From the IMG/VR virus record IMGVR_UViG_3300027659_000015, positions 1 to 64,000 of that record: a DNA stretch of 64,000 nucleotides. The stretch is one strand, 5' to 3'. The stretch is from a virus. The notes beneath the pieces are model-generated. The model made no database searches. It saw only the letters and a program-made list of their open reading frames with translations, and had not been told where the DNA came from. This document shows positions 1 through 64,000 of the stretch, in pieces. Within the stretch, counting starts at the first letter, position 1. Each line of letters starts with the position of its first letter. Position numbers and translations under genes: made by a program.

Positions 1-108
1 GATGATGATATTTGGCAGGCAATTAAAAATGCCAAGTCCTACAGGTTAGATTCAGGTACAGGACCTGATTACTGCACACCTCATGTGGTAAAGTTCTTTT
101 ATACCTAA
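1..108 (+). CDS. C-terminal end of a truncated gene, unknown function
   Basis: Frame 1 is open from the first base of the window to a TAA at 106-108 and encodes 35 residues ending HVVKFFYT. The 5' part lies outside the window, so neither length nor function can be given. The stop is followed at once by a sigma70-type promoter (117-145), so this gene closes the preceding transcription unit. Coding status rests only on the open frame and dense packing. Confidence 0.55.
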   Translation, partial: DDDIWQAIKNAKSYRLDSGTGPDYCTPHVVKFFYT

Positions 109-116
109 AAAAGTGC

Positions 117-145
117 TTGCCAATATTATGGTATTCATTTATAAT
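117..145 (+). promoter_or_regulatory. sigma70-type promoter, TTGCCA-N17-TATAAT
   Basis: The -35 TTGCCA is at 117-122 and the -10 TATAAT at 140-145, with a 17-nt spacer. It sits in an intergenic gap in front of the small gene at 219. It is one of six near-identical promoters in the window (others at 2239, 3837, 5658, 9853 and 14303) that share TTGCCA, the 17-nt spacing and a perfect TATAAT. Confidence 0.8.
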
Positions 146-218
146 ATCGGTGTAGCTGATGAATTATCTATTTTTATCCGATACCAGATAATTATTCGGA
201 TTCAATAAAGGTTAATAA

Positions 219-320
219 ATGCTGAGTAAAATACTTGCTAAAGAAGAAAAAAGAAAAACCATCATACACTATGTGGTAATTGTGTTGTTGGTATTGTTGT
301 TATTGAATCATTTGTTATGA
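219..320 (+). CDS. 33-residue single-pass membrane peptide
   Basis: This short ORF begins MLSKILAKEEKRK and continues into a run of V, L and I forming one transmembrane helix (about residues 17-32). AAAGG at 207-211 gives a ribosome binding site about 7 nt before the ATG. Its TGA overlaps the next ATG (ATGA, 317-320), the usual coupling in this genome. The lysine-rich N-terminus predicts a cytoplasmic N-terminus with the helix anchored in the inner membrane. Function is not recognised. Confidence 0.6.
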   Translation: MLSKILAKEEKRKTIIHYVVIVLLVLLLLNHLL

Positions 321-610
321 ACATAAAAATACCAAACACCAATCAGATACCACCGATTGATACATCGGCTATGAACAACCTTAGAAAAGTTAAGGCTGAA
401 CATTTGCACAGATTACACCAAGAAAAGGTAAATGAATTCTATAAGGTTAAGAAGCAAGACTTTGAAACTAATCGTTCTCATCTAAATGATTTTAATTATA
501 AGAAAGATATTGATGAGGTAAACAAATACCTAAATGTTAAAAGAAATGTGGAATATGGATTGTATCAATACTCCAAACATTTAGGTAAACATATTGATGT
601 GGTTGTATAA
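317..610 (+). CDS. hypothetical protein, 97 aa, highly charged
   Basis: A soluble, lysine-, asparagine- and tyrosine-rich protein with no signal peptide or membrane segment. Residues 20-75 (KVKAEHLHRLHQEKV and onward) look like amphipathic helix and could form a coiled coil. It is coupled by ATGA to the membrane peptide before it, and its stop overlaps the ATG of the DexA-like exonuclease. It therefore belongs to the operon fired from the promoter at 117. No family recognised. Confidence 0.7.
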   Translation: MNIKIPNTNQIPPIDTSAMNNLRKVKAEHLHRLHQEKVNEFYKVKKQDFETNRSHLNDFNYKKDIDEVNKYLNVKRNVEYGLYQYSKHLGKHIDVVV

Positions 611-1182
611 TGTTTATATTTGATGTTGAAACGCTAGGTAAAAGATCCAATTCGGTAATTCTATCGATGGCTGCCATTCATTTTGATCCTGACACTAAGC
701 CATCACCACAAGAATTGCGTGATGGTGCTTTCTTTGCCAAATTTAATGTAGTTGAGCAGATGAAAGAATATCGCCGTGAAGCGAATCAATCAACTATGGA
801 CTGGTGGAATAAACAATGCCGTAATGTCCGAGTTGCATCATTCTTACCAAACTTTATGGATTGTTCATTTATGGATGGTTACGAATCTATGCGTAATTGG
901 GTAGATTCAAAGAATGATACCAAGTGTTGGGTATGGGCTCGAGGTAATCTTGACCAATTGGTAATGGATGACATTGAAGAACAATTAGGATTAGAACCAA
1001 TATGGCCATATGCCAGATGGCGTGACGTAAGAACTGCTGTGGATTTTCTATACAATACAACCAGTGGTTATACTGATGTAGATTATCCAGGTTTTAATTC
1101 AAAGAATGATATCACTAAACATAATCCAATTGATGATTGTGTATTGGATGCAATGCAACTTATGTATGGAGTTAAACGATGA
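610..1182 (+). CDS. dexA: DexA-like 3'-5' exonuclease (DEDD superfamily)
   Basis: A 190-residue protein starting MFIFDVETLG. The D5-x-E7 pair is the exo I motif of DEDD exonucleases. The following block (SVILSMAAIHFDPD, then a Phe-rich segment and STMDWWNKQ around residues 61-69) matches the layout of T4 DexA and related phage RNase T-like enzymes, where S/T-x-x-W-W follows the second strand. The C-terminal HNPIDDCVLDAMQ (about residues 171-183) supplies a late acidic motif. Family knowledge: DexA degrades ssDNA 3'-5' and may help DNA breakdown or nucleotide salvage. Assignment to DexA rather than another DEDD exonuclease is inferred. Confidence 0.75.
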   Translation: MFIFDVETLGKRSNSVILSMAAIHFDPDTKPSPQELRDGAFFAKFNVVEQMKEYRREANQSTMDWWNKQCRNVRVASFLPNFMDCSFMDGYESMRNWVDSKNDTKCWVWARGNLDQLVMDDIEEQLGLEPIWPYARWRDVRTAVDFLYNTTSGYTDVDYPGFNSKNDITKHNPIDDCVLDAMQLMYGVKR

Positions 1183-1409
1183 ATGAACGAATTAAAGAAC
1201 TTGCTGAACAGGCTGGCTTCGATGATAGAGGCAGTAATCATACTGCTTATATGAATTTTGACCACGAAAAGTTCGCCGAGTTGATTGTGTTGGAGTGTAT
1301 GCATGAATGCCTGCGTATGCAATTGGGTAATCAGTATACACCAGAAGAACTGTTGTTTCAAACTAAGTATCGTAAGATTATCAAAGAACATTTTGGAGTT
1401 GAGGAATAA
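1179..1409 (+). CDS. small MNERIKELA-family protein, copy 1
   Basis: A 76-residue protein and the first of three tandem paralogues (others at 1769 and 1973). They share an N-terminal MNE(R/Q)IK(E/Q)L block, a central (K/R)FAE/TE-L-(I/V)-x-x-EC block and a C-terminal IIKEHFGVEE-type tail. The start overlaps the exonuclease stop by ATGA. Such short helical proteins are common in T4-like genomes; their function is unknown. Confidence 0.75.
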   Translation: MNERIKELAEQAGFDDRGSNHTAYMNFDHEKFAELIVLECMHECLRMQLGNQYTPEELLFQTKYRKIIKEHFGVEE

Positions 1410-1412
1410 ATA
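1405..1412 (+). promoter_or_regulatory. possible late promoter element AATAAATA
   Basis: AATAAATA spans the stop of the preceding gene, 40 nt before the ATG at 1452, and resembles the T4 late element TATAAATA. A separate ribosome binding site (AAGGGAG, about 1438-1444) lies between it and the gene. One of a recurrent set; on its own a weak call. Confidence 0.4.
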
Positions 1413-1451
1413 TAGAAGTGTTAACATAACATATAAACAAGGGAGAACGCT

Positions 1452-1772
1452 ATGAAAACATTTATAAACTATATCAAATCGGAAGGTGTGGAGGAGTCCT
1501 CATTAGATGAAGAATTCAATCCAGAAATTGCCAAGATGGCGCATGATGATGGTCATGTCAAGGGAGTAAGCCTTGCTGACGGTGCCACGCTGAAACGAGC
1601 AACAGCAATTAACCACTGGCACAACCAACACGGTGGTATGTATAAAAAACACTTTGCTAAAGGTTTCAAAGCAGGTCGAAAGAATAAAATCGACCACGCT
1701 AATAAACATTACAATCTCAATTTGAAGTTGCACAAAGACGGCAGCATTATACGCAGTGAAGAAGAGAAATGA
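1452..1772 (+). CDS. hypothetical protein, 106 aa, His/Lys-rich
   Basis: A basic protein beginning MKTFINYIKSEGVEESSLDEEF, a short acidic N-terminal stretch followed by a His- and Lys-rich body (DDGHVKGVSLADG, NHWHNQHGGMYKKH, FKAGRKNKIDHANKHYNLN). This N-terminal type, MKTF followed by an acidic patch, resembles the removable N-terminal peptides of some T4-like proteins, but that is only an impression. A clear AAGGGAG ribosome binding site precedes the start. The positive charge suggests nucleic-acid binding. Function unknown. Confidence 0.7.
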   Translation: MKTFINYIKSEGVEESSLDEEFNPEIAKMAHDDGHVKGVSLADGATLKRATAINHWHNQHGGMYKKHFAKGFKAGRKNKIDHANKHYNLNLKLHKDGSIIRSEEEK

Positions 1773-1969
1773 ACGAACAAATTAAACAACTTTGGGAAGA
1801 GGCTGCTAAAACAACTCAAAGTGATTCTTGGGAAGAGCAGACAAAGTTTATGGAACGGTTCGCCGATTCAATTGTATGGGAATGTATGAAAATCTGTGAA
1901 GATGTTATGAAAAAAGATAATTCTGCGCTTGGCTGTTGGAGTGAAATCAAAAGAACATTTCGGAGTTGA
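1769..1969 (+). CDS. MNERIKELA-family protein, copy 2, frameshifted C-terminus
   Basis: Begins MNEQIKQLWEEA and carries the central family block (RFADSIVWECMKICEDV), then ends CWSEIKRTFRS. The sister at 1179 reads ATC AAA GAA CAT at this point, whereas here the A-run at 1949-1952 has four As instead of three. In the +1 frame the DNA still encodes KEHFGVEE, followed by a TGA that overlaps the next ATG (1973) exactly as elsewhere in the operon. A single-base insertion has therefore replaced the conserved tail. The truncated protein may still fold; a sequencing error or ribosomal frameshifting cannot be excluded. Confidence 0.65.
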   Translation: MNEQIKQLWEEAAKTTQSDSWEEQTKFMERFADSIVWECMKICEDVMKKDNSALGCWSEIKRTFRS

Positions 1970-1972
1970 AGA

Positions 1973-2230
1973 ATGAACGAGCGAATTAAAGAATTGGCTC
2001 TACAATGTGGTGCATGGCACCAAGTGTATGATAACAAACGATTTATGATTAATGGTAAATTTGATGTAGAAAAATTCACCGAGTTGGTTATCAAGGAATG
2101 TATTGAGGTTGTAAAACCTACGCAACACCATGAGGCATGGGCACCAAGTTATCTCGGTGGTGTGGATGGATTGGAACTGTTAGATGGTAAAATTAAAATT
2201 ATCAAAACACATTTCGGAATTGAGAACTAA
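1973..2230 (+). CDS. MNERIKELA-family protein, copy 3
   Basis: An 85-residue paralogue of the proteins at 1179 and 1769. It starts MNERIKELALQCGAWHQVY, has the central block KFTELVIKECIEVV and ends KIIKTHFGIEN. It is the longest copy, with an insertion (THQHHEAWAPS-like, about residues 50-70) before the C-terminal tail. The next promoter (2239-2267) starts just after its stop, so it ends the operon. Function unknown. Confidence 0.75.
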   Translation: MNERIKELALQCGAWHQVYDNKRFMINGKFDVEKFTELVIKECIEVVKPTQHHEAWAPSYLGGVDGLELLDGKIKIIKTHFGIEN

Positions 2231-2238
2231 AGTGATAC

Positions 2239-2267
2239 TTGCCAACCACTCTAGGATATGTTATAAT
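2239..2267 (+). promoter_or_regulatory. sigma70-type promoter, TTGCCA-N17-TATAAT
   Basis: TTGCCA at 2239-2244 and TATAAT at 2262-2267 with a 17-nt spacer, intergenic, ahead of the gene at 2295. A GAAAGGA ribosome binding site lies between promoter and start codon. Confidence 0.85.
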
Positions 2268-2294
2268 TGACATACAAATGAAAGGAATTTTGTT

Positions 2295-2675
2295 ATGATG
2301 CCAGCAGGCAAATACTATGTCGGTGACTTATGTTATGTAATGACCGATGAAGAATGGGACGAAGTGTGTGGTTTACTATTTGAAGGCAGAAGTGACCATG
2401 GATGTAATGAAGGTGAATTCACATTGAAAGATGGTCGCCGATTTGCTAGTTATCATACAGCATATGGTGATGGTCGATATGAATCAAATATGTGGACTGA
2501 CCATTCAGTTGATTCTGGTGGTATTGGTTGTATTAGATTAGAAGATATCCGTAGAGGTGATACCTTTGATGATATTAAAACCTTTGGTGCTGTTATGAAT
2601 TTCCCAGTTGATTTTGTAACAGGTAAAGAAGATGGTGTGATACAGTTTGACCGTGTGTTGATTGATACTAATTAA
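2295..2675 (+). CDS. hypothetical protein, 126 aa
   Basis: First gene after the promoter at 2239, with GAAAGGA upstream; either of two adjacent ATGs could be used. The protein is acidic, with a KYYVGDLCYVM opening and a Gly/Tyr-rich middle (YHTAYGDGRYESNMW) that suggests a compact beta-rich domain. Cysteines at the CYV, VCG, GCN and GCI positions are scattered rather than in a zinc-finger spacing. Proteins with this GKYYVGDLCYV start are common as unknowns in phage genomes. No function assigned. Confidence 0.75.
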   Translation: MMPAGKYYVGDLCYVMTDEEWDEVCGLLFEGRSDHGCNEGEFTLKDGRRFASYHTAYGDGRYESNMWTDHSVDSGGIGCIRLEDIRRGDTFDDIKTFGAVMNFPVDFVTGKEDGVIQFDRVLIDTN

Positions 2676-2684
2676 GGATATATT

Positions 2685-3818
2685 ATGAGTTTAAATAAAA
2701 ATCAAGTCGCTTTTGTTAAAGCAGCAGAGCGTTTGTATGGTGTAGGTTCAGTATTGACCCGTGATAACATTCAGCATGTTGCACGTGAAGAAGATATGTC
2801 CTTTCCATTTTGGTTTGTAACCAAATCTGAATATCGTTCAGGTCGTGGCCAATACCAATTACCTGATATTGGCACCAAGCCAGTAGTTAAACAAGATGAG
2901 CCTGAATTAGAAATGGCCTTATCTGCACAAGTCCTGTCCTTCAAACAACCAAAGTTGATTGATGATTCAGATGTTTCAATACCTACAAAATATCCTGATT
3001 ATGTACCATTTGGCTTTTTTAAAGACCTTAGCAATATTATTAAGTCTACTCAATTTTATCCTGTTTTTATCACAGGTCTATCTGGTAACGGGAAAACCCT
3101 CATGGTTGAGCAAGTGTGTGCTGAGCTTAAGCGGGAATGTATCCGTGTCAATGTGTCTATCGAAACGGACGAAAGTGATTTACTTGGCGGTCCTACTCTT
3201 GTCAATGGTAATGTGGTTAACCGTGATGGTCCTGTTATTACTGCAATGAAGCGTGGTGCCGTTCTATTGATTGACGAAGTTGACCGTGGTTCAAACAAAC
3301 TAATGTGTTTACAAGGTATCTTAGAAGGCAAACCATATTTCAATAAGAAGAATGGCGAGTTGGTTCATCCAAAGAATGGCTTCAATGTGGTTGCAACTGC
3401 AAACACTAAAGGCAAAGGTTCAGAAGAAGGTCGTTATCTATCACAAATCCTTGATGATGCTTTCTTAGAAAGATTCCCAATTACTGTTGAACAGGAATAT
3501 CCTGATGCCAAGACAGAGAAAAAGATTCTTACACCATTGATTGCCGATGCTGAGTTTGTTGAGAATTTATGCCAATGGGCTGATGTGGTTCGTAAATCAT
3601 TCGAGCAAGGTGCTGTTGATGAGATTATCTCTACACGCCGTTTGGTACACATTGCACAGGCATTCAAACTGTTTGGTGATAAGATGAAGGCGATTGAGCT
3701 TTGTGTGTCTCGCTTTGATACTGAGACCAAGACAGCATTCTTGGATTTGTATTCTAAAGTGGATGGTAAAGTGGAAGCACCACAACAAGCACCAGCAACA
3801 ACGGATGACCCGTTCTAA
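2685..3818 (+). CDS. MoxR/CobS-like AAA+ ATPase
   Basis: A 377-residue protein with Walker A GLSGNGKT (residues 131-138), Walker B VLLIDE (193-198) followed by VDRGSN, and a sensor-1 segment NVVATANTKGKG. The arginine-rich ERFPITVEQEYP region fits the second region of homology of MoxR/CobS-type ATPases. The N-terminal ~100 residues are a separate, probably substrate-binding, domain. Family knowledge: these ATPases remodel protein partners, often together with a VWA-domain protein; CobS inserts cobalt. Many T4-like phages carry a CobS-like protein of unknown target. No VWA partner is seen nearby. Confidence 0.85.
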   Translation: MSLNKNQVAFVKAAERLYGVGSVLTRDNIQHVAREEDMSFPFWFVTKSEYRSGRGQYQLPDIGTKPVVKQDEPELEMALSAQVLSFKQPKLIDDSDVSIPTKYPDYVPFGFFKDLSNIIKSTQFYPVFITGLSGNGKTLMVEQVCAELKRECIRVNVSIETDESDLLGGPTLVNGNVVNRDGPVITAMKRGAVLLIDEVDRGSNKLMCLQGILEGKPYFNKKNGELVHPKNGFNVVATANTKGKGSEEGRYLSQILDDAFLERFPITVEQEYPDAKTEKKILTPLIADAEFVENLCQWADVVRKSFEQGAVDEIISTRRLVHIAQAFKLFGDKMKAIELCVSRFDTETKTAFLDLYSKVDGKVEAPQQAPATTDDPF

Positions 3819-3836
3819 AATCCTACACAGGTATGG

Positions 3837-3865
3837 TTGCCAACATGCCATATTTGTGTTATAAT
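3837..3865 (+). promoter_or_regulatory. sigma70-type promoter, TTGCCA-N17-TATAAT
   Basis: TTGCCA at 3837-3842, 17-nt spacer, TATAAT at 3860-3865, in the gap between the AAA+ ATPase and the gene at 3909. It likely drives the run of small genes up to about 5632. Confidence 0.85.
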
Positions 3866-3908
3866 CCATATGTTGGTATCTTATTATTAAATTTTGAAAG
3901 GACATTAT

Positions 3909-4235
3909 ATGTCAAACACAGTTCGTAAAGGCAAACCAAATCGCCATGAGAAAATCACAGTAACCTTGCTTTCAGGCAAACCAGTATCTCCAGATGAAAT
4001 CAAATCTGTATTTGCTGGCACAGACCAAGAATCGGTTCTGTATCGCCTCTCAACAAACATTTACAATATCCGTAAAGACGGTGGTATTGTGAAAGTTCTC
4101 AAAGAAGGTCGTAAGGTCAAAGCATATCAATTGGTTAACCACACCGAGTTTGATGCTAACGGCCGTTATGTTGGCAAGCAAACTGTTTCTACCAATGAAA
4201 CAACTGTTGCTCCTACAGAAACAGTAACGGCATAA
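3909..4235 (+). CDS. hypothetical protein, 108 aa, possible winged-helix-like
   Basis: The start is set at the ATG at 3909 because GAAAGGA (3896-3902) is a well-placed ribosome binding site; a TTG 15 nt upstream lies inside that site and was rejected. The protein is basic at the N-terminus (MSNTVRKGKPNRHEK) with a central region alternating helix and strand (SVLYRLSTNIYNIRKDGGIVKVLKEGRKVKAYQL cut here into two parts by a turn). That looks like a helix-turn-helix plus wing. The tail is Thr-rich. First gene of its operon, so a regulator is possible, but this is inference only. Confidence 0.7.
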   Translation: MSNTVRKGKPNRHEKITVTLLSGKPVSPDEIKSVFAGTDQESVLYRLSTNIYNIRKDGGIVKVLKEGRKVKAYQLVNHTEFDANGRYVGKQTVSTNETTVAPTETVTA

Positions 4236-4236
4236 T

Positions 4237-4437
4237 ATGGAAAAGATTGCACCAATTGTAGGTTTACTCGGCATTGTTATTCTACTTAGCTTCTTGTTAA
4301 GTTGGCCAGTAATGATTCTTTGGAATAGTTGCTTAGTTGGTGCTGTTACAGGCATTAATCAAATTGAATGGATGCAGGCATGGGGTATTAACCTATTGAC
4401 TGGTTTTTTATTCAAGAATAATGTAAGTACCAAATGA
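4237..4437 (+). CDS. small membrane protein, 66 aa
   Basis: Starts one base after the preceding stop. A long hydrophobic segment (about residues 5-28, GLLGIVILLSFLLSWPVMIL) forms one transmembrane helix; a second, weaker hydrophobic stretch follows around residues 33-62. It couples to the next gene by ATGA overlap. No family recognised. Confidence 0.65.
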   Translation: MEKIAPIVGLLGIVILLSFLLSWPVMILWNSCLVGAVTGINQIEWMQAWGINLLTGFLFKNNVSTK

Positions 4438-4655
4438 ATGATTTTGACCGTGACAACCTTGAATTCTTCCTACATGGAGATGAGAAAGAATTTGAGGAAT
4501 GGATGGAACAGGCATCATCTGAAGATTTAGATTATGCACTTAAATTGATTCGTATTGCAAAAGCAGAAGTGCTTCAGCAACACTATGATTTTATTGATAC
4601 TGTTCCATTTCTGGATGATGCCAAAAAACTTTTGAAACAATTTACTAAGAGATGA
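4434..4655 (+). CDS. small acidic protein, 73 aa
   Basis: Soluble and helical with an acidic N-terminal half (NDFDRDNLEFFLHGDEKEFEEW within residues 2-23) and a heptad-like second half (LDYALKLIRIAKAEVLQQH). The start overlaps the upstream stop, and its own stop overlaps the lipoprotein start. Small phage proteins of this kind often bind host enzymes, but nothing in the sequence says which. Function unknown. Confidence 0.7.
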   Translation: MNDFDRDNLEFFLHGDEKEFEEWMEQASSEDLDYALKLIRIAKAEVLQQHYDFIDTVPFLDDAKKLLKQFTKR

Positions 4656-4888
4656 TTATGAGAGTAGTATATTTAATTTTACCATTGGTTGTATTGACTG
4701 CCTGTGGTTCTAATAACCTTAAAGGTTATGATGGTCCTAAAGCCATGGAACGCCAAGAAGTTGTGCATGCAGCTCGTGAGTGTATAAATGGCAAAATGAA
4801 ACCAGAAGTTGAATATCTATCACAGAAAACATCTTTTGGTTTGGTTTCAATACCAATCAATGTTCATTGCAATCCATATGTGAGGTAA
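4652..4888 (+). CDS. predicted lipoprotein, 78 aa
   Basis: The N-terminus MIMRVVYLILPLVVLTAC is a short basic-hydrophobic signal ending in a lipobox (L-T-A-C, Cys18), predicting signal peptidase II cleavage and lipid anchoring in the envelope. About 60 residues with two further Cys remain after cleavage. Phage lipoproteins of this size can be outer-membrane spanins (Rz1-like) or superinfection-exclusion factors. There is no proline-rich Rz1 character and no embedded reading frame, so a spanin role is not favoured. The start overlaps the upstream stop (ATGA); an ATG 6 nt downstream is an alternative. Confidence 0.75.
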   Translation: MIMRVVYLILPLVVLTACGSNNLKGYDGPKAMERQEVVHAARECINGKMKPEVEYLSQKTSFGLVSIPINVHCNPYVR

Positions 4889-4890
4889 TT

Positions 4891-5265
4891 ATGAGTCCAG
4901 CTATGTCCGCTTTAGATAGTATTGGTGTAACACACACAATGCTTTTACTTGGTGTTTTGTTTGTTATTGTTGCAGTCATTCTCGGTATGTATTGGCATAT
5001 TATTGTGCCAGGTGCTGTTATGATTACAGTAGCAATGTTATTCATTCCACCAATTACAACAGCATCAAATCAACCAGTTAAGACTGAAGTTGTTGATGAA
5101 GATAAATTGGCATTCATGGAAGATTGTAAACTCGTAGCAGAGTATACCGATTCTGAATGCACAAAATTATGGATTGAACGCCAAATAGCTGAAAAGGAAT
5201 TGGCTGACGAACCTAAGTTTACGGATGTAAGTTATAAACAAGTCCGTCATGTTAAATATCACTAA
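4891..5265 (+). CDS. inner-membrane protein, 124 aa, two TM helices
   Basis: The ATG at 4891 is preferred because GAGG lies 8-10 nt before it and it follows the lipoprotein stop directly. Two hydrophobic segments (about residues 16-36, MLLLGVLFVIVAVILGMYW, and 38-55, HIIVPGAVMITVAMLFI) are followed by a soluble acidic C-terminal domain of about 65 residues with two Cys. The hairpin topology puts both termini on the same side. It sits with other envelope genes; function unknown. Confidence 0.7.
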   Translation: MSPAMSALDSIGVTHTMLLLGVLFVIVAVILGMYWHIIVPGAVMITVAMLFIPPITTASNQPVKTEVVDEDKLAFMEDCKLVAEYTDSECTKLWIERQIAEKELADEPKFTDVSYKQVRHVKYH

Positions 5266-5284
5266 TAAGTTATAAAGGTAAATT

Positions 5285-5632
5285 ATGATGTTAAAGTTAT
5301 ATCGTGGGTTGGTTGATATCTTTATCAAGCAATCATTAGTTCAGGAACAAGAATTTGTGAAGCACGTGCGTAGTGATACGCCTGCTGTTGCTGAAGAAGG
5401 CACAATTGGCACTAGAGGATTCTGGAATCTAATGCTTGAGATTGTATTTGTATTGTTTACTAAAACTGTATTCTTGTTTGGTTTGATTACTGTTGGACTA
5501 TTGGCAATCATTTCATTTCCTTTGTATGGAATATGGCAAGGTGTTATGATGATGATTAACCATCGTGCATCATTTGAACCTGTTATGTTGGAAGAACCAG
5601 CCAAACAAGAACCTAAATTAGATAAAAAGTAA
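5285..5632 (+). CDS. membrane protein, 115 aa
   Basis: AAAGG lies before the paired ATGs at 5285 and 5288. After about 45 soluble residues comes a long hydrophobic region (FWNLMLEIVFVLF, KTVFLFGLITVGLLAIISF, about residues 43-80) that could cross the membrane once or twice, then a short charged tail ending EPKLDKK. Last gene before the next promoter. No family recognised. Confidence 0.7.
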   Translation: MMLKLYRGLVDIFIKQSLVQEQEFVKHVRSDTPAVAEEGTIGTRGFWNLMLEIVFVLFTKTVFLFGLITVGLLAIISFPLYGIWQGVMMMINHRASFEPVMLEEPAKQEPKLDKK

Positions 5633-5657
5633 TCGTTGTATAAAAACAACAAACCAC

Positions 5658-5686
5658 TTGCCATATATACCCGTTTGTGATATAAT
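5658..5686 (+). promoter_or_regulatory. sigma70-type promoter giving a predicted leaderless transcript
   Basis: TTGCCA at 5658-5663, 17-nt spacer, TATAAT at 5681-5686. The ATG of the phosphoesterase is at 5693, only 7 nt after the -10, where transcription would normally begin. There is no Shine-Dalgarno sequence between, so the message should be leaderless or nearly so. Confidence 0.85.
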
Positions 5687-5692
5687 ACTACT

Positions 5693-6577
5693 ATGAAAAT
5701 CGCTCTCTGCTCTGACCTACACCTTGAATTTGGCCCCATCTCTCTACAAAATACAGAGAATGCCGAAGTGTTAATCCTGTCCGGTGATATTCTTGTTGCT
5801 GTCGATTTGAATGAACTTGGTGATGCTAATGGTATTATGGTGAACGGTCGTAATAAGTCTGAAATGTATCATAAATTCTTTCAAGAATGTTCTGAGCGTT
5901 TCCCTAATGTTATCTACATTATGGGTAACCATGAATACTATCATGGTGACTTTGCTACAGCTTTAGATATCATCCGTGAACGCCTGAGTTATCTGGAAAA
6001 TGTTTTTATCATGGAACGCCAGACCATGGTCATTGAAGATGTTACCTTTATTGCAGGTACATTGTGGACCGATATGAATAAGGAAGACCCACAAACATTG
6101 TTTGGTATCAAAGGTTACATGAATGATTATCGTATCATCAAAGATAGCCGTACCAATACAGAAACAGAAATCTGGATGTTTAATGAAAACAATGAACCAT
6201 ATACAGGTAAACAAAAATTGCCAAGTAAGTGGTCACCAGAAGCATCGGTTGTTGAACACAAACTAATGTTGGATACAATCAAGGCAACTGTTGAGTCTAA
6301 TGCCAGCAATAAATATGTTGTCATTGGTCATCATGCTCCGAGTAAACTAAGTACCAAACCAAAATATCAAAAAGATGTTATGGTAAACGGTGCTTACAGT
6401 TCTGAGTTGTCGGAATTTATTCTGGATCATCCACAGATTAAAGTATGGACACACGGACACACACATGAAGTGTTTGATTACATGATTGGTGGTACTCGTA
6501 TTCTATGTAATCCAAGAGGTTATGATGCGTATGAAGACCGTGCGGATCAATTTGAGTTATGTTTTTTTGAGGTGTAA
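5693..6577 (+). CDS. calcineurin-like metallophosphoesterase
   Basis: A 294-residue protein with the full metallophosphoesterase signature: D8-x-H10 (SDLHLEF), G-D32 (LILSGDIL), G-N79-H80-E (MGNHEYY), G-H213-H214 (IGHHAPS) and G-H256-x-H258 (THGHTHE). These residues bind the two metal ions of the active site. Family knowledge: such enzymes hydrolyse phosphomonoesters or diesters; several phages carry related enzymes (including 2',3'-cyclic phosphodiesterases), but the substrate cannot be told from sequence. Intact, full length and no signal peptide, so cytoplasmic. Confidence 0.9.
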   Translation: MKIALCSDLHLEFGPISLQNTENAEVLILSGDILVAVDLNELGDANGIMVNGRNKSEMYHKFFQECSERFPNVIYIMGNHEYYHGDFATALDIIRERLSYLENVFIMERQTMVIEDVTFIAGTLWTDMNKEDPQTLFGIKGYMNDYRIIKDSRTNTETEIWMFNENNEPYTGKQKLPSKWSPEASVVEHKLMLDTIKATVESNASNKYVVIGHHAPSKLSTKPKYQKDVMVNGAYSSELSEFILDHPQIKVWTHGHTHEVFDYMIGGTRILCNPRGYDAYEDRADQFELCFFEV

Positions 6578-6578
6578 T

Positions 6579-6887
6579 ATGGAAAAGAAATTATTTGTTG
6601 TTGATGTTGTCTCTTCATTTCGCATGCGTTATGTTGTAGAAGCTAAAGAAGAATCTCATGCACTTGATGAGGTTGTATGCCGTGAAAGTGAAACTGAATT
6701 CAAAGAGTTTTCACAGGAACACCTTGGCACACACATCTTTGATTCCCGTGAGATTTCATTAGAACAATACCATGAGTTGTTTTTGAGAGATAATGATTAT
6801 CTTTCAAAGTGGTCGAAAGAACAACAACGAGTTTATATTAACAAAATAGAATATACTAAAGATGAAGAAAATTCTAATAACGGGTAG
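6579..6887 (+). CDS. hypothetical protein, 102 aa
   Basis: An in-frame upstream start exists inside the phosphoesterase, but the ATG at 6579 has GAGG just before it and follows the preceding stop directly, so it is preferred. The protein starts MEKKLFVVDVVSSFRMRYVVEAKEE, a beta-alpha-like opening, followed by an acidic helical body. The C-terminus overlaps the epimerase start by 26 nt in another frame. No family recognised. Confidence 0.7.
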   Translation: MEKKLFVVDVVSSFRMRYVVEAKEESHALDEVVCRESETEFKEFSQEHLGTHIFDSREISLEQYHELFLRDNDYLSKWSKEQQRVYINKIEYTKDEENSNNG

Positions 6888-7701
6888 TTCTGGTTACATT
6901 GGTCGCCATCTGGCGGCCTTGTTGGCTGTATATGAAGATGACTACCATTTAACTGGTGTTGATAAAATGTGGCGCAAACAATTGTGCCATGAATTCATTG
7001 GCCAAAACATTTTAGAAAACTCTGAAATTAATGGTGAATACGATACAGTCATTCATTTGGCTGGATTGGTCAATGTTGGTATGTCAATGCAGGCACCAAT
7101 GGAATATTACCGTAACAATGTTATTGGTACTTTGAATATGTTGGAGAGAGTTGACTATAAACATTTCATCTTTGCTTCTACTGGTGCTGCCACAGATCCT
7201 GCCAGTCCATATGGTATGTCAAAATTTGTATCTGAACAATTAGTTCGCCAGTATTGTAAATTGAATAACAAGAAATGCACAATATTCCGATTCTATAATG
7301 TGATTGGTACTAATGGTTATGAACCAACCAATGTGGATGGTCTAATGTATAATCTAATGAAAGCCAAAGAGACTGGTTTATTTCATCTGTATGGTATTGA
7401 TTATGATATGTTGCCTGATGGTTCTGCTATCAGAGATTATCTCCATGTTACTGAAGTATGTCTAGCAATTAAGTTTGCTGTTGATACACCAACATCTAAT
7501 TCTTTGATTGAAAACCTAGGACATGGTAAGGGACATTCTGTATTAGAAATGGTGAATGCATTTAAGAAAGCAAACAACTGTGATTTTGGTGTAAAGATTA
7601 TGCAACGCCGTGAAGGTGACGTTGCAAAAACTGTATTAGATGATGTTTCAACATATATGCCATTGGCCAATATTACAATAGAAGAAATGTTAAAGGTTTA
7701 A
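6862..7701 (+). CDS. NAD-dependent sugar epimerase/dehydratase (GalE-like SDR)
   Basis: A 279-residue extended short-chain dehydrogenase. It has the Rossmann NAD motif G8-x-x-G11-x-x-G14 (GSSGYIG), a VIHLAG segment (residues 63-68), catalytic Ser/Thr near 106-107 (FASTGAA) and the Y117-x-x-x-K121 pair (SPYGMSK). The RFYNVIG and IRDYLHV segments match UDP-glucose 4-epimerases and related NDP-sugar enzymes. Length is slightly short for GalE (about 330). It probably alters a nucleotide sugar for host surface or phage DNA/protein glycosylation; the substrate is not determinable. No glycosyltransferase is seen in this window. Confidence 0.85.
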   Translation: MKKILITGSSGYIGRHLAALLAVYEDDYHLTGVDKMWRKQLCHEFIGQNILENSEINGEYDTVIHLAGLVNVGMSMQAPMEYYRNNVIGTLNMLERVDYKHFIFASTGAATDPASPYGMSKFVSEQLVRQYCKLNNKKCTIFRFYNVIGTNGYEPTNVDGLMYNLMKAKETGLFHLYGIDYDMLPDGSAIRDYLHVTEVCLAIKFAVDTPTSNSLIENLGHGKGHSVLEMVNAFKKANNCDFGVKIMQRREGDVAKTVLDDVSTYMPLANITIEEMLKV

Positions 7702-7703
7702 AA

Positions 7704-8348
7704 ATGAAAGTTTATAAGTCGAATTACCGCCATCATTGGATTTCTCCGTATATTATACTGGAGAAAGTATTCTTTTGGCGTGAGATTGATTATGATGAAC
7801 CTATCATTGAAAAATGGGCAGACCGTTTGTTGCCTTTCAGTAAGGCATATCAGGCTGTCATGGATTTCATTTATCCAAAAATTGATTATGTAAAGATTGA
7901 CCGTTATGATACTTGGTCAATGGATCACACATTGGCTGATATCATTCTTCCTATGTTGAAACAGCTGAATGCTGAGAAACACGGTGCACCTCATGTTGAT
8001 GATGAAGATGTTCCAATGGAATTACAATCTTGGACTTCACCAGCTAAAGATGAATATGATGTGGATGGCCAGCACTTTGCTCGTTGGGAATGGGTTATGA
8101 ATGAAATGATTTTTGCTTTTGAATCCAAAGTTAATGATGGATGGCAAGAAAAGTTTTATTCAGGTGTTTCTAATATGAAAAGTGTACCATGTGAATGGGA
8201 TGCAGAAGGCAAACCAACTTTGTATACATTTGAAGAAGGACCTAACCACACATACAAATGTGATTATGATGGCATAGCAGAGGTACAAAAACGAATCACA
8301 AATGGATTCCGTTTGTTTGGTAAATACTTTGAGGCATTGTGGGATTGA
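7704..8348 (+). CDS. conserved phage protein of unknown function, 214 aa
   Basis: Soluble protein opening MKVYKSNYRHHWISPYIILEK, rich in Trp, Tyr and Asp, with HVDDEDVP in the middle and WEWVMNEMIFAFE near residue 128. The type is familiar from T4-like and other myoviruses as a conserved unknown, found near nucleotide and DNA genes. No catalytic motif can be pointed to. It follows the epimerase by 2 nt, so the two are probably co-translated. Confidence 0.75.
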   Translation: MKVYKSNYRHHWISPYIILEKVFFWREIDYDEPIIEKWADRLLPFSKAYQAVMDFIYPKIDYVKIDRYDTWSMDHTLADIILPMLKQLNAEKHGAPHVDDEDVPMELQSWTSPAKDEYDVDGQHFARWEWVMNEMIFAFESKVNDGWQEKFYSGVSNMKSVPCEWDAEGKPTLYTFEEGPNHTYKCDYDGIAEVQKRITNGFRLFGKYFEALWD

Positions 8349-8349
8349 T

Positions 8350-8565
8350 ATGACAGACAATAAAATTGAAGATATAGCATTTGAAGTAGATACTTTTATT
8401 TTGATGATGATTAACAAATACGGATTGGATCCATTAACATTGAGTTCAGTTATGACGGCTAGATTGGTATTGGCCAATGATGTTACAGGTTCTGGTGATG
8501 ACTTTAGAAAATTGCTGGAAAAAATACCAGCATTTAAACCAAAGGCTATTGAAGCGGTACATTAA
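8350..8565 (+). CDS. hypothetical protein, 71 aa
   Basis: The ATG at 8350 is chosen because it starts right after the preceding stop (TGATATGA); an upstream in-frame ATG lies inside the previous gene. The protein is helical and acidic (MTDNKIEDIAFEVDTFILMM) with a hydrophobic face that could pack in a small helical bundle. Its stop overlaps the next ATG (TAATG). Function unknown. Confidence 0.7.
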   Translation: MTDNKIEDIAFEVDTFILMMINKYGLDPLTLSSVMTARLVLANDVTGSGDDFRKLLEKIPAFKPKAIEAVH

Positions 8566-8804
8566 TGATTAGTATTATACATTACATTTCAGCAAGCAGA
8601 CGATTGGAAGAATCTAAGAAAACTGTTATGATGCTAGGTGGTGAACGTGAGGCACCAGAGATGGTGAGAGCACAGCGTGATATGATTGCACTAGAAAAAG
8701 AATACTATGGTGAAAGAGTTACTGCTATGTTATTCTATTCTGGCATGGCAGCATTCATTAGTTTCGTGGCTTATATTTTTTATGATGTTGTAACAAGAGG
8801 TTAA
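8565..8804 (+). CDS. small C-tail-anchored membrane protein, 79 aa
   Basis: The N-terminal ~50 residues are charged and helical (SRRLEESKKTV, EREAPEMVRAQRDMIALEKEY). One transmembrane helix follows near the C-terminus (MLFYSGMAAFISFVAYIFY, about residues 55-73). A cytoplasmic coiled segment with a C-terminal anchor is predicted. Unknown function. Confidence 0.65.
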   Translation: MISIIHYISASRRLEESKKTVMMLGGEREAPEMVRAQRDMIALEKEYYGERVTAMLFYSGMAAFISFVAYIFYDVVTRG

Positions 8805-8806
8805 TT

Positions 8807-9052
8807 ATGTGGAAAAATATTATTAATATATTTGAGGGATTTCCTTGGTGGATGATACCTATAATAGTGGTGATTGTCGTTGTTGTATTATTTTTTCCAA
8901 TGCCACCAAAAGTAAATCCGGTACTAAAAGATTTTAAAGATGGTATCCAAAATCACCTGACCTGGTCAATCAAAGGTGAATGTTTTTTTGTACGACCTAA
9001 CGATGATGTAACCGTATATCTTGTACGGGTGCCTGATTGTGATAAAAAATAA
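8807..9052 (+). CDS. small membrane protein, 81 aa, N-terminal TM
   Basis: After a short aromatic start the protein has a strong Ile/Val-rich helix (about residues 14-32, WWMIPIIVVIVVVVLFF), followed by about 48 residues with two Cys (KGECFFV, PDCDKK) that probably lie in the periplasm. The pair of adjacent membrane genes here may act together, but nothing identifies a function. Confidence 0.65.
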   Translation: MWKNIINIFEGFPWWMIPIIVVIVVVVLFFPMPPKVNPVLKDFKDGIQNHLTWSIKGECFFVRPNDDVTVYLVRVPDCDKK

Positions 9053-9061
9053 GGAGTTAGT

Positions 9062-9358
9062 ATGAGTTTGTTTATTGAAGTCAATTCTATTGATAAAAAT
9101 TGTCCAGTTATTATTAATTTGGAATCTGTAATTGAGATTGCACCATTAGCCGCAGGCGGTTGTGCTTTGTTCTTTCCTGATGCTGCTGCCGTTGGCGGTA
9201 AAACTGCAATGAAAGTAACTGACACATATGAACAGTTTAAACAATTTGCTATTCAACCTGTAAGTGCTGAAGATATTGCTGCTAGATTTCCTAAAGTAAC
9301 GGCAGAAGCAAAAGGCAAGAAGTCTACAACACCAGAATACGACATACCTAAACTATGA
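9062..9358 (+). CDS. hypothetical protein, 98 aa
   Basis: AAGGAG at 9051-9056 gives a good ribosome binding site. The first 60 residues (MSLFIEVNSIDKNCPVIINL, then ESVIEIAP and GGKTAMKV) look like a small beta domain; the last 30 residues are basic and probably disordered (EAKGKKSTTPEYD). The stop overlaps the next gene by ATGA. No family recognised. Confidence 0.7.
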   Translation: MSLFIEVNSIDKNCPVIINLESVIEIAPLAAGGCALFFPDAAAVGGKTAMKVTDTYEQFKQFAIQPVSAEDIAARFPKVTAEAKGKKSTTPEYDIPKL

Positions 9359-9552
9359 CAAAATTTGAATTTAAATGTATACAAGAAACTGGTGTAGGTG
9401 CCAGTCGAACTACAATTGTGCAAACTGATGCACACTTTTTACCTGAAGTAATTGAAGAATTTCAAACCTTTCTGCGTGGTTGTGGTTATTACTTCAATGG
9501 TGTTTTAGAATTTGTAGATGAAGATGATGGATTCTCTGAAACCAAGCTTTGA
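9355..9552 (+). CDS. hypothetical protein, 65 aa
   Basis: Small soluble alpha/beta protein (MTKFEFKCIQETGVGASRTT, HFLPEVIEEFQTFLRGCGYYF) with an acidic tail. Beta strand, helix and second strand are arranged as in a minimal ferredoxin-like half. Translationally coupled to the upstream gene by ATGA. Function unknown. Confidence 0.65.
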   Translation: MTKFEFKCIQETGVGASRTTIVQTDAHFLPEVIEEFQTFLRGCGYYFNGVLEFVDEDDGFSETKL

Positions 9553-9814
9553 GTGGATAAGAGATGACTGGCGCTCTAATACATATCGTTTTATGGTTGA
9601 GTGTCTTGCTTGGGCTATTAGTATTGGTTGTTCTATTACTATGGCTCTTACTGTACCTAATCCCCCTCTTCTTTTACTTTATCCTATTTGGATTACTGGT
9701 TGTGCCTTGTACGCTTGGGCTGCTTTTTCTCGTAAGTCTTTTGGCATGCTAGCCAATTATATGTTATTAGTTACGATTGATTTTATTGGTTTGATAAGGA
9801 TGTTATTGGTGTGA
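9518..9814 (+). CDS. membrane protein, 98 aa, two to three TM segments
   Basis: Overlaps the preceding gene by 35 nt if the first ATG is used; ATGs at 9524 and 9527 are alternatives and no clear Shine-Dalgarno decides. Two or three hydrophobic helices are visible (FMVECLAWAISIGCSITMAL, PPLLLLYPIWITGCALYAW, ANYMLLVTIDFIGLIRMLL). Another frame in this stretch (9564-9752) is also hydrophobic but ends early and is taken as a shadow. The type, with TVPNPP between helices 1 and 2, occurs in other phages as an unknown membrane protein. Confidence 0.7.
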   Translation: MKMMDSLKPSFEWIRDDWRSNTYRFMVECLAWAISIGCSITMALTVPNPPLLLLYPIWITGCALYAWAAFSRKSFGMLANYMLLVTIDFIGLIRMLLV

Positions 9815-9939
9815 AAAAGTGGATAATTCGTATCCTTCTTTTACCTCTATGGTTGCCAATCATCTTTATTTGGGGTATAATAGCACCAGCATTAATTTTT
9901 GGCTTATTGTTTGCTTTCTTTAAACACCTGTTCCTATGA
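9811..9939 (+). CDS. 42-residue membrane peptide (GTG start)
   Basis: A GTG overlaps the previous stop (GTGA at 9811-9814), and the frame runs VKKWIIRILLLPLWLP through one or two hydrophobic helices to a TGA that overlaps the next ATG (ATGA, 9936-9939). Perfect coupling on both sides is the main support. The promoter at 9853-9881 lies inside it. Confidence 0.6.
   Translation: MKKWIIRILLLPLWLPIIFIWGIIAPALIFGLLFAFFKHLFL
9853..9881 (+). promoter_or_regulatory. sigma70-type promoter inside a coding region
   Basis: TTGCCA at 9853-9858, 17-nt spacer, TATAAT at 9876-9881. It is embedded in the small membrane-peptide gene and about 55 nt upstream of the ATG at 9936, so it can drive the following group of genes independently of upstream transcripts. 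Confidence 0.75.
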
Positions 9940-10481
9940 ATATCTTCTATCTTGATCCCGATCCACAGATTTGTGCTGAGATGCACAATAACAAACATTG
10001 CGTAAAGATGATTCTCGAATATGCACAATTACTCTCAACTGCTCATCGTGTTCTTGACGGGACTCTTATCGACCGCCTCAGTGCTTCTGGTCGTAAACAA
10101 AAAGCATATGTACTTGCCGATTACCGTGAGTCCGCTCTTTACTCTGCTACTCATATCAATCACCCATCGGCAATATGGGTAAGAAAGACACACCAAAATT
10201 ATATGTGGTTGGCTGAACTGCTTGAGATGTTATGTTGGGAATATACATATCGATATGAAAAAATACACAAAGTAGAACGTGTTGGACTTATGCAATTGTT
10301 GAAGAATGAATTTCCTAGAAACATACCAATTGGCCCCTTTACAGGTCCAACACCAGCCATGCCTGAAGATGTAAAAGTACCAGGCAATTCATTGGCATCC
10401 TATCGTAACTACTATAACAAAAACAAAACACATCTGGCAGACTGGAAGAAACGACCAGTTCCACAATGGTTTCAAGGATAA
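9936..10481 (+). CDS. conserved phage protein of unknown function, 181 aa
   Basis: Opens MNIFYLDPDPQICAEMHNNK with HCVKMILEYAQLLSTAHRVLDG immediately after. The D-x-D, paired His and Cys are conserved in a protein family seen widely in T4-like and marine phages that has no assigned activity. A second motif, SHTHxNHPSxxWVR-like (ATHINHPSAIWVR, about residues 72-84), supports an enzyme with a His-rich site. It is the first gene after the promoter at 9853. Confidence 0.75.
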   Translation: MNIFYLDPDPQICAEMHNNKHCVKMILEYAQLLSTAHRVLDGTLIDRLSASGRKQKAYVLADYRESALYSATHINHPSAIWVRKTHQNYMWLAELLEMLCWEYTYRYEKIHKVERVGLMQLLKNEFPRNIPIGPFTGPTPAMPEDVKVPGNSLASYRNYYNKNKTHLADWKKRPVPQWFQG

Positions 10482-10489
10482 ATATTGAC

Positions 10490-10768
10490 ATGATATACGA
10501 TTTTTACAATAAACAAACCGAACAAATCGAAGAACATACTATGCGCCTATCGGAGTATGACGATTTCGTTGCCAACAATTCACACCTAGAGAGATATCAC
10601 TCACCAACAGGTCTTCCTGGTTTTGGTGATGGTATGCGTATGGACACACCAGGAACTGGTAAGGCAGACTCCACATTTGAAAAGTATGTCATCAATCGTA
10701 TGAAGGAAACCATACCTGGAAATACGATTAAGACTGGCCATAAAACCAAAATGTCAAGAGAGTGGTAA
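10490..10768 (+). CDS. hypothetical protein, 92 aa, FmdB-like fold without zinc ribbon (weak)
   Basis: The start at 10490 is chosen because it begins after the preceding stop with AAGGA 12 nt before it; a longer frame from 10466 would overlap. The opening IYDFYNKQTEQIEEHTMRLSEYDDF cut as tyrosine-strand, turn and helix, and the later YVINRMKETIPGNT block, resemble phage relatives of FmdB-type regulatory proteins that have lost the zinc ribbon. That is a weak similarity. Its stop overlaps the next gene as TAATG. Confidence 0.65.
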   Translation: MIYDFYNKQTEQIEEHTMRLSEYDDFVANNSHLERYHSPTGLPGFGDGMRMDTPGTGKADSTFEKYVINRMKETIPGNTIKTGHKTKMSREW

Positions 10769-10980
10769 TGGCACAGATTCCAGCATTATTTTTACCACCA
10801 TCAACAAGGAGCGTGCATGTTAAGAAAGCCTCCGTGAAACCTAATACTTCCAAGAAAAAGTCCAACAAACAAAAAGGAAGTATGAATGAGCAAAAAAAGA
10901 ATGATGCCACGCAGTGTTCGTATCTACTACGAACAGATGAAGAAGAAACGTTTGGAACAAGAATTAGCGGAGTATGCTAA
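10768..10980 (+). CDS. hypothetical basic protein, 70 aa
   Basis: TAATG coupling to the previous stop sets the start. The N-terminal half (MAQIPALFLPPSTRSVHVKK) looks protein-like; it continues into a Lys/Ser-rich stretch. The last third overlaps another well-supported gene (10886-11038) in a different frame, so the C-terminus may be an accident of that overlap. Low-to-moderate confidence. Confidence 0.45.
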   Translation: MAQIPALFLPPSTRSVHVKKASVKPNTSKKKSNKQKGSMNEQKKNDATQCSYLLRTDEEETFGTRISGVC

Positions 10981-11038
10981 GAATTTGAAAGAGATGGAAC
11001 GATATAGAGACAGTTTGTATCGTGGTATGGACTACTAA
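10886..11038 (+). CDS. small basic helical protein, 50 aa
   Basis: AAAGGAAG (about 10873-10880) precedes the ATG. The product starts MSKKRMMPRSVRIYYEQMKK and continues as an unbroken Lys/Glu/Arg helix ending RGMDY, a composition typical of real small phage proteins. The frame overlaps the 3' end of the preceding ORF. Its stop lies in a CTAAATA element (11035) that may promote the next gene. Function unknown; nucleic-acid binding is possible. Confidence 0.6.
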   Translation: MSKKRMMPRSVRIYYEQMKKKRLEQELAEYAKNLKEMERYRDSLYRGMDY

Positions 11039-11041
11039 ATA
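11034..11041 (+). promoter_or_regulatory. possible late promoter element ACTAAATA
   Basis: ACTAAATA overlaps the stop of the preceding gene and lies 23 nt before the ATG at 11065. The same octamer recurs at 15271, 48922 and, on the minus strand, 23033. Confidence 0.45.
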
Positions 11042-11064
11042 AAAATTTTAACCATGAGTATATT

Positions 11065-11715
11065 ATGTTTCACTATTGTCCCCCTAAAGATTTACAAGAC
11101 CTACAAGCAACCACCTTTCCTGATGGTAAGAGATACTACACTCTACCAGATGGCACAAGATTACCATCAGTCACCACAGTAATTGGTGCAAAAGGTAAAG
11201 AGGCCATTCTTAAATGGCGGCAGAGAGTTGGTGAAGAAGAGGCAAACAAGATATCACGGAAAGCATCAAGCCGTGGTACAAATGTTCACACACTATGTGA
11301 ACGATATTTAAACAATGAAGCACTTGGTGACATTATGCCTGATGCAAAGGCAATGTTTCTACCACTTAAACCCATATTAAATCGAATCAATAACATTCAT
11401 TACCAAGAATGTACACTTTGGTCTGTCAATCTTGGAATGGCAGGCCGTGTTGACTGTATTGGTGAATTTGATGGTGTTTTGTCTGTAATTGACTTTAAAA
11501 CATCCAAAAGAATCAAGAAAAAAGAAGATATTGACAATTACTTTGCACAATGTGTGGCATATGCCTGCATGTATGAAGAACTGATTGGAAGTGGTATCGA
11601 CCAAATCGTCATTATTATGGCTGTAGATAATGAGGAACCACTGGTTTTTATTGAGAAAACGGCAGACCACCTAAATACTTTATTGGAGTACATAAAGTTT
11701 TATAGGGAAAATTAA
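11065..11715 (+). CDS. RecB/Cas4-like PD-(D/E)XK nuclease
   Basis: A 216-residue protein with a RecB-type nuclease core: a helix carrying H75 (RGTNVHTLCERY), then GRVD130CIG, then VIDFKTSK with D143-x-K145, and a downstream Gln/Tyr helix (YFAQCVAYACMYEE). These are the metal-binding and catalytic positions of the PD-(D/E)XK exonuclease superfamily. The LPSVTTVIGAKGKEA start is common to phage members. Family knowledge: such nucleases act in recombination, host DNA breakdown or end processing. Which of these applies here is not determinable. Confidence 0.85.
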   Translation: MFHYCPPKDLQDLQATTFPDGKRYYTLPDGTRLPSVTTVIGAKGKEAILKWRQRVGEEEANKISRKASSRGTNVHTLCERYLNNEALGDIMPDAKAMFLPLKPILNRINNIHYQECTLWSVNLGMAGRVDCIGEFDGVLSVIDFKTSKRIKKKEDIDNYFAQCVAYACMYEELIGSGIDQIVIIMAVDNEEPLVFIEKTADHLNTLLEYIKFYREN

Positions 11716-12579
11716 ATGGCTATATCAGCATCAGGAGCAGTTTCTTTTGCAGACATTAACACCGAATTTGGTAGAAGTTCAACAGCATCTATTAGTTTTA
11801 CTGATACTAGAACCCATTACATGTCTGCGGGTAATGCTTCGGGTCAAGCAGATTTTGCTGGATTTCGTGGTAAAACAGCAAGTCTAAACATAACGATTGC
11901 TTCAAATCAAACAGGATACAATGTTGCTGCATCTGCAGCAAGTTCTACTTATAATCCAAATTATCAATCATTAGCAGTTGTTGTTAATTCTGGTGTAACT
12001 GTTTATGGTCTCGGTGGTGACGCTAATGGTGGTCCTGGTGGATCAGGTTTGTACTTTTTTAGCACACAGTTAGGTGCAACTAGTTTTCCGTATGGAGTTA
12101 CATTAACAAATAACGGCACAATCGGCGGCGGCGGAGGCAACGGTGGTACTGGTGGATATAACTTTAATGATGGTTATCCAGGTAACAATGGTGGTGATGG
12201 TATTCGAGTACAAGGCACAGGAATGGCTGTCACAATCTACAACAATGGAACAATAAACGGCGGCGGCGGTGGCGGCGGCGGAGGACTCGGTACATCTTCA
12301 CCTGCTAGCGGCGGTGGCGGTGGCGCTCCAAATGGCGGCGGTGGGTATTCTTATGCTGGTGTTCCTGGTTATGGCCAAGCTGCAACTGCAACTACAGGCG
12401 GCAATGGTGGAAGTAGTGGTAACGCTGGCGGTAGAGGTGGTAACTTAGCGGCCGCTGGTTCCAAAGGATCTGGTGGAAACTTTAATGACGGCGGCGGTGC
12501 CGGTTATGCTTCTAGAATTTTATCTGGTGGATCAATTACATACGCTACAGCCGGTACAAGAAACGGCACTGTTGGTTAA
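11716..12579 (+). CDS. glycine-rich adhesin-like structural protein (gp38-type)
   Basis: A 287-residue protein with a short N-terminal domain (residues 1-55, MAISASGAVSFADINTEFGR then a Ser/Thr stretch and FAGFRGKT) shared with the next gene and typical of docking segments in phage fibre proteins. The rest is extremely Gly/Asn-rich, with separated tracts of 5-9 glycines (near residues 135, 181 and 198). Interleaved polyglycine tracts form the polyglycine-II sandwich of gp38 adhesins from T-even-like phages. A receptor-binding tip role is inferred. It begins one base after the nuclease stop. Confidence 0.7.
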   Translation: MAISASGAVSFADINTEFGRSSTASISFTDTRTHYMSAGNASGQADFAGFRGKTASLNITIASNQTGYNVAASAASSTYNPNYQSLAVVVNSGVTVYGLGGDANGGPGGSGLYFFSTQLGATSFPYGVTLTNNGTIGGGGGNGGTGGYNFNDGYPGNNGGDGIRVQGTGMAVTIYNNGTINGGGGGGGGGLGTSSPASGGGGGAPNGGGGYSYAGVPGYGQAATATTGGNGGSSGNAGGRGGNLAAAGSKGSGGNFNDGGGAGYASRILSGGSITYATAGTRNGTVG

Positions 12580-12596
12580 TCAATAAGGAAAAATAA

Positions 12597-14297
12597 ATGG
12601 CATTACAGGCATCAGGTAGTATAAAATTTTCTGATATTGCTACTGAATTATCTTATTCTAGTACAAATTTTAGTTTTAGTAATACGGCGGCTAGACAACT
12701 TGCTGGTACAGTTGGTGTACCGACCAATCTAGGTTCATTTAGAAATAAATCTAGAAATTGGCATTTAACTCTACAAACTGCAAGTAATGGAACCACAGAA
12801 TGGTCGTATATTTCACATATGAAAGTTGGTCCTGATGGGTGTTTATATTTGTTAGATAGAACATATGAAACTACTGGTGGGAATGTCACCGCTTGTGTAT
12901 ATAAACTCAATACAGATGGTGCCTCTATTGTGTGGACTAGGACGATAAGTCCAGCAACAGCAACAAGTAATTTTTCACCAAAAAATCTAGATATTGATTC
13001 ATCAGGTAATGTATATGTCGTAACTTATGAGTGGGCAACTAGAGCTAGAGGTAATATTATTTTGGTTAAATTAAACTCCAGTGGAACTTTGGTTTGGAAA
13101 AAACAATATTATACCACAACTGCAACAGCATCCACAAATAGTTACAACGCAAGCGGAACTTACTCGAATGGTTTGCAAAGAATTGAAGGTTTTTCACCAA
13201 GAGTGGCTATAGACAATTCAGGAAATCCTGTAATAACGACAGAACAAACTAACGGCCGGACATATGATAACTATGCTTGGGGTAATGATAGTTGGATGTC
13301 AATAATAAGAATAAATCCATCTGATGGAACAATATTAAATAACTTTGCGCAAAGAGTTAAAGCTCCAACAGACACTACTGTTTCCTGGAATTCTGTTAAT
13401 CCAAGTTTACATTTTGATGCAACATTTAGTCCACAAGATATATTTTTTGATTCTTCGAACAATGGATATGTAAAATCATTAATTATACCTAAAGATGCAC
13501 GATATCAAGATTATTTTGAATGTATTACAAAATTTTCAACAACTGCAATAACAAGAAATACAATATTTTGTAATTATGGTAATGGATCCACACGGATGCA
13601 ATTAAGTTCTGATGAAAGTAATTTTTATATAGGTATTGATGGAAAGGTTGGTAAAATTGGTTCAGCTTTAACGGGTAGTTCTTATACCTATACAAAAACT
13701 ATTACTCAAACTGCAGCAAATGGTGGTGTAGATTTAGCAACAAATCTTTTGGCGACAAAAGATAATCGGTTTATACAAACTAGAGAAGTTAGAACTAATT
13801 ATGAATCGAGATTGGGACCAAAAATATTGGTATTTAATTCTGATGGTTCATTACAATATCAATTTATTAACACAGTCACATCTACTATAAACAATGCTAA
13901 CATGAGTTCTCTCGGAAACGGTATGCCTTCACCGGATTATTGTTCTTGTATTGATAGTTACAATCAAGTATACACTGCTGTTAGATTAAATGACTATAAC
14001 TTTTCTCCAACGAGAAGGTCTTATATTATAAGTAAAGTACCTATAGACAACACAAGAAAAGGTACGATAACAATCGGTAATTATACTGTTAATTTTAATA
14101 CAGATACAGCATATACAATAGGTACAGGCCCAGCTATACAAGCTGCATCTTTAGATTGTACAAGTGGTAATGCAAACCAACCACAGGATCCTACATTAGT
14201 TTCTATTAATACATCATTAGCATATTCTGTTTCAGATTCAACTGTTGGCATTACAAATTCTGGTATAAATAGCTTGGCGGTAAAGGCCAACATATAA
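12597..14297 (+). CDS. adhesin-like structural protein with predicted beta-propeller
   Basis: A 566-residue protein with AAGGA before the start. The first ~50 residues (MALQASGSIKFSDIATELSY and so on) repeat the docking domain of the upstream gene. Residues about 60-480 contain repeated units of the form DSSGNVYV, LNSSGTLVWKKQY, DNSGNPVIT and NSDGSLQYQF. These are typical blades of a beta-propeller whose repeats alternate a D-x-x-G-N turn with W-strands. The C-terminus carries YSVSDSTVGITN, echoed as YTVADTTISITN in the gene at 47327. Likely a surface or receptor-binding virion protein. Confidence 0.7.
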   Translation: MALQASGSIKFSDIATELSYSSTNFSFSNTAARQLAGTVGVPTNLGSFRNKSRNWHLTLQTASNGTTEWSYISHMKVGPDGCLYLLDRTYETTGGNVTACVYKLNTDGASIVWTRTISPATATSNFSPKNLDIDSSGNVYVVTYEWATRARGNIILVKLNSSGTLVWKKQYYTTTATASTNSYNASGTYSNGLQRIEGFSPRVAIDNSGNPVITTEQTNGRTYDNYAWGNDSWMSIIRINPSDGTILNNFAQRVKAPTDTTVSWNSVNPSLHFDATFSPQDIFFDSSNNGYVKSLIIPKDARYQDYFECITKFSTTAITRNTIFCNYGNGSTRMQLSSDESNFYIGIDGKVGKIGSALTGSSYTYTKTITQTAANGGVDLATNLLATKDNRFIQTREVRTNYESRLGPKILVFNSDGSLQYQFINTVTSTINNANMSSLGNGMPSPDYCSCIDSYNQVYTAVRLNDYNFSPTRRSYIISKVPIDNTRKGTITIGNYTVNFNTDTAYTIGTGPAIQAASLDCTSGNANQPQDPTLVSINTSLAYSVSDSTVGITNSGINSLAVKANI

Positions 14298-14302
14298 GCC
14301 TA

Positions 14303-14331
14303 TTGCCAAACTAAAATAAATATAGTATAAT
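14303..14331 (+). promoter_or_regulatory. sigma70-type promoter for the tmRNA
   Basis: TTGCCA at 14303-14308, 17-nt spacer, TATAAT at 14326-14331. Transcription would start near 14338 and run through the permuted tmRNA into the outer-membrane protein gene. An AATAAATA late-type element (14315-14322) lies inside the spacer, so the same site may be used early and late. Confidence 0.85.
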
Positions 14332-14416
14332 GGACTACTTCGAACCCATCATATTAATAATTTGCCTAATAACCATAGGATGGTTAATATGGTACTATAA
14401 TAAGATGGGTGACTGA
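14330..14416 (+). CDS. possible 28-residue membrane peptide
   Basis: A short frame, MDYFEPIILIICLITIGWLI and on to a TGA at 14414, encodes one hydrophobic helix flanked by charged ends. It resembles other tiny membrane peptides in this genome, but its ATG overlaps the -10 box of the tmRNA promoter. It could only be translated from an upstream transcript, and no ribosome binding site is visible. Weak call. Confidence 0.3.
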   Translation: MDYFEPIILIICLITIGWLIWYYNKMGD

Positions 14417-14417
14417 A

Positions 14418-14480
14418 TTGTTGTATGAAGCAACTAGAAAAGTATTCTGGACGGGGGTGCGAATCCCCCCAGCTCCACCA
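14418..14480 (+). ncRNA. tmRNA acceptor piece (3' half)
   Basis: The T-stem GGGGG (14453-14457) and CCCCC (14465-14469) enclose the 7-nt loop TGCGAAT. Then comes the acceptor strand C-AGCTCC (14470-14476), discriminator A and CCA (14478-14480), as in bacterial tmRNA. Upstream a small hairpin (GTTG 14420-14423 with CAAC 14431-14434) may be its first element. The 5' limit is approximate. There is no anticodon arm, so it is not a tRNA. Confidence 0.85.
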
Positions 14481-14541
14481 GAAGCACATGTCTTAGATGA
14501 AAGAAACCGTTTTACGGGCTCTAATGGGGTGTGTTTCTGAT
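14481..14541 (+). ncRNA. intervening segment of the permuted pre-tmRNA
   Basis: The 61 nt between the encoded CCA and the 5' G of the coding piece are expected to be removed. Bases 14480-14488 (AGAAGCACA) pair with 14530-14538 (TGTGTTTCT), nine pairs with one G-U, extending the acceptor stem across the junction. A 4-bp hairpin (14507-14510 with 14514-14517) lies inside. Confidence 0.75.
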
Positions 14542-14624
14542 GGGGCTGCATAGTTTCGACAGGGTAACAAGTATAGAAGTGGACAACTCACCAGAGTAGG
14601 TGTAAAAACTAAATCAAAGTAAAC

Positions 14625-14657
14625 GCAAACGACTCACAGTTCGCATTGGCAGCCTAA
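14625..14657 (+). other. tmRNA proteolysis tag reading frame
   Basis: GCA AAC GAC then TCA CAG TTC, GCA TTG GCA GCC and TAA encode ANDSQFALAA. The E. coli tag is ANDENYALAA. The AND start and ALAA end (the ClpXP/ClpAP degron and SspB contact ends) are kept, while the centre differs. Confidence 0.92.
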
Positions 14658-14730
14658 ACGCTGACTAGGGTTCGATAGGTTCCTCGTAACAGAATACCTA
14701 TCAACATTTTCAATAACAATAGGAGTTTTA

Positions 14731-15267
14731 ATGAAGAAATTAGCAATCGCAACTTTGGTTGCATTAAGTGTATCAGCATATGCTGGTGATACCGTTACTG
14801 TTGAAGGTCAACGTATCAACAACGCTGGTGCAGCTGCACAACAACAATATGTTTTGGGTGTTAAGAAAGACTTCGGCAATTTCGCTGGTGATGTATCTTT
14901 CGCAAATGCGCAAACTGAAGGCACAAATGTTTTGAGCACTCGTTTAGAAGCAGGCGCAACAGTATCAGGTCCAGTTGGATTGTATGCTCGTACTGCTATT
15001 GGTCAAAAATATAGCAATACAGCCGACTTCAACTACTATTCAGTAGAACCAGGTTTTACTGCACCAATCGGTGCTGGTTTGACTGCTAAGGTTGGGTATC
15101 GCTGGCGTTCTGCTTTTGCTACTACAAACGGTGACCAAACACATACAATGCGTTATGCTGTGTCTTATGCTTTGAATAAGAACGATGCTGTTGCAGTGAA
15201 GTATGACCGTGTTCAAGGTGACAGCAATCAGAAAGTTGTTGCTGTAGCATACACAGTAGGTTTCTAA
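14731..15267 (+). CDS. outer-membrane beta-barrel protein with signal peptide
   Basis: A 178-residue protein behind a clear AGGAG site. MKKLAIATLVALSVSAYA is a Sec signal peptide (cleavage after residue 18). The mature part alternates short amphipathic strands and turns (YVLGVKKDFGNFAG, LSTRLEAGATVSG, GLYARTAIGQ, LTAKVGYRWRS, MRYAVSYAL, VAVKYDRVQG). It ends in VAVAYTVGF, a C-terminal Phe strand as needed for BAM insertion. About eight strands are likely. Phage-encoded barrels may change host surface properties, for example blocking superinfection; this is inference. It directly follows the tmRNA and probably shares its transcript. Confidence 0.8.
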   Translation: MKKLAIATLVALSVSAYAGDTVTVEGQRINNAGAAAQQQYVLGVKKDFGNFAGDVSFANAQTEGTNVLSTRLEAGATVSGPVGLYARTAIGQKYSNTADFNYYSVEPGFTAPIGAGLTAKVGYRWRSAFATTNGDQTHTMRYAVSYALNKNDAVAVKYDRVQGDSNQKVVAVAYTVGF

Positions 15268-15270
15268 TCT

Positions 15271-15278
15271 ACTAAATA
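15271..15278 (+). promoter_or_regulatory. possible late promoter element ACTAAATA
   Basis: ACTAAATA lies 4 nt after the stop of the barrel gene and 70 nt before the ATG at 15348. The predicted 5' leader contains a 6-bp stem-loop (15284-15289 with 15298-15303). Confidence 0.45.
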
Positions 15279-15283
15279 AGTAT

Positions 15284-15303
15284 ATGGGTTCGGTGGGACC
15301 CAT
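15284..15303 (+). terminator. stem-loop without T-tract
   Basis: ATGGGT (15284-15289) pairs with ACCCAT (15298-15303) around an 8-nt loop. No run of T follows, so termination of the tmRNA/barrel transcript is uncertain; the structure could equally protect a 5' end. Confidence 0.4.
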
Positions 15304-15347
15304 TCAAATAATCCACTAACACACTTATCACAACACAGGAGAAAACT

Positions 15348-15626
15348 ATGTCAAACATGACACCCTTTGAAATCCGTCTCGAACTTTTAAAAATGGCTAG
15401 AGATATGTTATATGATGTATATCACGCAGAAACCAATCGAATACAAGAGACTTGGCATATGCAATGTGAAACGGCAAGGAATAAAGGTGAGACACCACCT
15501 GAACATCCAGGATTGCCAACAATCCCCTCAGAATCAGACATTATCAACAAGGCTCAAACCTTGAATGGTTTTGTGTCTAATATTATTACTGCACCTGAAG
15601 TAAAGGTCAGTAGAAAAACTACTTGA
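15348..15626 (+). CDS. hypothetical protein, 92 aa
   Basis: An AGGAG site lies before the ATG. The protein is helical and soluble: MTPFEIRLELLKMARDMLYD, then ETNRIQETWHMQCETARNKG, a Pro-rich linker and a C-terminal helix (DIINKAQTLNGFV). The TPFEIRLELLKMA opening occurs in small conserved unknowns next to gp32-region genes of other T4-like phages. Function unknown. Confidence 0.75.
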   Translation: MSNMTPFEIRLELLKMARDMLYDVYHAETNRIQETWHMQCETARNKGETPPEHPGLPTIPSESDIINKAQTLNGFVSNIITAPEVKVSRKTT

Positions 15627-15631
15627 GGGTT

Positions 15632-15645
15632 GGGGCTTCGGCCCC
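15632..15645 (+). terminator. GC-rich UUCG hairpin
   Basis: GGGGC (15632-15636), TTCG loop, GCCCC (15641-15645), between two genes. A UUCG tetraloop hairpin is very stable. No T-run follows, so it may attenuate rather than fully terminate, or stabilise the upstream message. Confidence 0.5.
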
Positions 15646-15666
15646 TAACACACACAAGGAGAATTA

Positions 15667-16146
15667 ATGAAGAAATTCATTCTAATTACATTATTTGCTT
15701 TAACACCGGTAGTTGGTCATCAACAACCAGTAACAGAGGTACAAGAAGTATCAGGTGAACTAGGTCAACAAATTCTATGCATGGCTAAGAATCTATATTA
15801 TGAAGCCGCAAGTGAATCCTTTGAAGGTAAATTAGCGGTAGCACAGGTAACTATGAACCGTGCTAATTCAAAACAATTTCCAAAATCAGTTTGTGAAGTT
15901 GTTTATCAAAAAGTAAATCAAACATACCAATTCAGTTGGGTTGGTGAACGTGTCGGTCCTATCAGAAACAAATATGCATGGGAAGAGTGTATGATTGTTG
16001 CCAGAAAGGCCTTGACAGAAGGCGTATTACATGATATAATACACAAAACAAATTCAATGTACTATCATAATACATCGGTAAATCCGGCATGGAAACTGAA
16101 GTATGTTGCTAAAATTGGAAACCATCTATTCTATACAAGAAGTTAA
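15667..16146 (+). CDS. SleB-type cell-wall hydrolase with signal peptide
   Basis: A 159-residue protein. The N-terminus (MKKFILITLFALTPVVG) is a Sec-type signal. The body has the Hydrolase_2/SleB layout: MAKNLYYEA with E46, then EGKLAVAQVTMNR, FPKSVCEVVYQ and QFSW (residues 88-91), with the late IGNHLFYT motif. Family knowledge: these enzymes cleave peptidoglycan glycan strands (lytic transglycosylase/amidase-like). Export by Sec suggests a lysis enzyme that may act without a classical holin. A strong promoter is embedded in its 3' half. Confidence 0.85.
   Translation: MKKFILITLFALTPVVGHQQPVTEVQEVSGELGQQILCMAKNLYYEAASESFEGKLAVAQVTMNRANSKQFPKSVCEVVYQKVNQTYQFSWVGERVGPIRNKYAWEECMIVARKALTEGVLHDIIHKTNSMYYHNTSVNPAWKLKYVAKIGNHLFYTRS
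16012..16040 (+). promoter_or_regulatory. perfect sigma70 consensus promoter inside the cell-wall hydrolase gene
   Basis: TTGACA at 16012-16017, exactly 17 nt, TATAAT at 16035-16040. It lies in coding sequence about 108 nt upstream of the gp33-like gene and can drive gp33 and gp59. Confidence 0.75.
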
Positions 16147-16147
16147 A

Positions 16148-16369
16148 ATGCCGACAAAAAATGAAATAAGTGAATTTAGTATGAAGATAGCAGAAATGGC
16201 TGAAGAATCAAATCTTACAATCATGGACGCTATCGTTGTATACTGTGAACAAACGGGCATAGAGATTGATGTGGCATCCACATTGGTTTCTTCTGCCTTA
16301 AAAGCCAAACTAAGAGAAGAAGCACAAGAACTCAATCTATTGAAAAAGAGTGCCAAACTACCCATATGA
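16148..16369 (+). CDS. 33: gp33-like late transcription coactivator
   Basis: A 73-residue protein starting at 16148, just after the hydrolase stop. The pattern FSMKIAEMAEESNLTIMDAI, YCEQTGIEIDVASTLVSSAL, KAKLREEAQELNLL and final KLPI matches the small T4-superfamily gp33 family, in which DAIVxYCE and LREEAQxLN are conserved. T4 gp33 binds the RNA polymerase beta-flap and links sigma gp55 to the sliding clamp for late transcription. The neighbourhood (gp59, gp32) is that of gene 33 in T4. No gp55 is visible in the window. Confidence 0.75.
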   Translation: MPTKNEISEFSMKIAEMAEESNLTIMDAIVVYCEQTGIEIDVASTLVSSALKAKLREEAQELNLLKKSAKLPI

Positions 16370-16986
16370 TTTTCAACTTTGAGGAAGGCTCTGGCTTCTC
16401 GGCCTTTGCCATGTTCAATGCGCTTAAACTTCATTTTACTACTGATTCTTACGATTATATTCGTTACCACGGAAAGTCCAATGTTACTGCCGATAATTTT
16501 GCCAACAGAAAGGACAAATATTCTTTCTATAAATTATCTCGTAAGTACCGACTGGAAGAATTAAAGAACTTCTATGTGTCAAACCTCCTAGAAAAAGATG
16601 TCAACTGGATCGGTGACATTAATAACCTAGATGGTGAAGAAACTTATAAGAAGTGGCAAAAAAGAAATCAGAGCTTGACATATCGCTTCGAACAAGATAT
16701 AATACACCTACTTAATGATGCACAATCACCAAATCAAATGTTGATGGTTGAAGATGGACAATATCCATCGTTGCTGAAAGAAGTAATGTATAGTAGTGTT
16801 GCGGTAGAAACCTTGGTTATATTGAATGACATTATGAATTTCTTTCCTATGTGGGACAAAAAGATTGCTGACACAATCGTATGGCCTTCTATGAGATTAA
16901 AATTTATAAAGTATACACCATTTATTGATTATGATAAGCCAAAGTTTACCACAATACTGAAGGAGTGTTTGAAAGAACACGCCTAA
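16366..16986 (+). CDS. 59: gp59 DNA helicase loader
   Basis: A 206-residue protein, close to T4 gp59 (217). The segment YDYIRYHGKSNVTADNFANR then KDKYSFYKLSRKY (about residues 29-61) aligns with the N-terminal HMG-like domain of gp59. NFYVSNLLEKDVNWIGDI matches its next conserved block, and the C-terminal half is helical. Family role: gp59 binds fork DNA and gp32 and loads the gp41 helicase. It couples to gp33 by ATGA overlap and carries a perfect sigma70 promoter for gp32. Confidence 0.88.
   Translation: MIFNFEEGSGFSAFAMFNALKLHFTTDSYDYIRYHGKSNVTADNFANRKDKYSFYKLSRKYRLEELKNFYVSNLLEKDVNWIGDINNLDGEETYKKWQKRNQSLTYRFEQDIIHLLNDAQSPNQMLMVEDGQYPSLLKEVMYSSVAVETLVILNDIMNFFPMWDKKIADTIVWPSMRLKFIKYTPFIDYDKPKFTTILKECLKEHA
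16675..16703 (+). promoter_or_regulatory. perfect sigma70 consensus promoter inside gene 59
   Basis: TTGACA at 16675-16680, 17-nt spacer, TATAAT at 16698-16703. It sits in the middle of gp59 coding sequence about 360 nt before gp32, giving gp32 its own strong transcript. Confidence 0.75.
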
Positions 16987-16989
16987 ATA
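16982..16989 (+). promoter_or_regulatory. possible late promoter element CCTAAATA before gp32
   Basis: CCTAAATA overlaps the gp59 stop, 74 nt upstream of the gp32 start. It offers a second, late route to gp32 expression in addition to the promoter at 16675. Confidence 0.4.
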
Positions 16990-17063
16990 AACCATATTAT
17001 GAATAATGTGGACAATCCGTTAATACTCCGTTATATTCCGTTTATACTAGAAAGGTAAAAATC

Positions 17064-17936
17064 ATGACAGATTTTTCAAAACTAAAAAAGAGTTCAGGCA
17101 ATCTGGACAAACTTACTAAAGCCATCGAGCAAATCTCAAGCTCATCAGAAGGTGGTAAATCCGACAAAGACAACTATTGGCGACCAGAAGTAGATAAAGC
17201 AGGTAATGGCCTTGCCGTTATTCGTTTTCTACCTGCTGCAGCAGTTGATGGTGATGATGGTCTTCCTTGGGCTAAAATCTTTGGTCATGGATTTCAAGGT
17301 CCAGGTGGTTGGTTAATCGATAATTGTTTGACTACTAAAGGTCAACAATGTCCAGTATGTGAACACAACAACAAGTTGTGGAACTCTGGTGTCGAAGCCA
17401 ACAAAGAAGTTGTACGTAAACAAAAGCGTAAACTCTCATACATTGCTAACGTGTATATCGTAAGTGATCCTAAGCATCCAGAAAACGAAGGACAAGTTAA
17501 ATTGTTCAAGTTTGGTGCCAAGATTTTCGAAAAGGTTACTGAGGCAATGAACCCACAGTTTGAAGATGAAACACCAATCAATCCATTTGATTTATGGAAA
17601 GGTGCCAACTTCAAGTTGAAGATTACTAAAGTTGCTGGTTATCAGAATTATGATAAGTCAGAATTCATGTCCTCTACACCATTGTTGGAAGATGATGATG
17701 AATTGGAAAAGATTTGGAAATCACAGCATTCGCTTACAGCGTTGACTGCTGATAAAGAATTCAAATCATATGATGACTTGAAGGCTCGTTTGGACAAAGT
17801 GTTGGGTGCTACTGATGTACCTAAAACTACTGTGGAAACTCTGAAGGCTGCACCTAAGAAGGCAGTAACAGCAGATATCTCAGAAGATGAGACAGATGAA
17901 GATTTGGCTTACTTCTCTAAGTTGGCTGAAAATTAA
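17064..17936 (+). CDS. 32: gp32 single-stranded DNA-binding protein
   Basis: A 290-residue protein (T4 gp32 is 301) with AAAGG before the start. The basic N-terminal segment (SKLKKSSGNLDKL) is the cooperativity domain. The core has FLPAAAVDGDDGLPW and the zinc site H75, C88, C96, C99 (GHGF, NCLT, CPVC), with H-to-C and C-x-x-C spacing as in T4. The RKQKRKLSYIANVYIV and LFKFGAKIFEKV blocks match the OB-fold. The C-terminus is acidic (SEDETDEDL), the arm that contacts replication partners. Role: coats ssDNA in replication and recombination with gp59 and gp41. Confidence 0.95.
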   Translation: MTDFSKLKKSSGNLDKLTKAIEQISSSSEGGKSDKDNYWRPEVDKAGNGLAVIRFLPAAAVDGDDGLPWAKIFGHGFQGPGGWLIDNCLTTKGQQCPVCEHNNKLWNSGVEANKEVVRKQKRKLSYIANVYIVSDPKHPENEGQVKLFKFGAKIFEKVTEAMNPQFEDETPINPFDLWKGANFKLKITKVAGYQNYDKSEFMSSTPLLEDDDELEKIWKSQHSLTALTADKEFKSYDDLKARLDKVLGATDVPKTTVETLKAAPKKAVTADISEDETDEDLAYFSKLAEN

Positions 17937-17954
17937 AAATTCCCATGCAAGTGC

Positions 17955-17978
17955 AACCCCGCTTCGGCGGGGTTTTTT
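17955..17978 (+). terminator. rho-independent terminator between convergent genes
   Basis: An 8-bp stem (17955-17962 with 17967-17974), TTCG loop and run of six T (17973-17978) after gp32. The minus-strand unit ends at 17984 and reads into the same hairpin, though the A-tract on that side is short (AA). It is therefore strong for gp32 and weaker for the tail genes. Confidence 0.92.
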
Positions 17979-17983
17979 ATTGG

Positions 17984-19414
17984 TTAAACAACTCTCGTTG
18001 AATTGTATATTGTCCGTTGGAAAGTTTCTTCCATATTACGGACAGAAGGCATAACAATTTTCTTTTGTTGTGTTTGAGTTTTATTCACAACACTATTATT
18101 TGTTATTGTTGAATCAGTTGAATTTGTAACTGCCTGTAAATTCAATTTCATATTCTCATTTGTTTTGGCAGTTACAGCAGCTGATGTTGGTGCTGCTGTA
18201 ACTGGTTCTGCTGTTGAAGCCGGACCAATTAACTTAGGTGGTGATGTTTTTTCTGTATTTGCTGGTGATGCAGGTGCCGATAAATCTTTTCTTTTACCTG
18301 TTGTTGGATCATAATAGGCACCAAATTGTTCATCCCATTTAGCTTCTTTACTGGCTTTAGCAAGGCCTTGGCCGGCAAATATTGCTTTTGGTGTAACACT
18401 TGCTGCCATATCACTCATAGCGTTTCGTGCTTCTGGTACAGCAACTTGACCTGTTGCAATGGTGGCTTTTAATTTTTCTTCACCACCAGCAGCCAAGATT
18501 TCTTTTTTATCACCTCTATCTAAAATCTCTTGTGCTTTGGCTGGTCCTTCTTTGATAATGGATTCCAATTTTTCACGGCCACCAGCAGCATCAATATCTT
18601 TTTGACTTCCATTTTTTAAAATGTTGGCAGCTTCAGTTGGATCCAAAGCTTTCATATTTGATGTGTTCTTTGCTGCACTATCTAACAAGAACCATAAAGC
18701 AGCAAATCCAGAAACGGCAAGAAATGCAGGACTTAATAATAGACCTAACAGATTACTACTCATAAGTTTTAGTAGTGGTTTTAAATCTTTCACCCATTCA
18801 AAAACCCGCATGGATGTATCAATCATATCTTGAATCATTTGTTTGATACTATCAAAAATACCATCAAATAATCCTGGTCCTGATTTAACTTTACTAGCAG
18901 TTCCATTACCAAAGCCAACTTTTTCCAAGGTCTTTAATAGTTTTTTGTGCCGTCTTTCATCTTCATGTTTTTCACCTTCTCGGAGATTGTTTTCTTTCTC
19001 TCTAAGAATCATATCATCTTCATGGCTCTTGTGTAAGAATGTTAATATATCATCCAGAACTACTGACATTCCTGTAGTATCTTCACCACTACCTGGTAAT
19101 GAACCAATTCTTTTCTGCCGGCTTGTTACAGGTCGTGCACGACCAGCAAAGAACTCAATATCTTTTCTGGAACGACCCAACATTTTACCAAGAATAGCAG
19201 GACCTAAGCGGGAACCACCAGTAAGTATTTTAGCAATATTGAGTGGATCAAATTTCTGTTTGATACCAGTTATCTTCGCCTTTGTCTTTAATGATATAGT
19301 TTTACCAATGGCAGAACCATAACCTTCACCCATAATGAGTTGGTCAGCAAAAACGGAAGAAAGAGATTGTTCTCTTAATCTTTTGGCTTGTTGGTAATTT
19401 AGTTTATCATTCAT
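17984..19414 (-). CDS. tape-measure/hub-like structural protein with TM segment
   Basis: A 476-residue protein with a helical N-terminal half (KLNYQQAKRLREQSLSS), a highly charged stretch (EKENNLREGEKHEDERRHKK, about residues 140-160) and one strong transmembrane segment (SPAFLAVSGFAALWFLL, about residues 226-243). The Ala/Thr/Asn-rich C-terminus probably adopts beta-repeats. The start overlaps the upstream stop by ATGA, so it is translated with the 512-residue gene. Position after gp26-gp51 is where gp29 or other tape measures lie; a membrane helix fits a protein released into the host membrane on DNA injection. Exact homology not recognised. Confidence 0.65.
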   Translation of the reverse strand: MNDKLNYQQAKRLREQSLSSVFADQLIMGEGYGSAIGKTISLKTKAKITGIKQKFDPLNIAKILTGGSRLGPAILGKMLGRSRKDIEFFAGRARPVTSRQKRIGSLPGSGEDTTGMSVVLDDILTFLHKSHEDDMILREKENNLREGEKHEDERRHKKLLKTLEKVGFGNGTASKVKSGPGLFDGIFDSIKQMIQDMIDTSMRVFEWVKDLKPLLKLMSSNLLGLLLSPAFLAVSGFAALWFLLDSAAKNTSNMKALDPTEAANILKNGSQKDIDAAGGREKLESIIKEGPAKAQEILDRGDKKEILAAGGEEKLKATIATGQVAVPEARNAMSDMAASVTPKAIFAGQGLAKASKEAKWDEQFGAYYDPTTGKRKDLSAPASPANTEKTSPPKLIGPASTAEPVTAAPTSAAVTAKTNENMKLNLQAVTNSTDSTITNNSVVNKTQTQQKKIVMPSVRNMEETFQRTIYNSTRVV

Positions 19415-20949
19415 TTATTTTGACCCTTAGAGATTAATGCATTTGTTTCATTTGGTTTTGAAGTTGTGCCTTCTTCTGGTTTATTTGTATTCTGATTTAT
19501 AACACTTAGATTCTGTTGGTTTTCTACCTTTTGTTGTTGAGCATTAAGTTCTTTTTTACCGTCAGCATTTTCTTTAGATGATTGATTTAATTTTTCTCCA
19601 TTATCTTGTGATGCATGTGGTGACTTTAAACCGTGTTTATTTAATCTACCAGCTAATATACCTTCGAAACCTGAAGCTTTTATTGTTGCCAATTCTTTAT
19701 TCGTTTCACCGTGTACAGGATTAGGCAATTTAGCATCAAGTAATGCCTGTTGAACCGTCATATCGGAATCTTTTCTGTCATAGATTGCTTTAGCACCACC
19801 TGCGCCAATATAATGTGCCATGTATTCATAACCAGGAGTTGTTGGAACACCCAATCGTCTTAGTGTAGCAAGGTCTTGTTCATGCAACATATTAAAGAAT
19901 TTTTCTTGTACTTCTGGAGTAAATTTTGTGGTTTTGAGATCAAGTTTAGATTGTTGTACTAAGCCAGGCGCAAAATAATCTTTTCCAGTTTTATCTTTTT
20001 TAAATTGACCAAACAATGTTGAGTTCATAAATTGATATTTACCCATAGCACTAGTTGATGGTGAGATTTTATTTCTCTCTTTACCTAACATATCAACTTC
20101 TTCTAAAGTTAAATCAGTTAATTTTTTACCAAAACGTTTTTCTGGACTCATATTTTTGCCAGCAATAACATTTCCTTTTTTATCTACTTTATCACCAAAT
20201 GTAATATCATAATTTCCACCACCTTCCGCAGCACCAATTGCAGATGCTGCTGTACCAGTAACAACTGCTGTACCAGCAACTTTAGCTGCACTCGGTAAAA
20301 CTGATGGAGTTTCTTCTTTTTTTGCAGTAGTCTTTGTTACCTCTTGTGACTTTTTTGTTTCTTCTTTTTTAACTTTTTCAGCAGATTGTTCAGATTTCTT
20401 TTCTTCTACCTTTTTCTCTGGTGGTTTCTTTTCAGGTGGCTTCTTTTCTTCTACCTTTTTCTCTGGTGGTTTCTTTTCAGGTGGTTTCTTTTCTTCTACC
20501 TTTTTCTCTGGCTCTTTTTTCTCTGATGGTTTCTTTTCTTCAGGTTTCTTTTCTTCAGGTTTCTTTTCTTCAGGTTTCTTTTCTTCAGGTTTCTTTTCTT
20601 CAACCTTCTTTTCTTTTTTTACTTTTGGTGGTTTTGGTGGCTTACGAGCAGTTAACGCCTTGATGATTTCATTATTGCGTCTATCTTTTTCGTGTTTCTG
20701 TTCTTCAATATAAGAACTTGCCATTTCTTGTGTGGCTTTACGATCCTCATCCATAAGTTTCATCATCTTGAAGATTTCACCCAATGTCTCGGTTGGACCT
20801 GAAGGATGTGGTATGACGTTTTCTGGTTTCTTGGTGAATAATTTTCCGACAGACGAAGCCACCTTCTTGGCACCACCAAGAGCAGATTTACCGACACGAC
20901 TAAACATCGAGCTGGCTTTTTTCTTTGTATCGTCCGAAGGTTTTGCCAT
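19411..20949 (-). CDS. tape-measure/hub protein with lysozyme-like (SLT) domain
   Basis: A 512-residue protein. Residues about 105-200 are an extreme Lys/Glu/Pro linker of EEKKP and PPEKK repeats. From residue 238 a transglycosylase-like domain begins: AAEGGGNYD with E242 as the likely catalytic glutamate, ISPSTSAMGKYQFM (295-308) and YMAHYIGAGGAKAIY. These are typical of goose-lysozyme/SLT folds in phage tail proteins. The C-terminus is Asn/Gln-rich. It lies directly after gp51, the tape-measure position. Its lysozyme domain may replace the one missing from gp5 here. Confidence 0.7.
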   Translation of the reverse strand: MAKPSDDTKKKASSMFSRVGKSALGGAKKVASSVGKLFTKKPENVIPHPSGPTETLGEIFKMMKLMDEDRKATQEMASSYIEEQKHEKDRRNNEIIKALTARKPPKPPKVKKEKKVEEKKPEEKKPEEKKPEEKKPEEKKPSEKKEPEKKVEEKKPPEKKPPEKKVEEKKPPEKKPPEKKVEEKKSEQSAEKVKKEETKKSQEVTKTTAKKEETPSVLPSAAKVAGTAVVTGTAASAIGAAEGGGNYDITFGDKVDKKGNVIAGKNMSPEKRFGKKLTDLTLEEVDMLGKERNKISPSTSAMGKYQFMNSTLFGQFKKDKTGKDYFAPGLVQQSKLDLKTTKFTPEVQEKFFNMLHEQDLATLRRLGVPTTPGYEYMAHYIGAGGAKAIYDRKDSDMTVQQALLDAKLPNPVHGETNKELATIKASGFEGILAGRLNKHGLKSPHASQDNGEKLNQSSKENADGKKELNAQQQKVENQQNLSVINQNTNKPEEGTTSKPNETNALISKGQNK

Positions 20950-20950
20950 T

Positions 20951-21082
20951 TTACTTTCTTAGTTTTTCTTTTATCTTCTGGTTCTCTTCCTCAATATACT
21001 GTATCAGCATTGCAACATATATGTCCCTCTCCCATGGCATCATATTATCTAGTTCTGTCAAACTGTACTTATGGTGTTGCAT
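20951..21082 (-). CDS. 51: gp51-like baseplate hub assembly protein
   Basis: A 43-residue frame, MQHHKYSLTELDNMMPWERD and on to EEENQKIKEKLRK, matches the short gp51-type baseplate assembly catalysts of T4-like phages (HxxYSLTELDxMxPxERxIYVAxLxQYIxEEN). The same frame is open upstream through the end of gp26 to the slippery site at 21139-21145, and no good ribosome binding site precedes the ATG. Expression as a gp26-gp51 frameshift fusion is therefore likely. The stop lies 1 nt before the next ATG. Confidence 0.75.
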   Translation of the reverse strand: MQHHKYSLTELDNMMPWERDIYVAMLIQYIEEENQKIKEKLRK

Positions 21083-21132
21083 CAAAGAAAAATTAGTTTT
21101 ATAATAATTCTTTAAATCGTCATGGCGAAAGG

Positions 21133-21858
21133 TTATCCGAAAAAACTTTCGAGTCCCTCCACATTAATCACATGATGGAAACCACACTTGGTACAAGTCA
21201 TTTCGACTTTTTCTTTTAACTTTGGTAAGTTATTAAAGAATTCTTCAATCTTCATAAATTGTTCTTGGTTCATACCTTCAACAAACTGTACCATCTCAGC
21301 AATTGGTGTCTCATGTCCATAATAGAACTGTTCACCATCATAGATGTATTCAATACTTTGTGCCAGCATATTAAAGGTAATATCAGTATCACTTTCCATA
21401 TTGATAGAATCTTTGACAATACCAAACTCAGGGTATTTCATCTTAATCATTAATTTGTCGGTGAGTTGAATCTCCGGTGAAATTTTTTCATCGATTTCAA
21501 CCTTGACATTTAGCAAATTCAGATTTGACTCCATTAGGTTGTTACATTCTTTTTCATTCACAACATTGTTACAACGGTACTTTGAATCAACAACTTCACC
21601 AACAGATTTTGCTCTAAGGTTGATGAAATAGAATTCAACGTCAACTATAGGTAACTTCTCAATATCTACACCTTCAGTCAAGGTACAATTATAAAGAATG
21701 TCACGAATAGCAGAATGTGCGGCTGAAGAATCATCTGACTCCATAGCCATCAATAAGTTTCTTTGTTCTTTTACAAGAAACGGTCGATAACGAATTTGTT
21801 TTTTGGAAACTGGTAATGTGATATCATATGTTGGCACATCAATTTTTGGTAAAGCCAT
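21133..21858 (-). CDS. 26: gp26 baseplate hub/tail assembly protein
   Basis: A 241-residue protein (T4 gp26 is 208) with AAGGAG before the start. The start MALPKIDVPTYDITLPVSKK and the RYRPFLVKEQRNLLMAMES block are the T4_baseplate (gp26) family hallmark. The C-terminal CTKCGFHHVINVEGLESFF contains a zinc-ribbon-like Cys pair; with two earlier Cys (YRCNN, KECNN) a four-Cys metal site is possible. Family role: needed for baseplate hub assembly, probably as a chaperone. The last codons AGT TTT TTC GGA TAA contain a -1 slippery heptamer. Confidence 0.85.
   Translation of the reverse strand: MALPKIDVPTYDITLPVSKKQIRYRPFLVKEQRNLLMAMESDDSSAAHSAIRDILYNCTLTEGVDIEKLPIVDVEFYFINLRAKSVGEVVDSKYRCNNVVNEKECNNLMESNLNLLNVKVEIDEKISPEIQLTDKLMIKMKYPEFGIVKDSINMESDTDITFNMLAQSIEYIYDGEQFYYGHETPIAEMVQFVEGMNQEQFMKIEEFFNNLPKLKEKVEMTCTKCGFHHVINVEGLESFFG
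21139..21145 (-). promoter_or_regulatory. -1 ribosomal frameshift site T TTT TTC (gp26 to gp51)
   Basis: On the minus strand the heptamer T TTT TTC lies in the gp26 frame (AGT TTT TTC), two codons before the TAA. Slipping back one base continues CGG ATA ACC and stays open for 62 codons into gp51. The fusion would be about 302 residues. Confidence 0.7.
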
Positions 21859-21876
21859 AATAACTCCTTAATTTAA

Positions 21877-22407
21877 TCAAAATATAGAATTGTTTCTCCA
21901 ATAGGTATAGGCAAAGGTAACGGATAATTTATGTATACCGTCATTATTCCAATCCAAATCTAATTGGTTTACAGAAACAGGAAAAGCCTCAAACAAATCA
22001 ACAGAGTATGACATTTTGTTTGAAACATCATACTGATTGATTGTAATAGTTGTGGAATATTCATCCTTGTATGCGTAGTTGTTGTTTAGATATGGATTGA
22101 TAAAATCAAACCAAGCATCAAACATATACTTTTGCTTCATATCATCGTCAACCAAGAATGTAAGGTCGATATCTGTATATGATGTTAGGTGTGGATATTT
22201 TTCAATTGGACCATAAGTCTTTTGTTCGTGCATTTCAAATGTACGGCCAGGTAAAACAGCATTCTCACACCTGTACATCAAGCTTCTACTTGTAACCAAT
22301 GGTGTACCAAATAGAATAACTGGAACAGGAATAAGAACATCGAATCTGCTTGGCCTTGCTAAATCGGTTGTAAAACTTGCTTTGAAGTCATTAATTGAAC
22401 CTACCAT
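21877..22407 (-). CDS. 54: gp54/gp19-like tail tube-fold protein
   Basis: A 176-residue protein with features of the T4 gp19/gp54 tail tube fold: an N-terminal FKASFTTDLARPSRFDV strand, RCENAVLPGRTFEM (around residues 46-59), a central DIDLTFLVDDD strand, a helix KYMFDAWFDFINPY and the C-terminal VTFAYTYW strand. Next to gp26/gp51 and near gp48 it is best read as the tail tube initiator gp54, but a tail tube subunit cannot be excluded; the sheath and main tube genes are not in this window. Confidence 0.65.
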   Translation of the reverse strand: MVGSINDFKASFTTDLARPSRFDVLIPVPVILFGTPLVTSRSLMYRCENAVLPGRTFEMHEQKTYGPIEKYPHLTSYTDIDLTFLVDDDMKQKYMFDAWFDFINPYLNNNYAYKDEYSTTITINQYDVSNKMSYSVDLFEAFPVSVNQLDLDWNNDGIHKLSVTFAYTYWRNNSIF

Positions 22408-23028
22408 TTATGAGTTCCTTATTTCTTGTACTGATTCTTTCCACACATCTTGTGGCTTGGCTTTCTTAAATTGTTGTATTGGTAAGAATACAGCAATATC
22501 CCATTCATTATGTTCAACGGAAAGAATCCTGGACTTAACATGGCTGTAAAGATACTGTTTGATACAAGGTCTGAATTCTTTTAGTTTGGATGACGCATCC
22601 AACATCGGATACGTTATTCGGAGTCTCTTAATCTCGTCCTCATCATTATACATAGCATATGGCAATAATTTTTTGAGAAAATTAATACGATATCTAAGTG
22701 GTAAGTAATGTAAATTAAGTCCTATAAAACCATCAGATGTTCGTTTGAGTGGTATAACCAAAGGAAATCTGTCATAATATGGTAATTCTGCCTTACCTTT
22801 TGGATCATATACAAAAAAGTATAAACCACCCATCAAAAACTTTTGTCTATCGTTTGGTCTTATATAACGGTTTGTCTCTTTTGTCATAAGATTGGACATT
22901 GCTGCTGGATTTCGTAACGTAGAAATCTTTTGCATTAACCATTTATAAGATTCTCGACTATTCGTTTGATAGCTGAGTTCTGCTTTTTGTTCAGATAATG
23001 TGGTGAGTATTGATGGTCTTATTGTCAT
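22408..23028 (-). CDS. conserved T4-superfamily protein near gp4, function unsure
   Basis: A 206-residue protein. Conserved-looking blocks are GGLYFFVYDPKGKAELPYYD, PLVIPLKRTSDGFIGLNLHY and EWDIAVFLPIQQFKKA. These recur in T4-like phages of aquatic bacteria beside gp4. By position (T4 order 2-4-53) it might be the DNA end protector gp2 or another neck/baseplate factor, but sequence alone does not decide. Its stop abuts the next ATG (TAAATG). A late element ACTAAATA lies 4 nt upstream of its start. Confidence 0.65.
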   Translation of the reverse strand: MTIRPSILTTLSEQKAELSYQTNSRESYKWLMQKISTLRNPAAMSNLMTKETNRYIRPNDRQKFLMGGLYFFVYDPKGKAELPYYDRFPLVIPLKRTSDGFIGLNLHYLPLRYRINFLKKLLPYAMYNDEDEIKRLRITYPMLDASSKLKEFRPCIKQYLYSHVKSRILSVEHNEWDIAVFLPIQQFKKAKPQDVWKESVQEIRNS

Positions 23029-23032
23029 GGAC

Positions 23033-23040
23033 TATTTAGT
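23033..23040 (-). promoter_or_regulatory. possible late promoter element ACTAAATA (minus strand)
   Basis: On the minus strand ACTAAATA ends 4 nt before the ATG at 23028. With T4 late spacing the transcript would start at the ATG, i.e. be leaderless. Confidence 0.4.
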
Positions 23041-23474
23041 TAGAGGCCTAGGTGGTCTTCTGTCATCAACATGAATTTCCATCCACGGTCAAGGCAATAT
23101 TCTGTTGCTGCCTTCCACTTAGCTTGATTAACACCCCATGTAACCACTTCATTAATATATTGTTTAGTTACTCGTTTCTTTTTTTCTGGTTCTTGTGTTT
23201 GTTTTTTTGGTTTAACTTCAATCATCATTGTTTTGGTTGAACCATCTTTTCCACGGGATTTAACTACGAAATCTGGAAAGTATCTGTGCATTCTACCATC
23301 TACTGGAGACCTGTATGGAATGATTACCTCTTCTGAAGCCCATGATAATATGTCTGGATTTTTGTCGAGCCAGTTCATCACTCTACATTCCCAAGAAGAG
23401 CGATATATGATTTTTGTGTGGTCCCCAACATATTTGTGAGGATTATTAGGTCTAAATGTTCCAGAATACGCCAT
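23040..23474 (-). CDS. 4: gp4 head completion protein (PD-(D/E)XK fold)
   Basis: A 144-residue protein (T4 gp4 is 150). The start MAYSGTFRPNNPHKYVGD and YRSSWECRVMNWLDKNP are characteristic of the gp4/gp50 family. The nuclease-like residues are E29, P67-D68 (RYFPDFV) and E86-x-K88 (MIEVKP). Family role: acts at the head portal after DNA packaging and is needed for stable DNA-filled heads. The nuclease motif is intact. It is divergent from gp48, with only 34 bp between the two starts. Confidence 0.9.
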   Translation of the reverse strand: MAYSGTFRPNNPHKYVGDHTKIIYRSSWECRVMNWLDKNPDILSWASEEVIIPYRSPVDGRMHRYFPDFVVKSRGKDGSTKTMMIEVKPKKQTQEPEKKKRVTKQYINEVVTWGVNQAKWKAATEYCLDRGWKFMLMTEDHLGL

Positions 23475-23488
23475 AAATAGTATATATA
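23472..23488 (+). promoter_or_regulatory. divergent late promoter region between gp4 and gp48
   Basis: CATAAATA at 23472-23479 (plus) precedes the gp48 ATG by 29 nt. A palindromic TATATATA at 23481-23488 could serve both strands, ending 6 nt before the gp4 start on the minus strand. Confidence 0.5.
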
Positions 23489-23508
23489 ACTTTTTTAAAG
23501 ATAGAACA

Positions 23509-24618
23509 ATGGCATTCGAACTACAAGAACAAAAGTCAGACGGAACATATCAAACTGTTGTCAATACAAATCAAAGTTCATATTACAATAGTGAATCTAC
23601 TGGTACAGAATATTCTTCAGATAATACTCCGATTGGTCCTAGTTTATCCGATTCTCTTGCTACTGGACCATTAAGTGCATTATTCAAATCAAAGTATAAT
23701 TATGATAGATTAGCATATCCAGCAGATTTGGGTTCTTCTGGTAAAGGACATATGGTACAGTTTGATGTTTATAACACACTTTCAACTGATATTAAGGACG
23801 TATCTACTTTTTTAACTACTCAAGCTAATAAATTATCGGCCGCTGCAACTTCTGTGTATAATGCAGGTGTGGGTGGTACAGTTCAAAATTTAGCTAATGA
23901 GGCAAAACAAGTTGTTGGACAAGCAATTGAATTATCGAATTCATTGGTCGAAAAAGGTTTAGATGGTGCATTAAACCAAGTAGTTGAAAGTGTGGTTGGT
24001 AAACAAACCGTTAGTGAATTTTTACAAACAAGAAAAGAACTTGTAAAAACAATGTATCTTTACATGCCAGATACTTTGGACTTCACATACTCAGCAACTT
24101 GGGACAAAACAGACCTAATGAAAGCGGCTGGTGCAGTACCGGTTGTTGGTGGTTTAGCGAGAGGTATTACCAGTATTATGGATAATGATGCGGTCAAATT
24201 AGCCATGAATAAATTTGGTTATGCATTTAATCCACAATCGCAAATGTTGTTTGAAGGTATAGATTTTAGAGCATACTCGATGTCATTTGTTTTTACACCA
24301 CGTTCAGCACAAGAAGCCAATATTGTAAAAGAAATAATTAAAACATTTAGAATGTTTGCTGCACCTACTGTTGTGAATGAAATTGGTGGTTTCTTTTTTA
24401 AGCCACCTGGTATTTTTGGAGTCAGTTTTTTCTCAGATGGTGCACCAAATTATAATATTAATAAATTGATGGATAGTGTGTTAGAATCAGTTGAAGTAAA
24501 TTATGCACCAAATGGTTGGTCAGCACACCGAGGTGGTAAACCAGTACAAACAACTATAACTTTAAGTTTCAAAGAAATGACATTGGTAGATAGAACAAAA
24601 ATTGAGAACGGTTATTAA
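23509..24618 (+). CDS. 48: gp48 baseplate tail tube cap
   Basis: A 369-residue protein (T4 gp48 is 364). After a Ser/Thr-rich N-terminus (GTEYSSDNTPIGPSLSDSL) come the YMPDTLDFTYSATWD block, the MLFEGIDFRAYSMSFVFTPR block and the helix EANIVKEIIKTFRMF. It ends with VNYAPNGWSAHRGGKPVQT and the final ITLSFKEMTLVDR strand, which corresponds to LEITMREIITLNR in T4 gp48. Role: caps the baseplate hub and, with gp54, initiates tail tube polymerisation. First gene of the rightward structural block. Confidence 0.88.
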   Translation: MAFELQEQKSDGTYQTVVNTNQSSYYNSESTGTEYSSDNTPIGPSLSDSLATGPLSALFKSKYNYDRLAYPADLGSSGKGHMVQFDVYNTLSTDIKDVSTFLTTQANKLSAAATSVYNAGVGGTVQNLANEAKQVVGQAIELSNSLVEKGLDGALNQVVESVVGKQTVSEFLQTRKELVKTMYLYMPDTLDFTYSATWDKTDLMKAAGAVPVVGGLARGITSIMDNDAVKLAMNKFGYAFNPQSQMLFEGIDFRAYSMSFVFTPRSAQEANIVKEIIKTFRMFAAPTVVNEIGGFFFKPPGIFGVSFFSDGAPNYNINKLMDSVLESVEVNYAPNGWSAHRGGKPVQTTITLSFKEMTLVDRTKIENGY

Positions 24619-24619
24619 A

Positions 24620-25216
24620 ATGAAATACTTTAATACTTTACCAAAAATTGTAACTTCAGATTACAACAATAACACAATAGTTTTAACAAATTTATTGGCT
24701 CGAGCAAGTCTTATTGATAACTATTTGGATAATCCATTGATGTTTTATACATATGATATACAAGAAGGCGATACACCAGAAATTATTGCACACAAATATT
24801 ATGATGATCCTTATCGTTATTGGATAGTGTTAGTTTCAAATCAAGTATTAGATCCACAATGGAATTGGCCTTTGAATTCTGGCGTTTTTAACAAATATAT
24901 TGTAGATAAGTATACAACAATAAATCCATATTCAGATGTGCATCATTATGAAAAAATTATCACACAGTTTGATGTTGTAACTAAAACAACTACCAAAAAC
25001 ATAGTAGTTGTTGACCAATCAGCATATAATCTTGTAAATGAAAATACAAAGACAGTTACTTTACGAACAGGTAGTGTATCAGTAACAACATCAAAACGTG
25101 GTGTATCATTTTATGATTATGAACAAGAATTGAATGAGTCTAAACGTAATATTAAATTATTGAATAAAAATTATATGAACAATTTTGAATCACAGTTTTA
25201 TAAATTAATGAAATAA
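24620..25216 (+). CDS. 53: gp53 baseplate wedge subunit
   Basis: The ATG at 24620, right after the gp48 stop, is preferred over an in-frame upstream start. The 198 residues (T4 gp53 is 196) contain MKYFNTLPKI, ARASLIDNYL, YDIQEGDTPEIIAHKYYDDP and YRYWIVLVSNQVLDPQWNWPL, the LysM-like block that defines gp53. Role: gp53 bridges neighbouring wedges to form the hexameric baseplate ring. The C-terminal third is more variable. Gene order 48-53-27-5 is rearranged relative to T4. Confidence 0.92.
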   Translation: MKYFNTLPKIVTSDYNNNTIVLTNLLARASLIDNYLDNPLMFYTYDIQEGDTPEIIAHKYYDDPYRYWIVLVSNQVLDPQWNWPLNSGVFNKYIVDKYTTINPYSDVHHYEKIITQFDVVTKTTTKNIVVVDQSAYNLVNENTKTVTLRTGSVSVTTSKRGVSFYDYEQELNESKRNIKLLNKNYMNNFESQFYKLMK

Positions 25217-25217
25217 C

Positions 25218-26585
25218 ATGGCAGATAATACAGATACACCAGAAGGCGTTGCTTATGGTCCAGAGAGTGCGAGTGTTGATAAGCTGACACTTATCACCGC
25301 TTCAGGCCAAGAAATTGATTTAAAGAAAATGATTATTGAATTTTCTTATTTTGAAGACATTTATAGTTTTGTTGTATCTGGTTCGGTATCGATTCGTGAC
25401 GGTCAAGGTCTAATTGAAAGATGGCAAATAACTGGTGGTGAATTTTTGGATGTTGATTTTGGTAGAGTAAAAGGTTCCGACACAAATACCTCCCGAAAAT
25501 TTCGAGTGTATAAACTAGGTGACAGAAAAGCTATTGAGAATTTGAACTCAGAAGTATTTACTTTACATTTTTGTTCTGAAGAATTACTTTTATCTGAACA
25601 AAACAAAGTTACAAAATCATACTCAAACAAAGGTTCAGGAGAAGAAATACACAAAACAGTAACTGCAATACTTAGAGAAGAATTGAAAGTTAAAAAAGAT
25701 TTATATATTGAAAATACCCGTGGAATTTATAGCTTTGTTATACCTAGAATTAAACCTTTGGAAGCCATAAGTTGGTTGTCAACATATGCAAGGCCGGAAT
25801 CACAGGCTTTGGCTGGTGCTGATATGTTGTTCTACGAAAATAAAGATGGTTTTAATTTTAAATCAATACGAAGCTTACTGAATCAAACACCTTATAGAAC
25901 ATATAATTATCAACAAAATAATACAGATTCAACATTAGAACAAAAAGCTTCATCAGTATTACAATATGAATTTATAAAATCCTATGATGCTCTGAATGAA
26001 ATTAGTTCTGGTACATTTGCCAACAGATTAATATCTGTAGATCCGGCAACAAGGTCATATAAGATTACTGATTTCGATTATAACAAATATAAAACAACAT
26101 CTAAACCCGCCAATGGTAGTGGTTTATTAAATGGTTATGTAAATAGATTGGGTAAGACAGATAATCAAAGTCCACAGAGTGTGGTCAAGGTTGTAATTGG
26201 TAATTCAGAACAATATAAAGTTGGTTATATTAAAGATAAACCTGGTTCTGTTGCAAATGATGTATTTGTGGAGAATTACATACCAAATAGAACAGCACAG
26301 ATTGCTCTAGCCAATTACACATTAGTAAAGGTGGTCGTTCCTGGTGATCCTAACTTGAAGGCCGGCATGACCGTGACCTTTAATATATACTCATTGGCGA
26401 TAGATGGTGATAAGAAAAGATTAGACACAAGATTTTCTGGCAAATATTTGGTTAATGCAGTTCGTCATATTATTCAATCACAAGGTGTATATCAAACAGT
26501 TATGGAATTAGCGAAAGAAAGTTATGAAACAGAATTATCAGCTATCAATAAAACAGCAGATTTACAGGCGGCAATAAATGAGTAG
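25218..26585 (+). CDS. 27: gp27-like baseplate central hub protein
   Basis: A 455-residue protein (T4 gp27 is 391). The N-terminal IDLKKMIIEFSYFEDIYSFV and SGSVSIRDGQGLIERWQITGGE cut in two, and the later FTLHFCSEELLLSEQNKV, are typical of the tube-like domains of gp27/VgrG-type hubs. AISWLSTYARPE (about residues 185-196) and the terminal VRHIIQSQGVYQTVMELAKES fit the second such domain. Role: trimer that connects the gp5 spike to the tail tube. Placement directly before the gp5 OB-fold gene supports this. It overlaps that gene by 8 nt. Confidence 0.82.
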   Translation: MADNTDTPEGVAYGPESASVDKLTLITASGQEIDLKKMIIEFSYFEDIYSFVVSGSVSIRDGQGLIERWQITGGEFLDVDFGRVKGSDTNTSRKFRVYKLGDRKAIENLNSEVFTLHFCSEELLLSEQNKVTKSYSNKGSGEEIHKTVTAILREELKVKKDLYIENTRGIYSFVIPRIKPLEAISWLSTYARPESQALAGADMLFYENKDGFNFKSIRSLLNQTPYRTYNYQQNNTDSTLEQKASSVLQYEFIKSYDALNEISSGTFANRLISVDPATRSYKITDFDYNKYKTTSKPANGSGLLNGYVNRLGKTDNQSPQSVVKVVIGNSEQYKVGYIKDKPGSVANDVFVENYIPNRTAQIALANYTLVKVVVPGDPNLKAGMTVTFNIYSLAIDGDKKRLDTRFSGKYLVNAVRHIIQSQGVYQTVMELAKESYETELSAINKTADLQAAINE

Positions 26586-27765
26586 TTTTTTAGGTAAAGA
26601 TGGTTACGTTTGGTGGGTAGGTGTTGTTGAAAACATTGAAGATCCATTAAAATATGGCCGTTGTAAAATTAGAATATTTGGTTGGCATACAGAAAATTTA
26701 CAGTTATTACCAACCAAAGATTTACCATGGGCTGCGCCGGCTTCTGCAACAAATAGTTCAGGTTCTTTTTCTGTACCAACACCAGGAGATTATGTAACTG
26801 GTTATTTTGCTGATGATGGTTCTGGCCAAGTTCCATATTACACAGCAGTTTTACCTGGAATTCAAGCAAATCCACCAGATATATCTAAAGGTTTCTCACC
26901 ACAAAGATTAAATCCAGCCGCTGCGGAAACGCAAGAAGAGATTGCTACACCAAAATTACCTGCTGGTGTTATTGCCAATGCAATTGGTATGCCGACTATT
27001 GCACCTACTGCAATGGGTATTCTTGCTAATACAGGTATATCACTAACAAATGCTTCATTGGGTCATGCCTGTGATTTTAGATATGCATTCAATTTCAACC
27101 TTGGTGTTAGTTCATTAGGTTTAATTAATCCTGTAAGTGCTATTCAAAATGCCATGAAAAGCGGTAAGAATAAAGCAGCCATGTTAATATCAGCATTTAT
27201 TTCACAATTGAATGATACATTTAGGTTGACAATAAAAGGTATTCTATTCACATTAAATTTGGATCCTAGTGGCGTCTTAGCTGGTGCATATTCGTATGTA
27301 AAGAAAATTGTTAGAATGATTAATGAAATTACAATTAAGATTGCTAAAGTGGTTGAGATTGTTTCGGCTGTATATTATTTAATACAAGACATACAGAAAA
27401 TTATTGATTACTTAAAGAATTTGCCTGCTCGTTTCTTGGCGATGGTACAAGATTGTATTACAAACTTTTTAGGTGGTATCAAAAACTTCACTTCACAAAT
27501 TTTATCAATACCAGGTGCTGTTGGTAATTCAATACAAAACATTGCTTCTAGTTTGACTGGTTCAGCGGATAGTATGGTATCAACATTGAATGCTGCATCT
27601 TCTGCTTATCCATTACCAGATTCATTAAAAGGTTTGTTTACGGATCCTAGTTTAGACCACACAGTAGTATTACAACAACACATCAATGATACATATGATG
27701 CAAACACCGTGATTGCAACGGCTGAGTCATCAAATTTTGATCCGAATAAGGTACAATGGGCATGA
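26578..27765 (+). CDS. 5: gp5-like hub, OB-fold part (split gp5, no lysozyme)
   Basis: A 395-residue protein. Residues about 5-105 (WWVGVVENIEDPLKYGRCKI, RIFGWHT, LPWAAPASATNSSG, PTPGDYVTGYFADDG) form the OB-fold of T4 gp5/VgrG hubs. The T4 lysozyme domain is absent; instead a long helical region follows (about 130-360, KIVRMINEITIKIAKVVEIV and PARFLAMVQDCITNFLGG). The beta-helix spike is a separate gene that starts in an ATGA overlap at 27762. Confidence 0.82.
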   Translation: MSSFLGKDGYVWWVGVVENIEDPLKYGRCKIRIFGWHTENLQLLPTKDLPWAAPASATNSSGSFSVPTPGDYVTGYFADDGSGQVPYYTAVLPGIQANPPDISKGFSPQRLNPAAAETQEEIATPKLPAGVIANAIGMPTIAPTAMGILANTGISLTNASLGHACDFRYAFNFNLGVSSLGLINPVSAIQNAMKSGKNKAAMLISAFISQLNDTFRLTIKGILFTLNLDPSGVLAGAYSYVKKIVRMINEITIKIAKVVEIVSAVYYLIQDIQKIIDYLKNLPARFLAMVQDCITNFLGGIKNFTSQILSIPGAVGNSIQNIASSLTGSADSMVSTLNAASSAYPLPDSLKGLFTDPSLDHTVVLQQHINDTYDANTVIATAESSNFDPNKVQWA

Positions 27766-28598
27766 GTGAAATACCAAGTTTCTATAAAGGTTGGAACGAA
27801 CCGGAATCAGCAGCAAACACCGATTACAAACCGGTTTATCCATTCAATAATGTCACACAGACAAGGTCTGGACATATGTTTGAATTGGATGATACAAACA
27901 CAAGAGAAAGAGTTCGTTTACAACATCGTTCAAATACATTCTTTGAGATGCATCCAAATGGTGATTATGTACACAAGGTGTTTGGTGATGGTTATGAAAT
28001 CGTTGTTAAAAATAAGAATGTATTAATCAAAGGAATATGTAACATAACTATTGAGGGTGATGCATATGTTTATGTTAAGGGTGATAAGGTTGAACAAATT
28101 GATGGTAATTTAGAACAGCATGTAAAAGGTAATTACACACAGGTTGTAGAAGGTTTATCTAACATCACTTCACAAGGCAACATGAGAATTGATGCCGGTT
28201 CGGGATTAGTAGGTTCATTAACACTTAGTGCGGGTGATGTAGTGAACTTAAATGCTGATTTAAATGTTGATGGTGAGGTTGTTGCTGACAAAATATATTC
28301 TACTGGTCGTATTGATGCTTTTGGTGGTATTAGTGCTGGTCCCGCTGGTTTTGTTTCTATATTAGGTGGTTTATCAATAGGATATCCAGTTGCCGTGACG
28401 GGTCAAATACTTTGTATTGGTAGTATAAATTCAGCAACATTAATAAATGCTGGTATTTCTGTTAATGCGCCGACTGGTAAGTTTGGTTATATGTCGGCAG
28501 GATTAATGACAGACGTTGTGAATACATCAATATATGATTCTCACATACATATTGCAAGGTTTGGTCCGACAACACCTCCATTAACTCCAATGGTCTAA
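27762..28598 (+). CDS. 5: gp5-like beta-helix spike with HxH tip
   Basis: Start chosen at 27762 in an ATGA overlap; an ATG 6 nt upstream is an alternative. Residues 30-150 contain THSGHMFELDDTNT-like (TRSGHMFELDDTNTRERVRL), GDYVHKVFGDGYEIV and then short strands (NVLIKGICNITIEGDAYVYV, KGDKVEQIDGNLEQHVKGNY). These are the spike beta-helix repeats of gp5C/VgrG. The C-terminus SHIHIARFGPTTPP has an H-x-H motif like the metal-binding tip of other phage spikes. Role: pierces the outer membrane at infection. Confidence 0.85.
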   Translation: MSEIPSFYKGWNEPESAANTDYKPVYPFNNVTQTRSGHMFELDDTNTRERVRLQHRSNTFFEMHPNGDYVHKVFGDGYEIVVKNKNVLIKGICNITIEGDAYVYVKGDKVEQIDGNLEQHVKGNYTQVVEGLSNITSQGNMRIDAGSGLVGSLTLSAGDVVNLNADLNVDGEVVADKIYSTGRIDAFGGISAGPAGFVSILGGLSIGYPVAVTGQILCIGSINSATLINAGISVNAPTGKFGYMSAGLMTDVVNTSIYDSHIHIARFGPTTPPLTPMV

Positions 28599-28607
28599 GG
28601 ATATAAT

Positions 28608-29402
28608 ATGAGTATTTTTGGTAGATTAGGATACGATTCCGCAAACACAGCAAGTGTTGTAACAGATTTGTCGGCAAATGTGGTTTTGACAATGAGTCAA
28701 ATGCCGGCTTTATTAAACTCATGGCAGACAGATGACGTATCCGATAACATTATTGGTGGTTATTTTTCAAATCCAGTCGCAAGTATCACACAAAACATTT
28801 GGTATACAGCAAATACAATTCTCGCTATACCAAATTTGAGCACGGCTCAAACAGCAATAAATGTGGCTGTAACCAATTTATCCGAGTCTTGTAATAGTTT
28901 TTTCTTACATACTAATAGAATATCGGGTGTGAGTTCAAATACAGATGAACCAACACAACCACACTATAATACAGCTATGGCCACCGCAAAAGTTATAATG
29001 TTCATCACATTTCAATCGGATGGAGTACAAAACAATGCGCCTTTGATGGGTAATTTTACCAGTTTGACTATCAGAGACACCTTGAGTACGATGAATACAA
29101 CAATTCAGTCATATCCTACGACTATCAAGAATAGTATTGTTGTAACCAGTGATGAGTTTGGAACAACTTATACAAGTAACCTGACTACAATTCAAGTAAC
29201 AACAATCATAAATGGTATAAACTCAATTAAAAACATTATGGATTCACGTAGAATTGGTGACGTTAACTTCTACAATAACTCCAGGTCTATCGTGGATGAT
29301 TACAATTCAGTCAAGCAGTTTGCTAATCCTGGTCAATCCGAGACATATTTAATCAATAATTACATAGGTACTGATAAATTAAAGTCCAGGATAAACTCAT
29401 AA
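28608..29402 (+). CDS. structural protein of unknown function between spike and gp25
   Basis: A 264-residue Asn/Thr/Ser-rich protein with an AAGGA site. It starts MSIFGRLGYDSANTASVVTD and is predicted to be largely helical with amphipathic segments (INGINSIKNIMDSRR). The composition is that of baseplate proteins and the location inside the hub-wedge operon makes a baseplate role likely. No T4 counterpart recognised. Confidence 0.7.
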   Translation: MSIFGRLGYDSANTASVVTDLSANVVLTMSQMPALLNSWQTDDVSDNIIGGYFSNPVASITQNIWYTANTILAIPNLSTAQTAINVAVTNLSESCNSFFLHTNRISGVSSNTDEPTQPHYNTAMATAKVIMFITFQSDGVQNNAPLMGNFTSLTIRDTLSTMNTTIQSYPTTIKNSIVVTSDEFGTTYTSNLTTIQVTTIINGINSIKNIMDSRRIGDVNFYNNSRSIVDDYNSVKQFANPGQSETYLINNYIGTDKLKSRINS

Positions 29403-29405
29403 ATA
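29398..29405 (+). promoter_or_regulatory. possible late promoter element CATAAATA before gp25
   Basis: CATAAATA overlaps the preceding stop and ends 4 nt before the gp25 ATG (29410), implying a leaderless late transcript if used with T4 spacing. Confidence 0.45.
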
Positions 29406-29409
29406 AAAC

Positions 29410-29802
29410 ATGGCAACCATAAATAAAGTTTATTCAGACATAGATTTCACTTTCACAAAGAAACCTGTGACGGGTGATGTAGCCTTGAGTTATGATTCTC
29501 AGGCAGTTTCTCGTTCCATTAGGAACCTATTGAATACAAAAAACTATGACCGTTTATTCAATCCAGAGTTAGGTTCAAAATTATCTGGTCTATTGTTTGA
29601 TAATATGTCTCCTGTACTTTCAGTATCTATGCAAAATATGATAACAAATATGATTGATACATATGAACCGAGAGCCAGATTACAAAGTGTAACGGTAACT
29701 CCTAAACCAGATTTAAATGCATATGCAGTAAATATATCTTTTTATACAGAAAATACAACGATGCCAACAACTATAACAATTCTTTTAGAGAGAAACAGAT
29801 AA
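29410..29802 (+). CDS. 25: gp25 baseplate wedge protein
   Basis: A 130-residue protein (T4 gp25 is 132). It shows the gp25-like fold shared with type VI secretion TssE: VYSDIDFTFTKKPVTGDVAL, SIRNLLNTKNYDRLFNPELG, and YEPRARLQSV with the EPR motif essential for baseplate core-bundle contacts. Role: with gp6, gp7 and gp53 forms the wedge core that starts sheath polymerisation. Directly followed by gp6. Confidence 0.95.
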   Translation: MATINKVYSDIDFTFTKKPVTGDVALSYDSQAVSRSIRNLLNTKNYDRLFNPELGSKLSGLLFDNMSPVLSVSMQNMITNMIDTYEPRARLQSVTVTPKPDLNAYAVNISFYTENTTMPTTITILLERNR

Positions 29803-31878
29803 ATGGCTGGTGCTAACTCAAACATTCAAATGACGGATTTGGATTTTAATACAATTAAAAACAATCTGAAAACGTACCTACAATCACAAGATACATTAAA
29901 AGATTATAACTATGAAGGTTCAGCCTTGTCTGTTCTTTTGGATGTTCTTGCATACAATACACAATATAATGCATATTATTTAAATATGGTCGCCAATGAA
30001 ATGTTTTTGGATTCTGCAATTCAAAGAAGTTCGGTTGTTTCTCAAGCCAAATTATTAAATTACATACCAAAATCAGCAAGAGCACCAGAAGCATCAATTA
30101 ATTTAACTGTAAATGAAGTAACCAATCCAACTCTAACACTTCCCAAGTACACAGCATTCATGTCTGAAGCAATTGATGGTACAAACTATAATTTTGTTAC
30201 CCCAACATCTCAAACAGTACAAGTTGCTAATAACACAGCAACGTTTTCGAATATTAATATAAAACAAGGTATTGCAACCACCGTATCATTTATAGTTAAC
30301 AACTCAAATAATCCAAAATCAAAATTTACATTACCTGATTCAGCTATTGATACTACAACCATACAGATATTGGTTCAACAATCATCCGTAAATACAGCGT
30401 ATGAAATTTATAATTCTGGTGAAAATTATTTAACTCTAGATAATAATTCACTTGTTTATTTTATACAAGAAGGTTTGACTGGTAATTATGAAATTTACTT
30501 TGGTGATGGGATTTTAGGTAAAAAATTAACTGATGGTAATAAAGTAATTATTTCATATATTGTCACCAATGGAACCGCAGCAGCTGGTGCAAATAGTTTT
30601 GTCTTATTGGAAGCGGTAAATGGATATTCAAATACACAAATTAGTCCTGTTACATCAACCACTTCCGGTAAACTACGTGAATCTATAGAATCAATTAAGT
30701 TTCATGCACCAAAAGCTTATGCTGCACAAAAGCGTGCTGTTACTAAAGAAGATTATATTAACGCTATTAACCAAAATGATGCTGGTTATCCAATTGGTGC
30801 AGTCAACGTTTGGGGTGGCCAAGAAAATGTTCCGCCTGTATACGGCCAAGTTTTTATTGCTATTAAACCAGCTGGTGCATATACATTAACTGCAACTCAA
30901 AAACAAAGATTGGTTGATGATGTTATTAAACCAATTTCTGTTATGACAGTTGAACCAACGATTGTTGATCCGGATTACACATATCTTCAATTAACAGCAA
31001 ATGTTTTGTATGATTCGAAGAAAACAAATCTAACGGCCGGTCAATTAGAAAGTGCAATACGGGCAGTAATAACAAGTTTATCCGACCAAAGTTTGAATAC
31101 TTTTAATTCAACATTTTCTGCAACAGACTTTTCAAGCGCTATTGCTTCGGTCAATAATTCAATTATTACTAATGAAATTTCATTGGTCTTACAAAAGAAG
31201 TTTTATCCTAATTTATCTGGCGCTTCTACATATAAATTTTATTATGGTACTCCACTAAAACGTGGTATGTTTCAAAGTGGTGTAACGAGTAAACCATCAT
31301 TTCAATACTTTGATTCAACAAATTATTCAAACATTTTTGAATCTGTTTATATTGAAGAAGTACCAACATCCACAGGTGGCCTAGAATCTATAACGGTTAT
31401 AAATCCTGGTTTTGGTTACCAATATCCACCAACAGTAAAAATTCTAGGTGACGGTACTGGTGCTACGGCAGAAGCAGTAATAACGGGTGCCGGTGTAATT
31501 AAACAGATAAATGTTCTTACAACAGGAACAGGATATACAAGTATTCTTGTAGAAATTACACCTGCTGCAAATGATACCACAGGAAACCTTGGCGCAGCAA
31601 CCGCAACATTGATTGGCCGTTATGGTACACTTAGAACATATTATAATGATACAAAGAATGTTAAAACAATTTTGAATAGTTCTGCTGGCACAATTGATTA
31701 TGTTTCTGGTGTTATAACACTAGATGCTTTTGCACCATATCAAATAAATGACGATTTGGGTCAATTAACAATTAATGCTATACCAACAACAAGTATCATA
31801 TCTTCTGCATATAATAGAATCATTACAATTGATCCCTATGATCCTGCAGCTATTGTCGTGAATGTTACAGCCAAATAA
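29803..31878 (+). CDS. 6: gp6 baseplate wedge protein
   Basis: A 691-residue protein (T4 gp6 is 660). The N-terminus (LDFNTIKNNLKTYLQSQ, SALSVLLDVLAYNTQYNAYY) and LLNYIPKSARAPEASINLTV are hallmarks of gp6/GpJ baseplate ring proteins. AVTKEDYINAI and the YGQVFIAIKPAG strand follow near residues 310-355. The C-terminus holds a short Gly-rich repeat (INPGFGYQYPPTVKI, TTGTGYTSI) also seen in gp7 and gp8 here. Role: dimers make the inner baseplate ring. Starts one base after gp25. Confidence 0.93.
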   Translation: MAGANSNIQMTDLDFNTIKNNLKTYLQSQDTLKDYNYEGSALSVLLDVLAYNTQYNAYYLNMVANEMFLDSAIQRSSVVSQAKLLNYIPKSARAPEASINLTVNEVTNPTLTLPKYTAFMSEAIDGTNYNFVTPTSQTVQVANNTATFSNINIKQGIATTVSFIVNNSNNPKSKFTLPDSAIDTTTIQILVQQSSVNTAYEIYNSGENYLTLDNNSLVYFIQEGLTGNYEIYFGDGILGKKLTDGNKVIISYIVTNGTAAAGANSFVLLEAVNGYSNTQISPVTSTTSGKLRESIESIKFHAPKAYAAQKRAVTKEDYINAINQNDAGYPIGAVNVWGGQENVPPVYGQVFIAIKPAGAYTLTATQKQRLVDDVIKPISVMTVEPTIVDPDYTYLQLTANVLYDSKKTNLTAGQLESAIRAVITSLSDQSLNTFNSTFSATDFSSAIASVNNSIITNEISLVLQKKFYPNLSGASTYKFYYGTPLKRGMFQSGVTSKPSFQYFDSTNYSNIFESVYIEEVPTSTGGLESITVINPGFGYQYPPTVKILGDGTGATAEAVITGAGVIKQINVLTTGTGYTSILVEITPAANDTTGNLGAATATLIGRYGTLRTYYNDTKNVKTILNSSAGTIDYVSGVITLDAFAPYQINDDLGQLTINAIPTTSIISSAYNRIITIDPYDPAAIVVNVTAK

Positions 31879-31880
31879 AC

Positions 31881-34631
31881 ATGATAGTTAATAATCAAAA
31901 AACATCTCTTTTAATAGACTCACAATTACCTGAGTTTGTTAGAGATAATCCAGATTATGGAAACTTTCGTTTATTCCTTCAGGCATATTATGAATGGTTG
32001 GAGGAAGAAGGTAAAGTAACAAATAGAACAAAGAATCTTTTAAGTTATAAAGATGTCGATACAACGACTAATGAGTTCTTGAGTTATTTCACGAATGATT
32101 TTTTACCTTATTTTCCACAAGATGCCTTAGTTGATAAAAAAGAGGCAATAAAAATTGCCAGACAGTTATATCAAACAAAAGGCACACCAGCGTCTTTTCA
32201 ATTCCTCTTTAAAATATTATTTGATTCCGACTTTGATTTGTTTTACACCAAAGAGGCTGTACTAAAAGCATCGGCCGGTACATGGTACGTAGCCAAAAGT
32301 TTGAAGTTAGCTACATATGACACCAATTTTCAAAATATAGATAATTATAGATTATTTGGTGAAACAACAAAATCTATTGCTACAGTCGAAAAAGCGTTTA
32401 CACTTGGCACAAAGACAGAAGTTTTTATTTCAAATATTGAACGTCTATTTCAATCAGGTGAATTTGTTAGGGTGGTTGACAATTCAAATCAAACTGTATT
32501 GTTTAATGGTCAACCACTCAGAGCAAAAATTATAGGTCAAATCAGCCAAATCAAAATTGATCCTAAAAACAGAGGACTTTTATATGTTACAGGTGATCCT
32601 GTCATTATATATGGTGGTTTGAATTCTGAAAATGGTTTAGGTGCTTCAGCTATAATTTCTGAAACGACCACTGGTTCTATCAGAAGTATTGGTGTGGTAA
32701 CAAGTGGTTTTGGTTACTCGGCTGAGCCGAATACACGTATTAATATAACAAATGCTCCTGGTGCATATGCAATTGTTGGTTCTTTAAATCCAGATCCAAG
32801 ATATACAATGAATGTTGCTTTTCTTGGTTCAGACACAATTGCATTAAAGAAAGATATTATTCTTGGTAATAGTAATTATTTTTTCGCCAATGTTGCAACA
32901 TCAAATGCAAACACAACTTTAGCCAATGCTTTTTCGTTTGTATCGTTCACAACATATCCAATATCGTCAATTGTTGTAACTAACGGAGGCGGCGGTATTA
33001 GAGATATACCAGAAATCACCGCACAATCTGGTTACCAAACTGACTTATTCACAGATGCTAGTATACCTGGCCTTGGGATATTAAGTCCAATACAAATAAC
33101 AGATGGTGGACATGGTTATCGAGTAAATGATAAAATTGTATTTTCTGGTGGAACTGGCCGTGGCGCATACGCTAATGTAACATCTGTTGCAGCAAATGGT
33201 TATATCACCGGTATTACATATGTATTGAATACTATACCAGACTTCCCGTTAGGTGGTATGGGTTACACATCAACAACTTTACCGGTTCTAAGTGTAGCCT
33301 CAGCCAACAATCAAGCAGCAAATGCAAGTCTTTATATTCCTGGAATATTAGGTACAGGCGCAACTTTCTTACCTACTGTTGACCGTGCAGGTTCGATAAC
33401 ATCAATTGGTATAACGGATGGCGGTGAAGATTATATTAGTGCACCAGTCATTTCATTAAAAGTACAAGATATCACTGTTTCGAATGTATCAACTTCAAAT
33501 CTACCAGTAAAAGGTAATGTGATTTATCAAGGCGCAAATACAAATACTGCAACTTACTTGGCCATGGTCGACTCAATAGAACAGTTGGCATCAAACCAAG
33601 ATCCACTATTATCTGTTTGGAATCTGAGAGTATTCAACTATAATTCAAATCCTGATAAAACCAAAAAATTGAATATTGATAGACAAGCTGGCGCAAATGT
33701 ATTCTTAAATATGACAGGTACAAGATATGATAATTCATATACAATAGATGGTTACAAAAATTATGGTGACGGCACCGCAAAGGCTACATCCTCTTTCTTA
33801 AATGGACTTGTTATCAGTCAAGGACAATATCTAACAACACAAGGTCAACCTAGTGGTTTTGATTTGTTACAGGATGATGTTTATAACAATTACACATATA
33901 AGATTACGGTCGAAAAAGAAATTGAAAAATATAGAGATGTATTATTAAACTTATTACATCCAAGTGGTATTAATGTGATTGGTAGATATGCATTGAAATC
34001 AAATACAGCATTCAATACCCTAGCGCAAGAAGGTGTATCAGGCGCTCATACATTGAGATATTATACAAATAACACCGGAACAACCGTTTCAATGACAACA
34101 GATTTTACAAATAAGAGTAATAATATTGTTAAAATTAATAATCTTTCTGGTGCAAATCTTTACAATTTCATTACCGTTGGAAATTCACAAATCTCAATAG
34201 TTCCGTTACATGGTGCAAATATACACGCAATTGTTGCTTCAGTAAATACAACATCAAATACCATTACACTTTCTTCTAATGTATGGTTAACTTTTGCTAA
34301 TGTCGCAAGAATAACAGGAAATTCTGGTTCGAACACGATAAATATTACATCATTGACTGGTGAATATGATATTTTAAATAATGGAAATTATAGTAATACT
34401 GCATATCCATTGATGGATATTGTGTATTCTGGTGATAAGATTCTAGTTGCAAATAACACATCTATGACAGTAGATTATGTGGATTATTTTACTGGCCGAG
34501 GCAAAATTTATTTGACTTCCAACTTAGCTTCAACCGCAAATTCATATCTATCGGTAAACAGAACATTAACAGCCAACGGGGCTGATGTTAAAATTTACAC
34601 TCCAATTGGACAACAATACACAGAAATCTAA
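31881..34631 (+). CDS. 7: gp7-like baseplate wedge protein
   Basis: A 916-residue protein (T4 gp7 is 1032). The start SLLIDSQLPEFVRDNPDYGN and FLQAYYEWLEEEGKV, then TKGTPASFQFLFKILFD, is the conserved N-terminal domain of the gp7-type wedge protein in T4-like phages of aquatic bacteria. The middle contains Gly-rich beta repeats (VTSGFGYSAEPNTRI, ITDGGHGYRVNDKIVF, ITDGGEDYISAPVI) that occur also in gp6, gp8 and the 2084-residue protein. Position between gp6 and gp8 supports gp7. Confidence 0.82.
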   Translation: MIVNNQKTSLLIDSQLPEFVRDNPDYGNFRLFLQAYYEWLEEEGKVTNRTKNLLSYKDVDTTTNEFLSYFTNDFLPYFPQDALVDKKEAIKIARQLYQTKGTPASFQFLFKILFDSDFDLFYTKEAVLKASAGTWYVAKSLKLATYDTNFQNIDNYRLFGETTKSIATVEKAFTLGTKTEVFISNIERLFQSGEFVRVVDNSNQTVLFNGQPLRAKIIGQISQIKIDPKNRGLLYVTGDPVIIYGGLNSENGLGASAIISETTTGSIRSIGVVTSGFGYSAEPNTRINITNAPGAYAIVGSLNPDPRYTMNVAFLGSDTIALKKDIILGNSNYFFANVATSNANTTLANAFSFVSFTTYPISSIVVTNGGGGIRDIPEITAQSGYQTDLFTDASIPGLGILSPIQITDGGHGYRVNDKIVFSGGTGRGAYANVTSVAANGYITGITYVLNTIPDFPLGGMGYTSTTLPVLSVASANNQAANASLYIPGILGTGATFLPTVDRAGSITSIGITDGGEDYISAPVISLKVQDITVSNVSTSNLPVKGNVIYQGANTNTATYLAMVDSIEQLASNQDPLLSVWNLRVFNYNSNPDKTKKLNIDRQAGANVFLNMTGTRYDNSYTIDGYKNYGDGTAKATSSFLNGLVISQGQYLTTQGQPSGFDLLQDDVYNNYTYKITVEKEIEKYRDVLLNLLHPSGINVIGRYALKSNTAFNTLAQEGVSGAHTLRYYTNNTGTTVSMTTDFTNKSNNIVKINNLSGANLYNFITVGNSQISIVPLHGANIHAIVASVNTTSNTITLSSNVWLTFANVARITGNSGSNTINITSLTGEYDILNNGNYSNTAYPLMDIVYSGDKILVANNTSMTVDYVDYFTGRGKIYLTSNLASTANSYLSVNRTLTANGADVKIYTPIGQQYTEI

Positions 34632-34639
34632 GATAAATA
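34632..34639 (+). promoter_or_regulatory. possible late promoter element GATAAATA before gp8
   Basis: GATAAATA ends 4 nt before the gp8 ATG (34644). Spacing is the same as at 29398, again predicting a leaderless late transcript. Confidence 0.4.
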
Positions 34640-34643
34640 AATC

Positions 34644-36038
34644 ATGTCAAACAAAATTATTCTCACAACTGGCGCCAGAGTATCACAGGTTGAATTGAGT
34701 TACAATTCACCACAAGTTGTATTTACTGGTACTGAAATTGCTTTGGCTTCAACATATTGTTTCTTGTCTAAAGTAACTCCATGGGCAAATAACGAACCAG
34801 AATTACCTAGAGGTGACATTAAATACCAAAAACAAGTATTGAAAAATATGTTTGTGGCAAAATTGGTCACAGCAAGTGACATTTCACCTGTAATCAAACG
34901 GATTGACTGGACTTCAGGTGTCGTATATGAACATTATAGTGATGATGTAGACATGGTTGAAGTTGATACAAACGGAAATCTTTTACATAATTTCTATGTA
35001 AAAAACAAATATGACCAAGTGTTTAAATGTTTGTGGAATAATAACAACGGACCATCAACAGTACAACCTTACTTTGAACCAGGTACATATAACGCTTTCA
35101 AAATATTCACTGGTGCTGACGGATATAAATGGAAATTTATGTTTACGATTGATGCCGGTTACAAAGTTAAATTTATGGATAAAGTTTGGATGCCTATTCC
35201 ATTGGGAGCAAACACACCGAGTCCATTAATAACAACGGCTGGTGCTGGTAGTATTGAAGCTATAAACATACTTACTGGTGGTTCGGGATATGATGATGTA
35301 AACTATCCTATTAGTGTTAATATAATTGGTGACGGATATGGTGCTGCTGGTACCGCAAAGGTTGTAGGTGGATCCATCACGGATGTTATCATTACAAACC
35401 AAGGTTCGGATTATACAACTGCTAATGTTGTGATTACATCTGCTGTTGGTTCTAATGCAACGGCATTTGCATCTACATCTCCTGTCGGTGGCCACGGTTT
35501 TGATCCAATATCAGAATTAGGTTGTTCACATGTCATGTTTACAGCTGAATTTTCTGGTGGAGAAAATGGTGACATACCAACAGATATTACTTTTTATCAA
35601 TTAGGATTAGTAACAAATCCATCATCACGGACTTCACAATTATATGCCAAGTCGATAGGCCTAAACTCTACATTGCCAACTGATGGTTTGATTTATAGAA
35701 CAAGTACAGATTTTATTGTTGCACCTGGATTTGGTTCATATACATCAGGTGATACTGTATTCCAAGGTCCAGATAATAATATAAACAATGCAACGTTCCG
35801 TGCGACTATCTTGAGTTTTGATGTTGCAACCAATGTACTGAGGCTAATAAATACATCAGGAGTTCCACTTCCTAATGGTCCAGTAAGAAACGCAGATAGA
35901 ACCAATAGAACTTTGTTGACATATACTACACCAGATTATTCTATATTCTCTGGTTATTTGTCTTTTATTGAAAATAGGTCTGGTATACAAAGAAGTTCTG
36001 ATGGTGTAGAACAAGTTAGAATGGTAATAGGTTACTAA
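34644..36038 (+). CDS. 8: gp8 baseplate wedge protein
   Basis: A 464-residue protein (T4 gp8 is 334). The N-terminal part resembles gp8: YCFLSKVTPWANNEPELPRG, KNMFVAKLVTASDISPVI, YVKNKYDQVFKCLWNNN and FTGADGYKWKFMFTID. A Gly/Asn-rich insert of about 90 residues (INILTGGSGYDDVNYPISVN, VITNQGSDYTTANVVI) explains the extra length and matches repeats in gp6 and gp7. Role: wedge subunit binding gp7 and gp10. Confidence 0.9.
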   Translation: MSNKIILTTGARVSQVELSYNSPQVVFTGTEIALASTYCFLSKVTPWANNEPELPRGDIKYQKQVLKNMFVAKLVTASDISPVIKRIDWTSGVVYEHYSDDVDMVEVDTNGNLLHNFYVKNKYDQVFKCLWNNNNGPSTVQPYFEPGTYNAFKIFTGADGYKWKFMFTIDAGYKVKFMDKVWMPIPLGANTPSPLITTAGAGSIEAINILTGGSGYDDVNYPISVNIIGDGYGAAGTAKVVGGSITDVIITNQGSDYTTANVVITSAVGSNATAFASTSPVGGHGFDPISELGCSHVMFTAEFSGGENGDIPTDITFYQLGLVTNPSSRTSQLYAKSIGLNSTLPTDGLIYRTSTDFIVAPGFGSYTSGDTVFQGPDNNINNATFRATILSFDVATNVLRLINTSGVPLPNGPVRNADRTNRTLLTYTTPDYSIFSGYLSFIENRSGIQRSSDGVEQVRMVIGY

Positions 36039-36047
36039 AGGAAAAAA

Positions 36048-39000
36048 ATGGCGAAGAATTTTAACGTTGATCCGTGGTATGATGATTTTGACCAAACAAA
36101 AAACTTTCATCGTATTTTGTTCAAACCTGGCCGTGCGGTTCAAGCCAGAGAATTAACACAAGCACAAACAATCTTACAGGATCAAATAACTAAATTTGCG
36201 GATAACATCTTCAAACAAAACTCTCCTGTAACTGGTGGTGAAGTTACCACAAATTTTGGTTGTTATTATGTAAAATTACAACCAACATACAACAATGCTG
36301 CTATTGATATTACACAATTTGATGGTATTTTAGTTAGAAACACAACGGGTAATGTTGTTGCAAGGGTTATATCATATGTGGCTGCGACAGGAACAGATCC
36401 AGACACATTAATTCTTGCGTATACATCAGGTCAACAATTTCAAAATGGAGATGTTATATACGAAGCTGTAAATGGACTTTTGGCTGCTCAAGCAATTACA
36501 TCAGCAGCTACTGGCGAATCATCTGTAGCTTCAATTTCTCAAGGTGTTTTCTATGTCTTGGGTAATTTTGTACAAATTAGTCCGTCTACGGTAGTTTTAG
36601 ATCCATATGACAGTACACCAACAAAACGAGTTGGTTTAACAATCACAGAAACAACTTATGATTATGTAGATGATAACTCATTATTGGATCCTGCTGCGGG
36701 CGCTACAAACTATCAAGCTCCAGGTGCTGACCGTTATGTGATTGCTCTGAAATTAGATATACGAAATATCGCTTTAGGTGACGATAACGATTTTATTGAA
36801 TTGGTACGTGTCGAAGACGGCGTTGTATCGAAAATGGTAAATGGCTCTGTATATAATGTTATTGATGATTATTTTGCAAAACGTGATTATGAAACAAATG
36901 GTGATTATATTGTTGATGATTATAAATTAACACCAAGAACAAATACCGATTTGGACAAATATACTTTGACAGTTGGTAAAGGTTTGTCGTATGTTCATGG
37001 TTACCGAATGGAAAATCCAACTAATGTGGATTTAGTATCAAACCGTGCTAGAACAACCAAATTTCAAAACAACAATCCGGTTTATATAGACTATGGAACA
37101 TACTTCTATGTTGATACCGTGCGTGGAGGTGCGGCTGGATCATTCTTTGATGTAACAACCGCTCAGGCCGTTGACTTTCATTGTGTAACTTCATCAAATG
37201 TTAGAACCACAAATACAGCTACATACAGTTCTACTGTTGTGGCAACTGGTTACATCAGAAACTTTGCTTATGATTATAACACAAGTGATGCTGATGCGAA
37301 CACATATGTTTATAAAGCTTTTGTAAATGATATACAAAATGCTGTGGCAACAGCCAACGTAGTTTCAGCAACAGCCAATACAATTAAACTTCCTGGAACA
37401 TTCTCACAATCAAACACTTCATACGTTGGTGTAAACGTTACAATAACAAACGGAACAAGTTCCGGTGATTTCCGTACAATCACAAGTTATGATGGTGCCA
37501 CAAGAATTGCAACGGTCAATCAAAATTGGACAGTTATACCAGATACAACATCCGTGTTTGCTTTTAATTTTGATATTAAAGATATTGATACAATCGTATA
37601 TGCAGATAAAACATCTTATCCAGCTTCCATCAAATCTTATGCAAATATCAATAATGCTTCTGGTAGAATTGGTGGTGTTTCAACTGGTGCAACAATTCTA
37701 AAAAATCCAGGTGCACCGGAATTAATTTATAACATCGGTGCACCATATGTTGCATCAATGGTAGACGCTTCTTATAACACACAACATTTAAATCGTGGCG
37801 TTGTATTCAATGCTTCTGGTGGTGTAGTTGCTCAAGTACAAATTACATATTCAGATTCATATTCTGGTGTTATCCAGCATTTTGGTAGTGCGGGTGGTTA
37901 TTTAAGTGCGGATGTAATCAAACAAAACTTTTTGATTGTTGTTACCAATGCTGTCTCACCTTGTACATTATCTGTTGGCCAAGTAGTACCACTTTCATAT
38001 TTGGGTGGAACAATATTAATTAGTAATGATTTATCAACCGCAACTTTAAGTATTCCTGTTTCGGCAGTTGGTGGTACCTTTACGGCAGTTGTTTTAGAAA
38101 AAGTTTTTGTATCAAACGCTGATAACACAAGTCATTTCTTAAAATATAAGAATTTAATCACCGCTGACACATCCGTAATTAAAACCAACGGTACAAATAT
38201 TAATGGTCAATACTTTGTTGATGATGCATCACTAACCTCCACTGGCCAAATTTATATTCAAAATCCAGGTTTAGTTTCACCAGGTTTAAAACAAACTTTA
38301 TATTTGTCCGATGTAAAAAATATTGTTAAGATTATTGACACCAAAGGTGCTGGTTATATTCCAACATTAGGAATGTTAACTAATCCATCATATGATGTTA
38401 CAAAGAATTACTCATTTGATAACGGCCAGAGAGATAGTTATTATGACCATGCTTCAATAACATTAATTCCTGGTGCTCCACAACCAAAAGGAAATTTACT
38501 TGTATTTGTAAATTATTACCAACATGCTGGTGGCGATGGTTACTTTGCATTGAGTTCTTATTTGAATTCACAAAAACCAGAATCATATAAGAATATACTT
38601 TCGTATGTTAGTAAAAACGGAACAACTTATCCTTTGCGTGATTCTTTAGATTTTAGACCATCTAGAATAAATGCAACTACAACTTTCCAGTTTAATTATA
38701 ATTCAGTTGTCAACAGATATGGTATCTTTATACCAACAGACTTGTCAACTTTCAGAACAGATTATTCTTATTATCTTGGTAGAAAAGATAAATTAATATT
38801 AACCAAAGATAGAACATTTGAGATTATTGAAGGTGCACCTTCGGTTAATCCTTTAATACCATCTGAACCAGATGGTTCATTGGTTATAGCTAATATAACA
38901 CACGTACCATATACTGGTTATATTCCAACAGAATCACCAAATGGTACACTCTCTGACCTGTCCATTGAGAAAGTTAAACATAAGCGTTATACCATGCAAG

Positions 39001-42000
39001 ACATTGCTGGTTTGGAAAGCAGAATTAACAATATTCAATACTATGCATCTTTAAATTTGTTGGAACAGAAAGCAAGTTCATTACAAATCTCCGATGCATA
39101 TGGTTTAAACAGATTCAAGAACGGTATACTTGTTGACGATTTCTCAAGTTTTGCTACGGCAGATACTTTGAATGGTGACTACTATGCGACTATCAATCGC
39201 CGTGACCGCTTAATGACTGCTTCACAAAATGTTAAAAACTTTCAATTGAAATCTTTAGCTACAGCATATAACATGAATCAAATGGATTCTTCCATTTCTT
39301 TGGGTTATAATATTAGTACAGATGGTAATGTTAATTACTATACATTGCCATACACAACATCAAATGTAATTACACAAAAATTTGCTTCACGGACAGTTAA
39401 TGTAAATCCATTCTCTTTTTCAGTAATTGATGGTACAATTTCGTTGTCACCAAATATTGATAATTGGGTTGATACAACTTATTCTCCATCATTGTTAATT
39501 ACTGATCCAAATTTACAGGTGTTCCAAGCAGGTTCAACAAACAACATATTACAATACGGAGATTGGAAAGCAATTACTGGTGTACCAAGTGTTGTGAATA
39601 CTCAATTGACGGATCGTGGAAGAAATTGGGAAACATATACACAAACAACTTCCGTTTACATGAACCAAACAAATGTGATGGGTTCATATGATAAGATTGG
39701 TAACACATATTCATTGAATAACGGATATATTCAAGATATTTCTGTTTTGCCATATATCAGACCACAACAGATTGTTTCACGTGCAAAAGGTATGTTGATT
39801 AATGCAGCAGTAAATTACTATTTTGATGGTACAAATGTAAATAATTATATTCGTAAAGGAAACATTATCGAATTGATAGGTGTTTCTGGTACTTTCAAAG
39901 AAGGTGATATTATTGGTTATTACACAAGTGGTACATTTACACCAACAGCTAGGATTTTAGGTTTATTTAATAAAACTGCAACGACAACAAGATTGTATGT
40001 TGCTGCTGATCCATATACACAAAATTACACAACAAATGGTGTGATACAAAACGGATTCTTTAATGCTTCTGGTGTGTACACATCAACGACAGCAACTGGT
40101 ACTGTTTCAAGTCAATCACATTTTGGTGGTAGAATTAATGGCAGTTCCAATTCAACAACTATCACATTAAGCAATTTAGCTTCAACTTCCGATAATTATT
40201 ATAACGGAAATACAATTTACATTTGTGATGGAACTGGTGTCGGTTCTTCTGCTACTATTACAGGTTATCAAGGTTCAACAAGAGTTGCTACTTTAGCAAC
40301 AGGCATCACATTATCGGTTGATGATATCTATTCTATTGGTGGATTCAGTACTGATGAAACTGGTTCAACTTATGGTGTATTCAACTTACCAGAAAACACT
40401 TTCCACAATGGTCAAAGAACACTACGAATTGATAATAGGGTCAATGGTAATTTAGGTACAGAAACAACTTTTGCTGAAGGTGTTTATTATGCCGAAGGTT
40501 TGCAAACTAAGGCGCAGCAGATAGACTTTGGTGCTTCTCCGGCTGGTGCAAAGAACACCTTCTATAAAACTGGTGATCCAAAATTAGTACAAACGAATGT
40601 TACATCTTGGACAAATAGATGGGATCCTGTTGCACAAACGTTTATTGTTGATAAGGATAACTTTCCTAATGGATTGTTCTTAGACTCAGCAACATTCTTC
40701 TTCTCTAATAAACCAACTGGCGACAATTCACCAATTACATTATCAATTGTTGGAACACAAAATGGATATCCAAATGGTGATACACTCGACCATTCTGTTG
40801 TAACTTTGACACCAATATCGGTAAAAACATCATCATCTCCACAATATTTGGATAGTACCGCTGCAACAAAATTCAAATTCTCTGCACCAGTTTATATTCA
40901 ACCAGGTGTATTATATGCATTCATGTTGAAATCTAATTCAAATCAATATGAGTTGTGGTCAACTTCTAATGGAGATAAAGCATTATCATCTTCAGTTAAA
41001 AACTTGCCAACCGATCCAGCACCGTCAATCATTACTAAGATTGGTTCGGCACCATACGTTGGTGGTCTATTCATTTCACAAAATGCACAGACATGGACAG
41101 CAGATCAAAATCAAAGTTTAATGTTTGTTGTAGACCGTTGTGTGTTTAATACAACTGCTACACCAACAATTCAACACATTGTACCAAACAAATTGCCACA
41201 AAGAACTTTGATTGACCAAAGTATTAGATACTATCAAAATGCTAATGGTGTTTCCGGTACAACAGAAACAATCAGTTCAACTGATGTATTGGTAGACGCA
41301 TTTAATGTTACAACCACAGACTTTACTCCGTCTTCCACTTCAATCACTTATTCATATAATGCCACTTTACTTAATGGTACGGCAGCTGGAACAACATACA
41401 TAAATCCAGGTAAATATGGCACACCAACAAATGATGACATTTATTTGACTGATGGTAAAGGTGAGCGAATTTTGGTTGCAAACTCCAATACATCATTCTC
41501 ATTGTATACAGTATTGAATACAACATCTGACCATGTTAGTCCTGTAATTTCTGATGCTGGTTTATCAGTATTTGCAATTCAATGGAATATTAATAATGCA
41601 GAATTGTCTAATTCTGTTATAACATTAGCCAACACCGGTACAGGTTATAACGCATACACAACTACTGTAACAATTTCACCACCGAAAGATCCTAATGGTT
41701 CACAAGCTTATGCATCAGCAAATGTTGTTTCAGGTAATATTCAATCTGTTTACATAACAACTGCTGGTTCTGGTTATATTACGACACCTACAATTACAAT
41801 TACGGATGCTAATAATATTCCTGGTACAGGCGCAACAGCAATCATTACAGGTGAAACATCTAAGAATGGTGGCAATGTACTCGCTAAATATGTCACCAAG
41901 AAAGTTGTTTTGGATCCAACATTTGACTCCGGTGACCTGAATGTTTATCTAACTGCATATCGTCCAGTAAATACAGATATTCATGTGTATTACAAGGTTC

Positions 42001-42302
42001 TAAACAGAAATGATACACAGAAGTTTGATGACAGTTCATGGCAATTAATGACCAAAATTAATAACTCTGGTTCATTATTTTCTCAAGCAAGAAGTGATAC
42101 TTATGAATATGTGTTTGCTCCAGGAAATGCTGGTGTCGACCAAGGTTATGTAACTTATACAAGTACAACAGGACAAATATACACCTCATTTAGTCAATTT
42201 GCTGTCAAAGTTGTTTTGACTAGTTCCGACCATACGTATTCACCATTTGTAAATGATTTACGTGTGATTGCTTTACCTGCGAACGTTAATACTTCAGTAT
42301 AA
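36048..42302 (+). CDS. DUF4815-type giant baseplate/tail protein, 2084 aa
   Basis: Strong AAGGA before the start. The N-terminus NFNVDPWYDDFDQTKNFHRI, FKPGRAVQARELTQAQTILQ and QITKFADNIFKQNSPVTGGE is the hallmark of the DUF4815 family found in T4-like phages at the gp10 position. The middle has long beta-rich stretches and a second conserved block (YTMQDIAGLESRINNIQYY, about residues 980-1000). The C-terminal third carries Gly-rich repeats (TGTGYNAYTTTVTISPP, AGSGYITTPTITI). The gene is one of the longest here. Most likely the peripheral baseplate/fibre-attachment protein; enzymatic roles are not seen. Confidence 0.8.
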   Translation: MAKNFNVDPWYDDFDQTKNFHRILFKPGRAVQARELTQAQTILQDQITKFADNIFKQNSPVTGGEVTTNFGCYYVKLQPTYNNAAIDITQFDGILVRNTTGNVVARVISYVAATGTDPDTLILAYTSGQQFQNGDVIYEAVNGLLAAQAITSAATGESSVASISQGVFYVLGNFVQISPSTVVLDPYDSTPTKRVGLTITETTYDYVDDNSLLDPAAGATNYQAPGADRYVIALKLDIRNIALGDDNDFIELVRVEDGVVSKMVNGSVYNVIDDYFAKRDYETNGDYIVDDYKLTPRTNTDLDKYTLTVGKGLSYVHGYRMENPTNVDLVSNRARTTKFQNNNPVYIDYGTYFYVDTVRGGAAGSFFDVTTAQAVDFHCVTSSNVRTTNTATYSSTVVATGYIRNFAYDYNTSDADANTYVYKAFVNDIQNAVATANVVSATANTIKLPGTFSQSNTSYVGVNVTITNGTSSGDFRTITSYDGATRIATVNQNWTVIPDTTSVFAFNFDIKDIDTIVYADKTSYPASIKSYANINNASGRIGGVSTGATILKNPGAPELIYNIGAPYVASMVDASYNTQHLNRGVVFNASGGVVAQVQITYSDSYSGVIQHFGSAGGYLSADVIKQNFLIVVTNAVSPCTLSVGQVVPLSYLGGTILISNDLSTATLSIPVSAVGGTFTAVVLEKVFVSNADNTSHFLKYKNLITADTSVIKTNGTNINGQYFVDDASLTSTGQIYIQNPGLVSPGLKQTLYLSDVKNIVKIIDTKGAGYIPTLGMLTNPSYDVTKNYSFDNGQRDSYYDHASITLIPGAPQPKGNLLVFVNYYQHAGGDGYFALSSYLNSQKPESYKNILSYVSKNGTTYPLRDSLDFRPSRINATTTFQFNYNSVVNRYGIFIPTDLSTFRTDYSYYLGRKDKLILTKDRTFEIIEGAPSVNPLIPSEPDGSLVIANITHVPYTGYIPTESPNGTLSDLSIEKVKHKRYTMQDIAGLESRINNIQYYASLNLLEQKASSLQISDAYGLNRFKNGILVDDFSSFATADTLNGDYYATINRRDRLMTASQNVKNFQLKSLATAYNMNQMDSSISLGYNISTDGNVNYYTLPYTTSNVITQKFASRTVNVNPFSFSVIDGTISLSPNIDNWVDTTYSPSLLITDPNLQVFQAGSTNNILQYGDWKAITGVPSVVNTQLTDRGRNWETYTQTTSVYMNQTNVMGSYDKIGNTYSLNNGYIQDISVLPYIRPQQIVSRAKGMLINAAVNYYFDGTNVNNYIRKGNIIELIGVSGTFKEGDIIGYYTSGTFTPTARILGLFNKTATTTRLYVAADPYTQNYTTNGVIQNGFFNASGVYTSTTATGTVSSQSHFGGRINGSSNSTTITLSNLASTSDNYYNGNTIYICDGTGVGSSATITGYQGSTRVATLATGITLSVDDIYSIGGFSTDETGSTYGVFNLPENTFHNGQRTLRIDNRVNGNLGTETTFAEGVYYAEGLQTKAQQIDFGASPAGAKNTFYKTGDPKLVQTNVTSWTNRWDPVAQTFIVDKDNFPNGLFLDSATFFFSNKPTGDNSPITLSIVGTQNGYPNGDTLDHSVVTLTPISVKTSSSPQYLDSTAATKFKFSAPVYIQPGVLYAFMLKSNSNQYELWSTSNGDKALSSSVKNLPTDPAPSIITKIGSAPYVGGLFISQNAQTWTADQNQSLMFVVDRCVFNTTATPTIQHIVPNKLPQRTLIDQSIRYYQNANGVSGTTETISSTDVLVDAFNVTTTDFTPSSTSITYSYNATLLNGTAAGTTYINPGKYGTPTNDDIYLTDGKGERILVANSNTSFSLYTVLNTTSDHVSPVISDAGLSVFAIQWNINNAELSNSVITLANTGTGYNAYTTTVTISPPKDPNGSQAYASANVVSGNIQSVYITTAGSGYITTPTITITDANNIPGTGATAIITGETSKNGGNVLAKYVTKKVVLDPTFDSGDLNVYLTAYRPVNTDIHVYYKVLNRNDTQKFDDSSWQLMTKINNSGSLFSQARSDTYEYVFAPGNAGVDQGYVTYTSTTGQIYTSFSQFAVKVVLTSSDHTYSPFVNDLRVIALPANVNTSV

Positions 42303-42304
42303 TT

Positions 42305-42523
42305 ATGTTAATACCAATTACAGGAACAAGTTTAGTTCGTGATACGGAAAGTATGGCTTTGATTAATCGAGACATTTCTGGTTTACAAGATTATAAAACC
42401 AAACGAAAATTTGCTGAGTCTCAAAAAGAGCAAATAAATAAGGTTGAATCAGAAATTAATAATATTAAAAACGACATATCAGATATTAAAAAACTGATGG
42501 TAAAACTATTAGAAAAAGGTTAA
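42305..42523 (+). CDS. small coiled-coil protein, 72 aa
   Basis: Start MLIPITGTSLVRDTESMALI followed by a charged helix (QINKVESEINNIKNDISDIK) with clear heptads, ending in KLMVKLLEKG. This short coiled-coil gene after the DUF4815 protein is conserved in related phages; it may be a fibre chaperone or assembly linker. It sits 2 nt after the preceding stop and 1 nt before the next start. Confidence 0.75.
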   Translation: MLIPITGTSLVRDTESMALINRDISGLQDYKTKRKFAESQKEQINKVESEINNIKNDISDIKKLMVKLLEKG

Positions 42524-42524
42524 A

Positions 42525-45500
42525 ATGGCAAATACAGTAACGATTATAAGTTATGCCAATACATTTGGTCAATGGATGGTTGCGACAGATGCTCTTATTG
42601 CAGAAAACAATACATTAGCAACAGGTGATTACACCAAAAATTCTGGTACAATTTTCCTCAGCGAAACAACAAAAAACGCACTGCAGTCAAACGGTAATAT
42701 CATCGTACAAAAACAACTCAGAGTACAAGGCTCAGGTTCATCCGCTTCTATTGATAATAATTTATCGGTTGATGGCCAAGTTTATTTTGGTAATACAACA
42801 TTAGGTTTAACTAATTCTGGCCAAGCCAACATCAATGGTCTTTTAATTGCTCAAGGACCAGGTACTGGGTTATATGTTTCCAATAGTGTATATATTGGTG
42901 GTAATACAACAATACAATATAATATATTAACAAATTCAATCCAATCCAATACATCAGTAAATACAAGAACAATTAGTGTCACAGGTAATACATATTCAAA
43001 TAATTTTATTGCAAATTCTTCTGCACAAATAAACAATTTAACTGTCGGTGGTTTAAGTAATTTAATTGGTACGACAAATGTTGGTGACATATATGTTTCC
43101 GGCACAGGTAATTTTAATACAACAATTAACGTTGATGATGGTATAATTGTTGCTGGTATTAATGTGGCACCACAGCTTACGGCAGCTTTTGTTAAAGCGA
43201 ATTCTGCTTATGAAGCACAAAATACTACAGGTTCATATGCAAACGGTGCTTACGGCCAAGCAAACTCAGCGGCTACATATGCCAATGGTGCTTTCCTTCA
43301 TGCTAATTCATCATTCAATTCTCAAAATACAACCGGTTCATATGCAAACGGTGCTTACGGCCAAGCAAATTCAGCAGCCTCATATGCTAACTCGGCCTTC
43401 ACAAATTCAAATTCTTCTTATTCACTCGCAAACAATATAGTCACAGGTACACAAAAATTAGATTGGGTGAGTGTAGGTAACACAACATTCACTTCTTCAT
43501 TACAGGCTAATACAACTGTTAATACTTCTAGTGTCTCTGTCACAAATAGAATAACAACAAAAGATATTACAGCAAATAATTCAATCACCTCACAAGGTTC
43601 TGTTGTATCCAATACCTTCACAGCGAATATTAGTGCTTCGATACCAACACTTACAATATCAACGAAACTTGATGGTAATGATGCAGCATTTTTTGCAAAC
43701 AGTTTATCTGTAGGTTCTGGTGGTTTAAGTATTAGTGGTAACTTTACTTTGACTGGTAGTACAATCTACGCTGCTAATACTTTCCAATTGAGTACTGGCG
43801 TTTCTGCTGGTATTTCTAGTTATATTTCAGTTGCTCGTGGTTCTTCTGGTCCAAATGCTGCATTCCGTTGGAATGAACCTTTGTTGTATTGGGAAACACT
43901 AGATGTAACAGGTAACATCTATTCACGTGTCATTACAGAAAACTATTTGGCTAATCAAACGGGTTCATATGCTAACTCAGCATTTGACAAAGCCAACTCT
44001 GCCTATGAATCACAGAATACGACAGGCACTTATGCCAACTCAGCATATACACAAGCAAATACCGCATTTAATAATGCAGCTGGTGCTTCTCTGTATGCTA
44101 ACGGTGCTTTCATTCAATCAAATGCAGCGTTCATTAAATCCAACTCTGCCTATGAATCACAGAATACGACAGGCACTTATGCCAACTCAGCATATACTCA
44201 GGCAAATACAGCAGTTAATAATGCAGTTGGTGCTTCTCTGTATGCTAACGGTGCATTTACACAATCTAATGCTGCTTTCATCAAAGCAAACTCAGCATAT
44301 GATTTAGCAAATACATTTGCCAATACTTTTGTTGGTACACAAGGTTCTGTTACACATTCTGGTGGTGTAATATCATTCTCAAGTAATAATGGTATAAAAA
44401 TTGTAGCTACAAGTGCAAACAATTTTGCTATTAGTTCACCACAAGACTTACAGACAGCAAATACACCAACATTTAATGGTTTAATCTTAACTAATGCTTT
44501 ACCGTTAAATCAAGGTGGTACAGGTGCAACATCATCTTCTGGAGCATTAACCAATATTTTACCAACGGGTGCAACAGCAGGTTATGTATTAACTACAGGT
44601 GGTCCAGGTAACTTTTATTGGTCCGCAAGTTCTGGTGGCGGCGGCGGTGGTGGTGTAACACCAGGTACTACAATCAACTCAACTCGTTTGTCATACACAG
44701 CTAATGGACAATCGGGTTATACAGGAAATTCTTTTGTTATACCAACCGCAACAACCGGTACACAAGTTCGTGCTTATATTAACGGTGTTAGACAATTTGA
44801 ATCTGAATATGCTTTAGATTTAAGTGCCAACACAATTGCATTTACAACAACACCACCAAGTGGTGATTCGATTCTTGTTGAAGTTGATGGATATTATGTA
44901 AATCCATATTACGCAAATAATATTACATTTACTGCACCCCAAGGTGACATTCCATCTTCTGCTAATACAATTCAATTAGCAATCAACGATCTTGAGAGTA
45001 GAAAAGCTGCATTGACTGGAGGTTCATTTACTGGCCGAGTCTTTGGTCTTACACCAAGTGTGGGTAATAATGACACAACTTTTGCTACAACAGCATTTGT
45101 TAAATCTTTATTGAATAATAGTAATACATTTACCTTAAATGCTGCAACCGTGACTAACGGTGTATACACTACATCAACTGGTGTTGTTACAAGTGCAATG
45201 ATGACAACAACTGGTATTTCTGCAGGTCAATATGGTACTACAACAGCTATACCACAATTTACAGTAGATACGGCCGGTAGAATTACTGCAATCGGTACAG
45301 TTGGTATTAGTATTCCTGCAGGAACGTCAATTTATGCTAACACAAATCAATTAGTCGCTAATGTCGCAACAGGAACAGTACAGATTGGTTTAGCAAATAC
45401 CAATACAAATATAGGAACTTTTGGTGGTGCAAGTACAGCAACAACTTTTGCTGTTGACGGTTACGGTAGGATTACAAGTGTGGCCAACGTAGCAATAGCA

Positions 45501-46016
45501 ATTGCTTCTAGTGCTGTTTCTGGTTTAGCATCATCAGCTACGACAGATACAACAAATGCTGGTAACATTGGTTCTGGTACTTTGGCTGCAGCAAGGCTTG
45601 GTACAACAATGCAACCACAACTTGGTACACTTGGTGTTGGTACTGCAGCACCAACGACAACTGGTCAAATCCGTGCTTCTGACAACATTACTGCTTTTTA
45701 CAGTTCAGATAAGAGATTGAAAGAGAACATACAAGATATTCCGGATGCATTATCTAAAGTTGGCTGTATTGGTGGTAAATTATTTGATTGGACAGATGAT
45801 TACGTATCAAAACATGGTGGCGCAGATGGTTACTTTGTACAAAAATCAGATTTTGGTGTTATTGCTCAGGATGTTCAACAAGTATTCCCTGTTGCTGTTC
45901 GCCAGAAACCAGATGGAACATTAGCAGTTGATTATGAAAAATTATGTGCTTTAGCATTTGCTGCTATTAAAGAACTCAAAGCTGAAGTTGATGCTCTAAA
46001 AGGAAATAATAAATGA
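42525..46016 (+). CDS. tail fibre with S74 intramolecular chaperone domain
   Basis: A 1163-residue fibre. The shaft holds N-S-A-Y and Y-A-N-G-A-F repeats (residues about 220-310 and 480-600) that resemble trimeric coiled or helical stalks. A Gly-rich linker (SGGGGGGGVTPG, about residue 705) precedes beta-rich domains with DTAGRITAIG-type motifs. The C-terminus (from about residue 1055) is a peptidase S74 chaperone: YSSDKRLKENIQ with candidate catalytic S1061, then FGVIAQDVQQVFPVAV and YEKLCALAFAAIKELKAEV. Family role: the domain folds the trimer and cuts itself off. Next gene overlaps by ATGA. Confidence 0.88.
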   Translation: MANTVTIISYANTFGQWMVATDALIAENNTLATGDYTKNSGTIFLSETTKNALQSNGNIIVQKQLRVQGSGSSASIDNNLSVDGQVYFGNTTLGLTNSGQANINGLLIAQGPGTGLYVSNSVYIGGNTTIQYNILTNSIQSNTSVNTRTISVTGNTYSNNFIANSSAQINNLTVGGLSNLIGTTNVGDIYVSGTGNFNTTINVDDGIIVAGINVAPQLTAAFVKANSAYEAQNTTGSYANGAYGQANSAATYANGAFLHANSSFNSQNTTGSYANGAYGQANSAASYANSAFTNSNSSYSLANNIVTGTQKLDWVSVGNTTFTSSLQANTTVNTSSVSVTNRITTKDITANNSITSQGSVVSNTFTANISASIPTLTISTKLDGNDAAFFANSLSVGSGGLSISGNFTLTGSTIYAANTFQLSTGVSAGISSYISVARGSSGPNAAFRWNEPLLYWETLDVTGNIYSRVITENYLANQTGSYANSAFDKANSAYESQNTTGTYANSAYTQANTAFNNAAGASLYANGAFIQSNAAFIKSNSAYESQNTTGTYANSAYTQANTAVNNAVGASLYANGAFTQSNAAFIKANSAYDLANTFANTFVGTQGSVTHSGGVISFSSNNGIKIVATSANNFAISSPQDLQTANTPTFNGLILTNALPLNQGGTGATSSSGALTNILPTGATAGYVLTTGGPGNFYWSASSGGGGGGGVTPGTTINSTRLSYTANGQSGYTGNSFVIPTATTGTQVRAYINGVRQFESEYALDLSANTIAFTTTPPSGDSILVEVDGYYVNPYYANNITFTAPQGDIPSSANTIQLAINDLESRKAALTGGSFTGRVFGLTPSVGNNDTTFATTAFVKSLLNNSNTFTLNAATVTNGVYTTSTGVVTSAMMTTTGISAGQYGTTTAIPQFTVDTAGRITAIGTVGISIPAGTSIYANTNQLVANVATGTVQIGLANTNTNIGTFGGASTATTFAVDGYGRITSVANVAIAIASSAVSGLASSATTDTTNAGNIGSGTLAAARLGTTMQPQLGTLGVGTAAPTTTGQIRASDNITAFYSSDKRLKENIQDIPDALSKVGCIGGKLFDWTDDYVSKHGGADGYFVQKSDFGVIAQDVQQVFPVAVRQKPDGTLAVDYEKLCALAFAAIKELKAEVDALKGNNK

Positions 46017-46909
46017 CAACAAAAGTTAGTTCATCCACGTTAGCTAATACGGCGGTTACGGCCGGCACATATGGTGGTTCAATTCAGGTTCCTGTTATTA
46101 CCGTTGATCCACAAGGTAGATTAACTTCTGCAGCCAATCTTATCATCACACAAACTGCTGTATATGCAAACTCAGGTCAAATCAACGCAAATACCGCAAC
46201 AGGTGTTGTACAAATTGGTTTACCAACACAATCTGTTAATCCAGCAATATCTTATGGTTCAGGTACACAGACACCAATCATTCAAGTTGACCAATATGGT
46301 AGAATTGTTGGTATTTCAACCACATTGATTACTGGTGGTTCAGCAGGTATTGGTGCTACATCTTTTGTGAGAACAACATTTACCGCAACTTCGACACAAA
46401 CAGTTTTTTCTGCAAATTACACAGTAGGTTATTTACAAGTCTTTGTCAATGGTGTTTTACTTGGAACTTCTGATTATACTGCATCAAACGGAACATCTAT
46501 TACTTTAGGTGTGGCATGTATCGGAGGTGAAATAGTTGAAGTTATTGCTTATACCGTTACATTAGTTAATAATCTTTCTCCATCATATACTGGTGGACAA
46601 GGTGGTTCGGCTGGTCAAATATTATATCAGTCAGCAGCAAATACTACATCAAATACAGACGTTGGTACAACTGGTTATTTGTTAACAAGTGCTGGTTCAG
46701 GTAAACCAACATGGACAGCTCCATCCGCTTTAACAGTTAGTGCAGCTACTTCAGCCACTTCTGCTGGATCACTTTCAACTGGACTATGGTCTGTGGCAAA
46801 CACATCTAATAAATTGGTTTTCTCATATAATAGTGTGGCCGTTTTCTCAGTTGATTCATCTGGTAACATGATTGCCAAAGGTGATATAACTGGCTTTGGC
46901 ACTCCTTAA
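46013..46909 (+). CDS. tail fibre/adhesin protein, 298 aa
   Basis: Starts in an ATGA overlap with the S74 fibre. It contains two VD-x-x-GR motifs (ITVDPQGRLTSAANL, IQVDQYGRIVGIST), a repeat characteristic of phage tail-fibre shafts. A beta-rich block follows (LQVFVNGVLLGTSDYTASNG) that also occurs in the large fibre genes at 42525 and 53887. It ends with a short FSVDSSGNMIAKGDITGFG segment. No S74 domain is present. Likely a co-assembled fibre subunit. Confidence 0.75.
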   Translation: MTTKVSSSTLANTAVTAGTYGGSIQVPVITVDPQGRLTSAANLIITQTAVYANSGQINANTATGVVQIGLPTQSVNPAISYGSGTQTPIIQVDQYGRIVGISTTLITGGSAGIGATSFVRTTFTATSTQTVFSANYTVGYLQVFVNGVLLGTSDYTASNGTSITLGVACIGGEIVEVIAYTVTLVNNLSPSYTGGQGGSAGQILYQSAANTTSNTDVGTTGYLLTSAGSGKPTWTAPSALTVSAATSATSAGSLSTGLWSVANTSNKLVFSYNSVAVFSVDSSGNMIAKGDITGFGTP

Positions 46910-46919
46910 GGATAATTAA

Positions 46920-47327
46920 ATGACTATCGCACGTACTTTAGGCAACTTCGCAAACGTAGTTTTAGCGAATACTGCTATTGTTTCATCAAATCCAATCACA
47001 GCGTCATCACTCACAGATTCTAAAGGTGGTGTAAGAGCTTTACCAGTAAACACACAAAGTGGTGTTTACACATTAACTTCAGCTGATGTTGGTAAAATGG
47101 TAAGCACAACAGCAGGTGTTACTGTTCCAGTATCAACATTCGTTGCTGGTGATAATATCACTATTTACAACAATTCTGCATCTTCCATAACAATTACTTG
47201 TTCGGCAATTACAGTATATCGTGCTGGTATAACAACAGCATCTACATCTTTGGCACTTGGCGGTAGAGGTGTTTGTACATTCTTATTCTACGCAAGTGAT
47301 GCAGCGGTTGTGACAGGAACAGTCTAA
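46920..47327 (+). CDS. beta-rich fibre-associated protein, 135 aa
   Basis: AAGGA lies upstream of the ATG. The start MTIARTLGNFANVVLANTAI and the following GVYTLTSADVGKMVST, ITIYNNSASSITIT pattern describe a compact beta-sandwich seen repeatedly in aquatic-phage fibre clusters. Similar features occur at the end of the 1326-residue fibre (MTLPTSATLGDTIRINDLAG). The stop overlaps the next ATG. Probably a tip or adaptor domain. Confidence 0.7.
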   Translation: MTIARTLGNFANVVLANTAIVSSNPITASSLTDSKGGVRALPVNTQSGVYTLTSADVGKMVSTTAGVTVPVSTFVAGDNITIYNNSASSITITCSAITVYRAGITTASTSLALGGRGVCTFLFYASDAAVVTGTV

Positions 47328-48844
47328 TGTCATCAACAGCGGTTATGAGCAATCAAAGCTCAGCAGCTTTGATAAAATCAACATTCTGGCAAACAGGTAA
47401 TGTTAATAGATTAAACGACTGTTGTATTGATTCCGCAGGTAATGTTTACACACTTTATGAATGTAGAGAAATTCAAACCGATAATTCTTTTTGGAAATAT
47501 TCTTTACAAAAAACAAAATCTGATGGTACTGTCGCCTGGACAAAAATTTTGTATCAGGGTACTCAAAGTAATCAAATACAAAATAGTTATGTATTCATCA
47601 AAGCCATTGATAATGATTATTTGATTTTTGGTGGATCTTCATCGGCAGATGCATCATCAAAAGGTTATATTTCTAAAATAAATTCTTCTGATGGATCGGT
47701 TGCTCTGGCTAGAAATTTCACAAATACTGATGGTCGTGGGTACGGATTTCGAGGATGTCATATTGATTCATCAAAAGCTATATATTTAACTAGATATGAT
47801 TTGTATGGTTCTCCAATCATTTATAAACTCGATTATAATTGTAATTTAATATGGGCAAAATCATTACCGGTGGGTTTTTTTGATAGTGATGGTGCATCCA
47901 ATGAATATATTCCGATTGGTTTTTTTGGAAATTCTTTAGGCCAAACAGTGTGGTGTGGTAATTTTTATGGATATTTGGCGAGGAATGGATCTCCAGGAAA
48001 TAAGTACTGGAAACAATCAACTATGCTTTTTTCATTGGACAGTAATGGTAATCTTGTTTATTTGAAATTTGTAAAACCAATGCAGTTTTATTCTGGTTTT
48101 TTAGATGAATCTGGTGTTTCATACTACACCGGTTTGATGGGATATAATTATTATTCTAATGATAGCACCACTAGCAGTTATAATACCCTTAATAATAGAT
48201 ATAAAGGATTTTTAAAATTAGATGCGGCAGGAAACGTATCTTTTTATAAAACATCAATAAGCAACGATACTTCAGCGCAAAACACTTATGACGTAAGTTT
48301 GATTAACGACAAACAAGGTAATATTTACAGAATTAGTATTACACCTGATGGTTATGCAAAACCATATCTATGGATTAACAAATTTGATAGTTCCGGAAAT
48401 CTTATTTGGGGCAATTATTTAAAATTTAGTACAACTTGGCCAAACACAACAGGTGTTGGTATATGGGATAATAATGATGGCGGAACCACAACAAAAAGCG
48501 GCTTGACGCCGTGTTGGATAGAAAATAATAAATTAATCATTCCACTTACTGTTTATGCAACTGCTGCAACAACTGATACTTCCAGAAAATGGATGATACA
48601 CGTTAAACTACCAACAGATGGTTCAAAGTTGGGTTCGTATATACCAGCAACATATTTGACGATGGATTACTTAGCTCAAGATGTATCAAATAAGACTTGG
48701 GATTATTATGCAAACTCATCACCTGTAATGTCAGCAAATACACCAGGCTTGGTTACACTCTCAGATACAATAAGTGCATCACCTACAACTTATACTGTGG
48801 CAGATACAACTATATCAATTACAAATTATAAGGTGCCATTTTAA
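47327..48844 (+). CDS. adhesin-like protein with predicted beta-propeller, 505 aa
   Basis: After about 25 residues the sequence has successive blade-like units: CIDSAGNVYTLYECRE, TKSDGTVAWTKILY, INSSDGSVALARNF, IDSSKAIYLTRYD, LDYNCNLIWAKSL, LDSNGNLVYLKF, LDAAGNVSFYKTS and FDSSGNLIWGNYL. The spacing (about 40-60 residues) suggests a 6-8 bladed propeller. The C-terminal TYTVADTTISITN repeats the end of the protein at 12597. Carbohydrate or surface binding is the likely role. It starts at the previous stop (TAATG). Confidence 0.72.
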   Translation: MSSTAVMSNQSSAALIKSTFWQTGNVNRLNDCCIDSAGNVYTLYECREIQTDNSFWKYSLQKTKSDGTVAWTKILYQGTQSNQIQNSYVFIKAIDNDYLIFGGSSSADASSKGYISKINSSDGSVALARNFTNTDGRGYGFRGCHIDSSKAIYLTRYDLYGSPIIYKLDYNCNLIWAKSLPVGFFDSDGASNEYIPIGFFGNSLGQTVWCGNFYGYLARNGSPGNKYWKQSTMLFSLDSNGNLVYLKFVKPMQFYSGFLDESGVSYYTGLMGYNYYSNDSTTSSYNTLNNRYKGFLKLDAAGNVSFYKTSISNDTSAQNTYDVSLINDKQGNIYRISITPDGYAKPYLWINKFDSSGNLIWGNYLKFSTTWPNTTGVGIWDNNDGGTTTKSGLTPCWIENNKLIIPLTVYATAATTDTSRKWMIHVKLPTDGSKLGSYIPATYLTMDYLAQDVSNKTWDYYANSSPVMSANTPGLVTLSDTISASPTTYTVADTTISITNYKVPF

Positions 48845-48921
48845 AATTTCGAATTTTTGCGTTCCGGCTCAAGAATTTTCTCCGACAGTTTCGGGATTCC
48901 AAAAAGTGAATCCACTCCTAG

Positions 48922-48929
48922 ACTAAATA
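48922..48929 (+). promoter_or_regulatory. possible late promoter element ACTAAATA
   Basis: ACTAAATA lies in the 110-nt gap before the gene at 48955 (26 nt before the ATG). The rest of the gap (48845-48921) holds only a weak AT-rich palindrome around 48843-48857. Confidence 0.5.
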
Positions 48930-48954
48930 TAAGTATAATAATAAGAAGACTACT

Positions 48955-49296
48955 ATGCCAGCAGGTTACCAAGAATTATTTTTAGAACAAGGTTCGGAGT
49001 TCAACACATCCGTGACACTTGACAACGCCGATGGTTCACCTTATAGCTTGGTGAATTGTCAGGTTAAGTCATCTATGAAGAAGTCTTATTATTCAACTAA
49101 TTCCACGACAGAACTCACAGTTGACCTTAATAATCCATCACAAGGTATAATAATTTTAAGTTTAACATATAAACAAACAGCAAATATTGCTGCGGGTAGA
49201 TATGTATATGATGTTGCTGTTAAGGATTCTTCGAATACAGTATCCAGAGTTTTGGAAGGTATTGTAAACGTATCACCTAGAGTTACCGTATTTTAA
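48955..49296 (+). CDS. Ig-like/beta-sandwich structural protein, 113 aa
   Basis: The start MPAGYQELFLEQGSEFNTSV, central YSLVNCQVKSSMKKSY and the C-terminal GRYVYDVAVKDSSNTVSRVL match small beta-sandwich virion proteins found in fibre clusters of T4-like cyanophages and relatives. It begins a new late unit. Possibly a fibre adaptor or decoration; no T4 equivalent. Confidence 0.75.
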   Translation: MPAGYQELFLEQGSEFNTSVTLDNADGSPYSLVNCQVKSSMKKSYYSTNSTTELTVDLNNPSQGIIILSLTYKQTANIAAGRYVYDVAVKDSSNTVSRVLEGIVNVSPRVTVF

Positions 49297-49304
49297 GGTA
49301 GAAC

Positions 49305-49844
49305 ATGCCAACAGTAACAGTCAGACAACCAGCATCTGTCCGAGTAAAAATAGGTACATCTGCAAGACCAGAAACAGTACAAACAATTTCTTATGGTACA
49401 AAGACTTTAAGGAGTCTGAACGACCTAGGAATAACGGGTGCAAATACTGGTGATGTAATTGTGTATAATGCACAAACTGAAACTTTTAATGTCAGGCCTC
49501 TTGGTACTTCAACTCCAGTAACAGGTAATTTGTTACCATCACAACATCTAGAATATGATTTAGGATCACCAACACAGAGGTTCCGAAGTTTATATATTGG
49601 TTCAAACACAATTGATTTGGGTGGAACTATACTTAAAACTGATGCCAACACAGGTTCATTGGCCATTGCTGCTGCACCTACAGATAGATATCCAAATCCT
49701 GTAGCAATTTTGATAACACCACAAGGTGGATTTTCACCTGTACAAACGGTAGGTGGTGAAATTCCTGTTGGAGCATTAGACGCAACTGTATCAAGGTCTA
49801 TTACCTATTTGGCTTTCACAGGTGCTGATTCCGGATTCTTTTAA
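49305..49844 (+). CDS. tail fibre-associated protein, 179 aa
   Basis: Starts MPTVTVRQPASVRVKIGTSA. The middle has DLGSPTQRFRSLYIGSNTID, a repeat that recurs in phage fibre shafts (x-L-G-x-x-x-x-R-F-x-x-L-Y-x-G). The C-terminus is beta-rich. It follows by 8 nt and abuts the next start directly, so all three small genes probably make one assembly. Function otherwise unknown. Confidence 0.72.
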   Translation: MPTVTVRQPASVRVKIGTSARPETVQTISYGTKTLRSLNDLGITGANTGDVIVYNAQTETFNVRPLGTSTPVTGNLLPSQHLEYDLGSPTQRFRSLYIGSNTIDLGGTILKTDANTGSLAIAAAPTDRYPNPVAILITPQGGFSPVQTVGGEIPVGALDATVSRSITYLAFTGADSGFF

Positions 49845-50042
49845 ATGGCTAATACACACATACAAATATTAAGGTCGTATGCAAATACAGCACCAGAAAC
49901 TTTATTAGATGGTGAATTAGCGTATTCTTTTGTTTCACAAACATTGTTTATTGGTAATGTTTCCAATAATGTTGTGGGAATTGCTGGTCCGGGTTACTTA
50001 GCGAACTCAATTAGCACAATTGACGGTGGCAGTTTTTCATAA
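49845..50042 (+). CDS. short fibre N-terminal-domain protein, 65 aa
   Basis: Start MANTHIQILRSYANTAPETL then DGELAYSFVSQTLFIGN. The same module opens the 641-residue fibre at 50088 and the 157-residue protein at 52758. Here it stands almost alone, ending STIDGGSFS; the 641-residue protein ends in a similar SLDGGQF. It is either a free attachment domain or the remnant of a longer fibre gene. Confidence 0.65.
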   Translation: MANTHIQILRSYANTAPETLLDGELAYSFVSQTLFIGNVSNNVVGIAGPGYLANSISTIDGGSFS

Positions 50043-50045
50043 ATA
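50038..50045 (+). promoter_or_regulatory. possible late promoter element CATAAATA
   Basis: CATAAATA overlaps the preceding stop, 42 nt before the ATG at 50088, with AAGGA at about 50078-50082. Confidence 0.5.
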
Positions 50046-50087
50046 GATAATAGGATTAAATCCAAACCAATAACAAGGATAATAATA

Positions 50088-52013
50088 ATGGCAAATACCT
50101 CAATCTTAATCAAACGTTCCACTACGTTAGGCAGACCAGTAAGCCTACAAGCTGGTGAGTTAGCGTACTCATACGCATCGAATACTATTTTTATTGGTTC
50201 ACCTGACGGTAATGGTGTTGTCAATGTTGGTGGTCAATACTACACCTCACAAATTGATGCAGCTACCAGTTCAAATACCGTAAGCACCATAGTTAAACGT
50301 GACGCAGCTGGTAACGTTTTCTTAGGCCACGCAAACGTCAGAAGTATTAGTTTCTCTGATGGTGGTGTATTAAGTAATACTTCTTTCTCAGGCAACGCAA
50401 ACTCAGCAACGCAATTCCAAACAGATAGATATATTAATGTTACTGGTGGTGACATTACTGCTTCTGCACAGTTGTTTAATGGTACTGCAAATGCAACATT
50501 AAGTGCTTCACTTAATACGATTGACGGTCTAACTGCTGGTGTCTATGGTGGTACAACAGTAATACCTATCATCCAAGTGTCTGCAAACGGTCGTGTTATG
50601 ACCATTGCCAACTCGGCAACTATCTCAACATCTTTGGGTATTGCTGGTGACACTGGTACCGATACTGTTTCACTCGCTACCGATACATTGACAATCACTG
50701 GTGGTGCAGGTCTTACATCAACCGTAACAAACAATCAAGTTTCTATTGATGTAGACAATACAGTTGTTCGTGCAAATACTGCATCATTGAATCAAACGAT
50801 TGATGGTAATATTACCATCAGCGGTAATCTTTCTGTCTTGGGTGATGTTACAAAATATGATGTAACAACAATGACAGTTGAAGATTCATTGATTGGTCTT
50901 GCAGCAAACAATTCAGGTGATGCAGTCGATATTGGTTTCGTTGGTTCATATAATGATGGTACGGCTCGTTCTGCTGGTTTGATTCGTCATGCTGGTGATG
51001 GTGCATACTATCTGTTTGATAATTATACAGGCGATCCAACAAGTAACGTAATTAACGTTTCATCTGGAACCTTCCGTCAAGCAAACTTGAGGTCAAACTT
51101 AGTTGCTGCATGGGCAAACACAACAGTATTACAAGTTGGTACATTAACAGTTGCCGGTTCGACAAACATCAAATCATTGTCATTAACTGATGCATTAACT
51201 GTTCCTAGTGGCGGTACTGGTGCAACTACATTCACCTCTGGTTCTATACTTGTTGGTGATGGTACAAGCTCATTAAAATTACTTGCAAATACAAACTTTG
51301 TTAAAACGGAAAGTGGTCCAACAACAGGCACACAAAATAATACTATCACATCTGTAACAGTAGATGCGTATGGTAGATTCACTGCTGCTACGTTCAATCA
51401 AATTTCTGGTCTAACAGTTGGCCAAGGCGGTACAGGTAAATCTACTTTTGCTGCTGGAAAAGTTGTTATTGGTAATGGCACAGGTGCTCTAGTAGAACTT
51501 GCAAATGTTACTTATGGATTGACTGGTACATTAGGTCAAGCTAAAACAATCACATCGTTAACAGTTGATGATTATGGCCGTGTAAGTGCAGCAACAGCAG
51601 AAGACATTTCTGGATTGACTGTTACACAAGGCGGTACTGGTGTAAACACATTCTCTTCTGGTAGAATGTTGATTGGTAATGGTTCTGGTGCAATTCAAAC
51701 AATTGCTAATGTTACTTACGCATTAACTGGTACACTAGGTGCTTCTAAGACAATCACAGCATTGACGGTTGATGCATACGGTCGTGTAAGTGCAGCTACT
51801 GCTTCAGATATTTCTGGATTGACTGTTACACAAGGCGGTACTGGTGCTTCTACATTTACCTCAAAAGGTATCGTATACGGTGATGGTACAAATGCTATGG
51901 CAGTTACTGCTGCAGCAGGTACGGCTGACCAAGCATGGTCTAACCAGATTCTTACAACAACTAATGCAGGTGTTCCTGTATGGACATCCTCTTTGGATGG
52001 AGGTCAATTCTAA
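50088..52013 (+). CDS. tail fibre with VDAYGR repeats, 641 aa
   Basis: The N-terminal module (ILIKRSTTLGRPVSLQAGEL, AYSYASNTIFIG) is the GELAYS attachment domain. The second half holds three tandem units of about 65 residues: QGGTG.. STF, GNG.GALVELANVTY.LTGTLG, ITSLTVDDYGRVSAATAEDI, with almost identical VDAYGRVSAAT endings (around residues 420-620). A block with SLIGLAANNSGDAVDIGF and FVGSYNDGT is shared with the 1326-residue fibre. This is a shaft of a trimeric fibre; receptor-binding residues cannot be named. Confidence 0.82.
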   Translation: MANTSILIKRSTTLGRPVSLQAGELAYSYASNTIFIGSPDGNGVVNVGGQYYTSQIDAATSSNTVSTIVKRDAAGNVFLGHANVRSISFSDGGVLSNTSFSGNANSATQFQTDRYINVTGGDITASAQLFNGTANATLSASLNTIDGLTAGVYGGTTVIPIIQVSANGRVMTIANSATISTSLGIAGDTGTDTVSLATDTLTITGGAGLTSTVTNNQVSIDVDNTVVRANTASLNQTIDGNITISGNLSVLGDVTKYDVTTMTVEDSLIGLAANNSGDAVDIGFVGSYNDGTARSAGLIRHAGDGAYYLFDNYTGDPTSNVINVSSGTFRQANLRSNLVAAWANTTVLQVGTLTVAGSTNIKSLSLTDALTVPSGGTGATTFTSGSILVGDGTSSLKLLANTNFVKTESGPTTGTQNNTITSVTVDAYGRFTAATFNQISGLTVGQGGTGKSTFAAGKVVIGNGTGALVELANVTYGLTGTLGQAKTITSLTVDDYGRVSAATAEDISGLTVTQGGTGVNTFSSGRMLIGNGSGAIQTIANVTYALTGTLGASKTITALTVDAYGRVSAATASDISGLTVTQGGTGASTFTSKGIVYGDGTNAMAVTAAAGTADQAWSNQILTTTNAGVPVWTSSLDGGQF

Positions 52014-52060
52014 GCTGACTATATAATGTAAATGTATTTTCTATATAATAGGAGTTTGAA

Positions 52061-52753
52061 ATGGGAAATGATAAGTATTTAAATCATTATGTTGAGATAT
52101 TGACCAGTACAATGACTGATTGTGTTGTTCGAAATGTCTCAATGCAAGCGAATGCTAAAATAACTGATGAGGTTGTAAAAGAACAGACTGAACAGATTGT
52201 TGAGTTGGTAAAGTTAAATGATGAACTAAAAGAAACAGTTCAACAATTAAAACAAACCAATTCTACAAATGAAAATAATGTCATAGAAGAGTTAAGGAAT
52301 AAGTTGGTTGAATCTGAAAGTCTTGTTACAAAACATAGACAAGAATATGAAGAATTGAACAACAAGTTTCGTGATTATGATAGTGTTAAGAATCAAGCAA
52401 TACACGTTGAAACTTTTAAAGGTGAATTGATTAGAGCCAGAGAAGAAACTAACCGAGTTCGAGTAGAACTTGAGAATGTAATCAACTCTACCAAGGCCGA
52501 AAATAATGGAAAAATTAATGGTATTACTGAACAGAATGAAAATTATGTTAAACAACTAATACAGTCACATGAAACCGAGAAAAGCAATCTAAACAATAAG
52601 ATTGCAGAATTGGTTGAAAAAATTGAATACTTACAACTACCTCCTGCCAAACGCAGAAAAATTGAAGAACAGCTTAATAAAGAAGTAGTATCAACGAACA
52701 TAATAAGTTTAGTTGATACTGAAAGTGTACTCAAGGATGGTGGAACGTTTTAA
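52061..52753 (+). CDS. long coiled-coil protein, 230 aa
   Basis: AGGAG lies before the start. Residues about 35-205 are almost continuous heptad helix (EQTEQIVELVKLNDELKETV, QQLKQTN and so on), with very high Glu/Lys/Gln/Asn content and an LPPAKRRKIEEQLNKEVV break near 200. It is the only all-helical gene in the fibre region. It may be a fibre shaft, whisker-like rod or assembly chaperone. No family recognised. Confidence 0.75.
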   Translation: MGNDKYLNHYVEILTSTMTDCVVRNVSMQANAKITDEVVKEQTEQIVELVKLNDELKETVQQLKQTNSTNENNVIEELRNKLVESESLVTKHRQEYEELNNKFRDYDSVKNQAIHVETFKGELIRAREETNRVRVELENVINSTKAENNGKINGITEQNENYVKQLIQSHETEKSNLNNKIAELVEKIEYLQLPPAKRRKIEEQLNKEVVSTNIISLVDTESVLKDGGTF

Positions 52754-52757
52754 GTAA

Positions 52758-53231
52758 ATGTCAAACACAGCAATACAGTTAAAAAAATCAGGCGTAACAG
52801 GAAACACACCATCAGGTCTTGCATTTGGTGAGGTTGCTCTCAACTACGCCGATGGAAAACTGTATTATAAAAACAGTCTTGGTGGTAGTTCATATATTAG
52901 TAACCAATTCTCGTTTGATACAATCAACTCAAACAACTCCCTAATACTTGCGGGAGGCATTTCAGACACTCTGTCTATTGCTGCTGGTAATAATATAACC
53001 ATCAGTACTAATACCACCACAAAAACAATCACAATCAATGCTGTTGATTCTGTTACAGATGCGAGAGCATATGCACATGCCAATGCTGCGTATGCGTCTC
53101 AAAATACAACACTATCCTTTGCTACCGCAGCGTTTATTCAGGCTAATGCAGCCTTTGCCAAAGCAAATACGGGAACAACAGCTCTCGATGTGAACTCCGA
53201 TATTGTTGCATTTACTATCGCATTTAGTTGA
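52758..53231 (+). CDS. fibre-like protein with GEVALNY module, 157 aa
   Basis: The N-terminal IQLKKSGVTGNTPSGLAFGE and VALNYADGKLYYKNSLGGSS resemble the GELAYS attachment domain of neighbouring fibres. Residues 45-110 are beta-rich, then a short A-N-A-A-Y/F helical stalk (AYAHANAAYASQNTTLSFAT) begins as in the large fibres but ends after about 30 residues. Probably a truncated or short fibre. Confidence 0.7.
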   Translation: MSNTAIQLKKSGVTGNTPSGLAFGEVALNYADGKLYYKNSLGGSSYISNQFSFDTINSNNSLILAGGISDTLSIAAGNNITISTNTTTKTITINAVDSVTDARAYAHANAAYASQNTTLSFATAAFIQANAAFAKANTGTTALDVNSDIVAFTIAFS

Positions 53232-53234
53232 TGT

Positions 53235-53242
53235 AATAAATA
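53235..53242 (+). promoter_or_regulatory. possible late promoter element AATAAATA
   Basis: AATAAATA is 3 nt after the preceding stop and 20 nt before the ATG at 53263, with GATAATAGGA between. It matches the recurrent late-type motif. Confidence 0.45.
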
Positions 53243-53262
53243 GAAGATAATAGGAAATTCAA

Positions 53263-53589
53263 ATGGCAAATACATTTAAAAATCAAGTAAAGGCGGCAGT
53301 AGGAACATCACCACAGACCATCTATACTACTGCTGTTGGTGTATCAACTACAATCATTGGTATGACGATTGCTAATCTACTGAACACAACAATAACGGCA
53401 AATGTAATTCTAAACTCTGGTGGTACAGACTATTACATGGTTAAAATGGCACCAATTGATCCAGGTAATTCTTTGATTACTATTGGTGGTGAACAAAAAT
53501 TAGTAATGACAGCCAACGATGTACTTAAAGTTTCAACAAGTAATGCTTCATCAGCTGATGTTATTTTAAGTTTATTGGAATTAACATAG
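53263..53589 (+). CDS. beta-rich virion-associated protein, 108 aa
   Basis: Starts MANTFKNQVKAAVGTSPQTI, then IIGMTIANLLNTTITANVIL and DYYMVKMAPIDPGNSLITIG, the form of a small phage decoration/adaptor protein common in aquatic T4-like phages. A V-L-K-V-S-T-S strand precedes the end. Probably structural; no precise role. Confidence 0.72.
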   Translation: MANTFKNQVKAAVGTSPQTIYTTAVGVSTTIIGMTIANLLNTTITANVILNSGGTDYYMVKMAPIDPGNSLITIGGEQKLVMTANDVLKVSTSNASSADVILSLLELT

Positions 53590-53590
53590 T

Positions 53591-53857
53591 ATGAAATTCG
53601 CATACATTGGTGACCAAGGAAATAAAGAAATACGGATAGTTGGAACTACCGCCAACAGTTCTTTCCAAAAAGCCAATTCAGCAGCAGTTGCCGCACAAGC
53701 GGCCTTCAATCAGGCCAATGCTGCATATGCCTATGCAAATACCGGTGGTGCTGGTGGAACCACAATTAATAATTATCTTGGTTTTCCTTTCCTTGATTTA
53801 GGTTTCATTAGTGAACCTATAGAGAATCGAACAGTTGATTGTGGAACACTAGCATAA
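53591..53857 (+). CDS. short fibre-cluster protein, 88 aa
   Basis: The N-terminal MKFAYIGDQGNKEIRIVGTT strand pair leads into an ANSAAVAAQAAFNQANAAYA helix-repeat stretch (residues 26-46), the same stalk chemistry as the big fibres. A hydrophobic FPFLDLGFISEPIENRTVDC-type tail ends it. It overlaps a late element at 53853. Possibly a fibre remnant or adaptor. Confidence 0.65.
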   Translation: MKFAYIGDQGNKEIRIVGTTANSSFQKANSAAVAAQAAFNQANAAYAYANTGGAGGTTINNYLGFPFLDLGFISEPIENRTVDCGTLA

Positions 53858-53860
53858 ATA
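53853..53860 (+). promoter_or_regulatory. possible late promoter element CATAAATA
   Basis: CATAAATA overlaps the preceding stop, 26 nt before the fibre gene at 53887. A second TTAAATAA follows immediately. Confidence 0.5.
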
Positions 53861-53886
53861 TTAAATAATATACGGATTAACCATTC

Positions 53887-56800
53887 ATGTCTACACAGTT
53901 ACAATTTAGAAGAGGTAATACGACACAGACAAGTGCCTTCACGGGTGCTGTGGCCGAAATTACCGTCAACACGGACAATTATAGCATTGTTGTACATGAT
54001 GGAAATACTCCTGGTGGTTTCCAGGTATCAACGGCAGCACAAGGTGCAGCTACTTTAAGTATCGCTACTGGTGCTTTCACCAAAGCCAATGCGGCTTTTG
54101 AAGCAGCCAATAATGTGGCACCACAAATTGCACCGGCTTTTAATACTGCCAATTCGGCAGGTATCTATGCTAACGGTGCCTTTACACAAGCAAATGCTTC
54201 TTATGGTCAATCAAATTCTGCTGCATCATATGCCAACTCAGCATTCACGGCAGCCAATACTGCTGATAGTAAAGCAGTTACTTCTGGTTCATATGCTAAT
54301 TCCGCTTTAACGGCAGCCAATACGGCAGAGTCAAAAGCGATAACAGCAGGATTATATGCCAACTCAGCTTTCACAGCAGCCAATACTGCTGATAGTAAAG
54401 CAGTAACAGCCGGCAGTTATGCCAACTCAGCGTTCAATACGGCTAATTCAGCATTTGATGTAGCTAATTCAGCAAGTATCTATGCTAACGGTTCTTTCAA
54501 TCAAGCCAATGCTTCATATGGCCAAGCAAACTCTGCTTCGTCATATGCTAATGCTGCTTTCTCTACGGCAAATTCTAAATTTAATTCATCTGGCGGTACA
54601 ATATCAGGTGACACACTCGTTGCTGGTAATCTAACTGTTACAGGTACAACATTCTATGCTAATACAGTAAACTTATTAGTAAAAGATAATATCATTACAT
54701 TAAATTCTAATGTAACTGGTACACCAACACAAGATTCTGGTATTGAAGTTAATCGTGGCAATCAAACAAACACAGCTTTGATATGGAGTGAATCTAAGAA
54801 ATACTGGCAGTTCACTAATGATGGTACGAACTATAGTAATATAGCTGCTTCATCAGCAGAATCATACGCTAACTCAGCATTCATTAAATCTAATTCATCA
54901 TATGGTCAGGCCAATTCAGCATCATTATATGCTAATGGAGCCTTTGAACAGGCTAATGCAGCATTTGCATCAGCTAATAATGTAGCACCACAAGTTGCAC
55001 CAGCATTTAGTACTGCAAATTCGGCTGCCTTGTATGCTAATAGTGCATTTGTCCAGGCCAATGCTTCATATGAAAAGGCAAACTCAGCTGGCATTTATGC
55101 TAATGGTTCTTTCATACAATCAAATTCTTCTTTTGGTACTGCCAATTCTGCGGCAAGTTACGCTAACTCAGCCTTCTTAGCAGCCAACACAGCAGATAGT
55201 AAAGCAGTAACAGCTGGTAGTTATGCTAATTCATCTTTCTTGGCCGCAAATACTGCTGATTCCAAGGCAGTAACAGCAGGTTCGTATGCTAACTCATCTT
55301 TCTTAGCAGCAAATACGGCAGATAGTAAAGCAATAAGTGCTGGCAGTTATGCTAACTCAGCATTTATAGCAGCCAATATAGCTGACAATAAGGCGGTAAC
55401 GACAGGTATATACGCCAACTCAGCCTTCTTAGCAGCCAATACGGCAGATTCAAAGGCAGTAAATGCCGGATCATATGCTAACTCAGCCTTTACATCAGCT
55501 AATACAGCAGACAGCAAGGCAGTAACAGCAGGATTATATGCTAACTCAGCATTCACGGCAGCCAATACGGCAGATTCAAAGGCAGTAACAGCAGGTTCTT
55601 ATGCTAACTCAGCCTTTACAGCAGCTAATACGGCAGATTCAAAGGCAGTAACAGCAGGTTCTTATGCTAACTCAGCATACACTCAGGCAAATACTGCCAC
55701 CACTAATGCAGCAACTGCTGATTCTAAAGCAGTAACATCAGGTAGTTATGCTAATTCAGCATTCACAGCAGCTAATACGGCAGATTCAAAGGCAGTAACA
55801 GCAGGTTCTTATGCTAACTCAGCCTTTACAGCAGCTAATACGGCTGATTCTAAAGCTGTTTCTGCTGGTACATATGCTAACTCTGCATATGCTCGTGCTA
55901 ATAATAGTATCAATGCAAATACTGGTGGTACAATTACCGCAGATTTGATTATTACTGGTAACTTAACAGTTCAAGGTAATACGACTTATGTTAATACACA
56001 AACAATCGCCACACAAGACTCGTTAATTCGTCTTGCTAATAATAATACTATTGGTGATACAGTTGATATTGGTATTTACGGTGCATATAATCCTGGTGGT
56101 GGTGTAAAGTATACCGGTCTTGTTAGACAAGCTGGTGCAAATTATTTCTTATTTCAAAATTTAACTACTGACCCAACCGCAAACGTATTATCTCCGGGGT
56201 CATTGACTGCTGCTAACACAGGCACATTGACTGCCAATTTAACATCGTATGCTGTTTCAATTAATGGTATTGATGTTGAAACAAATCAAACTAGAATTTT
56301 TACACAAGCAAATTCAGCATTTGCAACTGCTAATTCTGCTGGTGTTTATGCCAACTCTGCCTTTACTGCAGCTAATATATCAGACTCTAAGGCAGTTACG
56401 GCTGGCAATTATGCCAACTCGGCATTCACGGCAGCCAATACTGCTGATAGTAAAGCAGTTTCTGCTGGTTCATATGCCAACTCAGGATATATTCAAGCAA
56501 ATACGGCTACTACCAATGCAGCAACGGCTGATAGCAAAGCAGTAACAGCTGGTTCATATGCCAATTCAGCATTTGGTGTTGCTAATACTGCTGTAAGCAA
56601 TGCAGCTGGTGCTTCTCTGTATGCTAATGGCGCTTTCAGTCAAGCAAATGCCGCTTACGCAGCAGCTAATGCAGCAGGATCTAGTGCAACAGTTGTTGCT
56701 GCCTTCATACAAGCAAACTCGGCATTTGGTACGGCAAACTCAGCAGCACTCTATGCTAATGCTGCGTTCTTAGCAGCCAACAATTCTTCAGATTCTTGGG

Positions 56801-57867
56801 TTAGAGGTCAAGCAAATGCGGCCTTCATACAAGCCAATGCAGCATTCGCAGTAGCCAATTCTGGTTCAGGATCAGCATCATCTGGTGTGTATGCTAACGG
56901 TGCTTTTGCTCAAGCCAATGCAGCATTCAATAAGGCAAATACACTTACAACTACCGGTTATGTTGATGCGTTTACCGCTGATGGTGCCAACAGTAGTTTC
57001 GTATTGTCAACGATACCGGCTAATAAGAATGTAACCTTTGTTGCTGTACAAGGTGTCTTACAACCTAAATCAACATACAGTTTAACTGGTTCTACATTAA
57101 CATTTGATTCGATTCCACCCAATACTGCTATTATTGAAGTTACAACTCTAGTAACAACTGGTGGTAGTAATGCTGGTGGTGCAGGAAATATAACATACAG
57201 AAGTTATACAGGTAATAATACAACATCAAGTTTTACCGTAACTTCTGGTATGACCGCCAACACAATATTCGTGGCAGAAAACGGTATTCTACAAAGACCA
57301 GGTACAGATTATACAGTATCAGGTACAACTCTAACATTCAATACAACTCCAGCTACTGATGTTGATATTCAAGTCCGTGAATTGTCATTAGGTGGTGATC
57401 CAAGTTTTGCTTTTGATGCAGCTAACTCAGCAGGATTATATGCTAACGCTGCCTTCTTAGCAGCCAATAATGCTTCCGATTCATGGGTCAGAAATCAGGC
57501 GAATGCTGCATTTGGTACGGCTAACTCAGCAGCATCGTATGCTAACTCAGCATTTGCAGCAGCTAATACATCTTCAATTACATGGTCTATTGTAAATACA
57601 AACAGTACAATGGCAGCGAGACAAGGTTATTTTGTTGATACAACAACTGCTCCTATAACAATGACACTACCAACAAGTGCAACACTAGGTGATACTATTC
57701 GTATCAATGATTTGGCGGGAACATTTAGTGCAAATAATTTAACAGTAGCAAGAAATGGTCATAAGATTCAAGGTATTGCTAACGATTTATTAGTGAACGT
57801 AAACCAAAGTAGTTTTGGTTTGGTATACAGTAACAGTACATACGGCTGGAAGGTAATAGAACTATAA
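53887..57867 (+). CDS. giant tail fibre with 21-residue repeats, 1326 aa
   Basis: The N-terminal STQLQFRRGNTTQTSAFTGA, then EITVNTDNYSIVVHDGNTPG, looks like the Mtd/fibre N-terminal attachment domain. At least 18 copies of a 21-residue unit (S/L-YANSAFTAANTADSKAVTAG) follow in three blocks, separated by beta domains (TYVNTQTIATQDSLIRLANN, VDIGIYGAYNPGG). Near residues 1030-1180 are two FVAxxGxLQ-type beta domains. The C-terminus is a compact beta domain (MTLPTSATLGDTIRINDLAG). Three heptads per unit suggest a trimeric coiled stalk. The next start overlaps the stop (TAATG). Confidence 0.85.
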   Translation: MSTQLQFRRGNTTQTSAFTGAVAEITVNTDNYSIVVHDGNTPGGFQVSTAAQGAATLSIATGAFTKANAAFEAANNVAPQIAPAFNTANSAGIYANGAFTQANASYGQSNSAASYANSAFTAANTADSKAVTSGSYANSALTAANTAESKAITAGLYANSAFTAANTADSKAVTAGSYANSAFNTANSAFDVANSASIYANGSFNQANASYGQANSASSYANAAFSTANSKFNSSGGTISGDTLVAGNLTVTGTTFYANTVNLLVKDNIITLNSNVTGTPTQDSGIEVNRGNQTNTALIWSESKKYWQFTNDGTNYSNIAASSAESYANSAFIKSNSSYGQANSASLYANGAFEQANAAFASANNVAPQVAPAFSTANSAALYANSAFVQANASYEKANSAGIYANGSFIQSNSSFGTANSAASYANSAFLAANTADSKAVTAGSYANSSFLAANTADSKAVTAGSYANSSFLAANTADSKAISAGSYANSAFIAANIADNKAVTTGIYANSAFLAANTADSKAVNAGSYANSAFTSANTADSKAVTAGLYANSAFTAANTADSKAVTAGSYANSAFTAANTADSKAVTAGSYANSAYTQANTATTNAATADSKAVTSGSYANSAFTAANTADSKAVTAGSYANSAFTAANTADSKAVSAGTYANSAYARANNSINANTGGTITADLIITGNLTVQGNTTYVNTQTIATQDSLIRLANNNTIGDTVDIGIYGAYNPGGGVKYTGLVRQAGANYFLFQNLTTDPTANVLSPGSLTAANTGTLTANLTSYAVSINGIDVETNQTRIFTQANSAFATANSAGVYANSAFTAANISDSKAVTAGNYANSAFTAANTADSKAVSAGSYANSGYIQANTATTNAATADSKAVTAGSYANSAFGVANTAVSNAAGASLYANGAFSQANAAYAAANAAGSSATVVAAFIQANSAFGTANSAALYANAAFLAANNSSDSWVRGQANAAFIQANAAFAVANSGSGSASSGVYANGAFAQANAAFNKANTLTTTGYVDAFTADGANSSFVLSTIPANKNVTFVAVQGVLQPKSTYSLTGSTLTFDSIPPNTAIIEVTTLVTTGGSNAGGAGNITYRSYTGNNTTSSFTVTSGMTANTIFVAENGILQRPGTDYTVSGTTLTFNTTPATDVDIQVRELSLGGDPSFAFDAANSAGLYANAAFLAANNASDSWVRNQANAAFGTANSAASYANSAFAAANTSSITWSIVNTNSTMAARQGYFVDTTTAPITMTLPTSATLGDTIRINDLAGTFSANNLTVARNGHKIQGIANDLLVNVNQSSFGLVYSNSTYGWKVIEL
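54220..55890 (+). repeat. 63-bp tandem repeat array inside fibre gene
   Basis: The 21-codon unit YANSAFTAANTADSKAVTAGS recurs here at least 14 times, in a short first group (to about 54420) and a long second group (about 55150-55890). Adjacent copies near 55570-55690 and 55740-55840 are almost identical at the DNA level, which points to recent duplication. Confidence 0.85.
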
Positions 57868-60800
57868 TGGCAACGACAAATTTAACGAATTTAAAAGCAA
57901 ATGCTTTTACTGATGTTGTAAGTACAATTGTAAATACAACTAGTATTATATCTACAACTCCAAAAGTTACAAGTATAACTTATCCAGGAAATGATACTGC
58001 GGCTAATACAGGTGGTGGACAAACAATTACATTAACTGGAACAGGATTTAGTTCAGGTGCTTCGATTCTTATCAATGCTACATATGCTGGTGTTGTAACA
58101 GTAGTCAGTAATACAACTATAACATTCACTTCACCAGCACAAAATGCTGGTACTTACACACTATATGTTATTAATTCTGATGGTGGTACAGCCATTTCTA
58201 TTCCTGGTATTAGTTATAGTGGAACACCAACATGGACAACTGCGGCTGGTACTTTAGGAACAAGTTACGAAACTGCTGCAATCAGTAACAGTTTGACTGC
58301 AACTGGTGATCCAACAATCAGTTATAGTTTATATTCAGGTACATTACCACCAGGAAGTTCATTGAATTCTTCAACTGGTTTATTATCTGGAACATCACAA
58401 GCAACAGCTAGTTCCACAACTTATAACTTCACAATTCGTGCTACTGATGGACAGAATCAGGACACAGATAGAGCATTTAGTATTACCATAAGTCCAGATG
58501 TTGTAAGTTGGAGTTCTCCTGCGGATAATTCCAGCACTTCTGTGTATGAATATGCTACAATAACACCAGTCACACTAGCCGCTTCTAGTGCAGCAGGTAA
58601 ATCTATTACATATACAGCGAATACTTTACCAACAGGTTTGACGATAAGTGGTAATACAATTTCTGGAACACCGACTGTAGTTGCTAATACGTTTACACAA
58701 GTTACTGCTAATTCAGCAAACACTTTCAGAACAGCCACTAAAAATATTAGTTTCATTGTTAATCCGGATGTAGTCACTTGGAGTTCACCTGCTGACGGTA
58801 CAAGTACCTCTTTGTTTGCAGATACAGCAATGTCAAATGTTACATTGAGTGCAGCTTCTGCGGCAGGTAAATCAATCACATATAGTGCGAATACTTTACC
58901 AACCGGAGTTACTATTACTGGTGCGGTAGTTAATGGAACACCAACTGTTCCTGGAACAACTAATAGTTTGATTACAGCAACAGCTGCAACGACAAATAGA
59001 ACTGCTACAAGAAACTTTACATGGGTAGTTAGTGTTGCTAACGATACTTACTTTAAATATACCACCTTGTTATTGAACGGTGAAACAACTTCTAATTCAT
59101 TCATTGCTGATGCAAGTACAAATAGTTTTGGATCAAATATTAATGGTGATACAAAACCTGTGTTGTTTAATCCATATCAAGGCGATGGGTATTATAGTAA
59201 TTACTTTGATGGTACCGGGGATTATCTATCGCTATCGTCTGCTATAGTGCCGGCTACTGGTAATTTCACTATTGAATTTTGGATTTATAGCTTGACCAAT
59301 GCAGGCTCAGCCCAACGTGCAGTTTATGCTCAGTATTCAGGTGGCACGAGCGGACGATTTATGTTTGGTCTAGACCAAAGTTCCTCTTCTAGAATTTGGC
59401 TACATTATAATGGTACCGACTACGTTGGAACGACCAATGGCATACTTCCTAATACTTGGACGCATCTTGCTTTAGTAAGAAACGGAGATGTATTCAATAT
59501 GTATGTGAATGGTGCACTGAACGCTACTAACACTTTTGCAGGCGCATCATTACAACAAATTGCTGGCAACATTGGTGGTATGGGTGGCAGTTTTAATGTT
59601 AATGCACAAGTTAGCAACTTACGAATTGTAGTCGGCACCGCAGTCTACACCGCTGCATTCACTCCAAGCACAACACCATTAACAGCGATAGCAAACACAA
59701 GTTTATTAACATGCCAAAGTAATAGATTTATTGATAACTCAACTAACAATTTTGCAATCACTAAAGTAGGTGATACAACAATATCACCCAACATACCATT
59801 CACTGCAAACGCTAGTTACAGCACTTATGGTAGCACATACTTTGATGGTACTGGGGATTATTTAAGTATAGCAAGCAATAGTGCATTTGCTTTTGGAACA
59901 GGTGATTTTACTGTTGAAGGATGGTATTATTCAACTGCCGGAAATGGAAGATTTACTTTATATGATTCTGGTTCAGGTGGCGGAAACGGACAATTTTCTA
60001 TATTCCAAGATAGTGCTTCTGGTTTTTATGTACGCATGGGAGGTGATATAACGTATGCATCTCCTCCAGGAAATAATCAATGGGTTCATTTTGCTGTAAC
60101 AAGATCCGGTACAACTGTAAGATTATTTTTTAATGGAATATTGGCTGTTAGCGGAACTCAATCTACTAATATAACAAACAATACACCGTACATTGGTTTA
60201 TTAAATGGATATGGTTATCCAATGAATGGTTATATTTCTGATTTGAGAGTAGTTAAAGGTACCGCAGTATACACAACAACCTTTACACCACCTACATCAC
60301 CACTAACAGCAATAGCAAACACAAGTTTACTAACACTACAATACAACGGTGGCGCAACTAATCAAGGTATTATAGACAACAGTAATTTCAACAATATTAT
60401 CACACGTAATGGTAACACAAGTCAAGGCACATTTAGTCCTTATAGTGTGACAGGTTGGAGTAATTACTTTGATGGTACAGGCGACTATATTAATGCAGGT
60501 TCGGGTGCATCGGTAAATATGACTGGTGATTTCACAGTTGAAATGTGGATATATGGTACTAATACAAGTTGGACTGGCGGAGATGTAATTGGCGCCACTT
60601 GTTTGGTGGACACAAGAGACCAATCAAACGCTACAGAAAATAATCGACTTGCACTTTCCATGAACAGTACTGGATCATATCCTAGTTTCTATAATGCGGG
60701 AACAAATGTATCAACCGCTTCAACTATTCCAGCTAATGTTGGTGTGTGGAATCATATTGCTTATTCACGCAGTGGTTCTACTATAAAGATTTTTGTAAAT

Positions 60801-62981
60801 GGTGTTCAAGGCGCTAGTTTTACGGATAGTACAGCATTCACGGCTGTAAGATGGGTTATTGGTATGTATGCATCTCAATCAGGTGGTACTAATAATAGAG
60901 GTGGATTTATAGGTTATATTTCCAACCATCGTATAATTAATGGTACTGCACTTTATACAACAGCATTTACCCCACCCACATCACCGTTAACTGCAATATC
61001 TGGTACAAGTTTATTAACTTGCCAATCAAATAGATTTATTGATAAATCAACTAATAATCTTACACTTACTAAAGCAGGTGATGTTTCAGTTCAAGCCTTT
61101 GGTCCATTCGGTGGTATAAGTGAAGCAGTGCCAATAAGTTATAGTAACTACTTTGATGGTACTGGGGATTATTTAACTGTACCGGACAATGTTGTCTTAC
61201 AATTAGGATCTGGTGATTTCACTGTCGAATTTTGGATTAATTATAATTCTATTACGGGATATCAGTCACCTTTCACTAAAGGTTACACCGCCGCAGGTGA
61301 TATCTTGCTTCAAACAGGTAACGGTAACGGAGCACTCATAGTTTATCTGAGTGGATCAGTAGTCATCACAGAATCTACCGGAGCAAGTATCGGGACGTGG
61401 TATCACTATGCATTGGTACGAAGCGGAACAACAGTAACATTATATCGTGATGGAGTGTCACGTGGGACTGCAACCAGTTCAGTCAACTTTAACACTACAA
61501 ATCAATTAGGCATAGGTGCAACAGGCAAAGCACCAGGTGGCGGAGCAATTGGTGATTTCACAATCAACGGATACATGAGTAATTTTCGTGTAGTCAAAGG
61601 TACCGCAGTATACACAACGGCATTCACACCAAGTACAACTCCATTAACAGCGATAGCAAATACAAGTTTATTAACCTGTCAATCAACTAGAATGATTGAT
61701 AATAGTACTAATGCATTTACAATAACTGCTGCCGGCAATGTTGTGCCAAGAATATTCAACCCATTCGGATACACCGCACAGAGTGCAACAAGTTATACCC
61801 CAAGTTTGCATGGTGGTAGTGCATACTTTGATGGTACTGGGGATTATTTAAATATACCATACTCACCATCATTTAATTTTGGGACAGGAAACTTTACTGT
61901 TGAAGGATGGATTTATTTAAACTCACTGGCTTCTAGTTATTATGTAATGGCCGGTACATACACTACAGGAACTACAGACGAATGGCTAATTCAAATTTCT
62001 AACGGAAACACGATTAGATTTTTGACTTCTGTGGGAACTTCTTTTTATTCCGCAACAATAACAACTAGCACTTGGTATCACATTGCCGCTGTTCGAAATG
62101 GGTCAACAATAACTTTATATGTAAATGGTACGAGCGTTGGTAGTTATACCAACTCCAATTCAATTGGTTCTGTATCTAAAGTTTTATACATTGGTGTTCA
62201 AAACATCAGCACTTGGCCAATGAATGGTTACATAGACGACCTAAGAATAACTAATGGTACGGCAATATACACCAGTAACTTTGTACCACCTACAACACCA
62301 TTGACAAACTACTCTACAGCTTATCCTGCAAGTCTATTGTTGAATTTCAATAACGGTGGTATAATAGACCAACATTCTACAAATGTATTAGAGACGGTGA
62401 GTAATGCACAGTTAAGCACTGCGGTTAAGAAGTATGGTAACGCTAGTATGTATTTTGATGGTACCGGGGATTACCTTTATGGGTCTCCAAACCAGACTTT
62501 TAATTTATCAGTAGGTGATTTTACAGTAGAACTTTGGGTATATTTTACCGGCTCTAATAACAGTAGAGGAATATGGGCAGTTGGTAATGCAAGTAGAAGT
62601 GGTGTATGTCTTAATATAAGCGCTACCGGTCGCATTCAAAGTGTGTATGGTGACGGTGTGAACTGTACTTACACAGACGGCACGACTGTTGTACAATTGA
62701 ATACATGGAATCATATTGCTCTTTCTAGAGCTGGGTCTACTAATAGGATGTATCTTAATGGTGTTTTGGAAAATACATTTACATCATCTAATTTTGGAGC
62801 CGGATCATATTCGGGTTATGTTGGAGATGGTTGGGGAATAAGTTCTGGTAATTTAGTCTTTATGTCTGCTGCGGCCTCAGGACCAATTTTAGGATATATA
62901 GATGACTTCAGAATCACTAAAGGATACGCCCGTTACACAAGTAACTTCACCGCCCCAACAAGTGCGTTGATAACCAAGTAA
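57867..62981 (+). CDS. giant adhesin with IPT/Ig-like and six LamG-like domains, 1704 aa
   Basis: N-terminal ~30 residues, then an IPT/TIG-like domain (about 33-115, GGGQTITLTGTGFSSGASIL). Three putative Ig (He_PIG) domains follow to about 390 (each ending PDVVTWSSPAD or similar). Six concanavalin/LamG-like domains begin with YFDGTGDYL near residues 445, 657, 867, 1094, 1320 and 1528. Each has F-T-V-E-x-W, a W-x-H-x-A/Y-x-x-R strand and GTAVYTxxFTPxTxPLTAI linkers. LamG folds bind carbohydrates or proteins, so this is a strong candidate receptor binder. Confidence 0.85.
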   Translation: MATTNLTNLKANAFTDVVSTIVNTTSIISTTPKVTSITYPGNDTAANTGGGQTITLTGTGFSSGASILINATYAGVVTVVSNTTITFTSPAQNAGTYTLYVINSDGGTAISIPGISYSGTPTWTTAAGTLGTSYETAAISNSLTATGDPTISYSLYSGTLPPGSSLNSSTGLLSGTSQATASSTTYNFTIRATDGQNQDTDRAFSITISPDVVSWSSPADNSSTSVYEYATITPVTLAASSAAGKSITYTANTLPTGLTISGNTISGTPTVVANTFTQVTANSANTFRTATKNISFIVNPDVVTWSSPADGTSTSLFADTAMSNVTLSAASAAGKSITYSANTLPTGVTITGAVVNGTPTVPGTTNSLITATAATTNRTATRNFTWVVSVANDTYFKYTTLLLNGETTSNSFIADASTNSFGSNINGDTKPVLFNPYQGDGYYSNYFDGTGDYLSLSSAIVPATGNFTIEFWIYSLTNAGSAQRAVYAQYSGGTSGRFMFGLDQSSSSRIWLHYNGTDYVGTTNGILPNTWTHLALVRNGDVFNMYVNGALNATNTFAGASLQQIAGNIGGMGGSFNVNAQVSNLRIVVGTAVYTAAFTPSTTPLTAIANTSLLTCQSNRFIDNSTNNFAITKVGDTTISPNIPFTANASYSTYGSTYFDGTGDYLSIASNSAFAFGTGDFTVEGWYYSTAGNGRFTLYDSGSGGGNGQFSIFQDSASGFYVRMGGDITYASPPGNNQWVHFAVTRSGTTVRLFFNGILAVSGTQSTNITNNTPYIGLLNGYGYPMNGYISDLRVVKGTAVYTTTFTPPTSPLTAIANTSLLTLQYNGGATNQGIIDNSNFNNIITRNGNTSQGTFSPYSVTGWSNYFDGTGDYINAGSGASVNMTGDFTVEMWIYGTNTSWTGGDVIGATCLVDTRDQSNATENNRLALSMNSTGSYPSFYNAGTNVSTASTIPANVGVWNHIAYSRSGSTIKIFVNGVQGASFTDSTAFTAVRWVIGMYASQSGGTNNRGGFIGYISNHRIINGTALYTTAFTPPTSPLTAISGTSLLTCQSNRFIDKSTNNLTLTKAGDVSVQAFGPFGGISEAVPISYSNYFDGTGDYLTVPDNVVLQLGSGDFTVEFWINYNSITGYQSPFTKGYTAAGDILLQTGNGNGALIVYLSGSVVITESTGASIGTWYHYALVRSGTTVTLYRDGVSRGTATSSVNFNTTNQLGIGATGKAPGGGAIGDFTINGYMSNFRVVKGTAVYTTAFTPSTTPLTAIANTSLLTCQSTRMIDNSTNAFTITAAGNVVPRIFNPFGYTAQSATSYTPSLHGGSAYFDGTGDYLNIPYSPSFNFGTGNFTVEGWIYLNSLASSYYVMAGTYTTGTTDEWLIQISNGNTIRFLTSVGTSFYSATITTSTWYHIAAVRNGSTITLYVNGTSVGSYTNSNSIGSVSKVLYIGVQNISTWPMNGYIDDLRITNGTAIYTSNFVPPTTPLTNYSTAYPASLLLNFNNGGIIDQHSTNVLETVSNAQLSTAVKKYGNASMYFDGTGDYLYGSPNQTFNLSVGDFTVELWVYFTGSNNSRGIWAVGNASRSGVCLNISATGRIQSVYGDGVNCTYTDGTTVVQLNTWNHIALSRAGSTNRMYLNGVLENTFTSSNFGAGSYSGYVGDGWGISSGNLVFMSAAASGPILGYIDDFRITKGYARYTSNFTAPTSALITK
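59200..62940 (+). repeat. six LamG-like domain repeats
   Basis: The six units of about 210-230 residues share YFDGTGDY starts (DNA tactttgatggtac near 59203, 59838, 60467, 61149, 61826 and, variant, 62452) and conserved linker DNA. The interiors differ strongly in sequence, so binding surfaces vary while the frame is kept. Confidence 0.8.
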
Positions 62982-62990
62982 TACATCTAT

Positions 62991-62998
62991 CATAAATA
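62991..62998 (+). promoter_or_regulatory. possible late promoter element CATAAATA
   Basis: CATAAATA lies 31 nt before the ATG at 63030, in the gap after the LamG gene. Confidence 0.5.
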
Positions 62999-63029
62999 TC
63001 CAGTATCAAACTAAAAAGAAAAATGTGAT

Positions 63030-64000
63030 ATGACTTTAAAAATTTCATCGACTAATATACAAGGTTCAACATTAGATGTACTGACGGCACCTGCAGCTAT
63101 TGCTAATGCTGCCTTTGCAGCTGCTAATGTGGCATCCGCAGCAGCTAATACGGCTGCAGCTGCAGCAAATGTGGCAACCGCAACGGCAACATCAGCATTA
63201 ACAGCAGCAAATACAGCAGTTGCTGCTGCTGCAAATAGTGCACCTAGAGTTTCCTTGATATCATATCCAGGAGATGATACTGCTGCTAATACAGGTGGTG
63301 GACAAACAATCACATTAACAGGAACAGGTTTCGCTTCTGGTGCCACAGTTCTTATCAACGGCACATATGCTGGGGTTGTATCGGTAGCAAACAGTACAAG
63401 TATGTCCTTTGCGGCTCCTACTCAAAGTGCTGGTACATATACGTTGTATGTTATTAATACTGATGGAGGTACTGCTATCTCCATTCCAGGTATCAGTTAT
63501 AGTGGTACACCAAATTGGACAACTGCGGCTGGTAGTTTAGGAACAAGTTACGAAACTGCTGCCATTAGTAGTACACTAACAGCAACTGGTGATGCACCAA
63601 TTACATATAGTTTATACTCAGGTACATTACCACCTGGAAGTTCATTGAATACATCTAGTGGTTTGTTATCAGGAACATCACAAGGTGTTGCAAGTTCAAC
63701 CACTTATAATTTTACCATTCGTGCTACTGATGCACAAAATCAGGACACAGATAGAGCATTCAGTATAACACTCAGTCCAGATGTGGTTACATGGAGTTCT
63801 CCTTCAGACAACTCAACCACGACTGCATATGAATATGCACCTATATCAAATGTAACAATGTCTGCCACATCGGCTGCTGGCAAATCAATTACATATACAG
63901 CGAATACTTTACCGACTGGTGTAACCATAACAGGTAATACAATTTCTGGAACACCTACAGTTGTTGCAAACACAAATACAAGATTAACAGCTAATGCAGC
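63030..64000 (+). CDS. adhesin gene, 3' end outside the window (paralogue of the LamG gene)
   Basis: Open from the ATG at 63030 to the window edge (at least 323 residues). The first ~70 residues are an Ala/Asn-rich stalk (NAAFAAANVASAAANTAAAA). An IPT/TIG-like domain and putative Ig domains follow that copy those of the preceding gene nearly word for word (GGGQTITLTGTGFASGATVL, ISYSGTPNWTTAAGSLGTSY). Domain order indicates a tandem duplicate that probably continues into LamG-like or other C-terminal modules. The stop is not visible. Confidence 0.8.
   Translation, partial: MTLKISSTNIQGSTLDVLTAPAAIANAAFAAANVASAAANTAAAAANVATATATSALTAANTAVAAAANSAPRVSLISYPGDDTAANTGGGQTITLTGTGFASGATVLINGTYAGVVSVANSTSMSFAAPTQSAGTYTLYVINTDGGTAISIPGISYSGTPNWTTAAGSLGTSYETAAISSTLTATGDAPITYSLYSGTLPPGSSLNTSSGLLSGTSQGVASSTTYNFTIRATDAQNQDTDRAFSITLSPDVVTWSSPSDNSTTTAYEYAPISNVTMSATSAAGKSITYTANTLPTGVTITGNTISGTPTVVANTNTRLTANA

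Follow-up and report, generated by a model that had tools for sequence, protein, structure and literature searches.

A circularly permuted tmRNA gene of betaproteobacterial type in a T4-type phage

The RNA known as tmRNA releases ribosomes that have become stuck and marks the unfinished proteins on them for destruction. According to excerpts of PMC3968760, its two-piece form has been described in alphaproteobacteria, in cyanobacteria and in some betaproteobacteria. One of the closest described systems is that of Melnitz, a T4-type phage with a two-piece tmRNA reported in 2022 (PMC9004378). The excerpted text of that report lists 402 phages with a tmRNA, 133 unique structures, and 53 unique two-piece tmRNAs in 18,146 phage genomes (INPHARED), 50 of the 53 being from marine or aquatic samples. 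A tmRNA database of 2025, again as excerpted, counts 79 unique phage tmRNA sequences, whatever their form, and is the source of the model RF04321 (PMC11915505). The preliminary description of the present locus had left open whether permuted phage tmRNAs were already described. Since two-piece phage tmRNAs have been in print since 2022 (PMC9004378, excerpts), the gene presented here is not a new type; it is a well-supported new example of a known viral gene type.

The window, that is, the whole stretch of DNA which was analysed, comprises bases 1-64000 of a 105,721-base IMG/VR virus record. A circularly permuted (two-piece) tmRNA is encoded at positions 14418-14712 of the window, on a T4-type phage. 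Such a phage gene had been proposed from the letters alone, together with a covariance-model search, and the search (cmscan, Rfam) finds it far over the cut-offs of two models: RF01850 (beta_tmRNA) at 14340-14712 with 122.4 bits against a cut-off of 84 (E 9.2e-37), and RF04321 (tmRNA_permuted) at 14419-14657 with 117.9 bits against a cut-off of 47 (E 2.3e-22). No further Rfam matches above cut-off are listed in the 64-kb window, one overlapping, lower-scoring match to a family of the same clan being omitted by the listing. ARAGORN agrees, with a permuted tmRNA at 14388-14748 and the tag ANDSQFALAA, which it labels 'Tag not identified'. The gene is assigned to the beta type because the alpha model RF01849 scores only 51.5 bits on it.

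The features are collected in Table 1. The 3' acceptor strand CAGCTCC (14470-14476), followed by ACCA to 14480, lies upstream of the 5' acceptor strand GGGGCTG (14542-14548), and the two strands pair at 7/7 positions, with six Watson-Crick pairs and one G3-U70 wobble. This order and pairing, which had been reported earlier, are read in the sequence, and the coordinates given then are right to within a few bases. The G3-U70 pair is the alanine identity pair. It is present here together with A73, as features of alanylation. Of 166 resolved genes, 165 have the same combination, and the remaining one is a probably misread row (L060). A resume codon and a short tag frame with a stop are also present; the tag proposed previously, ANDSQFALAA followed by TAA, is the one found by ARAGORN and corresponds to the frame GCA...GCC TAA.

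Table 1. Features of the tmRNA locus and its surroundings, in positions of the window
Feature	Position	Strand	Basis
Exonuclease-family gene (phrog_298), conserved upstream neighbour of the tmRNA in relatives	11065..11715	+	family match, gene order of relatives
Sigma-70-like promoter TTGCCA-17 nt-TATAAT, probably driving the tmRNA	14303..14331	+	11/12 matches
ATAAATA, overlapping the early promoter	14316..14322	+	motif match
Acceptor piece: 3' strand of the tRNA-like domain, T arm (T-loop TGCGAAT, 14458-14464), encoded CCA	14418..14480	+	sequence, Rfam, ARAGORN
Intervening segment, 61 nt, presumably removed in maturation	14481..14541	+	fold, covariation
Coding piece: 5' acceptor strand, D-loop (CATAGTTTCGAC), mRNA-like domain, predicted 3' hairpin at about 14674-14702	14542..14712	+	sequence, Rfam
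Tag frame ANDSQFALAA, then TAA	14625..14657	+	ARAGORN, sequence
178-aa outer-membrane beta-barrel-like protein	14731..15267	+	predicted model, 10 strands, mean pLDDT 84.7

Phage-supplied ribosome rescue appears to be the likeliest function. We put at about 0.88 the probability that this is a phage gene for a two-piece tmRNA of betaproteobacterial type, which is processed and charged and acts in tagging at stalled ribosomes. The precursor transcribed from the host-type promoter would have the acceptor piece ahead of the coding piece. In it, the acceptor stem would fold together with the spacer stem that extends it, and host processing enzymes would presumably remove the spacer, leaving two RNAs joined by the acceptor stem and other stems. 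Host alanyl-tRNA synthetase would charge the tmRNA via G3-U70, and host SmpB would bind the elbow. The complex could then act on ribosomes that have stalled on broken mRNA, entering them, adding ANDSQFALAA and setting them free, presumably to the benefit of the phage, and the tag with its LAA end should send the product to host proteases. No match to SmpB was found in the 105.7-kb record, which may be a fragment, and this implies that the phage tmRNA must rely on the SmpB of the host.

The stems were compared in an alignment of 26 viral genes with spacers of 50-66 nt, consisting of the window and 25 of the 26 listed distinct stretches (L003 was left out as nearly identical to L002); 25 rows are distinct. 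The rows had been chosen beforehand for at least 6/7 acceptor pairs and at least 4/5 T-stem pairs, which favours those two stems and not the spacer stem. The 21 named pairs represent the T stem, the acceptor stem and the stem of the spacer ends. Changes on both sides are seen in 16 of these pairs, and 96.8% of the cells pair. A slide of the columns by 1-3 lowers pairing to 43-61%, and none of 500 shuffles was as high on any of five measures. All 7/7 acceptor pairs, G3-U70 among them, are present in each of the 25 distinct rows, for which at least 6/7 had been required. It is important to note that the set provides a large basis for comparison, with strong covariation. Chance resemblance is ruled out by the two covariance models and the compensatory changes among the relatives.

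The ends of the spacer form a stem which prolongs the acceptor stem in the window gene. In the alignment, all nine pairs of the spacer-end stem have changes on both sides and 92.4% of the cells are paired. Among 119 distinct viral spacers the longest end-to-end helix averages 10.1 pairs, against 5.4 in shuffles, and reaches at least 9 pairs in 97. Of the 18 bacterial beta-type genes, 15 have spacers of sufficient length for the comparison, and these show stems of 4-12 pairs; the 12 alpha-type genes listed have stems of 5-10 pairs, both counts being without a shuffled control. Because the bacterial spacers of both types have stems too, such a stem would seem to be a general feature of permuted tmRNAs. 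The viral spacer lengths given by the acceptor-stem reader range from 21 to more than 300 nt (for example, L165, L187 and L156), and the extremes may be misreadings.

The tmRNA gene had been described as having its own promoter of perfect spacing, and this is borne out by TTGCCA-17-TATAAT and by the near-consensus sequences which recur upstream in relatives. The site is the best of eight promoter-like sites in 13800-15400, although their number is ordinary, since the shuffled region gives 5.6 (sd 2.8). The full consensus TTGACA-17-TATAAT stands just upstream of the tmRNA in the close relatives L163, L168 and L046. Of 156 viral loci with a permuted call, 150 were used, six being dropped for too little upstream sequence; 11 or 12 of the 12 promoter positions match upstream in 62 of them, compared with 2 of 150 letter-shuffled stretches. 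A 28-codon hydrophobic frame at 14330-14417, whose ATG overlaps the -10 box and which ends just 5' of the tmRNA, is kept at 68-93% identity in L163, L168 and L046. The motif ATAAATA, which we take to be a late promoter core like that of T4 and cyanophages, occurs 16 times in the window, in every case on the + strand; 32.45 matches would be expected for the two strands together, so that it is rarer than by chance. It is found upstream in 47 of the 150 viral tmRNA loci, a count without shuffled control.

The assignment to a T4-type phage, already made in the preliminary description, agrees with the families matched in the record: gp32, tail tube gp19, baseplate wedge gp6, DNA end protector and exonuclease. 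For gp32, gp6 and the exonuclease, the best-ranked named phages are about 40-56% alike among the matches listed. The best-ranked named relatives of gp32 are cyanophages with about 56% identity, and the top scores of gp6 belong to Melnitz and pelagiphage HTVC008M with about 40%, in both cases among the matches listed. In relatives, among them L119, L161 and L163, the exonuclease gene is followed by the tmRNA, a short gene, a cell-wall hydrolase gene and gp32; the window shares this order, except that two extra genes separate its exonuclease gene from the tmRNA.

The gene of a 178-aa protein starts 18 nt past the end of the Rfam match and is preceded by a site resembling a ribosome-binding site. 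The last (terminal) hairpin of the RF01850 model is absent from the window gene in the Rfam alignment. Because this hairpin is missing and the beta-barrel gene follows at once, the two genes probably form one transcript or operon. The protein has no Pfam or PHROG match. In Foldseek its predicted model matches barrels, the best TM-score being that of the designed barrel TMB10_163, with porins weaker. The protein has a signal-like start and matches in 39 of the loci searched, the window's own copy included; no match was found among named phages. It may possibly be a receptor decoy or a superinfection barrier.

IMG/VR contains many similar permuted tmRNA genes, with the same T4-type genes next to them. 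A T-arm scan found at least 120 IMG/VR stretches; in the 120 listed, ARAGORN called a permuted tmRNA in 85, only a standard one in 13 and none in 22. The viral counts of the pattern scans are lower bounds, and the order of the matches is not random sampling. In 42 of 113 further tag loci no tmRNA was called by ARAGORN, so that either the program misses some tmRNAs or the pattern matches elsewhere. A second sample was chosen by two neighbouring proteins, exonuclease and gp32, in order to avoid choosing by the RNA itself. Counted per locus entry, ARAGORN or the acceptor-stem reader, whose counts are conditional on at least 6/7 pairs, found a permuted tmRNA in 46 of the 80 exonuclease loci and in 37 of the 80 gp32 loci; the two sets share some contigs, and some loci are too short to reach the tmRNA site. 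Where at least 4 kb follow the exonuclease gene, a permuted tmRNA lies within 4 kb on the same strand in 32 of 51 loci. No tmRNA was detected at that site in the other 19, which suggests that the gene is dispensable in the group or was missed by the detectors. No tmRNA is annotated or called by ARAGORN in the 7.6 kb surrounding the exonuclease match of phage C48C1, the exonuclease relative of best rank, which speaks against the tmRNA being universal in the group. The permuted tmRNA is a recurrent gene beside core genes of a T4-type phage group.

In the bacterial order searched, beta_tmRNA was found over its cut-off in only 16 of 399 genomes. The S. elongatus control genome matched RF04321, but of the 14 control genomes just one, presumably Caulobacter, was over the cut-off of that model, and RF01849 matched Caulobacter alone among the controls. 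One genome of the bacterial order searched (G269) has a permuted beta-type tmRNA of 104.1 bits (L379, 1501-1825) and a second weak match (L379/L590), which may be its own standard gene; the ten proteins around the permuted gene have no PHROG match of known function. Stenotrophomonas and Xanthomonas are gammaproteobacteria and should have a one-piece tmRNA, because the two-piece form is known from the three groups named above. Phages of such hosts carry permuted tmRNAs. To judge from these sequences, the permuted form seems to follow the phage and not the host, and the presumed one-piece hosts make the parallel working of a two-piece phage RNA with the host tmRNA testable. Our guess is that many of the related phages come from lakes.

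It is also important to compare the elbow of these molecules, for which tRNA numbering is carried over to tmRNA. The T-loop of the window gene, TGCGAAT, has G and not U at position 55, and the D-loop has A and not G at 18. The four tRNA genes near the record end all have ordinary U55 T-loops by reading. Among 146 resolved viral genes (134 distinct sequences, two named phages included), 75 have U55-G18 (71 by script and 4 read from the loops) and 69 have G55-A18; of the remaining two, L068 is readable as A18 and L060 is misparsed. Eight viral rows were dropped for lack of a T-loop reading, and 12 rows and Synechococcus phage BUCT-ZZ01 were unresolved in this set. A tree of 154 rows was made with positions 18 and 55 masked, L060 being left out for its misread D-loop. 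Its well-supported branches provide 14 independent pairs, and in all 14 the two sites switch together, between G18-U55 and A18-G55 (sign test, p 0.00012). The neighbour-chosen sample, where 74 readings reduce to 55 distinct genes (11 of them also in the pattern-chosen sample), gives 36 G55-A18, 18 U55-G18 and one exception, L528, which has G55 with G18, a gap of 291 nt and no tag read. This is strong evidence, from comparison of sequences, that positions 18 and 55 form a tertiary pair in the tmRNA elbow. Selected suppressor tRNAs follow the same rule, G18 with U55 and A18 with G55.

The A18-G55 combination as an invention of phages is ruled out by alphaproteobacterial tmRNAs, in which G55-A18 is found in 29 of 29 readable genes (30 were fetched). 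G55 occurs in none of 121 pattern matches among 120 listed bacterial loci, of which only nine were called permuted. What is left standing by the sequence comparison is the switching of the elbow inside the viral set. Binding of SmpB needs the contacts of D-loop and T-loop, and TruB probably makes the T-loop pseudouridine (PMC3968760, excerpts); a G at position 55 would be unable to receive it. The switch may be regarded as a natural experiment on the D-loop/T-loop contact gripped by SmpB. No paper on this elbow pair (A18/G55, purine trap) in tmRNA was found in a literature search lying mostly outside the subscription journals. A wider reading, which we consider unlikely, is that T4-type phages, many of them probably of lakes, have a tmRNA lineage of their own, inherited with the phage genome whatever the form in the host, with tags rare or absent in bacteria and an elbow switching between G18-U55 and A18-G55, and that in infection it takes over ribosome rescue with a tag set by the phage.

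The tag ANDSQFALAA, searched with a TCN serine box only, is found in at least 120 viral stretches by the IMG/VR pattern scan and not at all in a genome collection of 84,980 bacterial and archaeal species, which lacks contigs below 3,000 bases and some masked stretches. The positive control of the bacterial scan was the T-arm pattern (at least 120 bacterial stretches), not the tag pattern. No paper mentioning the tag was found in the same literature search. It is not the phage tag as such, a possibility ruled out by its frequency of 8 in 85 tags of the T-arm-chosen sample (among the matches listed) and 11 in 69 distinct neighbour-chosen tmRNAs (82 tag-bearing locus entries), where ANDEKFALAA accounts for nine. 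The suggestion of a phage-chosen tag made in the preliminary description finds some support in the absence from the collection, whereas the wide variation of tags among related phages speaks against it, and a purpose behind the S-Q is unproven. All 69 neighbour-chosen tags end in LAA, IAA or MAA, the reader accepting only tags which end in AA or VA, and 62 of them contain AND. Since the viral tags vary while these ends are kept, the tag would appear to be held fit for proteolysis while its middle drifts. ARAGORN gave unusually long tags in L013, L021, L059, L072 and L108, for example ANANTFDFSAMSFTGNTVRGAANESRFALAA.

These tag frames bear directly on the alternative that the molecule is a decoy, whose tRNA-like part titrates host SmpB and blocks host trans-translation. 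There is precedent in the tag-less tmRNA of mycobacteriophage DS6A, which inhibits tmRNA in E. coli according to excerpts of PMC11915505 and PMC4131195. However, the window gene keeps a tag frame, resume codon, stop and LAA end, which a pure decoy does not need, and the uniform [LIM]AA ends of the 69 neighbour-chosen tags (within the ends accepted by the reader) point the same way; we regard this alternative as very unlikely. Even less probable is a copy of a host ssrA gene which the phage took up recently and which has no function there, being decayed or a passenger. The excerpts of PMC9004378 report ssrA fragments in prophage genomes and host ssrA as an integration site, but the compensatory changes and the promoter and neighbours conserved among the relatives are against such a copy. 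In a quick tree, moreover, 98 viral rows, the window gene included, form a clade (SH-aLRT 99) which contains none of the 18 bacterial beta-type genes. Because pairs change on both sides and the promoter recurs, the gene can be taken, on these comparisons, as conserved and not decayed. The least probable alternative is a selective weapon, in which a phage-specific tag sends host proteins to proteases and recycles amino acids (as raised for Melnitz in the excerpts of PMC9004378) or alters the fate of tagged proteins: the strong early-type promoter and the occurrence of the tag in viral stretches but not in the 84,980-species collection (TCN serine) would suit it, but the tag resembles an ordinary ClpXP tag, many different tags are found among related phages, and tmRNA acts on stalled ribosomes and not on chosen proteins.

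With ribosome rescue by a phage-encoded two-piece tmRNA as the preferred reading, the gene can be compared with the known systems. It resembles the betaproteobacterial tmRNA of RF01850 in gene order, folds, 3' hairpin and the start AND of the tag. However, all 18 bacterial beta-type genes have G18-U55 (13 by script, 5 by reading), where the window has A18-G55; the tags of 16 of the 18 start with ANDE, in place of ANDS; the spacers are 5-43 nt (counted with the base after ACC), compared with 61 nt; and the last hairpin of the model is not retained. Because the G18-U55 elbow is not found in it, the window gene is best described, from its sequence, as beta-type and not as a betaproteobacterial gene.

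Four named phages of other groups, Stenotrophomonas phages Mendera and Yut2, Synechococcus phage BUCT-ZZ01 and Xanthomonas phage Rb1, also have permuted tmRNAs, with RF04321 over its cut-off and a spacer present. They differ from the window gene in their U55-G18 elbow (by reading) and their tags. The permuted tmRNA is annotated in the record of Yut2 and unannotated in BUCT-ZZ01 (L400, 1328-1624), Rb1 (L401, 998-1303) and Mendera (L003, 1503-1754).

The locus shares several features with that of Melnitz: a T4-type phage, a permuted gene, its own tag and an early promoter upstream, the promoter of Melnitz being given in the excerpts of PMC9004378. A reading of the Melnitz elbow as A18-G55, as in the window, is also possible. 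Melnitz has a glutamine riboswitch just downstream of the tmRNA, which a like search finds, whereas none over cut-off was found in the 64-kb window, and control by such a riboswitch is ruled out for the present gene. The tags of the two phages are different, ANDNYVPVDYALAA in Melnitz and ANDSQFALAA in the window. The types also differ: the tmRNA of Melnitz is of alpha type (RF01849, 106.7 bits), while that of the window is of beta type, with 122.4 bits against 51.5 bits for the alpha model.

Follow-up and report, generated by a model that had tools for sequence, protein, structure and literature searches.

Is gp51 of a T4-like phage a small gene of its own, or is it the far end of gp26, reached by ribosomes that change frame? 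The question is raised by the minus strand of the window analysed here, which comprises bases 1-64000 of a 105,721-base IMG/VR virus record. Many tailed phages make their tail assembly chaperone (TAC) by a -1 frameshift, and Xu, Hendrix and Duda reportedly described in 2004 the lambda G/GT frameshift as well as other TAC loci of siphophages and myophages. A first-pass annotation of the window had proposed that gp26 and gp51 are joined in this way, just upstream of the tape-measure genes, and that they are the equivalents of lambda G and GT. The TAC genes of T4-like phages were identified by Vladimirov, Gautam and Davidson (Virology 2022), according to PMC10885494 and PMC12846349, which cite their study. 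In the account given by PMC10885494 some T4-like phages do not frameshift but encode the short form and the long fusion in two separate genes, and PMC12846349 refers to the same study on the poly-T slip signals of TAC-N genes in T4-like phages. Going by these two citing papers, T4-like TACs with poly-T slip sites have already been reported and the kind of system is therefore known. The window locus is a new, strongly supported example of this known frameshift-made chaperone, to which the Shine-Dalgarno (SD)-like element, the wide distribution of T TTT TTN and a variant in the Ackermannviridae may be additions.

Sequence collection

Relatives were gathered from IMG/VR by queries with gp26 and gp51, plus the gp26 sequences of P-SSM2, Aswh_1, LIMEstone1 and pf16. 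The features of the locus are:

21133..21858, minus strand: gp26 ORF, 241 aa, candidate short chaperone form (TAC-N, lambda G equivalent)
21155..21160, minus strand: SD-like GGAGGG, 9 nt before the heptamer, probable 5' stimulator
21139..21145, minus strand: slippery heptamer T TTT TTC, in-frame, near the gp26 end
20951..21139, minus strand: gp51 module in the -1 frame, 62 codons plus stop, putative C-terminal extension of the long form
20951..21858, minus strand: predicted frameshift product gp26-gp51, 302 aa (240 + 62)

The gp26 gene and its slip site

The product of gp26 matches Pfam family T4_baseplate (PF12322; E 5.7e-57, 193 bits at a cut-off of 24.5) and positions 5-232 of the 282 of phrog_150 (E 2.5e-61). 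In the 0 frame the gene ends with GAA AGT TTT TTC GGA TAA, the stop codon being at 21135-21133. The heptamer and a -1 frame that stays open for 62 codons up to the gp51 stop had been given by the first-pass annotation, and both are exact to the base. Among the 36 window ORFs (17,022 codons) in-frame T TTT TTN occurs 11 times. Of the XXXYYYZ sites that lie no more than 15 codons from an ORF end, the gp26 site alone is followed by a long open -1 frame (64 codons); at the two others this frame is open for 2 codons each.

Conservation of the site

In-frame T TTT TTN was found in 250 of 269 distinct junctions (last base of the heptamer C in 224, T in 21, A in 4 and G in 1), and a homologous -1 gp51 frame accompanies it across all 250, so that the comparison of gp26-gp51 junctions proposed earlier as a check on the frameshift came out in its favour. 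The 19 junctions without a counted site belong to Ackermannviridae, to T4-type phages, to Vibrio phage D533 and to two loci with a broken gp26; all 250 distinct junctions outside the Ackermannviridae and the T4-type with an intact gp26 (D533 aside) keep the heptamer. Clustered by protein identity, the 329 loci with the heptamer give 148 groups at the 90% level and 30 at the 50% level. The site is also present in 54 of 54 distinct loci that were retrieved only via gp26 peptides away from the junction, and the search therefore did not select for it. Conserved in these 54 loci and in the 250 distinct junctions, a heptamer at the gp26 end is far beyond what chance would be expected to give.

Cultured phages that carry the site include Prochlorococcus phage P-SSM2, S-WAM1, Pelagibacter phage Mosig, pf16, Desulfovibrio 7757, Marzo, Xanthomonas X1, Aswh_1 (Straboviridae), RHph_I34 and Vibrio D486, and the groups represented include Kyanoviridae, Straboviridae, Pootjesviridae and Menderavirus. 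Synechococcus phage S-PM2 is a further cultured relative in which gp51 is arranged in this -1 manner. Across 54 diverse gp26 genes the third positions are invariant in the codon before the slip (AGT, AAT or GAT) and in TTT, and the next slip codon is TTC in 49, TTA in 4 and TTT in 1. The three slip codons are the top 3 of the 27 two-fold columns of gp26; by synonymous identity they take ranks 1, 1 and 3 among 234 columns.

Loci L140 and L158 and phage Mosig were considered as exceptions and rejected as such, all three carrying the same heptamer; they looked different because the 0-frame stop sits about 7 codons further on. At loci L086 and L122 the gp26 frame is broken upstream by a stop or an indel and the junction with its six T and C is intact; these breaks are probably sequencing or assembly errors.

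The -1 frame and its lack of a start

From the first -1 codon past the heptamer, CGG at 21139, the 62 sense codons read RITFRHDDLKNYYKTNFSLMQHHKYSLTELDNMMPWERDIYVAMLIQYIEEENQKIKEKLRK and the frame terminates at TAA 20953-20951. From its very first residue this gp51 module matches phrog_634 (baseplate hub assembly catalyst; E 9.8e-30), it also matches the C-terminal part of phrog_150 (232-276), and its predicted structure consists of three helices (pLDDT 84). In 36 relatives of equal length pN/pS in the -1 frame is 0.10 in codons 1-18, which precede the first ATG, and 0.11 beyond, and it is above 1 in both other frames of the region; at the synonymous sites of this alignment pS is 0.79, which is near saturation. 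Judged by these sequences, strong purifying selection acts on the -1 frame, which is very probably translated from the slip onward.

The earliest candidate starts in the gp51 frame are TTG 21085 and ATG 21082, codons 19 and 20 after the heptamer, and no SD-like motif precedes either of them in the window. In 59 of 69 clusters both the stretch ahead of the slip and the opening 15 codons of gp51 are free of ATG; when GTG and TTG are counted too, the start-free clusters drop to 36 of 69. The earlier remark that the gp51 ATG has no ribosome binding site holds for the relatives as well, where an SD-like motif lies before the first downstream gp51 ATG in 1 of 64 clusters and before the gp26 ATG in 65 of 68. 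A number of lineages (L171, L166, L170, L169/L260-L262 and L172) have an ATG in the gp51 frame that overlaps the gp26 stop (TAATG or TGATG), and could therefore also make the free gp51 module by translational coupling.

Candidate stimulatory elements

The anti-SD duplex predicted at GGAGGG has an energy of -9.8 kcal/mol in the window, and predicted pairing with the 16S tail is strongest 6-9 nt upstream of the heptamer. Mean anti-SD pairing is about -6.7 to -6.9 kcal/mol in 55 clusters and -6.7 kcal/mol over the 250 junctions; random gp26 positions have a mean of -1.7 kcal/mol. Synonymous-codon shuffles reach -4.9 kcal/mol, with the real sequences being stronger in 42 of the 55 clusters, and a conserved Val-Glu-Gly accounts for part of the predicted SD-like signal. 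GGAGGG is likely the stimulator of the frameshift.

Downstream of the site the window has a hairpin with a z of -2.8 for 60 nt, and the mean z over 30 sequences is -1.45. RNAalifold on 40 sequences gave neither a conserved downstream structure nor covariation, for which reason a downstream hairpin or pseudoknot was rejected as conserved stimulator. Some prokaryotic frameshift sites function without downstream structure. In E. coli dnaX an SD-like stimulator about 10 nt upstream of the heptamer acts together with a downstream hairpin; the upstream element is common to dnaX and the window, whereas the dnaX hairpin has no conserved counterpart among the relatives of the window. Given the SD-like element and no conserved 3' structure, we therefore infer a dnaX-like, SD-stimulated shift that operates without 3' structure.

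Identity of the two products

The 302-aa fusion, with predicted junction residues ...ESFF-RITF..., gives a single continuous match to phrog_150, positions 5-276 of 282, with 246 bits versus 208.6 for gp26 alone. T4 gp51 spans positions 13-280 of this profile and T4 gp26 only the first part, 14-235; the short and long products of the window therefore correspond to T4 gp26 and gp51. Since the fusion matches a profile that covers full-length T4 gp51, the data support a putative tail assembly chaperone that has gp26 as its short and gp26-gp51 as its long form.

T4 resembles the window in that both gp26 proteins match the N-terminal part of phrog_150, and both T4 gp51 and the window fusion match the whole profile. 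The difference is in how the forms are encoded: T4 has separate genes on opposite strands where the window has one gene and a -1 shift. T4 gp26 lacks the slip site, with GAG TTC TTT at the corresponding position, and T4 gp51 is a full-length long form rather than a detached C-domain. Aeromonas phage 31 and Acinetobacter phage KARL-1 likewise have gp26 and gp51 on opposite strands, and T4-type phages therefore cannot make the pair by frameshifting. The equation of gp26 and gp51 with G and GT thus stands for gp26 and the gp26-gp51 fusion of the window, but not for T4 itself with its separate, opposite-strand genes.

The AF2 model of gp26 has a pLDDT of 85, and Foldseek lists the HK97 chaperone 2ob9 among its top matches by probability (0.41), with an E of 1.5 that is not significant; a PDB sequence search with the gp26 profile gave no match. 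Two pairs of cysteines also occur in the gp26 protein, one (C-x8-C) around residue 96 and the other (C-x2-C) close to the C-terminus; they are mostly conserved in relatives and suggest a zinc-ribbon-like element.

Proposed mechanism and alternative explanations

The long form of the chaperone, gp26-gp51, is very probably made by -1 ribosomal slippage. The sequences themselves show the site, the frame, selection acting on the -1 codons, that no other start is available, and the homology to T4 gp26 and gp51; the slippage itself and its efficiency, the role of the stimulator and the chaperone function are inferred. The majority of ribosomes would finish at the gp26 stop and yield the 241-aa short form. 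A minority would pause as GGAGGG pairs with 16S rRNA just upstream of the heptamer, upon which the two Phe-tRNAs on TTT TTC could move back by one base onto TTT TTT, and translation would continue in the -1 frame for 62 codons to give the 302-aa fusion, in which gp26 carries the RITFRHDDLKNYYK segment. If these forms act as lambda G and GT do, the short one would coat the tape-measure protein, the gp51 extension would recruit tail-tube or hub components, and both forms would depart before the virion is completed. The frameshift put forward by the first-pass annotation is thus supported by the conserved site, by selection on the -1 frame and by the lack of a gp51 start.

In public records gp51 has a gene entry of its own, and one could take it as a small gene that starts at TTG 21085 or ATG 21082, perhaps termination-coupled, with the slippery run being incidental. 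An ATG does overlap the gp26 stop in Limestone-type Ackermann phages, Vibrio D486, Marzo and RHph_I34, but the last three retain the heptamer despite this overlap. The first start in the window follows 18 conserved codons that are under the same purifying selection as the remainder, so that a separately started gp51 would be without its conserved N-terminal third, and the SD-like site that precedes gp26 in 65 of 68 relatives is lacking here and present in only 1 of 64 relatives. A gene of its own is therefore very unlikely. It is likewise exceedingly improbable that RNA polymerase slips on the T run and leaves a fraction of the mRNAs frame-shifted. The site is indeed a homopolymer run of six T, but such transcriptional slippage usually requires longer runs, and the codon phase of the run (X XXY YYZ) does not vary across 250 junctions. 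In the Ackermannviridae, moreover, a homologous -1 frame persists where the run is only four T long, and a conserved SD-like element at a spacing that is relevant for ribosomes fits ribosomal slippage only.

A different matter is whether a real frameshift here serves a chaperone. Annotations of T4 list gp26 and gp51 as components of the baseplate hub, the genes downstream lack a tape-measure match and the match to the HK97 chaperone fold is weak, all of which would fit gp26 and gp51 as baseplate-hub assembly factors that do not wrap a tape measure. We consider this improbable. Two isoforms and an adjoining tail-tube-like gene fit TAC loci, T4 gene 51 heads a run 51-27-28-29 in which gene 29 is the tail-length gene, and T4-like TAC genes have, by the citations in PMC10885494 and PMC12846349, already been identified in a published study.

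Comparison with known systems

The likeness of lambda G/GT to the window is one of architecture: both have a short protein with a -1 fused C-terminal extension, a heptamer near the end of the first frame and adjoining tail-tube genes, whereas the lambda heptamer is G GGA AAG and that of the window T TTT TTC. In phage Adele (Vandenendeviridae / Andersonviridae) TAC-N ends with the poly-T slip motif GTTTTT and the -1 frame is always open over 200 bp (PMC12846349). Adele and the window are thus alike in having a poly-T slip at the TAC-N end and belong to different phage families. The Ackermannviridae (L169, L260-L277) have no XXXYYYZ; a conserved GA(A/G) ATT TTC AT(T/C) TAA is followed by a homologous -1 gp51 frame. 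Most members have no ATG at the gp26 stop, and those with TAATT at the junction (L266-L277) have none until about codon 16. They likely use a non-canonical -1 site.

With about even confidence we propose that the ancestral chaperone of the T4 superfamily was made by an SD-stimulated, structure-free -1 shift at T TTT TTN, which later became two genes in T4 and its closest kin, and a conserved non-tandem site that still yields the -1 product in the Ackermannviridae. Recoding, rather than a separate gene 51, is indicated as the usual route to the chaperone in T4-superfamily phages beyond T4's own relatives, and annotations of cyanophage and related genomes should therefore treat gp51 as an extension that gp26 gains by frameshifting. 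The natural series of a frameshift, a non-canonical site and two separate genes offers material for studying gain and loss of recoding, and the locus itself a testable SD-stimulated site without downstream structure.

Neighbouring genes

Three ORFs adjoin the pair:

21877..22407, minus strand: tail-tube-like protein (tail tube or gp54-type tube initiator), just upstream of gp26
19411..20949, minus strand: downstream ORF, 512 aa, possible tape measure by position
17984..19414, minus strand: second downstream ORF, 476 aa, with a hydrophobic segment, possible tape measure by position

The first product matches phrog_45 (E 3e-36) and Pfam Phage_T4_gp19, and a gp54-type gene is at the equivalent position in Mosig and Aswh_1. 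The location upstream of tape-measure genes, as the locus was first described, remains positional, since neither downstream ORF has a tape-measure match in PHROGs, Pfam, NCBIfam or BLAST, nor to T4 gp29 by hhalign. In Xanthomonas phage X1 the gene that follows gp51 is similar to the 512-aa ORF (hhalign probability 95.8), and the two have a C-terminal domain in common; the 512-aa protein has a long low-complexity linker, KKPPEKKVEEKK. The 476-aa ORF differs in length among relatives, some of which are ended by contig ends. The sole pointer to a tape measure is that the second P-SSM2 gene in matching position has a weak tape-measure match (phrog_4372, E 0.002).

Elsewhere in the window, on the plus strand, a gp5-type hub/lysozyme seems split into ORFs 26578-27765 and 27756-28598, which overlap by 10 nt at a junction where no slippery site leads into a long open -1 frame. 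The former ORF contains the N-terminal part of gp5 (phrog_430 14-123) and a domain known in tape-measure profiles, the latter a later part of gp5 (phrog_430 327-466).
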